This document shows, piece by piece, positions 1 to 36,151 of a stretch of DNA of 36,151 nt. Origin of the DNA: Noviherbaspirillum denitrificans (GTDB taxonomy: Bacteria; Pseudomonadota; Gammaproteobacteria; Burkholderiales; Burkholderiaceae_D); contig NZ_LSTO01000006.1 of assembly GCF_002211445.1 (NCBI RefSeq), positions 1,117 to 37,267 on the forward strand. The letters run 5' to 3'. The notes beneath the pieces are model-generated. The model had not been told where the DNA came from, ran no database searches, and saw only the letters and a list, made by a program, of their open reading frames with translations. Position numbers and translations under genes: made by a program. The first letter of the stretch is position 1; each line of letters begins with the position of its first letter.

Positions 1-150
1 AAACCGAATTCCTTAATAATCAATGACCTTGCATGAAGATTCGTAGATCTTTCGTAGGCGCATGGAAACTTCCAAATGTGAAATGCGTCGAAATGCGAGA
101 GGTTTCGGGATTCGGTGCGGTTCCCATATAAACAGGTACTAGGTATACCT
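1..150. other. Left edge of window, no gene found
   Basis: I see no credible gene here. Positions 40-57 contain two copies of TTCGTAG separated by ATCT. This resembles the TTTCGTAAAT repeats beside the integrase start at the other end of the window, so the stretch may be integrase-binding arm DNA. No copy of the tRNA 3' end seen at the right edge is present. Confidence 0.4.
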
Positions 151-873
151 CTAAGGCGCGCTCTTCAATGGAGGCGGGGCAGAAATCGCTCCAGCCGCTT
201 TTACACCCGCCTTTGCTTGAGCTGCTGCAATTACTTTTTGCATGTGTTGTTCACGCTCGTAGCGATGGACATACCACTCCTCCAAAAGGACCTCGATCAG
301 GCCGATCAGCAATTCGGCTTCATCCGGGTCGACATCTACAACAATGTTGATGTCCTTTTCCATATGCGCGCCGATATTCCCAATCTTTCTCACTGCATCG
401 ATTGCATCCCATGTAACGGAATCAATTTTTCCCGATAGTGCATCAATTTCGTCAACTAGGCGGGCCTTCTTGATATTCCAAAAATCACGGATGATGCCTT
501 GCAGGCAACGCCGGGATAACGTAGCGGACGCTTTAGGACTAAGCGATGCAATCTTGCACGCTTCTTCATAGTCTTGACGAATTGCCTCCGGAATATAAGC
601 GGGGAAAGATTTCGCTTTTGAGTCCGGCTTCAGACTCCATGTGAGCAACGGGGAGCCGACGACTGATCTGTTGGGGGCGTACTTTATTCGGTATAGCGCA
701 GCTTCAATTGTATATTCCTTGCAATCTCCATTCGGGCAGACAATTACGCTCGTATGAATGCCCAGATCCCCTTCTTTGTTGTCGCAATTAAAATAATGAA
801 TGTTGCCACTGCGATTGGCGTCGATAATCGTTGCGTTTTGTTTGCAATAAGGACACGTCCACACATTTGCCAT
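151..873 (-). CDS. DUF4145 domain protein with N-terminal zinc-binding cysteines
   Basis: This 240-residue protein begins with a Cys-rich segment (C7, C10, then C46 and C51) that probably binds zinc. A mainly helical DUF4145 region follows, around residues 90-215, including the RCLQGIIRDF and GNIGAHMEKD stretches typical of the family. The biochemical role of DUF4145 is unknown; such domains occur alone or fused to restriction-type proteins. The gene is isolated at the edge of the prophage, beyond the lysis genes, and is AT-richer than the structural genes. I infer accessory cargo, though it could be a flanking host gene if the phage end lies between 874 and 1078. The family call is fairly secure; the function is unknown. 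Confidence 0.75.
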   Translation of the reverse strand: MANVWTCPYCKQNATIIDANRSGNIHYFNCDNKEGDLGIHTSVIVCPNGDCKEYTIEAALYRIKYAPNRSVVGSPLLTWSLKPDSKAKSFPAYIPEAIRQDYEEACKIASLSPKASATLSRRCLQGIIRDFWNIKKARLVDEIDALSGKIDSVTWDAIDAVRKIGNIGAHMEKDINIVVDVDPDEAELLIGLIEVLLEEWYVHRYEREQHMQKVIAAAQAKAGVKAAGAISAPPPLKSAP

Positions 874-981
874 GGCTCACTCTTTCTAGATAGCCCAAAA
901 GGCAGACTGTACTATACTTTCTCTCGATCCCCCCTTAGTTCAAGGGATAGAATCCCGCACCAGCACTGGCTTAGCGCCGAC

Positions 982-1003
982 CCCGTATCACTCCCGTATC
1001 ACT
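982..1003. repeat. Tandem 11-bp direct repeat
   Basis: CCCGTATCACT occurs twice back to back (982-992 and 993-1003) in the 205-bp gap between the DUF4145 gene and the next small gene. It may be a protein-binding site or simple slippage. Nothing else in the gap is recognisable. Confidence 0.5.
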
Positions 1004-1078
1004 CGAATTTCTCAGCAACAAAATGAGTTGCTTCGCTTTTCCCTACGAGTAACCACCAGGCGCGACAATGGATTGCCG

Positions 1079-1300
1079 TCAGCGCTTGTCGGGAGAGCCC
1101 GTATGCAAGTGCGCGGCCGAGTTCCGGCGAGGATCTCCGCCAACCCGGCGCTCCTCGCGTGATGCCTCGACCAGCTCGATCTCGCCATAACGCGCCCTGG
1201 CATCGGCTTCGGTGAGCTTGTACCGCGTCACCGCTTTCCGCTTGCGGACTGGATCGAAGTAGCGGACGAAGTAGACGATTTCAATGCGCTCGGGATCCAT
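1079..1300 (-). CDS. Small conserved phage protein, likely SOS-controlled
   Basis: This 73-residue, strongly charged protein has an N-terminal pattern (IEIVYFVRYFDPVRKR, then an ARYGEIELVE stretch) that I recognise as recurrent in small proteins near the lysis modules of Burkholderiales prophages. I know no function. It starts 8 bp downstream of a LexA-type operator, so it is probably expressed on DNA damage. No strong Shine-Dalgarno is visible before the ATG. It is the last gene of the leftward late region but has its own regulatory site. It is not a DinI homologue by eye. Confidence 0.6.
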   Translation of the reverse strand: MDPERIEIVYFVRYFDPVRKRKAVTRYKLTEADARARYGEIELVEASREERRVGGDPRRNSAAHLHTGSPDKR

Positions 1301-1307
1301 GGCGAAA

Positions 1308-1327
1308 TACTGTATAAAAGATCAGTA
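1308..1327 (-). promoter_or_regulatory. LexA (SOS) box
   Basis: TACTGTATAAAAGATCAGTA has the CTG-N10-CAG core and TA/TA flanks of the LexA consensus and differs from the ideal box at four inner positions. It lies directly upstream of the leftward 73-residue gene and overlaps TATACT and TATACA, either of which could be its -10 element. The match is visible directly; control of that gene is inferred. Confidence 0.65.
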
Positions 1328-1376
1328 TAGTAGCGCCACGAAACCCCGCAGGCAATCAGGAAGATCGTGCCGGCGC

Positions 1377-1901
1377 TCACCTTGCGCCGCTCCCTTGCGC
1401 CAGCATTCGCGTCTTGTTCTGCGAGTCCGAGCTGGACCCGTAGTAGAAATTGACCACCGCGCCCCAAGCTGCGCCGAGCGCACCGAGCATGATGAGCAGC
1501 GCCTGGTTCTCGGACGTCTTGAGCATGCCGCTCATCATGCCGAGCAGAATGCCGAAAAACCCGACCGTGATCAGGATTGCCAGCGCGCCAGGGATTCGGC
1601 TGCTGGTCGTCATTTGCATGGTCCGAGCACTGGCGCGATCGTCGGCCGCAATCTTCTCCAGGGCCTGCACGTTCTGGAAGCCCAGCTCCTGCATGCGGAC
1701 CGCGAACTCGGAATCCGCCTTTTTAAGTGCGAGCATCTGCTCCGGCGTCGCGCCCGACAGCGCCTGCTTTAAGGCGGCCTCCGTCTTGTCAGGCAGGCCG
1801 AACGCGTCCGCGATTGCGGAGACGGCCATCCCTCCCAGCGGCCCGCCGAGAGCGGTGCCGATCCATGGCGCAACGGCCGAGACAATGCTTTTCCATTCCA
1901 T
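1377..1901 (-). CDS. Putative holin (3TM holin-like)
   Basis: This 174-residue protein has two clear hydrophobic helices near the C terminus (about 103-125 and 133-154). A Gly/Ala-rich hydrophobic stretch lies near residues 10-32, and a charged helical middle separates them. The layout matches the three-segment holin family found in phages and gene transfer agents. Holins permeabilise the inner membrane to release endolysin. The ATG directly abuts the endolysin stop codon (TAA then ATG) and has a GGAGG site 8 bases upstream, so the two genes are co-expressed. Confidence is good for the role, moderate for the exact family. Confidence 0.7.
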   Translation of the reverse strand: MEWKSIVSAVAPWIGTALGGPLGGMAVSAIADAFGLPDKTEAALKQALSGATPEQMLALKKADSEFAVRMQELGFQNVQALEKIAADDRASARTMQMTTSSRIPGALAILITVGFFGILLGMMSGMLKTSENQALLIMLGALGAAWGAVVNFYYGSSSDSQNKTRMLAQGSGAR

Positions 1902-2393
1902 TTATGCATCCTCCGCTTGATACCGCAAATTGCCGGCGACTCGACGCGCCCACCCCTTGCCGAACTCCGGCCAGGTGGACAGCTTGGTGTAGAACTCCAG
2001 CCGCTCCGCGTTGAAGCGCGACAGGACGTCCGTGATGCTCATTGCCTTGAGCGCGGCCAGGGAGACCGGCCCGAAGTGACCATCATCGGCGACGCCGATC
2101 GCGCGCTGCAGGAACCGGACGGCCGTCTCGATTCCATGGTTGTAGGCCGCATCGAACACCTGGAACCCGATCGCGCCGTCATACTGGTCCGCCTGGACGC
2201 GATCCCAATACGCCGCCTTGGCAATCTCCCGCGCCTTTTCCCGGCTGAGCGTGCGCATCGGTCCGGAATAACCGTGCGCACGCGCAACCCTTGCCGTCAC
2301 GCCGAACATCGTTTCCCCGCCGGGATCGGACGGATGGTTCACATATCCGCCCTCATGCCCGATCAGGCGATCAAATGCCTGGTTGAAATCCAT
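1902..2393 (-). CDS. Endolysin, GH108 family muramidase
   Basis: This 163-residue protein hydrolyses peptidoglycan during lysis. The N terminus has the glycoside hydrolase 108 signature HEGGYVNHPSDPGGET, with the likely catalytic Glu at residue 14. The second half (from about residue 95) matches the peptidoglycan-binding domain paired with this fold. No signal peptide is visible, so export should depend on the adjacent holin. The length is normal for the family. No spanin pair could be recognised nearby. Confidence 0.9.
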   Translation of the reverse strand: MDFNQAFDRLIGHEGGYVNHPSDPGGETMFGVTARVARAHGYSGPMRTLSREKAREIAKAAYWDRVQADQYDGAIGFQVFDAAYNHGIETAVRFLQRAIGVADDGHFGPVSLAALKAMSITDVLSRFNAERLEFYTKLSTWPEFGKGWARRVAGNLRYQAEDA

Positions 2394-2405
2394 TCCCGCT
2401 CTCTC

Positions 2406-2726
2406 CTATTTAGACGGCCAGTTGCCGTGCAGGATCTGCCACATCATCAAGCCAAATCCATAGAGCGCCGTGCCGGCGGCAGCGATGCCGCCGAGCCACT
2501 TCGCCCCGGTCCCGATCCAGCCAAGCACGCGGAACCCGCCCTTGACCGCGTTGAACACTTCCAGAAATTCCCTGGTGTCCGCCTTGAGTTCCTCGGTCAA
2601 CCTGGTGTTTTTCTGGATCTCGGCCGTATTGGCATTGATGCCGGCCTCCAGCTTGTTCATACGCTCAGTGCCATTGCGAAATGACTGTGCGACGTAGTTT
2701 TTCCAATCATCTTCGGTCCTCGGCAT
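2406..2726 (-). CDS. Small membrane protein of the lysis cassette
   Basis: This 106-residue protein has an acidic, helical N-terminal half (about residues 1-60, likely coiled coil) and a hydrophobic segment at about 65-95. The layout is like XhlA-type haemolysin or accessory holin proteins. I chose the ATG at 2726 because an AGGGGG site lies 6 bases upstream; a start 27 bases further upstream lacks one. It sits between the hydrolase gene and the endolysin, so a lysis or membrane-anchoring role is likely but unproven. Confidence 0.6.
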   Translation of the reverse strand: MPRTEDDWKNYVAQSFRNGTERMNKLEAGINANTAEIQKNTRLTEELKADTREFLEVFNAVKGGFRVLGWIGTGAKWLGGIAAAGTALYGFGLMMWQILHGNWPSK

Positions 2727-2772
2727 ATCGTCCCCCTGCAGCTGCTCTACCACATAGCCCCCCGTTGCCTAT

Positions 2773-3276
2773 TTATGTTTGCCCAGCAGGTATGGCCCCG
2801 CCGCTCAGCCCTCGGTGATCGGAGTGGTCGACGCGCCGGATCCACCTGCTGCCAGGCAGGCGCTCGCAGATGCGCGCAAAACTGTTTGGATTGAAGCGCC
2901 AGGCTTCAGAGAGGCCGCCGGCCGTGCCGACCGCTTCATTGCAAAACCACTTTCGAATAGCCTGCCGAAACGGTGCCGACGTCGCCAGCAAGCCGACCAG
3001 GTCATAGCCATCGCCCCTGTGATCGGCAAACCAGCGCAGCGCGTCCTCGCCTGACATGGCCGGGACGTCGAGCAGGTCCCAGTGCTCCGGATCCAAGGTC
3101 ATCACCTTTTTGCGCACGCCCCCGTCCATGTAGGAGGACGACCAGCAAAGCACGGCTCCGGTCATGCCGCTTCCAAGCTCGAAGACCGCCTCGCAGTGCG
3201 AGTAAGGTCCCGATGTCCACCAGGACACAAACCTGTTAAACAGGCGACTCTTACCCCGGTAAAAGGCGATCAACAT
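2773..3276 (-). CDS. Papain-like (permuted NlpC/P60-type) hydrolase
   Basis: This 167-residue protein has motifs in the order of permuted papain-like hydrolases: SHCEAVF near the N terminus (H27), GYDLVGLLA at about 90-98, then WFCNEAVG with C112 and E114. In phages such proteins may cleave cell-wall peptides or amides. It follows the tail genes and precedes the lysis genes, so it could be a tail-associated peptidoglycan hydrolase or an accessory lysin. The fold call rests on motif order seen by eye; the substrate is unknown. Confidence 0.55.
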   Translation of the reverse strand: MLIAFYRGKSRLFNRFVSWWTSGPYSHCEAVFELGSGMTGAVLCWSSSYMDGGVRKKVMTLDPEHWDLLDVPAMSGEDALRWFADHRGDGYDLVGLLATSAPFRQAIRKWFCNEAVGTAGGLSEAWRFNPNSFARICERLPGSRWIRRVDHSDHRGLSGGAIPAGQT

Positions 3277-3279
3277 GAC

Positions 3280-3744
3280 TCATCCTCCATAGATCGACGG
3301 CCAGCCGGCACTAAAGTCGTAAGTAGCGGGGTTCGCTGCCGCCTCCATTGCCGCCTTGTGCTGCTCGGCCTTGGCGAAAACCGCCTGATCGTGTGCCGCC
3401 ACCGCTTGGAAGATCTGCGCTGCGAGCGCCGGCGTCATCGCAATGAAGGAGCCGTCCATCGTCTTCCACTGCAGGCCGGCGGGAATATTCGCCCCCATCA
3501 TCACGAGGCCGATCTGCTGGATCCGACTCGTATCGTCCGAGTGGAACCACTTGTCACCCACCCTCACGCCGCCAACCTTGCGCCTGTCGCGCTCCTCCTT
3601 GATCCGCTCCCACACGACCTGCGATGCCACTTCTGCAGCGCGAGCAATACGCGCCTCAATCTCGGCATTCTCGTCCGGAGTAGCGTCACGTTCCTTTTGC
3701 ACCTTTTCAACCGCGTCCCAATAGCAAACTTTGTGGGTCATCAT
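3280..3744 (-). CDS. DUF4376 domain protein (tail-fibre associated)
   Basis: This 154-residue protein has a helical charged N-terminal half. From about residue 60 a region (GVRVGDKWFHSDDTSRIQQI) matches DUF4376, which is common downstream of phage tail-fibre genes and resembles fibre assembly proteins. It lies 8 bases after the receptor-binding candidate, which supports a fibre-assembly or fibre-tip role. Two consecutive ATG codons open the frame; the second (3741) is better spaced from an AGGTG site and may be the real start. Confidence 0.65.
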   Translation of the reverse strand: MMTHKVCYWDAVEKVQKERDATPDENAEIEARIARAAEVASQVVWERIKEERDRRKVGGVRVGDKWFHSDDTSRIQQIGLVMMGANIPAGLQWKTMDGSFIAMTPALAAQIFQAVAAHDQAVFAKAEQHKAAMEAAANPATYDFSAGWPSIYGG

Positions 3745-3752
3745 TTCACCTG

Positions 3753-4793
3753 TCAGGTATTGTTGTAGCCGTAGATGCGGATCTTCCCCGTCGCCGCGAA
3801 GTTATTCCCGCTACCCCAAAAGAAGCGGACTCCTGAGATTACATTTGCCGCTGGATACGCCGTATGAGCACCATTCAAAACAAATGTTGGAGTCCCGGCG
3901 TTTTGCCAAATCACCTTTCCCCCTAGCACCTTCAGGCTTGCCGCATCGTTGGCGTTCAATATTTGTAGAGCAAAACTACACCCTTTTCCTGTCGAGACGA
4001 CCGATGCCCCACTCGTCAGGACTACGCCTGTAGTAGCTGCAGAAATTGCACCTCCTGCCTCACCACTTTGGTTGTAGTAGTTCGAACCGGCATCAGCAGC
4101 ACCTGCAACGGCAAATCGAAGTTGAAGCGAGTCGCTAGCCGCCGGCAAAATTCCTTGCCCGAGAATCAGGTAATTGTCGTATGCCGCCGTAAAGACATTT
4201 AGTGCGTCAACGTTTGCAGCTGCAGTTGGCGTAAGCACTGCGAGCGGAGATGAAAGGCCATTCTGCGCGGAATCACCCTTGTCTCCCTTTGCGGTGAAAT
4301 ATGCAACGAGAGGATCTCCATTAACGAATGGATTTGCAGCGCTCGACGCCACCGGAGCAACCGTGATGTTCTTGTAGCCGGCCGGAGATGCAATCGACGA
4401 GACACTGAAAATCAACCACTTCGTTGCATCCGTAGCCTTTACCAATCGAATGAAGCCCTTGATTGTGCTGGTCGAGTCGTCCCATGTATCAATCACGCTA
4501 GTCCACGTCGAGCCATCAGATCCCGCGACGTCGAGGCGAATTACTGTCGATGTGTTTTGCGTCGCGCTGCTCAGTCGCAGCTTTCCCGCGCCGGGATCTG
4601 CGTCGCTAGTGGTCGAATCAAACGTATACGGAATAGTCATCGCACCACCTGCAACCATCGCAGTTATGGCCGCGGCCAAGGCATTTGCCTCGGTCACAAA
4701 GGTCGGCAGCGCGGCCAGGAGGCCGTCAGCAAGTGCGGCAAAGGTCGAAGGATTCGATGTGCTAGGCGGTGTCGGAAGCGACGTAATCGGCAT
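3753..4793 (-). CDS. Putative tail fibre / receptor-binding protein
   Basis: This 346-residue protein is rich in Ala, Ser, Thr, Gly and Asn and is predicted to be mostly beta. A short collagen-like GDKGDS stretch lies near residue 172, and repetitive Thr/Ser-rich strands follow. This is the usual look of a phage fibre or fibre tip. It starts 2 bases after the preceding gene in a tail-tip operon and is followed by a DUF4376 gene. Base composition is a little AT-richer than the capsid genes, as expected of host-range genes that exchange often. The role is inferred from composition and position. Confidence 0.6.
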   Translation of the reverse strand: MPITSLPTPPSTSNPSTFAALADGLLAALPTFVTEANALAAAITAMVAGGAMTIPYTFDSTTSDADPGAGKLRLSSATQNTSTVIRLDVAGSDGSTWTSVIDTWDDSTSTIKGFIRLVKATDATKWLIFSVSSIASPAGYKNITVAPVASSAANPFVNGDPLVAYFTAKGDKGDSAQNGLSSPLAVLTPTAAANVDALNVFTAAYDNYLILGQGILPAASDSLQLRFAVAGAADAGSNYYNQSGEAGGAISAATTGVVLTSGASVVSTGKGCSFALQILNANDAASLKVLGGKVIWQNAGTPTFVLNGAHTAYPAANVISGVRFFWGSGNNFAATGKIRIYGYNNT

Positions 4794-4795
4794 GT

Positions 4796-5851
4796 TTAAA
4801 TTTCCTCCAGCTCAAGGCTGATAACTGCATGTTGAGGGTGTCTGAGGTTGATACTGAATCGCTTGTAAATCCCGAGAATCAGGAGCGCCTCGAAGTAGTC
4901 GTCGGAACTGTCATCCAGGCCTGCCCATACGGCCGGCGTTGCGTTGAGCGCATCCCGCAAGTCGCGCACGCGGTTGACGCGGCTCTTTTCAAGCCAGATC
5001 TGCTGAACCGTCTTTGGCACGTTCCGGCGCGGCACCAGTTCGCTGCTGCCGTCGAAATTCCGCGTCACCGTCGAGAAGTTCAAGACGTCGGACTCCGCCG
5101 AATACTGGACATCCCCAATGTATTCATAGGACCCGAGCACGCACGCGCCACACTGCACATTTCCGGACGTTGCCGTGAGCGTGACCGTGATTACTGCGCC
5201 GGTATATGGCGGGAGGTCGAATAAGGCAAGGCTAGGTTGCGTCGCAAATGCACGGAAAAAGTAGTCATACCAGTCCAACACCTCGCGCTTGTTCAGGTCC
5301 TTGGTGATCGTGTACACGGTCGAACCACCGTTTGTCACCGTTATGGTTGCCGAGTTGGCGACTACGCCAAGCAAGGCAATTGAGTCCACGCGCCGCCCCG
5401 GCGTGATCACCACCGTCAGCGAACCAGGGACGGACGTTGCCGTGTTCCGCAGGACGTCGAACATCGCCCATTTGTTCGTCGGACCGATCTCCAGCCACTT
5501 TGTCGTGTTTGTCAGCGCGTTCCCTGTATTACCGGCGGCCAGCGACTCGTAGACCAGGTGCGCCGTCGCATCGATCACCCTATCGCCTAGCGCATAGGTC
5601 GCACCACCGGAATAGGTTTGATAGGTCGTCCCGATGACCGTCCACCAGCTCGGCGAACTCGCTGGCGTGTTACCGGTATTGCCGCCTTGCAGCGACTTAT
5701 AAATGGTGAGCAAGCCCGCGCTGCCAGCAACACTGGCCGTTGCATCAAGCGCATACGTTGTCGCCGCATTGTAGGCAGCCGGCGCTGTCTCAACGACGGT
5801 GCTGCTCGTCAGCATCACATCCGTAATATCGAGAGGAGGAATTACATTCAT
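4796..5851 (-). CDS. Tail-tip protein with carbohydrate-binding-like repeats
   Basis: This 351-residue protein has two repeats in its N-terminal third (AAYNAATTYAL...SLQGGNTGNTP and GGATYALGDRV...SLAAGNTGNAL). They resemble the small aromatic modules of the CBM5/12 type that bind polysaccharide. The rest is beta-rich and ends in a charged domain (about 265-351). It overlaps the tape-measure start by 4 bases, the usual position of a distal tail protein, so it may cap the tail and bind surface sugars. I cannot assign it to Dit or gpJ families. Confidence 0.55.
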   Translation of the reverse strand: MNVIPPLDITDVMLTSSTVVETAPAAYNAATTYALDATASVAGSAGLLTIYKSLQGGNTGNTPASSPSWWTVIGTTYQTYSGGATYALGDRVIDATAHLVYESLAAGNTGNALTNTTKWLEIGPTNKWAMFDVLRNTATSVPGSLTVVITPGRRVDSIALLGVVANSATITVTNGGSTVYTITKDLNKREVLDWYDYFFRAFATQPSLALFDLPPYTGAVITVTLTATSGNVQCGACVLGSYEYIGDVQYSAESDVLNFSTVTRNFDGSSELVPRRNVPKTVQQIWLEKSRVNRVRDLRDALNATPAVWAGLDDSSDDYFEALLILGIYKRFSINLRHPQHAVISLELEEI

Positions 5852-8800
5852 GCCGTCACCGTCACGTTAATCGACGCTCCGTCCGGAGAGATCCGGCGGA
5901 AGAAACTTTCTTGCGCATTCGAGCTCGCCGCAATGCGCTCTAACGCCGCTTGCTGTTGCTCGACCTTTTGCGTCAGGCGCTCAACGGCGCCAGCGAGAAC
6001 CGCGCTGCCACCGCTGAGAATTTCCTGCGTCTTGGCCGCATTGAAGATACGCGCCGCACCGGTATTGATGATTTCCGGACCGTCCTCACCAACCAGCGCG
6101 ATGCCGGCTGGCTTATCACCTCCACTGGCATAGCCGCGCACGGCCTTCACACTGTCCCGGAATGCCTGCTCAATTTCGGGAAGCGGGATTCCCTTATTGA
6201 ACTGGCCAGCCCAGTACGCTCCGCCCTCCTCCGTCAAATAGGACATGTCACTAAAGGTCGCATAAAGTCGTTCGACGGCAGACAGCTTATCGGTCGCGCC
6301 CTGGCCATTCGCAGCGCCGCCGTATCCGCCACCTGCACCGTAACCGGATCCACCAAACACGGCGCTATTGGCTCCGCCGCCGGTCGCACCTGCTACCGTC
6401 GCGCCCGCGATCGTGGATTTGAAGGAAGTGAGCGCATCAGCCACCGACATGATTGACGTGTCGATTCCCCTCAACACGTCAATCTGTTGCTTCGCCGAAT
6501 TGACAATGTCATCCAGTCGCTGAGTCTCGGCGCGGTAACCATCCTCTGTCGCCTTCTTCTGATCCTCCAGCGCCTTGAGCGTCTTTTCCTCAACAGAGAG
6601 TTGCGCATCCGTCAGACCGGCCAACTCCTCAATGTTGTTGCGGTCGCGCATGAAATCGCGACGGAAGTCAGTGAGCGTCGCATACAGCTGCTCGTTCGGC
6701 TGCGCCACGGTGTCCAGCGCGCCCGCCAGTACATCAGCGTCCGGAAGAACGCCGCCCGCCCTGGCGATTGCAAGAGCGGCTGCGATCTGCGCCGAAGCCT
6801 GCGCACGGCCAGCCGCAGAATCGGCCGGGAGCCGCATCCGATCCACCGTGGATTTCAACGAGCTGGCCAGGCTCGACAGCTTGCCGATCCTGCCATTGAC
6901 CGTGTCAATGCTGACGCTCAATCGCGCCATCGCATCTTCATATGCCTTGGCGACGGTGTCTTTCTGCGCCTGGACGGCACGCTGCAGCGCAGAGAATGCA
7001 CCATCGACGGCACCCATCGCCTTGTCCAGCGTAGGCTTGCTAACCTTTTCCGCCGATTCCATCATCGTTGCAAACGCACCGGACACCTTGAGAAGCGCCG
7101 CCACTGCAGGAGCGCCAGCTTCACCGAGCGCCATCTCTGCATCGACCAGGGCACGGAATTGCTTCTTCGTCTCCGGCACGGTCAGGCCGACTTCCTGCAG
7201 GACGTCGGCAATCTGCTTCATCGTATTGGCACGCTTCTCTTCGTCGGAATAGAAGTTGTCATAGTACGAACCCGCCGCGCTCGCCAGCGCATCGATACCC
7301 CCTGCCGCCTTGATCAGTGTGGAAACCGCCTTGTCACTCAGATTCGCAAATCCCTTGAGCGTATCGCCCATGATGACGAGCGCCCTCTGCGTCGCGTTGA
7401 TCTTGTCGACCACCGTAGCGAGATCAGCAAGCGCCGGCGAATCGCCGAGTTGGTCGAGCATCGACTTCGCCCAGTCCGGCAAACCGACGTCATTGAGCGC
7501 ATCGCGCACGGACCGGCTCAACGCGGCCAGGTACTCGTTGCGACCGGCTTCGCCGTCGTTGAATTCCCGAGGTGCCCAACGGCTCTGGCGATTGCTGTCC
7601 CAGTCGATCAGCGTCTGCCCCATCTTCTGCACCAGCAGCGCGCCCCATGCGCCATCCTTGCTGGTGTCGTCGGCAAACGCGGTTGCGGCCGAATAACCGG
7701 CCGACTTCCCGAAGGTCTCGGCGGTGCTGTTGAGGATGCCGGCAATGCTGGAGGCCAAGCCGGAGACCATTGCCTCCGATTCCTTTGCGGTCGCAATGTC
7801 CATAAAGCCGAGCGACCGTGCGTCGATCAGCGCTGTCCCGAACTGGTCGGAACGCGCAGCGCCGCCGGTGTGCTTAGTGCCGGAGTCGTCCAGATGCTTA
7901 ACCAGAGCCACTACCGCACCGATGCCAAGTGCAATCGGTCCGAGGTAGCCCGCAACCTGCCCGAGTGCCGTCGATAGCGAGCCCGCCCCGACGTCGAGCG
8001 CCGACGACAAGGCCGACAGCGGATTGACCCCGGCCGTCAGCTGCGCGAATCCCGCAGAGATCCCGCTCCCGAAGTTGCCGGCAAGTGCACCGATGCCCGA
8101 CATGATCCCGCCAACGTTGCCAAGCGCCCCGGCCTCGCCGGCAGCGCCGGCCGTTGCCGCGCTGGCAGCGCCTGCTCCGCCCATGACGCCCGACATCACG
8201 CCCTGGATCGCAAACTTGAGGCCATTCGTTTTGACGTAGTTGCGAATACCGTCCCAGAATGACTTAAAGAAGCCCTTCCCGGCTTCAAAGCCACGATATA
8301 GGGAATCGGTCAGGCCTTGGCGGACGCTGTCATTGAACTTGGTCCACTCTTTGGCCGCTTCCTCCGCCTCATCGGCGAGAACCTGCTTTGCAGCCCCGTC
8401 ACGCTTCGCGTTTGCCAGCTTGTTCTTGGCAGCGGCCGCACGCTCCAGGTCAGCCGCATACTGCAGATAGGCGTCGTGCAGAGGTCCGGCATAATCCGCC
8501 GCCGCTCGAAGAGCCGCAGCGGCCTCTCGATCGGAGGCCGCCTCCAGGTCGATTTTTTCCGCAATCAGGTCGGCGATCTGCTCCTTGCTCAGACCGATCT
8601 CTGCGTTGTGCTCGCGCTGTTTTTCCAGCTCGTCCTGAACCTTTTTGACTTCCTTCTCACCGACGGCAATCAGCTCGTTTGATGCCTTGGCCATTTCGCG
8701 CTTGATCGCGACATTGCGCTCGGACACAACCAGCGTGTCGAGCAACTGCCGGACGCGCGCCTCTTCCTTCTCTGTCAGGCTGATTGTATTGTTTTCCAAG

Positions 8801-10077
8801 TCAGCGTTGACCTTGGCAAGCAGCTTCTGCCCGTCCGTCGCCTTCTCATCGATCCGCAACTCCATCTCCTGGACCGAGATTTTTTCCTTGAGCGTCGCGA
8901 CCAGCTTCTGATAGTCGGAAATGCTTTCCTTCTTGTCCTTGTCCTTGTCGTTGATGTTCGTAAAGTCGAGCTTCTTCTTCACGCCCTCAGCAGCGGTCCC
9001 AGCGGCCGCCATGTCTGCGATCCGCGCCCGGAGCTTCTGACCAAGGGTTTCTTCGGACCAGGTTTCATCCAGGGTTTGCTTCAAGCCGTCCCAGATCGCC
9101 TTACCCCGCACGCCGCCGGCCTCGAAGGCTTTCAGCGCGCCGGAGAAATCGCCACGCTTGACGGCGTCGAACACTTCGGCGACCGTCGTAAATTCGCTGC
9201 CGAGCTTGGCCGCCACAGCACCAATGATCTCGCCCAGGCTGAGGACCACGCGCTTGACACCGGCAAAGGCATCCATGACATAGGTTGCACCGGTAATCGC
9301 GTTCTGCGTCCAACGCGCAATGCTGCCGTCGGCCGACAGTCTCCGGATTTCTTCCCGCAGTCCGCCGGTCCCGTTCGTCACATCGAGGAACGCCTGCAGC
9401 CCGATATTGAGCGCAGGGATCATGCCGACGGCCAATTCCTTCTTCCACGCCCCGCCGCTGCTCGTCAACTTCGTCAGGTTGTCGCCGAAATTGTCCGCTG
9501 CGGCAGCCTGCTCGGTCGTGATCTTTGCCTGCAGGTCAGCAGTTTCCGCGAGATCTTTCATGAAAGGCAGCATCTGCGCGCCTTCCTTGCCGAGCAGCGC
9601 CATTGCAACAGCCGCTTTGCCGGAGCCGTCCTCGAACTTGTTCATTGACTCAGCAATGGTGCGCATCTGCTGGTCGGGACTGAGGTTTTTGAAGGTGTTG
9701 AAATTGATACCAAGAGCTTCGAGCGCCTTGCCAGCGCCCTTGCTTTCCTCGGTCGCGCCGGACATGTTCTTGGCCAGCTTGTTCATCGAGCCGGCGATCT
9801 GCTGGACACTGACGTCGCTGTATTTGCCGACTGACGCAAGGCCCGACAGCGCCTCGACAGATGCACCAGTCTGGATGCTCAGGTCGTGCAGCGCACCGGC
9901 CGCCTCGGTTGTGTCCTTGACGATGCCTGCAAAGGCCGCGATCGAAAGGCCGCCACCGATTGCAGTAAGGCCGGCGATCGACGCGGACACCTGGCCGATC
10001 CGGTCCCCTACCTGCTTCAAACCGCCCATCACGGTCTGAACGCCTTCCAATGCCAACTTGATTTTTGTTTCAGCCAT
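5848..10077 (-). CDS. Tail tape measure protein
   Basis: This 1409-residue protein sets tail length and takes part in DNA entry. Visible features are an N-terminal helical Gly/Ala-rich region, a long charged coiled-coil stretch (about 375-600), a hydrophobic Gly/Ala-rich block (about 640-720) likely to enter membrane, further coiled coil (about 990-1190), and a C-terminal GEDGPEII motif typical of these proteins. It follows the G/GT chaperone pair, as in lambda. At about 0.15 nm per residue, the usual relation for this family, the tail would be near 210 nm. Identification is secure. Confidence 0.93.
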   Translation of the reverse strand: MAETKIKLALEGVQTVMGGLKQVGDRIGQVSASIAGLTAIGGGLSIAAFAGIVKDTTEAAGALHDLSIQTGASVEALSGLASVGKYSDVSVQQIAGSMNKLAKNMSGATEESKGAGKALEALGINFNTFKNLSPDQQMRTIAESMNKFEDGSGKAAVAMALLGKEGAQMLPFMKDLAETADLQAKITTEQAAAADNFGDNLTKLTSSGGAWKKELAVGMIPALNIGLQAFLDVTNGTGGLREEIRRLSADGSIARWTQNAITGATYVMDAFAGVKRVVLSLGEIIGAVAAKLGSEFTTVAEVFDAVKRGDFSGALKAFEAGGVRGKAIWDGLKQTLDETWSEETLGQKLRARIADMAAAGTAAEGVKKKLDFTNINDKDKDKKESISDYQKLVATLKEKISVQEMELRIDEKATDGQKLLAKVNADLENNTISLTEKEEARVRQLLDTLVVSERNVAIKREMAKASNELIAVGEKEVKKVQDELEKQREHNAEIGLSKEQIADLIAEKIDLEAASDREAAAALRAAADYAGPLHDAYLQYAADLERAAAAKNKLANAKRDGAAKQVLADEAEEAAKEWTKFNDSVRQGLTDSLYRGFEAGKGFFKSFWDGIRNYVKTNGLKFAIQGVMSGVMGGAGAASAATAGAAGEAGALGNVGGIMSGIGALAGNFGSGISAGFAQLTAGVNPLSALSSALDVGAGSLSTALGQVAGYLGPIALGIGAVVALVKHLDDSGTKHTGGAARSDQFGTALIDARSLGFMDIATAKESEAMVSGLASSIAGILNSTAETFGKSAGYSAATAFADDTSKDGAWGALLVQKMGQTLIDWDSNRQSRWAPREFNDGEAGRNEYLAALSRSVRDALNDVGLPDWAKSMLDQLGDSPALADLATVVDKINATQRALVIMGDTLKGFANLSDKAVSTLIKAAGGIDALASAAGSYYDNFYSDEEKRANTMKQIADVLQEVGLTVPETKKQFRALVDAEMALGEAGAPAVAALLKVSGAFATMMESAEKVSKPTLDKAMGAVDGAFSALQRAVQAQKDTVAKAYEDAMARLSVSIDTVNGRIGKLSSLASSLKSTVDRMRLPADSAAGRAQASAQIAAALAIARAGGVLPDADVLAGALDTVAQPNEQLYATLTDFRRDFMRDRNNIEELAGLTDAQLSVEEKTLKALEDQKKATEDGYRAETQRLDDIVNSAKQQIDVLRGIDTSIMSVADALTSFKSTIAGATVAGATGGGANSAVFGGSGYGAGGGYGGAANGQGATDKLSAVERLYATFSDMSYLTEEGGAYWAGQFNKGIPLPEIEQAFRDSVKAVRGYASGGDKPAGIALVGEDGPEIINTGAARIFNAAKTQEILSGGSAVLAGAVERLTQKVEQQQAALERIAASSNAQESFFRRISPDGASINVTVTA

Positions 10078-10094
10078 GATGGGAGTCTTGTCCG

Positions 10095-10466
10095 TTATTG
10101 TGCCGCTTGCTCTAACTCGTCAAGGTATGCCGCCTCCATCGCGCGCAACCCGTCAAACAGCTCTTTTCGCTTCTTCTTCGGCACCAGGAGGACGTCTTTC
10201 ATGTACGCCACCACCGAACCGTAATCCAGACCTTCCTTGCCGTTCACCCCTACGCGCCACTGCGTCTGAACCTGCAACCAAAGATTGAAGTTTTCGACGC
10301 ATTCAGGCCATAGGGCAAACTCCTCTTCGACCTCCAACCGCCCCTCAGGAGACAGACCGAAGAAGGCGGCCGCGGCGTTGACCTCCGCCTCGGGCTCGGG
10401 GTCGCTGCCATCCCTGGACGGAATTCGCAGCTTCCCGCGTGCCAGAAGCGCCGCCGCGCGCCTTAG
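10095..10466 (-). CDS. T part of tail assembly chaperone fusion (DUF1799), made by -1 frameshift
   Basis: These 123 codons have no start of their own and are read in the -1 frame after the slippery site at 10466-10472. The product is a fusion of 112 residues of the upstream G-like protein plus this segment, about 235 in all. The segment matches DUF1799 (WPECVENFNLWLQVQTQWRV then GLDYGSVVAYM). In lambda the analogous gpG/gpGT pair loads onto the tape measure protein during tail assembly. This frame is open further upstream to 10703, but that part is antisense-like noise overlapping the G gene. Confidence 0.8.
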   Translation of the reverse strand, partial: LRRAAALLARGKLRIPSRDGSDPEPEAEVNAAAAFFGLSPEGRLEVEEEFALWPECVENFNLWLQVQTQWRVGVNGKEGLDYGSVVAYMKDVLLVPKKKRKELFDGLRAMEAAYLDELEQAAQ

Positions 10467-10801
10467 TTTTTTTCCTTCGCTCCACACTCCTTGAGGTAGG
10501 AGTTGAAGGCGACGGCGGGCAGGCCCGGCAGGCTGAGCATGACGTCGAACGCTTCGGCGCTGAAAGGAACCGGATTGTTTTCGTCGTCGATCACCAGGCG
10601 CTGATCGCTCCAGTTCCGCGTGACCCCCTTCATGAAGTCCGAAATCAAGCCATCGCCCTGCTTGGTCTTGGCCGTGATTTCGTTCTGCATCAAGCGGGCG
10701 CAATCGAGCGAGAAGTTGTGCTGCTCCTCCTTGCCGGCGTTGTTGACGGTGAACTTCACCGGCACGATCACGGTGTTGGCTACTGCGAGTTTGAATGCCA
10801 T
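10463..10801 (-). CDS. Tail assembly chaperone (gpG-like)
   Basis: This 112-residue protein sits between the major tail protein and the tape measure, where lambda gpG lies. The sequence (MAFKLAVANTVIVPVKFTV..., ending FNSYLKECGAKEKN) fits short phage tail chaperones. Its stop codon directly follows a slippery heptamer, so a fraction of ribosomes should continue into the T segment. The usual excess of G over GT would follow from frameshift efficiency, which cannot be read from sequence. Confidence 0.8.
   Translation of the reverse strand: MAFKLAVANTVIVPVKFTVNNAGKEEQHNFSLDCARLMQNEITAKTKQGDGLISDFMKGVTRNWSDQRLVIDDENNPVPFSAEAFDVMLSLPGLPAVAFNSYLKECGAKEKN
10466..10472 (-). promoter_or_regulatory. 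-1 programmed frameshift slippery site
   Basis: On the minus strand the G gene ends GCG AAG GAA AAA AAC TAA, giving the canonical X XXY YYZ heptamer A AAA AAC in the zero frame just before the stop. A -1 slip places CTA AGG CGC next, which is exactly the open frame encoding the DUF1799 segment. This is the lambda G/GT strategy. Confidence 0.88.
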
Positions 10802-10841
10802 GTTGTTTTGTCCTGGTTATGTAACTGGTTGAACCCGCCGC

Positions 10842-11804
10842 TTACACGCAGGCGAGACGGAATTCGTCGTTGCCGGACTGCGGCACGAAGCGCATATCGA
10901 AGCCGATGAGGCGACGCCCATTCTTGTCGACCTTCTTCGGATTGATCAGCTGCACCGCCGGCGCATGGATGATCATCTTGTAGCCGGTCGCCGTGCCGAT
11001 CGTGAAACCAAGGCTTTGCAACGTGTTGGCCTTCACGCTGGTCATCAGCGTGACTTCCTGTGCGGCCGTCAGGTCCAGCTCAGTAGATCCGGTTACCTGC
11101 CGATCGGTAATGTCGACGGTCTCCGAGCCAAGCAGCGCGGTGAAGTTGACCGAGTTGCCCAGGTTGATCTCGATGCCGGAGCTGGAGTAAGCGGTGCCGC
11201 CGGAGAGCGCCCCGGTTGCGTAGCTCGCGCCAAGCGTCACATCGACCACGTTGCTCATCTTCATTGCCACCGGAGCCTTCCACGCGGTATAGGTCGGCGT
11301 TGCGTTTGCGGTCGCAGTCACGCCGCCGTCCACGCCGACGACGTCGAATTTGAGAACCGGACGCTCGCCCACCTTTGCGCTCAGCGTCACGTTGCCCATT
11401 ACGCCGAGCAGCTTGTGCAGGACGCCGTCGTCGTAGTAGTAGACGGTCGCCGTCTTCAAGGACGAAGAGACAGGCGTGTATTCGACGCGTGCCGGTGTCG
11501 CGAGAATGCCTTCGGCGATCGCGCATGCCTGCATTGCAGCACCCCATGCCGGAGCCGTGCCTGCAGCGCCAGAGCCGGCAAGTTCCAAAGTGAAGGATGC
11601 CTTGACGCTTGCGACGCCTACCAGCTGCTCACTCGCTCCGAAGTAGCCGCGCATCAGGTTGCGGTCGACGTTCTGCGCATCCAGCGGCGCGATGCTCATG
11701 TCACTGACGAGCAGCGCATTCGCGGCACCAGTCGGAACGGCATCGGTGCCCGCAGTAACTTCATTTTTCAGCAGGATGACGGTGTTGCGAATATAGCGGG
11801 GCAT
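10842..11804 (-). CDS. Major tail (tube) protein, gpV-like
   Basis: This 320-residue, beta-rich protein lies between the tail terminator region and the G/GT chaperones, the standard place of the tube subunit in lambda-like phages. The Thr/Ala/Gly/Val-rich composition and the C terminus (LIGFDMRFVPQSGNDEFRLACV) fit phage tail tube subunits. It should form stacked hexamers around the tape measure. Length is normal for phages whose tube subunit carries an extra domain. No odd features. Confidence 0.8.
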   Translation of the reverse strand: MPRYIRNTVILLKNEVTAGTDAVPTGAANALLVSDMSIAPLDAQNVDRNLMRGYFGASEQLVGVASVKASFTLELAGSGAAGTAPAWGAAMQACAIAEGILATPARVEYTPVSSSLKTATVYYYDDGVLHKLLGVMGNVTLSAKVGERPVLKFDVVGVDGGVTATANATPTYTAWKAPVAMKMSNVVDVTLGASYATGALSGGTAYSSSGIEINLGNSVNFTALLGSETVDITDRQVTGSTELDLTAAQEVTLMTSVKANTLQSLGFTIGTATGYKMIIHAPAVQLINPKKVDKNGRRLIGFDMRFVPQSGNDEFRLACV

Positions 11805-11807
11805 GAT

Positions 11808-11987
11808 TTACTCCTCGGTTTGGTTCGTCGGTTCAGTCGGCTGCTCGCGCGGAATCCATTGCTTTGCATCGTCATCCCACGTCCAGCTTCCGCCGCCAGG
11901 CGGGTTGGGAATCGTTTCAGGCTGTTGCTGAATCGTTTCGGGCTGTTGCGGAATTGCCTCCGCCTGGCTGTTTCTCGATTTGCTCAT
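11808..11987 (-). CDS. Small Pro/Gln-rich protein between tail terminator and tube genes
   Basis: This is a 59-residue frame starting at ATG 11987 and ending TAA at 11808. It begins MSKSRNSQAEAIPQQPETI, contains an exact internal duplication of QQPETI, and has a WTWDDDAKQWIPRE stretch near residue 35. Its ATG lies 2 bases after the stop of the upstream gene, and its stop is 3 bases before the tube protein ATG, so it fits the operon tightly. No strong Shine-Dalgarno is visible and translation may be coupled. Function unknown. Confidence 0.6.
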   Translation of the reverse strand: MSKSRNSQAEAIPQQPETIQQQPETIPNPPGGGSWTWDDDAKQWIPREQPTEPTNQTEE

Positions 11988-11989
11988 GG

Positions 11990-12424
11990 TCAGTCCAGTG
12001 TTGAGTTGTTGGTACGGTGCTCGACCGGATACATCATCCGAATCCAGCCTGTTTTCTGCCCCTTCGAGTCATACTCCGCGTCGATCGACGGAATGCCAAC
12101 ATAGGCAACAACACCGCCGAGCGTCGGATCTGCTGCGATGCGCTCATAGACACCCTTAAGCAGCGGATCAACTGCGAGGTCCCCCGTCTGCGCGGTGCTC
12201 TTTGCATACAGTTCGACAGAGATCATCGAAATCCAGTCGATTGGAGCGCCTGCGATCGTCGACTCTTTCGGCCTCGCCCCGTCGAATTGCACATTCACGG
12301 CATTCGTATGTTGCTCGGCGATTTCACGCGGCATCGCGCGTAAGACGTTGCTCGACACCGAGGGGCTTTCCTCTAAGCGAGAGACGAAGGCGGCAACGAT
12401 GCCGGCAAAGATGGTATTGCTCAC
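11990..12424 (-). CDS. Tail terminator / minor tail protein (gpU-like position)
   Basis: This 144-residue protein is placed after the head-tail joining gene and before the tube protein, as is lambda gpU, which caps the tail tube and stops polymerisation. The sequence (helical N terminus, then IDWISMISVELYAKS and a C-terminal GWIRMMYPVEHR) fits small tail-completion proteins. It overlaps the preceding gene by 4 bases (ATGA type). The role rests mostly on position. Confidence 0.65.
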   Translation of the reverse strand: MSNTIFAGIVAAFVSRLEESPSVSSNVLRAMPREIAEQHTNAVNVQFDGARPKESTIAGAPIDWISMISVELYAKSTAQTGDLAVDPLLKGVYERIAADPTLGGVVAYVGIPSIDAEYDSKGQKTGWIRMMYPVEHRTNNSTLD

Positions 12425-12699
12425 GCCGTTTCCTCCAGCAGGAGAATGCTCATGCCAGTCCCGTCCGGATGGTGCTCAGCGATCGCATACGTCACGCTGC
12501 CCACGATAAGCAGCTTGCCAACGGGATTTGCAGGAACGCTCTCGGTGCCCAGGGTGAAGGCAGGGTTTGATACGGCCATGCCGACACCAGCGCCGGCATG
12601 GCTGTAGGCGTTGTCGAAAATACCGCGCACGGAGACGCCGTCGAGCATGGCTGCGACGCCGAAATCAGAGAAGAACGGAGCGGTATTTTCAACAAACAT
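12421..12699 (-). CDS. Head-tail joining protein (gpFII-like)
   Basis: This 92-residue protein starts at the TAATG overlap with the upstream gene. MFVENTAPFFSDFGVAAM at the N terminus and the GKLLIVGSVTYAIAEHHPDGTGMSILLLE ending resemble the phage attachment family of lambda gpFII, which forms the connector that binds the tail. Position between FI-like and terminator genes agrees. Confidence 0.72.
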   Translation of the reverse strand: MFVENTAPFFSDFGVAAMLDGVSVRGIFDNAYSHAGAGVGMAVSNPAFTLGTESVPANPVGKLLIVGSVTYAIAEHHPDGTGMSILLLEETA

Positions 12700-12986
12700 T
12701 ACTGACCGCCTGCGCCGGTGTTGTCGTTTTCGTTGCCGCCGTTGCCGTTGGCGCTGCCGTCATTGCTGCCGGTCTGTCCGTCCTGCTGCTGACCGCTCGC
12801 GCCGTCCGTCGTCGCGCCCTTGGCAGCGCTCTTTGCAGACCCCTTGGCCTCGGCCTTGACGTACTCGGCACGACCCATGCCGACAACAACGGCCGCGTCA
12901 TCCACGTCCACCTCGACCTTGACGCCGCGTGCGTAGGACTGGCCGCCGATCATCACCGGCTCTTTGATCTTGATCATCGCTTTCAT
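12699..12986 (-). CDS. Small acidic protein at gpFI position
   Basis: This 95-residue protein starts at ATG 12986, chosen because a GAGG site lies 8 bases upstream; an earlier start lacks one. The first 55 residues form a compact Val-rich domain (IKIKEPVMIGGQSYARGVKVEVD). The last 35 are a disordered Gly/Asn/Gln tail. It sits between the capsid and FII-like genes like lambda FI, a packaging helper, but no clear sequence match to FI is visible. Its stop overlaps the next ATG by one base. Confidence 0.6.
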   Translation of the reverse strand: MKAMIKIKEPVMIGGQSYARGVKVEVDVDDAAVVVGMGRAEYVKAEAKGSAKSAAKGATTDGASGQQQDGQTGSNDGSANGNGGNENDNTGAGGQ

Positions 12987-13045
12987 TGCTTGCCCTCGAT
13001 TGGTTTGGAAAATGGCGGACGCCTGGTTAAAGCGTCCGCCGTTCA

Positions 13046-13065
13046 AAGTGCAGACGTCTGCACTT
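13046..13065. repeat. Dispersed palindrome, copy 1 (20 bp)
   Basis: AAGTGCAGACGTCTGCACTT is a perfect 20-bp palindrome in the gap between the capsid stop (13079) and the next gene start (12986). It is the longest of four copies of the TGCAGACGTCTGCA core in the window. A role as a protein-binding site is inferred. Confidence 0.85.
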
Positions 13066-13078
13066 GTGGCTTGGTCAA

Positions 13079-14947
13079 TTACGAGGTCAGGCCGTCAGTC
13101 ATCGCCGAGAAGCTGGCAGCCAGACGTACTGCCACGTCGATGTACTGGTTCGCAGTGAGGATCACTTCGCCCGTGCCTGCTGCGGTGTACGGATCCACCA
13201 CGATGTCCAGGCCGCCAAACAGACCGATTACCAGGTCCGACCAGTCGGAGCCGAACGCCAGCGAGGAGCAAACGCCGTTCGCCGTGCCCTTGGTGCCAGT
13301 GCTGGACATCGTGTTGGTCACGGCAGCGCGGTAGCCGTTGAGCGGCTGCGCAGCGTTTTCCCAGATGAACGGCAGGTTGGCGGCCTTTTGCTTCTGCTTG
13401 AGCCAGCCGCGAGTCTTGGTGTTGACGATGTAGCCGGAACGCTGGTCAGGCTCCGCATTCGCGTTCGCGCATGCGGTTTCCAGACCAACGATGTGGCTCC
13501 AGTCGATCTGCGCGCCGTTCGTGCCGCCAATTACCGAGCCGATGCCAGCAGTTGCCAGCAGGCCGCGCGCCTCGTTGCCGGTAGCGGTGCCGTTGATCGC
13601 CTGGTCCTGAATCTTGACCGCGATCGTCTGCGTGAGGTCGTCGCGCAGCATTGCGTCCACGTCGAGCGAGCCCTGGAGGAGGGCTTGCTTGGAATACGGG
13701 ACCTTGCCGGTCACGCGCTTCGGATTGAGCGCGATCTGGTTGGTTGCAACCGAGCCGGACGATGCGTTGCCGTTTTCACCCGGCATGTTCACGGTGGAGC
13801 CGGATGTCTTGCGCGGAATGGCAATGTTGCCGGTGAGGCCGCCCAGGAAGCGGACGCCCATCGCAGCCAGGACCATGTTGTTGCGCAGAACGTCGACGAA
13901 CTCGTTACCCAGGACCGAGGTCTGGATCAGATTGCCGCCTTCGGCTGCAGTGCCTGCAGCAAAGCTGCGAGTAAAGCTGTCGACGGGCACAAAGAATCCC
14001 TCCGGCGTCATGCCGGCGCGCTTCGCGACCGCTTCCGATGCGGCACGCTCCAGACCGGCCTTGGACCAGTCGCCGGAAAGCTGAGCCTGCACGGCGCGCA
14101 GGATGCTGTACTGCTTGCGCTCTTGCGCGCTGAGACCGATCTCGGCCTCGGCCGCGCTGGAATGACGCGAGGAGATCTTCTCCATGAGCGCATCCTTGAA
14201 CTGCTCGACCGTCTTGCCGCCGCGAATGAAGTCAGCGACCATTTCGCGAGCGCCGAATTTTTCGTAGGAGTCCGCGATCGCGAGCAGATCTGCGGTGCGT
14301 TTTTGTTCGGCCTGACGGCCTTGTGCGACTGCGTTGTCATCCATGACAATGACCCTTTCAGGTGTTGGGGTTGTGGGTTGGGAACGGACTTCGACAGCAG
14401 GCGGAGTCGCCTCCGGCCGCTCAATGATGGTTTCGACGTCTTCGGCTCCCGCCGATCTGCCTACACCGACAGTGGGATCCGCAGGAACAGCAACCAAGCT
14501 GATTTCCATCGGCTCCCAATCTGTAACTCGATACACTTCTTTTTTGAACTCGGCCTCTTCGAGCACCATCTTGTGCACGATGTAACCGACCGAGATGCAG
14601 GAACGGATGCCGTCAACGACATCCTGGAAAATCTCTTCTGCCCGCGCGCTTCGCGAGAAGCGAACGATTGCGCGACCGACGCGGTCCTTGTCGATCCACG
14701 CTTTCTCGATGACGCCGATTTGCTCGGAGGTCCGGTGATCCAGCAGGAACGCGCAGCAGCCCGAGGCTAAGCGATCGAGGCGGACGGACTTCGGGCCATG
14801 GTCAAGAATCTCGGTGCCGAAGTAGCGCTCATACGGCTCCTCCGAAGAGAAGGCGACAGGAACAGTGCGCGCCTCCTGGTCGACCCCGTCGCGTTGCAGG
14901 CTAAAGTCGCGATACAGAGTTCCGGTCTTGATTTTCGACGTTGTCAT
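13079..14947 (-). CDS. Prohead protease / major capsid protein fusion (HK97 type)
   Basis: This 622-residue polyprotein joins two usually separate genes. Residues 1-165 are a U35/S78 prohead protease, with candidate catalytic residues H71 (in FLLDHR) and S119 (in CISVGY). Residues from about 225 form a helical scaffold-like delta region. From about 320 onward comes the HK97-fold capsid, with typical EGGNLIQTSVLGNEFVDVLRNN and NPKRVTGKVPYSKQALLQ stretches. The protease should cut itself and the delta region away during capsid maturation. Such fusions are known in HK97-like phages. Confidence 0.9.
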   Translation of the reverse strand: MTTSKIKTGTLYRDFSLQRDGVDQEARTVPVAFSSEEPYERYFGTEILDHGPKSVRLDRLASGCCAFLLDHRTSEQIGVIEKAWIDKDRVGRAIVRFSRSARAEEIFQDVVDGIRSCISVGYIVHKMVLEEAEFKKEVYRVTDWEPMEISLVAVPADPTVGVGRSAGAEDVETIIERPEATPPAVEVRSQPTTPTPERVIVMDDNAVAQGRQAEQKRTADLLAIADSYEKFGAREMVADFIRGGKTVEQFKDALMEKISSRHSSAAEAEIGLSAQERKQYSILRAVQAQLSGDWSKAGLERAASEAVAKRAGMTPEGFFVPVDSFTRSFAAGTAAEGGNLIQTSVLGNEFVDVLRNNMVLAAMGVRFLGGLTGNIAIPRKTSGSTVNMPGENGNASSGSVATNQIALNPKRVTGKVPYSKQALLQGSLDVDAMLRDDLTQTIAVKIQDQAINGTATGNEARGLLATAGIGSVIGGTNGAQIDWSHIVGLETACANANAEPDQRSGYIVNTKTRGWLKQKQKAANLPFIWENAAQPLNGYRAAVTNTMSSTGTKGTANGVCSSLAFGSDWSDLVIGLFGGLDIVVDPYTAAGTGEVILTANQYIDVAVRLAASFSAMTDGLTS

Positions 14948-14982
14948 GCGTGCTCTCGCTTTCGTGTGTTACGTCTGGCCGA

Positions 14983-15222
14983 TTACTGCGCCGGAGTGAA
15001 GTCGACGTAGAACTCCTGCCCAAGACCGAATTGCTTGCCGGCCTCACCGTTGATCGTTGCGAGTTCGATCTGACCGCTCGGCGTCGCAGCGTAGAACGCT
15101 GCGTTTTCCTCACTGCCAGACGTAACAGGTGCCAGACGGACCGTCTGGATCTCACCCTTCGCTTTGTCCCAGTGCTCTTGCCTGGTGATGCTGGTGACTT
15201 TGAACTTTGCGCGGACGGTCAT
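14983..15222 (-). CDS. Small phage protein between portal and capsid, function unknown
   Basis: This 79-residue, beta-rich protein (MTVRAKFKVTSITRQEHW..., ending GQEFYVDFTPAQ) has a good GAGGG site 6 bases before ATG. I recognise it only as a recurrent small protein at this position in related prophages. It could decorate or stabilise the capsid, as gpD does in lambda, but nothing in the sequence proves it. A 16-codon upstream frame stops 9 bases before its ATG and may couple its translation. Confidence 0.6.
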   Translation of the reverse strand: MTVRAKFKVTSITRQEHWDKAKGEIQTVRLAPVTSGSEENAAFYAATPSGQIELATINGEAGKQFGLGQEFYVDFTPAQ

Positions 15223-15231
15223 TTGTTTCCC

Positions 15232-15282
15232 TCAATAATCACGTTGACGATGTCCGGCATGATGCGTGTTGCCGCGTGACAT
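15232..15282 (-). other. 16-codon upstream frame inside repeated leader
   Basis: ATG at 15282 opens MSRGNTHHAGHRQRDY and a TGA, ending 9 bases before the ATG of the 79-residue gene. The first nine residues match those encoded by the second repeat copy (MSRGNQHHA). It may be a leader peptide or the relic of a duplicated gene start. Confidence 0.35.
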
Positions 15283-15305
15283 TTTTAGGGAAGGATGTCA
15301 CTTTC
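15256..15305 (-). repeat. Duplicated 50-bp leader element with hairpin, copy 1
   Basis: This element is 48/50 identical to 17586-17635. Its hairpin arms GTGACAT (15295-15301 on minus) and ATGTCAC (15276-15282) are separated by 12 bases. On the mRNA the 3' arm is AUGUCAC, so the start codon of the short upstream frame lies inside the stem. The element begins a few bases after the stop of the zinc-ribbon gene. Confidence 0.85.
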
Positions 15306-15307
15306 GA

Positions 15308-15478
15308 TTAGTCGTAGCGGATCGGCACCCGGATGACGCCCCCGGAAATCCGCTCGATACTGCGGTCATCTGGCAGGTTGGCGGTCAATGGTTTGCGATT
15401 GGGACAGTCGACGTGTGAGCATCCAATCTCGAATTGCTTATTGCACACGGGGCACGGCTGCTGCTTCGTCTGTCCCAT
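15308..15478 (-). CDS. Small zinc-ribbon protein
   Basis: This is a 56-residue frame from ATG 15478 to TAA at 15308. It begins MGQTKQQPCPVCNKQFEIGC and has four cysteines at 9, 12, 20 and 25, a probable zinc site, followed by a basic tail (IRVPIRYD). A GAGGAG site lies 9 bases upstream, inside the last codons of the portal gene, so the start is convincing. It could be a nucleic-acid-binding or Com-like translational regulator, but that is a guess. Confidence 0.65.
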   Translation of the reverse strand: MGQTKQQPCPVCNKQFEIGCSHVDCPNRKPLTANLPDDRSIERISGGVIRVPIRYD

Positions 15479-15483
15479 ACGCT

Positions 15484-17025
15484 CTACTCCTCGGCCGCCG
15501 GCGCAGGAGCCGGATCCGGAGTCGGAGGAACGGGCTCGCCGCTGAGATTGATCTTGAGGCGCCGCGCCTCTTCCTCCTCGGCGGCCAGCTGCTGGAACAC
15601 CTCATCGATGTCGCCGCCCTGCTCCGTGATGATCTGCTTGCGACTCTTGAGCCCGCCGCGCACGGCCGCCATGTTGGCCTCGACGTCCTTGAGCGGATCC
15701 ACCCACGCCCAGCGACGGCTCTGCCATGCGTGCGCGCCGAACTTCTCCAGCTTGGCGATCGGCAGCGCGCTCCCGTTCGGCATCGTGATCGCGCCCCGCA
15801 TGAGCGCCATCTGCAGCCAATCCATGAACACTGGCTCGCAGAAGGACTCAACCATCCAGGCCTGCAGCGCCATCCACACGTCACGCTCCTCCAGGAGGCC
15901 GGCACGGATGGAGCTAAAGTTCACGCCCTCCAGATCGTTGGCAAGCGAGTTGTAAGAGACCAGGAGGCCGCTCGCGATCCCACGCAGGCAGAGTTTGATA
16001 AAGACATCCGTGTTTTGCGCCGGATAGTCCGGATCCCATGCCTTGAAGTCGTAGCCCTTCGGAAGGACGCTGAACGTTCCCGGATCCGCGTCCGTGACAA
16101 ATTCGCCCTCCTCGTCCTCGCCGTCGGAAAGCGGTTCGGCATCGCCGTCCGGACTGGTGAAAAAACCCATCTTTGCCGCGCCGGTGCGGGCCGCGACAAC
16201 AACGGCCTCCTCATAGCCGGCCAGCATGTTCATGCGCAGCATGGCCGCATGCGCCCAGGGAATCCCGCGAGACTGCTCCAGGAGCTCCGGCACGAAGCAA
16301 TGGAAGATGTCATCGGCCGGCACGCGCTCGACGCGGACAGACTGCCCGTTGATCGTCACCGGCATGCTCTCGCCTGGATGCAGCGTGAGGAGGTGATAGG
16401 CAACCGGCCGCCCGTAGGAGTTCATCTCGATCCCCATACGGATGAAATTGCCGTTGGAGAGCGTCTGATTGAACGCGACCGGCAAGCGGGAGATGTCCAG
16501 CACCTGTAGTGCATAGCCGAACGCATTGACCGTCTTGCCGCGCACGCGCCGGATCAGGATCTCGCCATCGCGGGCGACCGACTTGATGAACAGCTTTTGA
16601 ATGTCGACGAAGCTGAGACGCCCCGTCACATCGCAGACGCCGCGCTTTGCCCACTTGAGAAACGCTGCCTCAATCGCATTGTTGGCCAGCTCGTCCTTTT
16701 TCCCGCCCGGATCCGTGACTTGGCACTGCAGCTGGTGCCCCTTCGGGCCGACAACGCCATTGCCCACCATGTTGAGGAACTTGCGGAAATAGTCGTTGTT
16801 GTTGCCGAGGTCCCTCGATCGCGCCCGCATGACGTCGAGCGATCGGAAAATATCCGCGTCCGCGCTCACGTTGCTGACATTCCATCCTGCAGTAAGGCGC
16901 GAGCTCGACGCAGCGGCAAAGGTGCGGACCCGAATCGGACGCAGGACCGGCTCGGTCCTGACGATTGCCGGCTGCTCTTTCACGTAGCCAAGGCGCGAAG
17001 CCAGGCGCGTTAATACATTTGCCAT
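15484..17025 (-). CDS. Portal protein (lambda gpB family)
   Basis: This 513-residue protein should form the dodecameric ring through which DNA is packaged. The sequence follows the lambda-family portal: R-rich N terminus with DYFRKFLNMVGNGVVGPKG at about 78-95, GEILIRRVRG at about 155-165, the HCFVPELLEQSRGIPWAHAA region near 240-260 and a Pro/Ala/Glu-rich C-terminal tail. It overlaps the upstream gene by one base (TAATG). Length and neighbours are normal. Confidence 0.9.
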   Translation of the reverse strand: MANVLTRLASRLGYVKEQPAIVRTEPVLRPIRVRTFAAASSSRLTAGWNVSNVSADADIFRSLDVMRARSRDLGNNNDYFRKFLNMVGNGVVGPKGHQLQCQVTDPGGKKDELANNAIEAAFLKWAKRGVCDVTGRLSFVDIQKLFIKSVARDGEILIRRVRGKTVNAFGYALQVLDISRLPVAFNQTLSNGNFIRMGIEMNSYGRPVAYHLLTLHPGESMPVTINGQSVRVERVPADDIFHCFVPELLEQSRGIPWAHAAMLRMNMLAGYEEAVVVAARTGAAKMGFFTSPDGDAEPLSDGEDEEGEFVTDADPGTFSVLPKGYDFKAWDPDYPAQNTDVFIKLCLRGIASGLLVSYNSLANDLEGVNFSSIRAGLLEERDVWMALQAWMVESFCEPVFMDWLQMALMRGAITMPNGSALPIAKLEKFGAHAWQSRRWAWVDPLKDVEANMAAVRGGLKSRKQIITEQGGDIDEVFQQLAAEEEEARRLKINLSGEPVPPTPDPAPAPAAEE

Positions 17026-17612
17026 TAGAACCTCACGCGGATTTTGTTCTTGGGTTTCTGGCCGCTGGCAATGCGCGCTGCGCGATCCTCGGCGTTGACT
17101 TTGTTCTGCCAGTATTCGATCTGGTTGAGGATCTCGACGGCCGAATGGAACTTCATGCGACGACCGGCAATTTCATACTCAGCGACGTGCGCATTGCCGC
17201 CGGTGATGTATGTCTGATACGCGGCCTGCAGGGCCTCCAGGGACTTGCGCGCATCGGAGCGGCCGTCGTAGGTATTGAGCGTCGCAAGGTTCGGCTTGAC
17301 GATCATGCGGCTGGACGCCACGGTCAGGCGCTCAGCTCCAGCCTCGACCCATGCGGTCCAGTCATACGCACCGGCCGGATAGTCCTTGCTCGTTGCGGCC
17401 GGAATCTGCACCAGGTGATCCGCGCCGGACGCACCGGCCGTGATCTCGATCTTGGCCGATGCGTTAAGCAGGCGATACTTGAGCGTCCAGCCGGAGGTTG
17501 CCGGGAAGTCGGCCAAGGACCGCAGCCAGGAGATGGTGTCGCCGGCGACGATGATCGCGGGCTCTGTAGTCGGAGTCGTCATGCGGGCATGATGCTGGTT
17601 GCCGCGTGACAT
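17025..17612 (-). CDS. gpW-like head-tail protein with an extra N-terminal beta domain
   Basis: This 195-residue protein lies between terminase/Mor-like and portal genes, where lambda encodes gpW. The C-terminal part (about 125-180: EYEIAGRRMKFHSAVEILNQIEYWQNKV) resembles the small helical gpW fold. The first 110 residues look like an added beta-sandwich. Two starts are possible, ATG 17612 inside the repeated hairpin leader and ATG 17582; neither has a clear Shine-Dalgarno. The matching leader copy at 15.28 kb also encodes MSRGN at this point, so I keep the longer form. Role moderate, start uncertain. Confidence 0.6.
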   Translation of the reverse strand: MSRGNQHHARMTTPTTEPAIIVAGDTISWLRSLADFPATSGWTLKYRLLNASAKIEITAGASGADHLVQIPAATSKDYPAGAYDWTAWVEAGAERLTVASSRMIVKPNLATLNTYDGRSDARKSLEALQAAYQTYITGGNAHVAEYEIAGRRMKFHSAVEILNQIEYWQNKVNAEDRAARIASGQKPKNKIRVRF

Positions 17613-17635
17613 TTTTAGGGAAGGATGTCACTTTC
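17586..17635 (-). repeat. Duplicated 50-bp leader element with hairpin, copy 2
   Basis: This is the second copy of the element at 15256-15305, 2330 bp away. The hairpin arms are at 17606-17612 and 17625-17631. The ATG at 17610-17612 opens the gpW-like frame and sits in the stem. The element starts within the stop region of the Mor-like gene. Confidence 0.85.
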
Positions 17636-17921
17636 AAGCCGCTCGCGGTTTGGCGTGCACGATGCGCCGGATCTGGCGCTCGTTAAGTTTGAAACGCTTC
17701 CCGAGCTCAGCATAGTTCGCGCCGGTAAACAATGACCGGATCAGCCCGTCACGCTCGGCGCGGCTCTGACTTCCGCCCACCTTCGGAATGTAAATCTTTT
17801 CCCCGCCCAAGTTGGTCCGCAGTTGCTCCTCCAGCACCGTAGCGACGACATCGGCAACGGCCTTGGTGAAGGCAGGATGTTGCACCACGCGCTTAGCCAG
17901 GTCCTTGATAAAGTCGCTCAT
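17634..17921 (-). CDS. Mor-family transcription activator-like protein
   Basis: This 95-residue protein resembles the Mor/C activator family of phage Mu. It has a helical N-terminal dimerisation part, a GGEKIYIPKVGGSQSRAER linker, then a helix-turn-helix at about 68-90 (NYAELGKRFKLNERQIRRIVH). Members activate middle or late phage promoters by binding dyad DNA. It lies 4 bases after the large terminase gene and is immediately followed by the duplicated hairpin element. It is unusual to find a late-type activator inside the packaging operon; feedback on late transcription is an inference. Confidence 0.75.
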   Translation of the reverse strand: MSDFIKDLAKRVVQHPAFTKAVADVVATVLEEQLRTNLGGEKIYIPKVGGSQSRAERDGLIRSLFTGANYAELGKRFKLNERQIRRIVHAKPRAA

Positions 17922-17924
17922 TGG

Positions 17925-19982
17925 TTATCCCCTCCAGCCCTGAACAAATCCTGATTGCCGCACCTTGCGGGTTTTTGTCTTGCGTGCCGGCGCGGCCGGC
18001 GCTTGCTCCGTCGCGCCCTGGTCGACCTGCTCGGCCGTCTCCTGCGCCGCCTCTCGCTCGATCGGCGGCTCCGGCAGCGCGAAGAGATCGCCCGTCGGAG
18101 GCTGGACGATGGACTCCAACTTGTCCCACATCTTCTGCGTGTATCGATGCAGGTCGAGCGCGTGCGCGGCAAAGGTTGCATAGACTGTGCAGTCCAGCAC
18201 CTCATTGCGCACGCCGGCGCTTTTCTTCACCCATCGATAGACCTCGCCGACAGCGGTGCGCTGCAGGATCCGGATCTCCGCCGTGAGCTGCGTATAGAAC
18301 TCGTCCGGCAGCTCTTTCGAGAAATGCACGAATCCGGGCCCCGGCGTCATCACCTTGAGCTGTCCATGGATCAAGTCCTTGGCCGTGTCGGTGCCAACAA
18401 ACCACAGTTTGACGCCGCGCTTGATCACCTTGCCCTTGCTGTTGACGTCCTGCATCGAGGCCTTGCCCTTGATCGGCACCCCTTGCTTGTTGTCACCCTT
18501 GACGGCGAAGATCCGCCGGCGCGCGCGCATGCGGCAGAAGTCATACACCTGGTGCGTGAAGTGACCGCCGGTGTCGATCGCCGCGGCCTCGATCGCGAGC
18601 AGCTGGCCGCTCGCGTGCCGGAACTTGGTCTGCAGGTACGTGTCGAGCTTTTCCCAGTCCCGCTCATCGGCAGGATTGGCCTGCAGGACGGTGTAGTCAA
18701 TCGTCCACCGCTCCATGCCTCGCCCCCATCCGTAGACGGTGATCTCGAATCGGTTGTCCTGGACGTCGACGCCGGCCGTCAGCACCAGACAACCCATCGG
18801 CACGGTGCGCAGCGCAAACGGCTCGGCGCGCAGCTTGAGCTCGTTCTCGTCCGTCTGCTCGACCTCCTCCTCCCAGGACTCGCCGAGCGTCGTGTTGACG
18901 AAGGTCTTGAGCTCGGCCTTGTCGCCGGCTTTTGCCTTGGCAACTGCGGAGAGAAACTCGCGCACGATCTGCGCCCAGCTCGTCATCGGGCTATAGGCCG
19001 TCCAGATATGGAACGCGACCGAGTGCGGAGCCGGGACCAGGCTTCCGTCACGGTCCCGGAAGTTGCCCTCCTGGTCGATCCAGACGCCCTCGCGATCGAC
19101 CCACCGGCCGCGCTTCCAGACTGAGAGATACTCCGCCTGCGTGTAGTGCACCCCGCAGGCCTCGCAAAGGTGCGTCACGGTCTCCGGATCGTCGTTGATC
19201 CACTTGAATCCATACGGCAGAGGCTGATCGTTCTTGTCCTTGCCGCCCCATCGGATCGTGTGCTCGGTGCCGCAATGCGGGCAAGGGATGTTGAACCGGA
19301 AACTGCGCTCCGCCTCCTGCTCACGCGCCTCGATCATGCTCAAGTGCTTGAGCTTCGGTGTGCTGCCGCCGATCTGTTTCGGGAACGTCGCGCCCTCGAT
19401 CCGCTTGCCGGACAACGTGATCGGACTGCCCTCTTTTTCAATGTCCGTATCGAATCCGTCGACCTCATCAAGGATTGCGACATCAACCGACAGTCGCCGG
19501 TAATTCTTCGCAGCCTTCCCGCCGCGAATATGCAGCACGGAGCCGAGGAAAGTCTTTTGCCGCAGCGTGTTGTTCTTGTGCCTGGACAGGTACTCAGGGA
19601 ACACGCGCTGCATGGTCTTGACGTCGCGCAGCATCGGATCGACATCCGTCTTTACAAAGTCGTCCGCGTCGTCGTCTGTCGGCTGCCAGACAGCCTGGTT
19701 CCGCCGCTTGTGCTCGGCAAAGTACGCCATGGCCGCAAGGATGATCTTCGTGTAGCCGACGCGCGCCGACTTGCGGACCCATACCTCCCTGATGTCGTCG
19801 TTGCTGATGCAGTCCATGATCCCGATCTGATACGGGAAGGCGGACCACGCCTGCTCGACATAGCTCGACTCGGCCGAAAGGTAGAAGTGCTCCTCCGCCC
19901 ACTGCGACAGGCGCACAGGCGGAGGGACCTCGAACGGGGACAAGCCCCGGTCAATCGCTCGCTGAATTTCCGACAAGTCCAT
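17925..19982 (-). CDS. Terminase large subunit (gpA family)
   Basis: This 685-residue packaging motor and nuclease belongs to the lambda gpA type. The Walker A variant KSARVGYTK is at 71-79 and Walker B LDEVDGFD at 171-178. A zinc-ribbon insert has C234, C237, C273 and C276. Nuclease acidic residues include D406 and D409 in TAGVDVQDNRFE. A C-terminal Pro/Ala/Glu linker ends in a basic tail. It overlaps the small subunit gene by 32 bases, as is common. Family assignment is secure. gpA-type terminases usually cut at cos sites. Confidence 0.95.
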   Translation of the reverse strand: MDLSEIQRAIDRGLSPFEVPPPVRLSQWAEEHFYLSAESSYVEQAWSAFPYQIGIMDCISNDDIREVWVRKSARVGYTKIILAAMAYFAEHKRRNQAVWQPTDDDADDFVKTDVDPMLRDVKTMQRVFPEYLSRHKNNTLRQKTFLGSVLHIRGGKAAKNYRRLSVDVAILDEVDGFDTDIEKEGSPITLSGKRIEGATFPKQIGGSTPKLKHLSMIEAREQEAERSFRFNIPCPHCGTEHTIRWGGKDKNDQPLPYGFKWINDDPETVTHLCEACGVHYTQAEYLSVWKRGRWVDREGVWIDQEGNFRDRDGSLVPAPHSVAFHIWTAYSPMTSWAQIVREFLSAVAKAKAGDKAELKTFVNTTLGESWEEEVEQTDENELKLRAEPFALRTVPMGCLVLTAGVDVQDNRFEITVYGWGRGMERWTIDYTVLQANPADERDWEKLDTYLQTKFRHASGQLLAIEAAAIDTGGHFTHQVYDFCRMRARRRIFAVKGDNKQGVPIKGKASMQDVNSKGKVIKRGVKLWFVGTDTAKDLIHGQLKVMTPGPGFVHFSKELPDEFYTQLTAEIRILQRTAVGEVYRWVKKSAGVRNEVLDCTVYATFAAHALDLHRYTQKMWDKLESIVQPPTGDLFALPEPPIEREAAQETAEQVDQGATEQAPAAPARKTKTRKVRQSGFVQGWRG

Positions 19983-20448
19983 CGATCTCGTCCCAGTCCA
20001 GTTTTAGTGCGGCCGCCATGTTGCGCGCCTTGGCAATTTCATCGGTGATCAGTCTCAGGTCCTCACTGCTGAGATTCTTTGCTGCGCGCTTGATCTGGAT
20101 CGGCAGCGCCTCCAGGACGCCGGCGACTTGCCGCGCCATGTTCGCCAGGACCAGCTCGATCAACGAGATCGGCGCGAGCTCTTTGCGCGTCTGCGCATTG
20201 ACCATCGCGAACTTGTCCGCTTGTTCCTTGGCCAAGCGCGCGCGCTCCTGGACGAGGTCGAGCCCGCCCTCGGAGGCTCGGCCGGCGGCCTGCTCCCGGA
20301 GGTTGGCGCAATACGAATGCAGCCACGCGCCAGCGGGATCCCCGTTTTTTAGGACGCCTTTTGCGACCAAGGCGCTCACTGCAGGCTGAGAGATCCCGAC
20401 CATGGCAGCGAACTCGCCTTGAGTGACGCGAGACGAAAGGTCAGGCAT
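19951..20448 (-). CDS. Terminase small subunit (Nu1-like)
   Basis: This 165-residue protein has an N-terminal helix-turn-helix (VTQGEFAAMVGISQPAVSALVAKGVL) that should recognise the packaging site, and a long helical C-terminal part. It precedes the large subunit as in lambda. I chose ATG 20448 because AGGGGG lies 8 bases upstream; the ATG two codons earlier is only 2 bases from it. The 94-bp gap upstream is a plausible place for cos. Confidence 0.85.
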   Translation of the reverse strand: MPDLSSRVTQGEFAAMVGISQPAVSALVAKGVLKNGDPAGAWLHSYCANLREQAAGRASEGGLDLVQERARLAKEQADKFAMVNAQTRKELAPISLIELVLANMARQVAGVLEALPIQIKRAAKNLSSEDLRLITDEIAKARNMAAALKLDWDEIDGLVGNSASD

Positions 20449-20542
20449 AAACATAACCCCCTAGGAAAAATGCCATGACTAGAACGCGCTCGAGGACTGA
20501 ATTACCCTCAGGCGGACGCTGTAGGAAGGACCCGCGCATAAC

Positions 20543-21316
20543 TCAGAACAATCCCTGTTGTTGTGTCGGCATGGCGGTCCTCATTGCCTTTTCGAGTTCA
20601 CGCTCGAAGTGAATCGGCAGGCGCTGCTCAGCAACGCGGCTGGCCACCCCGAAGAAGTCGAAGCGCTTCGCGTATCCGGCCTGCGACGTGAAGATAAAGA
20701 CCGGCCTGATTGCAGAGCCGCGCGAGAACCGCTTCTTCAAGTAGATGCCCGGCTTCAACCCTCGCACCTGTGTTGGCAGCGCGAAGTAGGTAACACCTTG
20801 CCGCGCAACGGTCCGCCTCGATGCCGCGCTGTTACTTCGGCGTGACTCAAAGCCTGACGCCATCTGCACCCGCAGCTGTGAAAGGATCTGTACGATCTGG
20901 CTCCGCTTGACGTTGCCGAAGGCATCGAGCTGCGCGCCTGCCGCAGGGATTGCGTAATCGCCCGACCGCATGAGACCTGCTGCCTGCAGTGCGCGCTCCA
21001 TCCCCTTCTGCGTCCGCGCCCCCCCGTAGATCTCGGGCCCGAGGTAGCGATCGGCAGGCGTGCCGCTCCCGAAGGTGTTGTCCTTGACCCATACCTGCGC
21101 CTCCAGGTTGTCTCGCGTTGCGCGCCGGAGGAAGAGACTGTTGAGCGTGTACGGTGTCGGCTTATCGAACTTCCGCGCCATCTCGCTCTTGAGCTCATCG
21201 CGAACGTCCTGCCCTGTCTTGGTCAACGCCACCGCTGCCGCGTATCTCGCCTGCTTGCCGATATCGGCGATCTTGGACTTAATCTCGTCCAGGTTGTGGG
21301 ATACGGTGATCTTCAT
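20543..21316 (-). CDS. Putative minor tail protein (gpZ-like), uncertain
   Basis: This 257-residue, strongly basic protein has a helical N terminus (MKITVSHNLDEIKSKIADIGKQARYAAAVALTK) and a central Arg/Gly-rich part. The N-terminal pattern is like minor tail protein Z and other tail-completion proteins. It lies upstream of the terminase genes rather than beside the tail genes, which is odd for that role. ATG overlaps the upstream stop (ATGA) and has GGAGG 9 bases before it. Function is not settled. Confidence 0.45.
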   Translation of the reverse strand: MKITVSHNLDEIKSKIADIGKQARYAAAVALTKTGQDVRDELKSEMARKFDKPTPYTLNSLFLRRATRDNLEAQVWVKDNTFGSGTPADRYLGPEIYGGARTQKGMERALQAAGLMRSGDYAIPAAGAQLDAFGNVKRSQIVQILSQLRVQMASGFESRRSNSAASRRTVARQGVTYFALPTQVRGLKPGIYLKKRFSRGSAIRPVFIFTSQAGYAKRFDFFGVASRVAEQRLPIHFERELEKAMRTAMPTQQQGLF

Positions 21317-21705
21317 GCCTGCTGTCCTCCTGACTTTGTGCAGACGTCTGCACTACTCGTGAATACCTTGCGCAGCTCATCCGCCTCGCGCTTGACGTCG
21401 CGATAGTCCGCCTGGTTGGCCGGACGGATGGTGATGCCGCGCCGCTTGGCATCGTCCCTCGCGAGCTGGATCCACTCAGGCTCGCGGGATTGAGCGATGC
21501 CGCGCTCATCCCAGTACGTGATCGAGGTGATCTCCAGGTTGTGCTTGGTGCCGACCTGGTGCCCGTTCTCCTCGGCATAGAAGACCGGCTCACCCCTCAG
21601 ACTCCGCCGGATCTGGCCGTCAACGAACTCCTGCCCGAACACTTCCCGCAAGTGATCGACGACTCCTGCAACCCAGGGCATTTGATCTCTCAGACTTGTG
21701 CTCAC
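21313..21705 (-). CDS. Unknown 130-residue protein, GTG start
   Basis: I start this at GTG 21705 because AGGAGG lies 9 bases upstream. An open frame continues further up but runs through the non-coding repeat block and is not protein-like. The protein (VSTSLRDQMPWVAGVVDHLREVFGQEFVDGQIRRS...) is charged and mixed helix/strand. I do not recognise a family. Its C terminus (SADVCTKS) is encoded by one copy of the dispersed palindrome. It is translationally coupled to the next gene. Confidence 0.55.
   Translation of the reverse strand: MSTSLRDQMPWVAGVVDHLREVFGQEFVDGQIRRSLRGEPVFYAEENGHQVGTKHNLEITSITYWDERGIAQSREPEWIQLARDDAKRRGITIRPANQADYRDVKREADELRKVFTSSADVCTKSGGQQA
21338..21353. repeat. Dispersed palindrome, copy 2 (16 bp)
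   Basis: GTGCAGACGTCTGCAC, a perfect palindrome, lies inside the last codons of the 130-residue gene and 22 bases before the next ATG. Same core as copies at 13046, 30121 and 34868. Confidence 0.85.
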
Positions 21706-22066
21706 TTTGTCCAACCTCCTATTGGTTGGACAAAAGGTTGGACGGCTGAAACCCGCTTGAATGCTGGTCCTGACCAACCTCCCAACCTGCCCAACCTGTT
21801 TTGAAGTTTTGCCGAAAAGGAAAAGACGGAATCCTCCCGTCGCGTATACGCGTGCGTGCGTGTGTGCGCGTGTCCGGAATCGGTTGGCGAGGTTGGGAGG
21901 TTGGCGGAGCCAATAACCACGCGGGTTTGCGCCGTCCAACCTCGAAAACAGAAGGTTGGACGACGTCGGACGAAAGCCCATCGAACCAGACCCAATGCCC
22001 TTTTCCGCCCGCAGCAATGCCGCGCACGATCCCTGGTGCAAAGTTGTCCGGTTCATCACCGATTGA
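21706..22066. repeat. Non-coding block of GGTTGG/CCAACC repeats, possible replication origin
   Basis: There are eleven copies of the hexamer GGTTGG or its complement between 21711 and 21959. An 11-bp perfect inverted repeat lies at 21706-21716/21724-21734. A 10-bp perfect one lies at 21933-21942/21953-21962. Arrays of three phased copies (21774, 21782, 21791 and 21882, 21891, 21899) form an imperfect inverted repeat of 23-bp arms. A 33-base alternating purine-pyrimidine run lies between those arrays. It directly follows the primase-helicase gene. Iteron-like origin is an inference. Confidence 0.6.
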
Positions 22067-24544
22067 TTACAGCGGGAGAGCAACATCGTTCTCCTCGCTG
22101 ACTTGTTGGACAGGTGCGGCCGGCGGAACTGGACGCTCATAGAAGCGCTCACGCGCCCCGTCCGTCTCCCGTCCCTTGGTCCACCCCAATTTGCGCATGC
22201 AGGCCGCGATCCGCATCGTCTCCTGCTTGGCAGGACCGAGCTTGCCGATCTCGATATGCAGCGCCCTGGTGAGCAGCTCCCGGCATGTCACGCGGTTTCG
22301 CTTGCCGAGTGTGGTCTCGCCGTCTGCGTCGATGCCCTGCACGTAGTCATAGATCCGGCCGAGCCATGGATCCGCGATCTCGCGCTTTTCCTGCTCCGGC
22401 GTGATGAGCGTTGCCTGCTCGTCCGGTGTCGGATACCAGAGCTCGCCCTGGCGCATCAGGTGCACGGCCTCGCCGAGCAGCTGCTCGCGATCGCGCCGCA
22501 ACCCCTCCAGGTCGATCCTGCCGGTCTCCACCGGCCAGAATCGCCGGTTGCCCGTCGTGTCCTTGAAGTATTCGGCCTCGTTGGTCGTCGCAGCGAACAC
22601 GGTCCGCCGCGCAACGTTCTTCATGCGCCGGCCGTATGGCTCGCGATAGCGGTCCGTCTGGCTCGACATAAAGGCCTTGATCGCCGTCACCTCGGAGCGG
22701 TTGAACTGCTCCAGCTCGGCGATCTCATACAGGAGGATCCCCTGGATCGAGAGGAAACCGTCCTTGTCTCCCATCTTGAACGGCGTATCAGCAAACCACT
22801 GTCCGCCGAGGATGGAGAGCGCTGTCGACTTGCCCTGCCCCTGGCCGCCTTCGAACACCGGCGCATAGTCATGCTTGACGCCAGGATGGAAAGCGCGCTT
22901 GGCCAGGCCGACGAAGAACATGAGCGAGATGAGCTGCAGGTACTCGGACTCGACCGCGCCCCAGTACGTTGAGAACGCATTGACGACACGATGCTGCCCG
23001 TCCCACTTGTCCGCACACTCCTCCAGGAGATCCGTGACCGGATTGAAAGCGTTCTCCCTGGCGGACTGTGCAACGGCTTTCTCGATCTCGCTGACCGAGG
23101 CCATCACCAGCGAATACGTATTCGCGAGGTACATGCCGAGGTGGAAGTCATCGCCCTCGGTCCACTCCCCCGGCTCGGACGGCCAGGGAGGACTCTTGCG
23201 CTTGACCTGCAGCTGCGAAAACTGATCGAGCGCGACGAGGCCGATCAGGCGCGGATCATTCTGCAACGCGATGTAGACGTTCTCGCGGCAACCCTTCACG
23301 CCGCCGCTCGCGGTCCCGATCATCATCGCTCGGATCTGCTGGAACGTCTTGCGTGCGCCAGCCGGCGGAGCGGTAGAAGCGCCCTCCGGCGGAGGTGCAT
23401 CCATGTAGTCCGGGATCTCGTCCGCCGGCGCTGCCTCGACGTCCGGCAGCGGCCGCAGCTTGTCCAACCATGCCGCGACGTCGTCCGGTGTCGCACCCTC
23501 GCCGAGGAGGTCCGCGATGTCCCATCCGTCCGGCTTCACGCCAGGCGCAGGAATGTCGATGAGTCGCACCTCGCAACCGATACCGGCGAGGATCTCGCTG
23601 ATCTTCGTCGCTGCAACCATCCCCGGCTGCTCATGCTCCGGCCGGATCTCCCCGGCCTGCGGATGTCCGTCCTTGTAGGTCTTCGCGTCCGCGTCCGCCC
23701 AAATGATCACCTTGCGGCCTGCGAGCGGAGACCAATCGGCTTTGCTCACGGCCTTGCCGCCGCCTGGCCATGACACGACGTCGACCAGGTGTCCGAGGAC
23801 ATCGAGCGCCGCGTCTGCGCACTTCTCGCCCTCGACCACCAGGACCGGGAAACCCTCGCGCAGCGGTGCCGGCAAATAGAGCGGCCTTGGCTCAGGGAAA
23901 GACAGCCAGCGCCAATCTGCTTTGCCGGTGACGGCATGGCGCGCATAGACGCACGGCAGGACTTCCTTGCCGCCGTCCGAGGTCACAAAGCGATAGATCA
24001 CGCCGAGGAGACGGCGCTCCTGGTCACGATACTCCCAAAGGCGCTCCGGCTTGCCGCGCACCACATGCGCACGCGGATACGGTCCAGCATTTTCCGGCAC
24101 CGGCAGGACTGGAACCCACTCCGTCCGCGCTTTCTTCGGAGCCTCTTCCACCCCTTTTGCCGCTTGCGCAGGCGCTGGTTTCTGTTGATTTTTTGGCTTC
24201 GCCGAGGAGGCCGCGGGTTTGCCGGTGTAGTTCGGATCTGGCGTGAGCTCAATGCCGAGATCGCGAGCGACCGCTGCGCAGGCCTTGCCCTGGCTGAGAT
24301 CGTTGACATAGGCATAGAGGGAGATCAGATCGCGGCCGGCTTCGCCGTCCATGGCAAAGTCAGACCAGTATCCGGCCTTGTGGCCGGATAGACGAATACG
24401 CATTGATTTGCCGGCTTCGCCGGACTTAGAACCAATACAAAACTCGTTCCCGTCGCGCACGCCCTGCGGAAACCAATCCGTGAGCAGGCTCTCGATTGAC
24501 TGGAGAGCTGCGTTGGCTACGCGATCAAAATCGTCAAGGTTCAA
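22067..24544 (-). CDS. Primase-helicase (TOPRIM plus VapE domain)
   Basis: This 825-residue replication protein has an N-terminal domain (about 1-100) found in phage primases. A TOPRIM-like core follows, with VLVVEGEKCADAAL at 235-248 and IIWADADAK at 290-298. The C-terminal VapE/helicase domain has Walker A GGQGQGKST at 566-574, LLYEIAELEQF at 604-614 and an arginine-finger region near TTNEAEYFKDTTGNRRFW. It should prime and unwind at the phage origin. The frame opens with TTG at 24544; an in-frame stop lies six codons upstream and no ATG is close, so a rare start is likely. Confidence 0.88.
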   Translation of the reverse strand: MNLDDFDRVANAALQSIESLLTDWFPQGVRDGNEFCIGSKSGEAGKSMRIRLSGHKAGYWSDFAMDGEAGRDLISLYAYVNDLSQGKACAAVARDLGIELTPDPNYTGKPAASSAKPKNQQKPAPAQAAKGVEEAPKKARTEWVPVLPVPENAGPYPRAHVVRGKPERLWEYRDQERRLLGVIYRFVTSDGGKEVLPCVYARHAVTGKADWRWLSFPEPRPLYLPAPLREGFPVLVVEGEKCADAALDVLGHLVDVVSWPGGGKAVSKADWSPLAGRKVIIWADADAKTYKDGHPQAGEIRPEHEQPGMVAATKISEILAGIGCEVRLIDIPAPGVKPDGWDIADLLGEGATPDDVAAWLDKLRPLPDVEAAPADEIPDYMDAPPPEGASTAPPAGARKTFQQIRAMMIGTASGGVKGCRENVYIALQNDPRLIGLVALDQFSQLQVKRKSPPWPSEPGEWTEGDDFHLGMYLANTYSLVMASVSEIEKAVAQSARENAFNPVTDLLEECADKWDGQHRVVNAFSTYWGAVESEYLQLISLMFFVGLAKRAFHPGVKHDYAPVFEGGQGQGKSTALSILGGQWFADTPFKMGDKDGFLSIQGILLYEIAELEQFNRSEVTAIKAFMSSQTDRYREPYGRRMKNVARRTVFAATTNEAEYFKDTTGNRRFWPVETGRIDLEGLRRDREQLLGEAVHLMRQGELWYPTPDEQATLITPEQEKREIADPWLGRIYDYVQGIDADGETTLGKRNRVTCRELLTRALHIEIGKLGPAKQETMRIAACMRKLGWTKGRETDGARERFYERPVPPAAPVQQVSEENDVALPL

Positions 24545-24559
24545 ATCTGCACCATTCCC

Positions 24560-24913
24560 TTAAGCGGCCGCAGCAAGCGATGCCTGGAGCGCCTGCCTGG
24601 ACTGCTCCATGAGCCACTGCGTGACAGTCGTGTTGCCGACTGCAGCCTCGAATGCCGGCAGGTATTTCGCCGGCATCTCGCGCCGCTCTTTCCCGTTCTT
24701 GTCGTGCCCCTCGGTCGACAGGTAATCACTGATATGGGACGGCCGCATGCCGGTCCGCTCGGCGAGCGTCGCCTGCGTCATGCCCTTGATGCGACGATGC
24801 GACCAGGCTGCGACAACGGCCTCACGATAGGTCCGCAGCTTCGCGATCTCGGACGCCGGAACGGCGCCAGGGCCTTCCAAGCAGCCCAACAGGCTCAATT
24901 GCAGCTGATCCAT
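24560..24913 (-). CDS. XRE-like helix-turn-helix protein
   Basis: This 117-residue protein has a helix-turn-helix at about residues 43-70 (KGMTQATLAERTGMRPSHISDYLST) and a helical C terminus rich in Ala. I chose ATG 24913 because GGAGG is 5-6 bases upstream. It lies between the CII-like regulator and the primase-helicase in the leftward early operon. It probably regulates early transcription or replication; target unknown. Confidence 0.7.
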   Translation of the reverse strand: MDQLQLSLLGCLEGPGAVPASEIAKLRTYREAVVAAWSHRRIKGMTQATLAERTGMRPSHISDYLSTEGHDKNGKERREMPAKYLPAFEAAVGNTTVTQWLMEQSRQALQASLAAAA

Positions 24914-24969
24914 GATTCCCTCCTGACGCATCCCAGTGAGTTACCCAGTGACCTTGCGGCCAAATTTTT

Positions 24970-25467
24970 TTACTTGCTTCCCTCGGCGCGTGCGCGATAC
25001 CGCTCACGCAGCTCGACGATCGCGGCAAGCGCCTCCTGCGTTTCCTTCTCCAGCTGGTCCAGCTCGGCCGCCGTGACGCGACCGTCCGCCAATGCCGAGG
25101 ACGCGCTCGCGGTGACGTCGCTGCATTCCTTCATTGCGCGGCAAAGCGCGTGCGTGAGGTCGTCGTCGGAGAGGTGCTGGACTGCCGGCATGGGGAACGC
25201 AATGAGGCCGTGCCGGTAGTTCTTCGCGATGAGCGCACGGCACGGCTCCTCGACGTTGGCCTCCTGGCTGAATTCGATGATCAGGGAGTCCTCTTCGTCG
25301 TTGACGTGGTGCGTCTTGATTCCCGGCGCGAGCTTGTTGCGGAGGACGGCAACAGACATGCCCATCCGCTTTGCCAGCATTTCGATACCGCCGGGATATT
25401 CCCGCGCCAGGTTGTAGCGTGCGTCGTGCTGATTGATGTCGGAGTAGCGGTAAGTCACGGTAAACAT
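24970..25467 (-). CDS. CII-like phage regulator (CP76 family)
   Basis: This 165-residue protein matches the phage CP76/CII regulator family: REYPGGIEMLAKRMGMSVAVLRNKLAP at about 23-49 forms the helix-turn-helix, followed by a helical C-terminal half. In lambda CII favours lysogeny; members here are typically early regulators. The ATG at 25467 touches AAGGGG directly, whereas the GTG three codons later is 9 bases from it and may be the true start. It is the first gene after a divergent promoter region shared with the plus-strand gene at 25586. Confidence 0.8.
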   Translation of the reverse strand: MFTVTYRYSDINQHDARYNLAREYPGGIEMLAKRMGMSVAVLRNKLAPGIKTHHVNDEEDSLIIEFSQEANVEEPCRALIAKNYRHGLIAFPMPAVQHLSDDDLTHALCRAMKECSDVTASASSALADGRVTAAELDQLEKETQEALAAIVELRERYRARAEGSK

Positions 25468-25585
25468 CCCCTTTTATTAACGTCGCGCAACTCTTGCGAG
25501 ACGGATAACCTTTGAATCAGTTCAAACAACAACACAAACGACGGCCGGAGATCCAAAGTGCGAGCAACGACCAAAAGGACAACGA

Positions 25586-25897
25586 ATGACCTCAACACCT
25601 CATGTGCAAGCGATCGGCATTCCCTGGTATCGATCGGAGGACTACTCGCGCCTGCGCGCCCTCTTCACGGACGGCGATCGTCTGCCGGCGACATTCAGGC
25701 AATGGGAGAGTCGTGCCGAGGAGGTGCGCAAGAGATACGCGAGCAAGGGACACACCGTGATCAAGGCCTACATCGACCCGCAGACCTTCCCGGCCTGGTG
25801 CGCGGCCAACGGTTGCACGCTGGACGTAGACGGCCGGACGAAGTTTGCGAACGTCGAGGCCTACCGCGCCCTCATGGAGTCGAAGAGTCGCCGCTGA
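25586..25897 (+). CDS. Conserved hypothetical protein
   Basis: This 103-residue protein (GIPWYRSEDYSRLRALFTD..., with GHTVIKAYIDPQTFPAWCAANG) resembles a small cytosolic protein family that I have seen in many proteobacteria and their phages; function unknown. AAGGA lies 6-7 bases before ATG. It is transcribed against the surrounding leftward early genes, so it has its own promoter in the 118-bp gap shared with the CII-like gene. It could be a moron expressed from the prophage. Confidence 0.65.
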   Translation: MTSTPHVQAIGIPWYRSEDYSRLRALFTDGDRLPATFRQWESRAEEVRKRYASKGHTVIKAYIDPQTFPAWCAANGCTLDVDGRTKFANVEAYRALMESKSRR

Positions 25898-25899
25898 CA

Positions 25900-26040
25900 T
25901 CACGCGCCTTTTATCGGTCTGACCGACGCAACCACAACGACCGCATCCTCCTGGACGTCCGCTCCGGCCGTGACGACCGCATAACGATCGAGCGCCGGAC
26001 GGATAAGCCAGAGGAGGAGCCGTGCATACATGGCTTTCAT
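25900..26040 (-). CDS. Possible 46-residue protein, weak
   Basis: MKAMYARLLLWLIRPALDRY opens a short frame with a GGTGG element about 5 bases upstream. The first half is hydrophobic, so it could be a small membrane protein. There is no family support, and the plus strand here also has short frames with ribosome-site-like GAGGAGGAG at 26011-26019. The stretch 25898-26125 otherwise holds no convincing gene. Confidence 0.25.
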   Translation of the reverse strand: MKAMYARLLLWLIRPALDRYAVVTAGADVQEDAVVVVASVRPIKGA

Positions 26041-26125
26041 ACGACCACCTTCAAAAAATGGGCGGGAGGTTCCAGCGTGATAAATTGCAGTTTCCACACA
26101 ACAACGATCAACAAGGGAACTCCCA

Positions 26126-26359
26126 ATGCAACTGGTTTGCTTTTGGCCGACACGAGTCGGCACGGCGAAGATTCTTTTCAATCAATCGACCCGTCGCTTT
26201 CAAGTCGCCGTGGACGACGAGGTTCTTGGCGACTACCTGACTGCACAGCAGGCAGTGGACGATTTTTGTGGTGGGCATACGTTCAGTCACTCGTCCGGAG
26301 TCGACACGTCCACACTCGGCGCTCCGGACGACGTTGGGGATTGGCAGCGGATGAGGTAA
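26126..26359 (+). CDS. Small conserved hypothetical protein
   Basis: This 77-residue protein has a C-terminal pattern (SSGVDTSTLGAPDDVGDW) that I recognise in short unknown proteins of many proteobacteria. AAGGGA lies 7 bases before ATG. It is in the same orientation as 25586-25897. Its 3' end overlaps the 3' end of the minus-strand gene at 26287-26619 by 73 bases, a convergent overlap. Confidence 0.55.
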   Translation: MQLVCFWPTRVGTAKILFNQSTRRFQVAVDDEVLGDYLTAQQAVDDFCGGHTFSHSSGVDTSTLGAPDDVGDWQRMR

Positions 26360-26619
26360 TACTCGAGATCCGCAATCATTCCGCGCACATCCATGACACC
26401 CAGGCGCAACCGCACGACCTCGTCTCCCACATTGAAGCCGATACCGATCTCGTTGTAAGCGGCATCTACCGGAGTCACATTGCGCAAGCCGGCCGCGAGA
26501 TAGCTGCTCGGTATGCGCCGCTTTGGCTGCTCATCCGACAGCACCTCTGCAACTGGAGCGCTCTTGCACGGTTTCGCCCCCTCAGCAGGAGGGACAAGGC
26601 ACGACTTGATGGTTTTCAT
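26287..26619 (-). CDS. Early protein of unknown function, coupled to cro
   Basis: This 110-residue protein has a disordered Pro/Lys-rich start. An ordered part from about residue 35 follows (RIPSSYLAAGLRNVTPVDAAYNEIGIGFNVGDEVVRLRLGVMDVRG). ATG overlaps the cro-like stop (ATGA), so it is the second gene of the cro operon. No family recognised. Confidence 0.5.
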   Translation of the reverse strand: MKTIKSCLVPPAEGAKPCKSAPVAEVLSDEQPKRRIPSSYLAAGLRNVTPVDAAYNEIGIGFNVGDEVVRLRLGVMDVRGMIADLEYYLIRCQSPTSSGAPSVDVSTPDE

Positions 26620-26882
26620 GCAGGCACCTGCTCAGGACAGTTCACGACCGCTGCAGGCAACTGAAGGAGCTGCTCGCGAGTGCACTCGAACTCTGTGCCC
26701 TTAGATGCTTCGGCGATAAGCGCTGCGTAATTCGTCTCGCCGGTCCACTCGGTACGCGGCAAGCGACCTTTTTTCAGCCACTTGTAGACAGCAACTGGAG
26801 AGACGGAGCAAATCGAAGCAAGCACCGGCACGCCGAGCACCTCGGCTGCTTTCTTGATCGGAGGAATGATGGTCGTTTCCAT
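26616..26882 (-). CDS. Cro-like repressor
   Basis: This 88-residue protein has a YdaS/Cro-type helix-turn-helix (IKKAAEVLGVPVLASICSVSPVAVYKWLKKGRLP, about 9-42), the usual form of a small early repressor. It is divergent from the cI-like gene and starts a leftward operon. Its predicted -10 box ends 7 bases before the ATG and no Shine-Dalgarno is visible, so the mRNA may be leaderless. An operator lies across its promoter. The identification by position and fold is strong. Confidence 0.8.
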   Translation of the reverse strand: METTIIPPIKKAAEVLGVPVLASICSVSPVAVYKWLKKGRLPRTEWTGETNYAALIAEASKGTEFECTREQLLQLPAAVVNCPEQVPA

Positions 26883-26889
26883 GGCGCAA

Positions 26890-26918
26890 ATTAAACCACA
26901 GGTTAAATTCGCTGTAAA
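26890..26918 (-). promoter_or_regulatory. Predicted cro promoter
   Basis: On the minus strand TTTACA (26913-26918) and TTTAAT (26890-26895) are 17 bases apart, a good sigma-70 match. The expected transcription start falls at or next to the A of the cro ATG (26882). Confidence 0.6.
26891..26907. promoter_or_regulatory. Repressor operator O1 in the cro/cI gap
   Basis: TTAAACCACAGGTTAAA has arms TTAAACC and GGTTAAA around a 3-base spacer, with 6 of 7 positions pairing. It overlaps the cro -10 and spacer. Two related sites are at 27601 and 27625. Confidence 0.6.
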
Positions 26919-26929
26919 GCACCGGTTGG

Positions 26930-26958
26930 TTGAGTCATCAAATAGATCCTTTGACAAT
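26930..26958 (+). promoter_or_regulatory. Possible cI promoter
   Basis: TTGAGT (26930-26935) and GACAAT (26953-26958) are 17 bases apart, with the cI ATG only 6 bases after. This would make a leaderless cI message like lambda PRM. Both hexamers are weak, fitting a promoter needing activation. Confidence 0.35.
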
Positions 26959-26964
26959 CACCTC

Positions 26965-27345
26965 ATGGCACATCCGCTCGGAATCATCATTAAAGACAGG
27001 CTTAAAAGCCTGAAGAAGACGCAAGGCTGGCTCGCAGAGCAAGCCAACGTCTCGGATACAGCCGTATCAAAATGGATTGCTACAGGGAAGATTTCTCGCG
27101 AGAGCGCGAAGGATGTTTCCCAAATCCTCGGCATTTCGCTCGACGTCCTGCTCGGCGTGTCTGAGGATGCTCTCGCCCAAAGTCAGCCGTCGCTTTCCCT
27201 GGTCTATGTTGACGCCGAAGAACTCCGGCTGATTACCGCTTATAGAGAGTCGACCGCTATCGGCAAGGCCCTCATTTCAGCAGCTGCCGAGGGAGCCCCA
27301 CGAAGCGAGTCACTTGACATTATTCCGACTCGACACAAGTCGTAG
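26965..27345 (+). CDS. CI-like repressor without autocleavage domain
   Basis: This 126-residue protein starts at ATG 26965 (MAHPLGIIIKDRL). XRE-type helix-turn-helix is at about 10-60 (TQGWLAEQANVSDTAVSKWIATGKIS), followed by a helical tail (EELRLITAYRESTAIGKALISAAAEG) likely for dimerisation. There is no S24/LexA-like peptidase domain, unlike lambda CI, so RecA-stimulated self-cleavage is not expected. No Shine-Dalgarno is seen. It is divergent from cro and should keep the prophage silent through the TTAAACC operators. Confidence 0.75.
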   Translation: MAHPLGIIIKDRLKSLKKTQGWLAEQANVSDTAVSKWIATGKISRESAKDVSQILGISLDVLLGVSEDALAQSQPSLSLVYVDAEELRLITAYRESTAIGKALISAAAEGAPRSESLDIIPTRHKS

Positions 27346-27498
27346 CGGGCTCTGCGGCCGGAGCGGGAACTGCCTCCTAAACCGCTGCGCCGCCTCCATC
27401 AGTACCATTCTCGCCTCCGGCACCATCCCCCGGTAGGAATCACTCAGCTCCAAGATCTCCGCTTCGAGCGCGCTCGCATCGTTCAGCTTCGTTTTCAT
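27310..27498 (-). CDS. Small protein convergent with cI, unknown
   Basis: This 62-residue frame (MKTKLNDASALEAEILELSD, then SYRGMVPEARMVLMEAAQRF) has a helical pattern like the C-terminal part of phage repressors, but no DNA-binding domain. It overlaps the cI 3' end by 36 bases on the opposite strand. A predicted promoter TTGCCA-17-TGTAAA lies upstream across an inverted repeat. It might interact with cI, but this is speculative, and only a weak ribosome site (AGAGAG) precedes ATG. Confidence 0.45.
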   Translation of the reverse strand: MKTKLNDASALEAEILELSDSYRGMVPEARMVLMEAAQRFRRQFPLRPQSPLRLVSSRNNVK

Positions 27499-27529
27499 CT
27501 CTCTACTCGTTGTTAATCGGAATTTACAC

Positions 27530-27544
27530 TTAGCACATTGCTAA
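27530..27544. promoter_or_regulatory. Inverted repeat, possible operator
   Basis: TTAGCACATTGCTAA has 5-base arms around a 5-base spacer. It sits within the spacer of a predicted leftward promoter (TTGCCA then TGTAAA, 17 apart) in front of the 62-residue gene. The sequence differs from the TTAAACC operators, so another regulator may use it. Confidence 0.4.
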
Positions 27545-27600
27545 ATGGCAACAAATCCCATGAACATGAGATAAGTAAAGGTTAAAATTTTCCCCCAATA

Positions 27601-27617
27601 TTAAACCCTAGGTTGAC
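27601..27617. promoter_or_regulatory. Repressor operator O2
   Basis: TTAAACCCTAGGTTGAC has a perfect left arm TTAAACC and a 5/7 right arm. It overlaps the -35 of the rightward early promoter. Confidence 0.5.
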
Positions 27618-27642
27618 TATAAAAATAAACCCATGGTTTAAT
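27613..27642 (+). promoter_or_regulatory. Predicted rightward early promoter
   Basis: TTGACT (27613-27618) and TTTAAT (27637-27642) are 18 bases apart, 34 bases before the ATG of the first gene in the 27.7-31.7 kb operon. Two repressor-type operators overlap it, so it should be shut off in the lysogen. Confidence 0.6.
27625..27641. promoter_or_regulatory. Repressor operator O3
   Basis: ATAAACCCATGGTTTAA has a perfect GGTTTAA right arm and a 6/7 left arm, spacer of 3. It covers the spacer and -10 of the rightward promoter. Confidence 0.6.
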
Positions 27643-27676
27643 TTGCCCCGTCGCAACCTTATTGACGGAGCGCAAA

Positions 27677-27931
27677 ATGGGAAATCAGAAGCCGCAGTAC
27701 CGCAACACCTTCCGCCGCATCCGGCCGGTGACAGTGCGCGCAATGCTGTCACTCGCCATCAAGCCCGCCGCCAACCGGATCCGCCGCTGGCTCATCAATT
27801 TCGAGCTGCAGCACAACGAATACCAGCTCGGACACATCCAGGAGAACCGGCTCAACGACTTCCTCGTTGAGGGTGAGCTCCACAAGCGCCAGGTGCACCT
27901 CAAGTCCGAACTCCGCCGCCTGGAGGCGTGA
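27677..27931 (+). CDS. Unknown early protein, first gene of rightward operon
   Basis: This 84-residue, basic, helical protein (MGNQKPQYRNTFRRIRPVTV, then WLINFELQHNEYQLGHIQEN) uses ATG 27677 with GGAG 6-7 bases upstream. The C-terminal half is a likely coiled coil. No family recognised. Its stop overlaps the next ATG. Confidence 0.6.
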   Translation: MGNQKPQYRNTFRRIRPVTVRAMLSLAIKPAANRIRRWLINFELQHNEYQLGHIQENRLNDFLVEGELHKRQVHLKSELRRLEA

Positions 27932-28230
27932 TGATCGCGGCCGAGCTCCCCGTTCAAGCAGACGACACCGCAGCCGCGAGCAAGATCGCCGTCATTCTGG
28001 AACGCGTCACCGACCCGGAGGCGCGTTCCAAAGTGCTGGCAATCGGATCCCGCATCGCCGCCATGGAGTCCGCCGGCTACCAGGTCAGCACTCCCGTCCG
28101 CGTCCGTCCCCGCACGCAATACGTCTTCGCCGAATGGCACCTCCTCGTCAAGAACGCCGGTTTCCGGTGCGTCCTGTCCTTTTTCATCAATGAGGCCTTC
28201 GAGCCCACTCCGAAAGCACGCCGCAAATGA
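27931..28230 (+). CDS. Unknown early protein
   Basis: This 99-residue protein starts at ATG 27931, overlapping the preceding stop by one base, with GGAGG 4 bases before. The first half is helical and the second (YVFAEWHLLVKNAGFRCVLSFFINEAF) is amphipathic strand/helix. No family recognised. Part of a tightly overlapping early operon. Confidence 0.6.
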   Translation: MIAAELPVQADDTAAASKIAVILERVTDPEARSKVLAIGSRIAAMESAGYQVSTPVRVRPRTQYVFAEWHLLVKNAGFRCVLSFFINEAFEPTPKARRK

Positions 28231-28778
28231 ATCTCGAAAACTGCATCCTCACCTACTCCGGCCGCTACGTGAACCTCCTCAAGCCGGATCCGACAACGAT
28301 CCACATCACCGACATTGCACACGCGCTGTCGCAGATCAACCGCTTTGGAGGCCATACGCGCCGCTTCTACAGCGTCGCGCAACACTGCGTCCTGGCATCG
28401 CACCTGGTGCCGCTCAAGTACCGTCTCCATGCCCTCCTCCATGACGCCGCCGAGGCCTACTTCGGCGACATGGTCCAGCCGCTCAAGCGCCTCGACGGCA
28501 GCGCCCAATACCGCACATGGGAAAGCATGATGCAGGCCGAGATCTTCGACCGCTTCGGCCTCGGCATGGAGCAGTCCGACGAGTGCAAGGCCTGCATCCA
28601 GGAGGCGGATCTCATCATGCTCGCCACAGAGCGCCGCGATCTCATGCCGCCCGATGCAACGCCGTGGGCAATCCTCGAAGGTGTCAAGCCGCGCAACGGG
28701 AACATTAGTCCGGTGTCCTCGCACCTGGCCGAGTCGATGTATCTGTCCCGCTTCAAAGAGCTCGCCGGAGTCCTGTGA
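28227..28778 (+). CDS. HD-domain phosphohydrolase
   Basis: This 183-residue protein has the HD-domain metal ligands: H53 in SVAQHCVLASH and H72-D73 in ALLHDAAEAYFGD, with a further Asp near residue 127 (EADLIM). It resembles YfbR-like nucleotidases that hydrolyse deoxynucleoside monophosphates. In a phage early operon it could adjust nucleotide pools or remove host signals. Family call is firm; substrate unknown. ATG overlaps the upstream stop. Confidence 0.82.
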   Translation: MNLENCILTYSGRYVNLLKPDPTTIHITDIAHALSQINRFGGHTRRFYSVAQHCVLASHLVPLKYRLHALLHDAAEAYFGDMVQPLKRLDGSAQYRTWESMMQAEIFDRFGLGMEQSDECKACIQEADLIMLATERRDLMPPDATPWAILEGVKPRNGNISPVSSHLAESMYLSRFKELAGVL

Positions 28779-29008
28779 TGATCGCTACAGCCGTCGCATT
28801 TAGCGAGAACGACCTGGTCGAATGGGACAGCTCTATCGACGGGACGAACACTGGCGCTGTGCGCCACCTCACCCGCAGCATCGAGAACGGGCAGGCCTTT
28901 GCGGTCGTCGAGGTGGACCATGAGCTACCGGGAATCCTGGAGTGCGTTCCCCTCAACCAGCTCCGCAAGACCAAATTTGGCAAGCCTCGGCAGGAGGCAT
29001 CCAAATGA
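28778..29008 (+). CDS. Unknown small early protein
   Basis: This 76-residue, beta-rich acidic protein (MIATAVAFSENDLVEWDSSI, then GQAFAVVEVDHELPGILECVPLNQLRK) may be a small beta-barrel. I use ATG 28778, which has CGGAG 7 bases upstream and overlaps the preceding TGA. No family recognised. Confidence 0.55.
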   Translation: MIATAVAFSENDLVEWDSSIDGTNTGAVRHLTRSIENGQAFAVVEVDHELPGILECVPLNQLRKTKFGKPRQEASK

Positions 29009-29337
29009 AACGCAAAGACCGTCAAACGCTTGCCCTGCTCCACTTAAAAGATCACGGCCGCACAACCGGCAAATCCCTTTCCGAGTCCATCGGCGTGACC
29101 ACAAAGAATATCGCTACGGTCATGAAGCCCCTCATTGCCGCACAGGCTGTAATCAAGGGACGTGACAAGGCAACGCAGTCCTCCACCTACACCATCACGA
29201 AAACGGGCCTCGCCGCACTTGTTCGCAAAGATCCTCCGGTCGAGGCCCCTCGCTATAACCCGTCGGATCCGTTCGGTTTGCTCGCAAAGCTGCGTGCTGC
29301 ACAGACCTCCATCCCCACTGTCGCATCCCATCGTTGA
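29005..29337 (+). CDS. Winged-helix DNA-binding protein
   Basis: This 110-residue protein starts at ATG 29005 with AGGAGG 7 bases upstream. Residues 1-70 form a winged-helix pattern (LALLHLKDHGRTTGKSLSESIGVTTKNIATVMKPLIAAQAVIKG, then STYTITKTGLAAL). It is probably a regulator; its place directly before the ParB-like gene suggests local control. Fold call moderate. Confidence 0.65.
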   Translation: MKRKDRQTLALLHLKDHGRTTGKSLSESIGVTTKNIATVMKPLIAAQAVIKGRDKATQSSTYTITKTGLAALVRKDPPVEAPRYNPSDPFGLLAKLRAAQTSIPTVASHR

Positions 29338-29347
29338 AGGAAAAGCC

Positions 29348-31216
29348 ATGACCGCAACCCAAACCAATTTTGCAGAGCCCCACTTCGGCACTATCCCCCT
29401 TGCGTGCGTGATTCCCTCCAAGACCAACCCGCGCAAACACTTCGACGAGTCCGCACTGCATGAGCTCGCCGAGAGCATCCGGCAGGTTGGCGTCGCACAG
29501 CCGATCCTTGTCCGTCCGCTGCCGACCACCGAGAGCATGATCGACTGCGTCGAGATCGTCGCCGGCGAGCGCCGTTACCGCGCCTCCAAACTGGCAGGCC
29601 TGCAGTCCATCCCTGCGATCGTGCGCGAACTCACAGACGTCCAGGTGCTGGAGATCCAGGTCATCGAGAACCTGCAACGCCAGGACGTGCATCCGATCGA
29701 GGAGGCGGAGGGATACGACCAGCTCATGCGCCAACACGACTACACCGCAGAACAGCTGGCCGACAAGGTCGGCAAGAGCAAGGCCTACATCTATGGCCGC
29801 TTGAAGCTGTGCTCTCTCGCATCCGAAGCACGCGAGGCCTTCTTCGCCGGCAAGATCAACGCCTCGATTGCAGAGCGAATCGCCAGGATGCCGGTCCTCG
29901 CCCTGCAGGCAAAGGCAACGCAGGAGATCGTCCACAACTACGGACAACCCGAGCCGATGTCATTCCGCCGCGCCGTCGAGCACCTCCAGGCGCGCTACAT
30001 GCTCGATCTCGCTCACGCAAAGTTTGCGATCAAGGACGCCAAGCTCGTATCAGCTACTGGATCCTGCCTCTCCTGCCCAAAACGGACCGGTAATCAGCCG
30101 GAGATCTATCACGACGTCGATGCAGACGTCTGCACTGATCCGGATTGTTTCGAATCAAAGGTTAACGCACACAACGAGCGCAAAGCCGCAGCCGCGCAAA
30201 AGTCAGGTCTGCCGATTTACGCAGACGGCATGGAGGCCTATACCAAGCTCCGGGAAAACAACCAGGTGTCCGCATATGACGGCCTCTACAAGATGGACCG
30301 GTTGGCCAAGTCCTCGATGTCCAACACGCCCATTGAGGACGTCATCCCCGCCGACCAACTGCCGAAGCCTGTCGCGTATGTCAAAGGCAATGACGGCGAA
30401 ATTGATGCGGTGTATGAAAAGTCCGCTATCCAGTTCGCCTTGGAGAAGGCGGGCCTCTGCCTCACCCTGGAGAAGCACAATGCGCTCTTGCAGGAAAAGA
30501 TGAGCGGCAACGCACGCGATCCGAAAGTCTCGGAGAAGGAAAAGCAGGCCGAGGCTGAGCGTCGCGAGCGCACGAAAAAGGCCGAGCTGGAGACAACAAT
30601 CCGGAAAGCGGTATATGCAGAGGTCCGCAGCAAGATCCTCCAGGGAGACGGGCACTTAACCGCCCTACGTCATATCGCAAAGCGTCTTTGCGACGAATGG
30701 TCTTTCCCACACGTCATTGCGAGCGACTACAAGTTCAACGTCCTCAACTTCAATGAAGCTGCGAAGTTCATCGATTCCGCCAGTCTCGAAGAAGTTGTCG
30801 CCTTTATCCTCGGAATGACGATTGGCGAGTGCGTCCAGGTTGACGCCTTCGACATGGACGACGACGAGCACCTTGAGAATCCTTGGTATCTCGGCCTCCT
30901 CGATGTTGCAAAGGCCTGCGACATCGAGCACGACAAAATCCGATCGGAACATACCCCGAAACCTGCAGAGCAGCAGGATCTGCCAGTCGCAGCTGAAACG
31001 CCGAAGAAGAAGGGGCAGCAAAAGACTGCAGAAACGGCCGCAGAGGCACCGAAAATGGCCGAGACGACCAAGGATGCCACCGACACGAAAAAAGCGGCTC
31101 CAGCGAAGCCTACGCCAGCCAAAAAGGCCGCGGCAACAAACGCAAAGACCGACGAGGTCCCCGCTACCGCATGGCCGTTCCCCACCGCCGCGGAAATGGC
31201 CGCAAAGGGCAAGTGA
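29348..31216 (+). CDS. Large ParB-like DNA-binding protein
   Basis: This 622-residue protein starts at ATG 29348 with AAGGA upstream. It has the ParB N-terminal domain: NPRK at 27-30, GERRYRA at 73-79, ENLQRQDVHPIEEAEGY near 109-125, then a helix-turn-helix (TAEQLADKVGKSKAYIYGRLKL). A Cys cluster (about 239-272, CLSC...VCTDPDC) may bind zinc. The C terminus is a long Lys/Ala/Pro-rich tail. No ParA ATPase is visible nearby. It may bind specific DNA, possibly the four palindromes, one of which lies in this gene. It is more than twice normal ParB length. Confidence 0.82.
   Translation: MTATQTNFAEPHFGTIPLACVIPSKTNPRKHFDESALHELAESIRQVGVAQPILVRPLPTTESMIDCVEIVAGERRYRASKLAGLQSIPAIVRELTDVQVLEIQVIENLQRQDVHPIEEAEGYDQLMRQHDYTAEQLADKVGKSKAYIYGRLKLCSLASEAREAFFAGKINASIAERIARMPVLALQAKATQEIVHNYGQPEPMSFRRAVEHLQARYMLDLAHAKFAIKDAKLVSATGSCLSCPKRTGNQPEIYHDVDADVCTDPDCFESKVNAHNERKAAAAQKSGLPIYADGMEAYTKLRENNQVSAYDGLYKMDRLAKSSMSNTPIEDVIPADQLPKPVAYVKGNDGEIDAVYEKSAIQFALEKAGLCLTLEKHNALLQEKMSGNARDPKVSEKEKQAEAERRERTKKAELETTIRKAVYAEVRSKILQGDGHLTALRHIAKRLCDEWSFPHVIASDYKFNVLNFNEAAKFIDSASLEEVVAFILGMTIGECVQVDAFDMDDDEHLENPWYLGLLDVAKACDIEHDKIRSEHTPKPAEQQDLPVAAETPKKKGQQKTAETAAEAPKMAETTKDATDTKKAAPAKPTPAKKAAATNAKTDEVPATAWPFPTAAEMAAKGK
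30121..30134. repeat. Dispersed palindrome, copy 3 (14 bp)
   Basis: TGCAGACGTCTGCA is within the large ParB-like gene and encodes part of DADVCTD. It has the shared core but loses the outer G/C pair on the left. Confidence 0.8.
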
Positions 31217-31218
31217 CC

Positions 31219-31398
31219 ATGTCTCAGAAGTTCAATTTTCTGGCACGCCGCACCGCCTCGACGAAAGCCGAGCAGGAGCTGCGTCGCCAGTTCCCCAGGC
31301 GCTCCCGCGCCTGGATCTCAGCCAAGGCCGCAAGAATTGCGGGCAACACTGACATCACCAGCGAGCTGCGCGCTCCAACACGCGCAGAAGTGAAATGA
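31219..31398 (+). CDS. Small basic protein, unknown
   Basis: This is a 59-residue frame (MSQKFNFLARRTASTKAEQE...). It starts 2 bases after the ParB-like stop and overlaps the next ATG. Arg/Lys-rich and helical. The ribosome site is weak, so translation is probably coupled. Function unknown. Confidence 0.5.
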   Translation: MSQKFNFLARRTASTKAEQELRRQFPRRSRAWISAKAARIAGNTDITSELRAPTRAEVK

Positions 31399-31670
31399 GC
31401 GAAACCGAACTCCTCACCAAGCTGGCCGACCTCCTCGGCAAGCAACTCCGTCCGGCGCTCCCGGTTGACATTGACCTTTGGGACGTCTCGACGATCGCCC
31501 AATTCTTGAAGCGCAGCGACTCCGCCGTCCGCGAGCGGATCTGCCCGCTCCCCGACTTCCCGAAGGCGATCCGCCTCCCGTCGCAAGGCGGCCGCGGTCA
31601 TCCGCTCTGGAAGGCAAAAGAGGTGATCGAGTGGGCGGAGAAATATCGCGAAATTAGGACGAGAAATTAA
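31395..31670 (+). CDS. Excisionase / AlpA-like DNA-binding protein
   Basis: This 91-residue protein has a MerR-type small helix-turn-helix with wing: LWDVSTIAQFLKRSDSAVRERI at about 28-49, then FPKAIRLPSQGGRGHPLWKAKEVIEWAEKYR. This is the standard form of phage excisionases and AlpA-like regulators. It is the last gene of the rightward operon and, without the inserted cassette, would adjoin the integrase. Excision role inferred. Confidence 0.72.
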   Translation: MSETELLTKLADLLGKQLRPALPVDIDLWDVSTIAQFLKRSDSAVRERICPLPDFPKAIRLPSQGGRGHPLWKAKEVIEWAEKYREIRTRN

Positions 31671-31685
31671 TCGCCAATGACCAAT

Positions 31686-32519
31686 CTAATTTACCGGTAT
31701 TTCTAGAGTAGTGATGAGCAGCTCATCCTCTTTTTTCGGTGCTTTAGTACTGTATTGGAATGCCTTATGTACATGGTTGTGATCGGCATACAAACCCTTA
31801 ATCACGTCATGACTGTCATAGCTCAATATCCAATTGAACTTGGCACTTTTAAGAGAAGAGGATAGCGCCACATGGTCCTTCAGCTTGTAGTGATGACGAT
31901 AAAGCTTACGTCCCTGAATAAAATAGGGTGGATCCACATAGAAAAGGCTAGTAGTTCTTCGCTTGTATTCCGTAATTACGTCGAGCGCATCTCCATACCG
32001 GACTTCCACTCGGTCTGCGAGATCACTGAGTCTTTTAATCTTATCGATCAAATCTTCTTTATTGAAGCGACAATCAATGCTATAGGCAGACGACTGCTTT
32101 TGCCCGCCGATCGGCCCCGAATGCAAGACTCCTGAGAAGTTTGTTCGATTAAAGAATAAGGCCGCAAACGCCAGCTGAACTTCATCTTCTTCTGATGGCT
32201 CTTCGCACTTCAGCAAAGGTTGAAGTTCATGCCACGTTTTGAGTGAAACGGTCACATTCTTGATTTTTTTTATGAGCTTATCTGGATGCTCAAATGCAAC
32301 CTTCCAGAAAGAGTACATGAGGGGATCGCGCTCCGAAATTACTGCTTCCGAGCAAACTTTTTCTGACAGGAGCGCTAACGTTACAGCTGCGCTTCCGGCA
32401 TAGGGTTCCACGAGCTTCTTCCCCTCGAGCCCGTTATAAATGATCAGGTCCTTAATTACCTTTGTAAACGACGATTTACTTCCGGGGTAGCGGAAGGGAG
32501 TTTTGACAATCTCGGTCAT
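31686..32519 (-). CDS. D12-class N6-adenine DNA methyltransferase
   Basis: This 277-residue protein transfers a methyl group from SAM to adenine in DNA. The features are TPFRYPGSKS at 7-16, motif I VEPYAGSAAVTLALL at 37-51, FFNRTNFSGVL at 122-132 and DPPY at 196-199. This is the Dam family layout; the target sequence cannot be read. It overlaps the nuclease-like gene by 4 bases (ATGA) as last gene of a three-gene operon. Base composition is visibly AT-richer than the phage core genes, suggesting recent acquisition. In this context it likely protects self DNA. Confidence 0.9.
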   Translation of the reverse strand: MTEIVKTPFRYPGSKSSFTKVIKDLIIYNGLEGKKLVEPYAGSAAVTLALLSEKVCSEAVISERDPLMYSFWKVAFEHPDKLIKKIKNVTVSLKTWHELQPLLKCEEPSEEDEVQLAFAALFFNRTNFSGVLHSGPIGGQKQSSAYSIDCRFNKEDLIDKIKRLSDLADRVEVRYGDALDVITEYKRRTTSLFYVDPPYFIQGRKLYRHHYKLKDHVALSSSLKSAKFNWILSYDSHDVIKGLYADHNHVHKAFQYSTKAPKKEDELLITTLEIPVN

Positions 32520-33529
32520 GCCGTGGCAGCCTGCTTCAGCTCTGTGATTCGTTCAGTAACCCAAGCGGCTATCTCAGGAAAATCAGTGGTACGTTCAACT
32601 GTAAGTCTTTGATCTGCCGTTAGTCCCAGCCCCCTGTAGGCAAGTACTGGGATCATATATCGATAGTAGATCGCGCCATACCTCTTCGTTAGCACATGCA
32701 ACTGTTGCTTGAGTGTCGCTCCACCGGTGAGTGGGATACAGAATGGGATGAAGAGTGCGGCCGTCGGCTCGGAAGCTGGTATTTCTGAAAACCAGTTCTC
32801 GTGAAATGGACGGAAATATTCGAGTACGCTCTTACTTGGCCAGTTGCCACCGGAAGCCGCTTGCCCAAGCATATAAAAGGTGCCTGCTGCATTATCGTTT
32901 CGAGGCTTCCATGCGATGACGTCAATACCTTCATCTTTGGGATTTGTTGATACCCCTGGCAGAGGAGCTTCCCGTACAGTGCCCTCCCCAAACAGTGCAT
33001 AAGTTGAACGCAGTTTGTCCAGGTAGGGAGATCCATCTGGACGAGGAAATCCGAATGCTATAGCACAGCCTTCAAGTGCTCCGGCTGCTGCCCAAGTAGC
33101 GCACGCCTGAAACAAGTCTCGAATCCTGTTATTTAACTCAAAATCAAAGCGATCAAGCTCGAAAATCTCGGAACTCTTTACGCTCGACAGGAAGAGGCAG
33201 AAAAGATAAAGCATCGCCCCGTCGGATATATCGTTTTTCAGGAGTAGCTCTTCCTCAGTGTCGTTAAACTGGAAGGGATAATGATCACCCAAGCATTCCA
33301 TTCGCTTTTGGAATTCTGCAAGTATCTCTTCCAAAAACTGCTCATCCGGAGCGCCGTCTTCTAACGCGCGCCCTTCTGGATCTGAGCTTTCGGAGTTTCG
33401 CCTACGGTCCCATGCTCTTTGCAAACTCCGGAGCTGACCAACCGAGTACTCAGAACATAAGACATGAAATTCAAACCAATCTGCGATTACGTGAGGATCG
33501 CGATCCAACGGAATTTGGGCTAACGGCAT
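32516..33529 (-). CDS. Putative PD-(D/E)XK-like nuclease of cargo cassette
   Basis: In this 337-residue protein the first 150 residues are helical. Residues 150-235 contain GCAIAFGFPRPDG, then GIDVIAWKP (D203, K208) and MLGQAASGGNWPSK (Q223). The order GxD...Q with nearby Lys resembles restriction endonuclease-fold cores of the Mrr type, with Q in place of the usual acidic residue. I recall similar unnamed proteins in defence islands but no assigned name. It sits between a ParB-fold gene and a methyltransferase with tight spacing. Nuclease assignment is tentative. Confidence 0.5.
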   Translation of the reverse strand: MPLAQIPLDRDPHVIADWFEFHVLCSEYSVGQLRSLQRAWDRRRNSESSDPEGRALEDGAPDEQFLEEILAEFQKRMECLGDHYPFQFNDTEEELLLKNDISDGAMLYLFCLFLSSVKSSEIFELDRFDFELNNRIRDLFQACATWAAAGALEGCAIAFGFPRPDGSPYLDKLRSTYALFGEGTVREAPLPGVSTNPKDEGIDVIAWKPRNDNAAGTFYMLGQAASGGNWPSKSVLEYFRPFHENWFSEIPASEPTAALFIPFCIPLTGGATLKQQLHVLTKRYGAIYYRYMIPVLAYRGLGLTADQRLTVERTTDFPEIAAWVTERITELKQAATA

Positions 33530-33540
33530 TTGCGGTTACT

Positions 33541-34719
33541 TTACTTCTTTTGGAGTGGCTTTTTTGTGCCTGGAGCACCCTTGCTTTTCGGCGTCGCCGG
33601 AGGATTTACTTCTGCACTTTTCTTCTTCATTACGGTAAGGAGAATATCAGCCTGCTGCGAGATCTCACGCGCTATCGCGAGGAGGTTCGGTTCACCATTG
33701 TATTTTGGTAGCGCATCTATAACAGAACTGAGCCGCACATGGGCTTGCGCCAACACTTCGCTAAACACGTCGTAAGGCGAGCGCACCTCGTTATAAGCGA
33801 CACTAAGCTTCTCCCCGGTGCGAATTCTCTCGAGAGCAACTGGGTGGGCAATTACCTCACCCACATGCTTCAAGTCAGGGTTTTGAGACTTAACTAATGG
33901 TTGAGCGTCATCTCGTTTGTCGCCGTAAAGATAAAGTAAAACCTCTTTTAGCTTGCCCTCATTTGCTCTTGGAACTGGCGAAGTTACAGGCTCCTTGCTC
34001 CACCCTTTGTCAAGTCCGAGGAAGTCCTGATATTCCGTCCGTCCAAGCGCGGTATACAAATGCGAAAACGCGAATTTTCCTTTGTTATACCGGTTCTTAA
34101 TGTCAAAAAGTTTACGTCCCTCTGCTTGCTCCAGTACGAAGATGCTAGAGATGTACGCGCGAATAGTATCGTTATCATCACCAAGCTGCCGCGCGATTTG
34201 ATCGATAGTGAGTCCATTCTCGCGCTCGCGCTTATACCAATCTGACACGAAGCGTGCCTTGGCATAAGCATCCCATCGACTAGGGCCGTTAATATGCTTA
34301 AAGCCAATGAATGCCTGTGCGTCGCTCTCTTTGTCGACACGCCAGACTGTGACTTTTTCAACGGACCTGCGAACATCCGCGCGTATCCTTGGAAGGGAAA
34401 TTCTGCATTTCGCCGCCAGGTCCGGATCTTTTATTAGCTTTATCGATGCAAGCCGGCGATTGCCCTCTAGGACTCTATACGGCCCCCCATTGGGTCCCAT
34501 TACAATTAGAGGCTCAAAGTCTAAGTAAGTATTGGTGCAAATCGACGTAATGACTTCGTCGAGAGGTGAGATCTCGTTCAACGCCGAGATAATGTCCTCA
34601 TCGTTCGAAGTGCTGTAGTCGTTTCCATTCAGTAGACGAGGATTTTGGCGGTCAAACTCGAGAAGGTCCGTTGGACAGCCACGAGTTGGCGCTCCTGATA
34701 TCGGCGAAAAGGCGGGCAT
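33541..34719 (-). CDS. ParB-fold protein of cargo cassette
   Basis: This 392-residue protein has a ParB/Srx-like N-terminal domain: NPRL at 26-29 and EGNRRLASIKLI at 85-96, a variant of the GERRxRA box. A helix-turn-helix follows at about 169-195 (LTIDQIARQLGDDNDTIRAYISS), and the C terminus is Lys/Pro-rich. It differs clearly from the larger ParB-like protein at 29.3 kb. It is first in a leftward operon with the nuclease-like and methyltransferase genes. ParB folds bind DNA and nucleotide; here it may supply recognition or regulation. AT-rich composition suggests transfer. Confidence 0.75.
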   Translation of the reverse strand: MPAFSPISGAPTRGCPTDLLEFDRQNPRLLNGNDYSTSNDEDIISALNEISPLDEVITSICTNTYLDFEPLIVMGPNGGPYRVLEGNRRLASIKLIKDPDLAAKCRISLPRIRADVRRSVEKVTVWRVDKESDAQAFIGFKHINGPSRWDAYAKARFVSDWYKRERENGLTIDQIARQLGDDNDTIRAYISSIFVLEQAEGRKLFDIKNRYNKGKFAFSHLYTALGRTEYQDFLGLDKGWSKEPVTSPVPRANEGKLKEVLLYLYGDKRDDAQPLVKSQNPDLKHVGEVIAHPVALERIRTGEKLSVAYNEVRSPYDVFSEVLAQAHVRLSSVIDALPKYNGEPNLLAIAREISQQADILLTVMKKKSAEVNPPATPKSKGAPGTKKPLQKK

Positions 34720-34867
34720 AATTTCCCAATATTATCTTGTTTTTGCAGGCGGCTATTGTACCGGTAGGCCACAAAACCTTAAAGTACACTGTTACACAAC
34801 TTCGGATACGATTGTCCTTCAGCAAAGTAAATGGGTCGGGAAGCTGACTTTTCGTAAGGATTAGGTT

Positions 34868-34883
34868 GTGCAGACGTCTGCAC
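34868..34883. repeat. Dispersed palindrome, copy 4 (16 bp)
   Basis: GTGCAGACGTCTGCAC is in the 210-bp gap between the cargo ParB-fold gene start and the integrase stop. It is identical to copy 2 and shares the core of copies 1 and 3. The rest of the gap should hold the promoter of the cargo operon, but I see no strong match. Confidence 0.85.
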
Positions 34884-34929
34884 TTCTTCCGGGTAGCACT
34901 TGCGAATTTCCGCATACGCCATTCAGTTG

Positions 34930-35982
34930 CTAGTCAAGGCGACTGGCAATTTCAGCGGCCGTCGCGTTGTAGTAGATCTGCAGCATCCTCAAGTCCCTAT
35001 GCCCCACCATTCGGGCCAATTCCAGAACGTTCAATTTCTTCGCCAGGCGCGTGATCGCCTCATGTCGCGAGTCATGGAAAGTCAGGTCCGTGATCCCGCA
35101 TCGATCCTTGGCCTTGCGGAATAACGCATCGAGGGACTTCGAAGTGATCCCGAAAACGGTCCCACCCTCCTCCGGCTTCGGCAAATAGGACAGCAGCTCG
35201 ACGGCACGCTTGGAGAGCGGCACATCCCGCTTTGTCCCGTTCTTCGTCTGCGGCAAGTGCGCAACCTGCCCCTGGACGTGCTCCGGCACCAATGCGCAGA
35301 TCTCGCCGGCACGCATTGCAGTCTCGATTGCAAAAAGGAACGCAACAGCGACGCGTTGACTCACCGTCATCGCCGGTCCGTCATCGAAGCCGAGCGACAA
35401 GCACAGGCGCTCGATCTCGTCCTCCCGGATCCGCCGATCGCGAGGAGGCGGGTTTTTCGGCCGTCGGACGTCTTTCGTCGGACTTTCGGCAAGCCACTTC
35501 CACTCACGCCGCGCCGTGTTGAAAACGTGCGACAGGAGGTTAAATTCACGGTTGACGGTCGATCCGCTCACGGTCCGGATCGGTGCCGGATCCGCCCTCT
35601 CGATCTGCCGCTGCGCGACCTCCATACTCATGCGGGCATCACGCAACATGCCAAGATGCTCAGACGTCAGATCGGATAGCTTGATGTCGCCGAACTTGAC
35701 CGGCCGCTCACCGACCTCGATCTCGGCCAGCACGCCCATCCGGAGCGCCTCGTATCGGTGCCCGCGCTTCGTCCTGGAGACTTCCTTCTCATACCGGTGG
35801 AACGCGTCACGGACGGTCTTGCCGGCAATGACCGCGGTTGACTTGTTCTGCCGGAGCTCCGTCTCACGCTGCGCCGCCCAAGCTTGCGCCTGCGCCTTGG
35901 TCTGGAATGTGCCGGAATCGCGCTGCCCTTTGACATACACCTGCACGCGCCACACGTTGCCGTCTTTTTTGAAGCTCGCCAT
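34930..35982 (-). CDS. int: Tyrosine recombinase integrase
   Basis: This 350-residue phage integrase joins attP and attB. An AP2-like arm-binding N terminus (MASFKKDGNVWRVQVYVKGQRDSGTF) and a core-binding helical domain (about 55-175) precede the catalytic domain. Its residues are R224 (ETAMRAGEICAL), a Lys near 247-251, H303-x-x-R306 (FHDSRH), H328 (MVGHRD) and Tyr at 337 or 338 (QIYYNATA). All are present, so it should be active. It lies next to a tRNA end, the usual target. Confidence 0.95.
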   Translation of the reverse strand: MASFKKDGNVWRVQVYVKGQRDSGTFQTKAQAQAWAAQRETELRQNKSTAVIAGKTVRDAFHRYEKEVSRTKRGHRYEALRMGVLAEIEVGERPVKFGDIKLSDLTSEHLGMLRDARMSMEVAQRQIERADPAPIRTVSGSTVNREFNLLSHVFNTARREWKWLAESPTKDVRRPKNPPPRDRRIREDEIERLCLSLGFDDGPAMTVSQRVAVAFLFAIETAMRAGEICALVPEHVQGQVAHLPQTKNGTKRDVPLSKRAVELLSYLPKPEEGGTVFGITSKSLDALFRKAKDRCGITDLTFHDSRHEAITRLAKKLNVLELARMVGHRDLRMLQIYYNATAAEIASRLD

Positions 35983-36013
35983 TTCGTAAATCTTTCGGAG
36001 ATTTTTCGTAAAT
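35982..36013. repeat. TTTCGTAAAT repeats beside int
   Basis: TTTCGTAAAT occurs at 35982-35991 and 36004-36013, flanking CTTTCGGAG. The 18 bases at 35983-36000 match 40-57 at the left edge at 16 positions. Integrase arm sites or int promoter control are possible. Confidence 0.45.
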
Positions 36014-36067
36014 GGTAGCAGTAAAACGCGGTATTTTTAGGGGATTTGCGAGTCGCGCCGAAAATGC

Positions 36068-36111
36068 AAAAAGGCCGTAAACCCTTGCATTTACTTGGAT
36101 TGCGGCCTTTT
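36068..36111. terminator. Rho-independent terminator, likely bidirectional
   Basis: AAAAAGGCCG (36068-36077) and CGGCCTTTT (36103-36111) pair over 9 bases with A/T runs outside the GC stem, so it could end transcription in both directions. It lies downstream of the tRNA on the minus strand and upstream of int. Confidence 0.65.
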
Positions 36112-36135
36112 AACTGAATACTGGAAATATGCTGC

Positions 36136-36151
36136 TGGTGCCCGAGACCGG
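36136..36151 (-). tRNA. 3' end of a tRNA gene (cut by window edge)
   Basis: On the minus strand the edge reads CCGGTCTCGGGCACCA, which fits the 3' half of a T-stem, the acceptor 3' strand CTCGGGC, discriminator A and encoded CCA. A partner 5' strand GCCCGAG is common in bacterial tRNA-Leu, so Leu is likely but not provable from 16 bases. Confidence 0.6.

What the first reader, a model, noticed from the sequence alone, without database searches (positions are those of the whole stretch)
31686..34719. Three-gene cargo operon: ParB-fold protein, PD-(D/E)XK-like protein and adenine methyltransferase
Seen: three minus-strand genes with 11-bp and -4-bp spacing, AT-richer than the phage core. They are inserted exactly between the excisionase-like gene and the integrase, a typical cargo slot. 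Known: D12 methyltransferases protect DNA in restriction systems, and defence genes cluster at such prophage sites. Inferred: the ParB-fold protein replaces or guides the recognition function while the middle gene cuts unmodified DNA. I cannot match this gene set to any named system (R-M, BREX, DISARM, Dnd, Pgl), so it may be an undescribed defence module.
Basis: partly seen in the sequence, partly recalled or inferred. Interest (0 to 1): 0.85.

Follow-up and report, generated by a model that had tools for sequence, protein, structure and literature searches.

The report
Three-gene ParB, nuclease, methylase cassette
A prophage carries three linked genes (a ParB-type DNA-clamp protein, a probable DNA-cutting enzyme and a DNA-marking methylase) that recur together in other phages, with the methylase type differing between lineages, and that most likely act as a restriction-modification-like immune system.

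Summary
In detail: three minus-strand genes (31686-34719; 11-bp gap, 4-bp overlap; GC 0.483 against 0.598) lie between a small HTH gene and the integrase of a 36,151-bp prophage. The set is conserved. MID (the 337-aa middle protein) lies directly behind the ParB-like gene in 87 of 89 loci laid out (the other 2 are contig-cut), and a DNA methyltransferase is the next gene in 81 of 89: D12 adenine (36), C5 cytosine (40) or N6/N4 (5). A MID-only genome search gave 6 further loci; 6 of 6 have ParB and a methyltransferase. MID matched no Pfam, NCBIfam or PADLOC family credibly, but its invariant D203 and near-invariant Q223/K233 align with a Mrr-type PD-(D/E)XK core. The ParB protein models as KorB/ParB/Noc. 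Two of the genes are relatives of PD-Lambda-5, whose loci lack MID and whose protein A has another C-terminus: a sister system, not a member. In P2-like coliphages it sits in the known defence hotspot, and in one pair of phages ParB-MID differ as a unit beside a 98%-identical methylase. Best reading: ParB-dependent restriction of unmethylated DNA, the methylase marking self. Phage protection was not tested, and MID's fold match to solved structures is not significant.

The parts
33541..34719 (-). ParB-like protein (392 aa): ParB/Srx-type motif EGNRRL (85-90), HTH-type region, helical C-terminus
   Evidence: PADLOC PD-Lambda-5_A N half 6e-16; PHROG 3694 2e-78, unknown function; AF2 pLDDT 92.1, Foldseek to KorB/ParB/Noc, best E 2e-6, prob 1.00; profile hit to ParB 4umk 6.6e-6; E85-L90 invariant in the 53 rows of A5
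32516..33529 (-). MID (337 aa): predicted Mrr-like PD-(D/E)XK nuclease; candidate active site D203, Q223, K233, perhaps E20 (lysine moved from the usual QxK position)
   Evidence: no credible Pfam/NCBIfam/PADLOC family; PHROGs 14650/3984 of unknown function; AF2 pLDDT 93.1; HHalign to Mrr_cat sets E 3.6e-4 and 5e-5, scores 36.4 and 41.9 against at most 18.0 in 100 shuffles; residue counts
31686..32519 (-). D12-class N6-adenine DNA methyltransferase (277 aa), DPPY motif present (196-199)
   Evidence: PF02086 2e-17; PADLOC PD-Lambda-5_B 7e-88; PDB methyltransferases 7m6b 1e-15 and 2dpm 6e-6; alignment A3
34930..35982 (-). tyrosine integrase, right flank of the insertion slot
   Evidence: PF00589 1e-20; PHROG integrase 4e-59
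31395..31670 (+). small gene with weak HTH/DNA-binding matches, excisionase-like by position, left flank of the slot
   Evidence: PHROG 4996 8e-15 (unknown function), PHROG 668 HTH 2e-5
36136..36151 (.). 16-bp attachment core (right side); its twin lies just before window base 1 in the host contig; overlaps the 3' end of a tRNA-Leu(TAA)

Best explanation
A phage-borne restriction-modification-like system of three parts. The methyltransferase marks self DNA (prophage plus host) at its site (inferred from family). The ParB-like protein, probably an NTP-binding clamp with its own DNA-recognition domain, loads on DNA and reads whether it is marked; on unmarked invading DNA it recruits or licenses MID, a Mrr-like PD-(D/E)XK nuclease, which nicks or cuts; on methylated DNA loading or licensing is blocked. 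Shown: conserved three-gene linkage, predicted ParB fold, nuclease signature of MID, three methyltransferase classes as partners, location in the P2 defence hotspot. Inferred: cutting of unmethylated DNA, NTP binding and control, protection of the lysogen against other phages.
For: MID directly 3' of ParB, same strand, in 87 of 87 loci that reach MID, of 89 laid out. Methyltransferase adjacent in 81 of 89; of the 8 without, 5 are cut by the contig end, L002 ends one gene later, L008 and L009 are related Methylococcaceae loci. Reverse test with a MID profile: 4 hits outside the window's genome in 398 genomes and 2 in 369, 6 of 6 with ParB and a methyltransferase (3 D12, 2 C5, 1 N6/N4). Methyltransferase class follows the ParB tree with at least 4 changes over 52 labelled rows of 56. 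MID: D203, E20, R76, Y108, R290 in 63 of 63, Q223 62, K233 60; the 3 without K233 all have K225, a canonical QxK. HHalign to Mrr proteins above shuffles and five other families; a weak PDB restriction-endonuclease hit at the same residues. BFVD rows named PD-(D/E)XK or Mrr-like at ranks 1, 4, 9, 12, none at E <= 0.001. ParB structure hits. P2 hotspot between gpA and portal, known for defence (PMC9122126 and PMC9519451, passages). Precedent for a ParB-fold NTPase that spares modified self DNA: DndI (PMC11662687, passages). ParB-MID pair different beside a near-constant methylase.
Against: No assay. Foldseek of the MID model finds no solved structure at E <= 0.001 (best 6qnz, E 0.2, prob 0.28, TM 0.29) nor a viral one (best E 0.0098). 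The PDB sequence hit to the restriction enzyme is E 0.6 and ranks behind an unrelated protein at 0.12. The K225/K233 exchange is one clade on the ParB tree, so one event. L008 and L009 have ParB-MID without a recognisable methyltransferase, and L014 has a split MID and a methyltransferase but no ParB found. A co-variation test of the methylase recognition region with ParB or MID gave nothing clear.
Confidence: 0.7

Rival explanations
1. PD-Lambda-5 itself: the cassette is simply a PD-Lambda-5 locus whose effector part was split off.
For: MTase matches PD-Lambda-5_B at 7e-88 and ParB matches the N half of PD-Lambda-5_A at 6e-16; 53 of 53 ParB relatives match PD-Lambda-5_A models.
Against: The profile match covers columns 11-246 of 387 only; MID has no match to PD-Lambda-5_A (prob 0.1%); 0 of 6 two-gene PD-Lambda-5-type loci show MID in the stretch fetched (roughly 1.5 kb on each side or less, methyltransferase next to A).
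Confidence: 0.06
2. Selfish stabilisation: the triplet is an addiction module like classical type II R-M that kills cells losing the prophage; defence is a side effect.
For: Nuclease-like gene next to a methylase on a mobile element; addiction by R-M systems is recalled knowledge.
Against: Position in a defence hotspot and divergence of the ParB-MID pair beside a constant methylase fit selection by other phages better; not exclusive with defence.
Confidence: 0.1
3. MID is a structural or DNA-binding partner and the effector is the ParB-fold protein, or the system acts by blocking replication without cutting.
For: No significant fold match for MID; the usual QxK lysine is absent in 59 of 63 MIDs; ParB/Srx proteins with nicking activity are mentioned in PMC12839542 (passages).
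Against: D203/Q223 conservation, lysine relocation and Mrr similarity above shuffles.
Confidence: 0.12
4. Not immunity: the methylase protects phage DNA from host restriction and ParB-MID serve partition or regulation of the prophage.
For: Methylases occur alone in phages (recalled); ParB-fold proteins do partition; PMC9122126 reports putative partition systems in the P2 hotspot (passage).
Against: The triplet is also in cellular contigs, once (L135) beside genes that I read by eye as type I modification and specificity genes; the window prophage already has a separate ParB-domain protein. I made no search for ParA next to the pair.
Confidence: 0.08

Closest known systems
PD-Lambda-5 (Vassallo et al. 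2022, PMC9519451; PADLOC PD-Lambda-5_A/_B)
   Same: D12 methyltransferase of the same PADLOC family; ParB-like N-terminal half; reported protective against phages, and said by its authors to appear to be a compacted prophage version of an R-M plus Abi system (passages)
   Different: two genes, no MID in 6 loci seen; ParB protein has another C-terminal part; D12 methyltransferase in those 6
Mrr / MspJI restriction enzymes (PD-(D/E)XK with QxK)
   Same: same D...Q signature in the nuclease core
   Different: those cut modified DNA (recalled); MID has a methylase and a ParB partner, and its lysine has usually moved 8 residues on
SspE / DndI / GmrSD (ParB/Srx-fold NTPase plus HNH)
   Same: ParB-fold NTPase coupled to a nuclease and to DNA modification status (DndI: PMC11662687, passages)
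   Different: nuclease is PD-(D/E)XK-like on a separate gene, no HNH hit; the mark would be base methylation
Type II restriction-modification
   Same: nuclease-like gene plus methyltransferase in one unit
   Different: a third, ParB-like gene beside MID in every MID locus examined except L014; one nuclease family partnered with three methyltransferase classes

Membership tests
PD-Lambda-5 | B: D12 methyltransferase of the PADLOC family | tested here: met
   7e-88 over residues 5-274
PD-Lambda-5 | A: full-length protein with its own C-terminal part | tested here: not met
   best model matched by residues 20-171 only; HHalign ends at column 246 of 387
PD-Lambda-5 | two-gene unit without a third protein | tested here: not met
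   MID present here and in 87 of 89 ParB-family loci, not found in 6 of 6 PD-Lambda-5-type loci
Type II R-M | methyltransferase adjacent to nuclease | tested here: met
   81 of 89 loci; nuclease by signature only
Type II R-M | nuclease cuts the unmethylated site | not testable with these tools
   needs biochemistry
Mrr/MspJI-type nucleases | PD-(D/E)XK core with D...QxK | tested here: inconclusive
   D203 63/63, Q223 62/63, QxK lysine 4/63, K233 60/63; HHalign 37% and 67%; Foldseek not significant
SspE/DndI/GmrSD | DUF262 domain with HNH (DUF1524) | tested here: not met
   no such Pfam hit in the three window proteins or the 63 MIDs; the other ParB relatives were not scanned with Pfam
BREX/DISARM/Pgl/Dnd | signature genes of these systems in the cassette | tested here: not met
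ParB/Noc/KorB (fold) | N-terminal NTP-binding domain plus HTH domain | tested here: met
   18 Foldseek hits at E <= 1e-3, all ParB, KorB or Noc, on a predicted model; nucleotide binding not tested

The most novel reading that the evidence does not exclude
PD-Lambda-5 would be a second branch of the same ParB-reader principle with another effector.
Probability: 0.4. Interest if true: 0.85.

Novelty: new variant of a known kind. Interest (0 to 1): 0.72.

Why it matters
It would join two fields: ParB clamps, known from chromosome partition, and restriction-modification. It gives a first idea of what the hypothetical proteins in the P2 hotspot of Wphi-type coliphages do (query covered to at least 80% in 103 of 5,426 complete E. 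coli genomes), suggests how PD-Lambda-5 may work, and offers a test of whether a clamp can sense base methylation. Since MID has no family model in the three named libraries searched, current defence annotation may miss the system or report part of it as PD-Lambda-5 (inference).

Tried and rejected
Co-variation between the methylase recognition region and windows of ParB or MID: inconclusive, dropped; the recognition-region borders were my guess. DNA relatives of window 26000-36151 in the phage collection: none by megablast; of the MID gene in the plasmid collection: none by megablast. MID in the phage collection by its own sequence: none, although relatives are there (found through ParB). MID and the ParB family show no profile similarity to each other. 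Promoter and terminator scans: no more than in shuffles. Literature: ten counted searches in an open-licence PMC library; in the listings and passages seen I found no description of a ParB + nuclease + methyltransferase triplet. Seen were: PMC9519451 one section and passages; passages of PMC12629846, PMC12839542, PMC12373910, PMC11662687, PMC13092281 and PMC9122126; all others only as listings. Supplements, subscription papers and preprints outside the library were not seen, so a supplementary table (for example Table S5B of PMC9122126, mentioned) may list the genes. Recalled, from no call: the name MspJI for PDB entry 4f0p and its catalytic residues, what Mrr and MspJI cut, addiction by R-M, cos at the end of the Wphi record.
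Full report
What is there. The window is a complete prophage: in host contig C1 a 16-bp repeat stands just left of window base 1 and again at bases 36136-36151, the latter overlapping the 3' end of a tRNA-Leu(TAA) gene. Genes for capsid, a lambda-family portal and a GpA-type terminase are present. Near the right end three minus-strand genes form an operon-like run: a 392-aa protein (33541-34719), a 337-aa protein called MID here (32516-33529) and a 277-aa protein (31686-32519), with an 11-bp gap and a 4-bp overlap and GC 0.483 against 0.598 for the rest. A promoter and terminator scan found no more matches than shuffled sequence.

The slot. The cassette sits between a small + strand gene and the integrase. 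Five relatives of the integrase were opened (L143-L146, L148). In two (L148, 50% identity; L146) a small convergent gene overlaps the integrase end by 4 bp with nothing between; I judge these small genes equivalent by eye and position, blastp at 1e-4 did not link them to the window gene. L143 and L145 have other neighbours, and L144 is cut close to the integrase.

What the proteins are. The 277-aa protein is a D12 adenine methyltransferase (PF02086 2e-17; DPPY present) and matches PADLOC's PD-Lambda-5_B at 7e-88. The 392-aa protein has no Pfam hit above cut-off but its N-terminal half matches PD-Lambda-5_A (6e-16); an AlphaFold2 model (53-row alignment, pLDDT 92.1) finds 18 PDB chains at E <= 0.001, all KorB, ParB or Noc. 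MID has no credible family in Pfam, NCBIfam or PADLOC: of 63 family members scanned, 0 hit Pfam at 0.01, 1 hit NCBIfam (a molybdenum cofactor enzyme at 0.002, taken as chance), and PADLOC gave five families with one member each at 0.004-0.01. PHROGs 3984 and 14650, both of unknown function, match 59 and 56 of the 63.

MID as a nuclease. In 63 MIDs E20, R76, Y108, D203 and R290 are invariant, Q223 is in 62 and K233 in 60. In a model with pLDDT 93.1 the order is helix 134-152, strand 155-158, helix 169-180, strand 204-207 with D203 just before it, strand 219-224 holding Q223, helix 236-246, strand 256-260; apart from the extra helix this is the order of a PD-(D/E)XK core. A profile search of the PDB lists a restriction endonuclease (4f0p, MspJI by recall) second, at E 0.6, behind an unrelated receptor protein at 0.12, but aligned on D203 and Q223. 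HHalign against 25 Mrr_cat proteins from related genomes gave score 36.4 (E 3.6e-4, 37%); against 12 of the 25 chosen for a clear motif (15 matched the pattern, 3 dropped by hand) 41.9 (E 5e-5, 67%). One hundred column-shuffled copies, run against the 25-protein set only, reached at most 18.0, and five other families at most 23.5. The usual QxK lysine is present in 4 of 63; the 3 MIDs that lack K233 are among these 4 (Fisher p 1e-4), but the four form one clade on the ParB tree, so this is one relocation. Against this, Foldseek of the model finds nothing at E <= 0.001 in the PDB (best E 0.2, a nicking enzyme) or BFVD (best E 0.0098, a PD-(D/E)XK protein; Mrr-like at rank 4). I take MID to be a nuclease at about 0.8.

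Conservation of the set. A scan of viral contigs with the ParB alignment returned 80 loci (the tool kept the best 80 of 116; one, L022, is the window's own phage and several are near copies of one another). With 6 genome-contig loci (L004-L009), L002 from the genome search and 2 plasmid loci (L012, L013), 89 were laid out. Left out were L014 (Microvirga: MID in two overlapping pieces with a D12 gene beside it, no ParB found), L010 (a 41-residue hit) and other copies of the window. MID follows ParB directly on the same strand in 87; the 2 others end inside or right after ParB. A methyltransferase is the next gene in 81: D12 in 36 (23 convergent downstream, 10 co-directional downstream, 3 upstream), C5 in 40, N6/N4 in 5. 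Class was set by a D12 profile and by blastp clusters; Pfam confirmed C5 on two members and N6/N4 on one. Of the 8 without, 5 are cut by the contig end, L002 ends one gene later with a gene that the methyltransferase profiles do not hit, and L008/L009 (one Methylococcaceae lineage) lack one; tblastn with the window's D12 enzyme found no clear remnant. After dereplication of ParB at 88%, 56 rows remain: 25 D12, 22 C5, 5 N6/N4, 4 none.

Reverse test. Searching 398 and 369 genomes with the MID profile gave 4 and 2 hits outside the window's genome; 6 of 6 have ParB upstream of MID and a methyltransferase next to the pair (3 D12, 2 C5, 1 N6/N4). Taking in the loci first fetched with MID (L010 and the window's own copies left out), ParB is adjacent in 15 of 16 (not in L014) and a methyltransferase in 13 of 16 (not in L002, L008, L009). 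The family is rare per genome but the linkage is tight. One of the six (L135) follows two genes that I read by eye as type I modification and specificity genes. A PADLOC scan of 105 neighbours of 14 non-viral loci shows type I R-M, HEC-08, DUF3644 and PDC-S70 models hit by one or two members each among 139 families, 25 shown; it does not name the loci and is not a measured enrichment.

Exchange of parts. On the ParB tree (quick method, 56 rows) the rows with C5 partners fall on one side and those with D12 or N6/N4 on the other, with at least 4 changes of class over the labelled rows. P2-like coliphages give a closer view. Phage Wphi has gp98 (ParB), gp96 (MID) and mth (C5) between the record's end and gpA; phage vB_EcoM-12474III has the same three in the same order between portal and gpA. 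Their methylases are 97.8% identical and the DNA from the methylase into gpA about 93.6%, yet ParB is 33.0% and MID 27.0% identical: the pair differs as a unit beside a near-constant methylase, which an exchange would explain. The one C5 partner examined (L072) resembles M.HaeIII along nearly its full length (1dct, 9e-48), so a GGCC-like site is a guess to test. The Wphi triplet is matched over at least 80% in 103 of 5,426 complete E. coli genomes; 36 more match at 90-95% identity with less coverage, and the 4 of these among the 15 rows listed match only in the methylase gene. The one that I opened has a ParB-MID pair identical to that of 12474III. This locus is the P2 hotspot known to carry anti-phage systems (PMC9122126 and PMC9519451, passages; the word ParB does not occur in either main text).

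How it probably works. A methylase that marks DNA, a clamp-type protein with a DNA-recognition domain, and a nuclease are what a restriction system needs. That ParB and MID stay together while the methylase changes class suggests that they form the restricting unit, and that the ParB reader rather than MID may link cutting to the mark. DndI, a ParB-fold NTPase proposed to leave phosphorothioated self DNA through NTP hydrolysis (PMC11662687, passages), is a working precedent. Everything about activity is inference.

Membership. It is not PD-Lambda-5 as PADLOC models it: homology of the ParB proteins stops at column 246, MID is unrelated to PD-Lambda-5_A, and 6 of 6 two-gene PD-Lambda-5-type loci show no MID. 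It is a sister with a shared reader domain and methylase. No HNH or DUF262 hit was seen, so it is not SspE, DndI or GmrSD, and the three proteins hit no BREX or DISARM model in the lists shown. By logic it is restriction-modification-like, so I rate it a new variant of a known kind.

Noticed in passing
window 151-873 (-): 240-aa DUF4145 protein (PF13643 1e-11) at the other, left end of the prophage, in DNA as AT-rich (GC 0.481 for bases 1-1000) as the cassette; a second likely cargo gene.
   Followed up: partly
G000 contig C6, 1-37267 (L015, L016): A second, 100% identical copy of the whole prophage in the same assembly, on a scaffold with runs of N and different flanking DNA; may be a second integration, the free phage, or a scaffolding artefact.
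   Followed up: partly
window 29162-31216 (+): A separate, larger protein with ParB_N and HTH_ParB domains just left of the cassette; the prophage thus carries two ParB-fold proteins.
   Followed up: no
L111-L114: Weak PD-Lambda-5_A hits in open frames of 709-763 aa; the window ParB also matches PADLOC PDC-M38A (715 positions). Possibly a third branch of ParB-reader systems; the link between the two is not tested.
   Followed up: no
L106 and L116 (G092): PD-Lambda-5_A appears split: matches to its N part and C-terminal part lie about 1.7 kb apart, with a D12 methyltransferase in the stretch of the latter.
   Followed up: no
L135 3403-6342: D12-ParB-MID triplet directly behind two genes that read by eye as type I modification and specificity genes, as if two modification systems were stacked.
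   Followed up: partly
L014 5953-6928; L059 5899-7049: MID (L014) and ParB (L059) read as two overlapping ORFs, so these copies look broken or mis-sequenced.
   Followed up: no
L051, L053, L054, L081 MID: One clade of MIDs with a canonical QxK (QCKTG) where most others have the lysine 8 residues on; L053 has both. A natural case for studying lysine migration in nucleases.
   Followed up: partly
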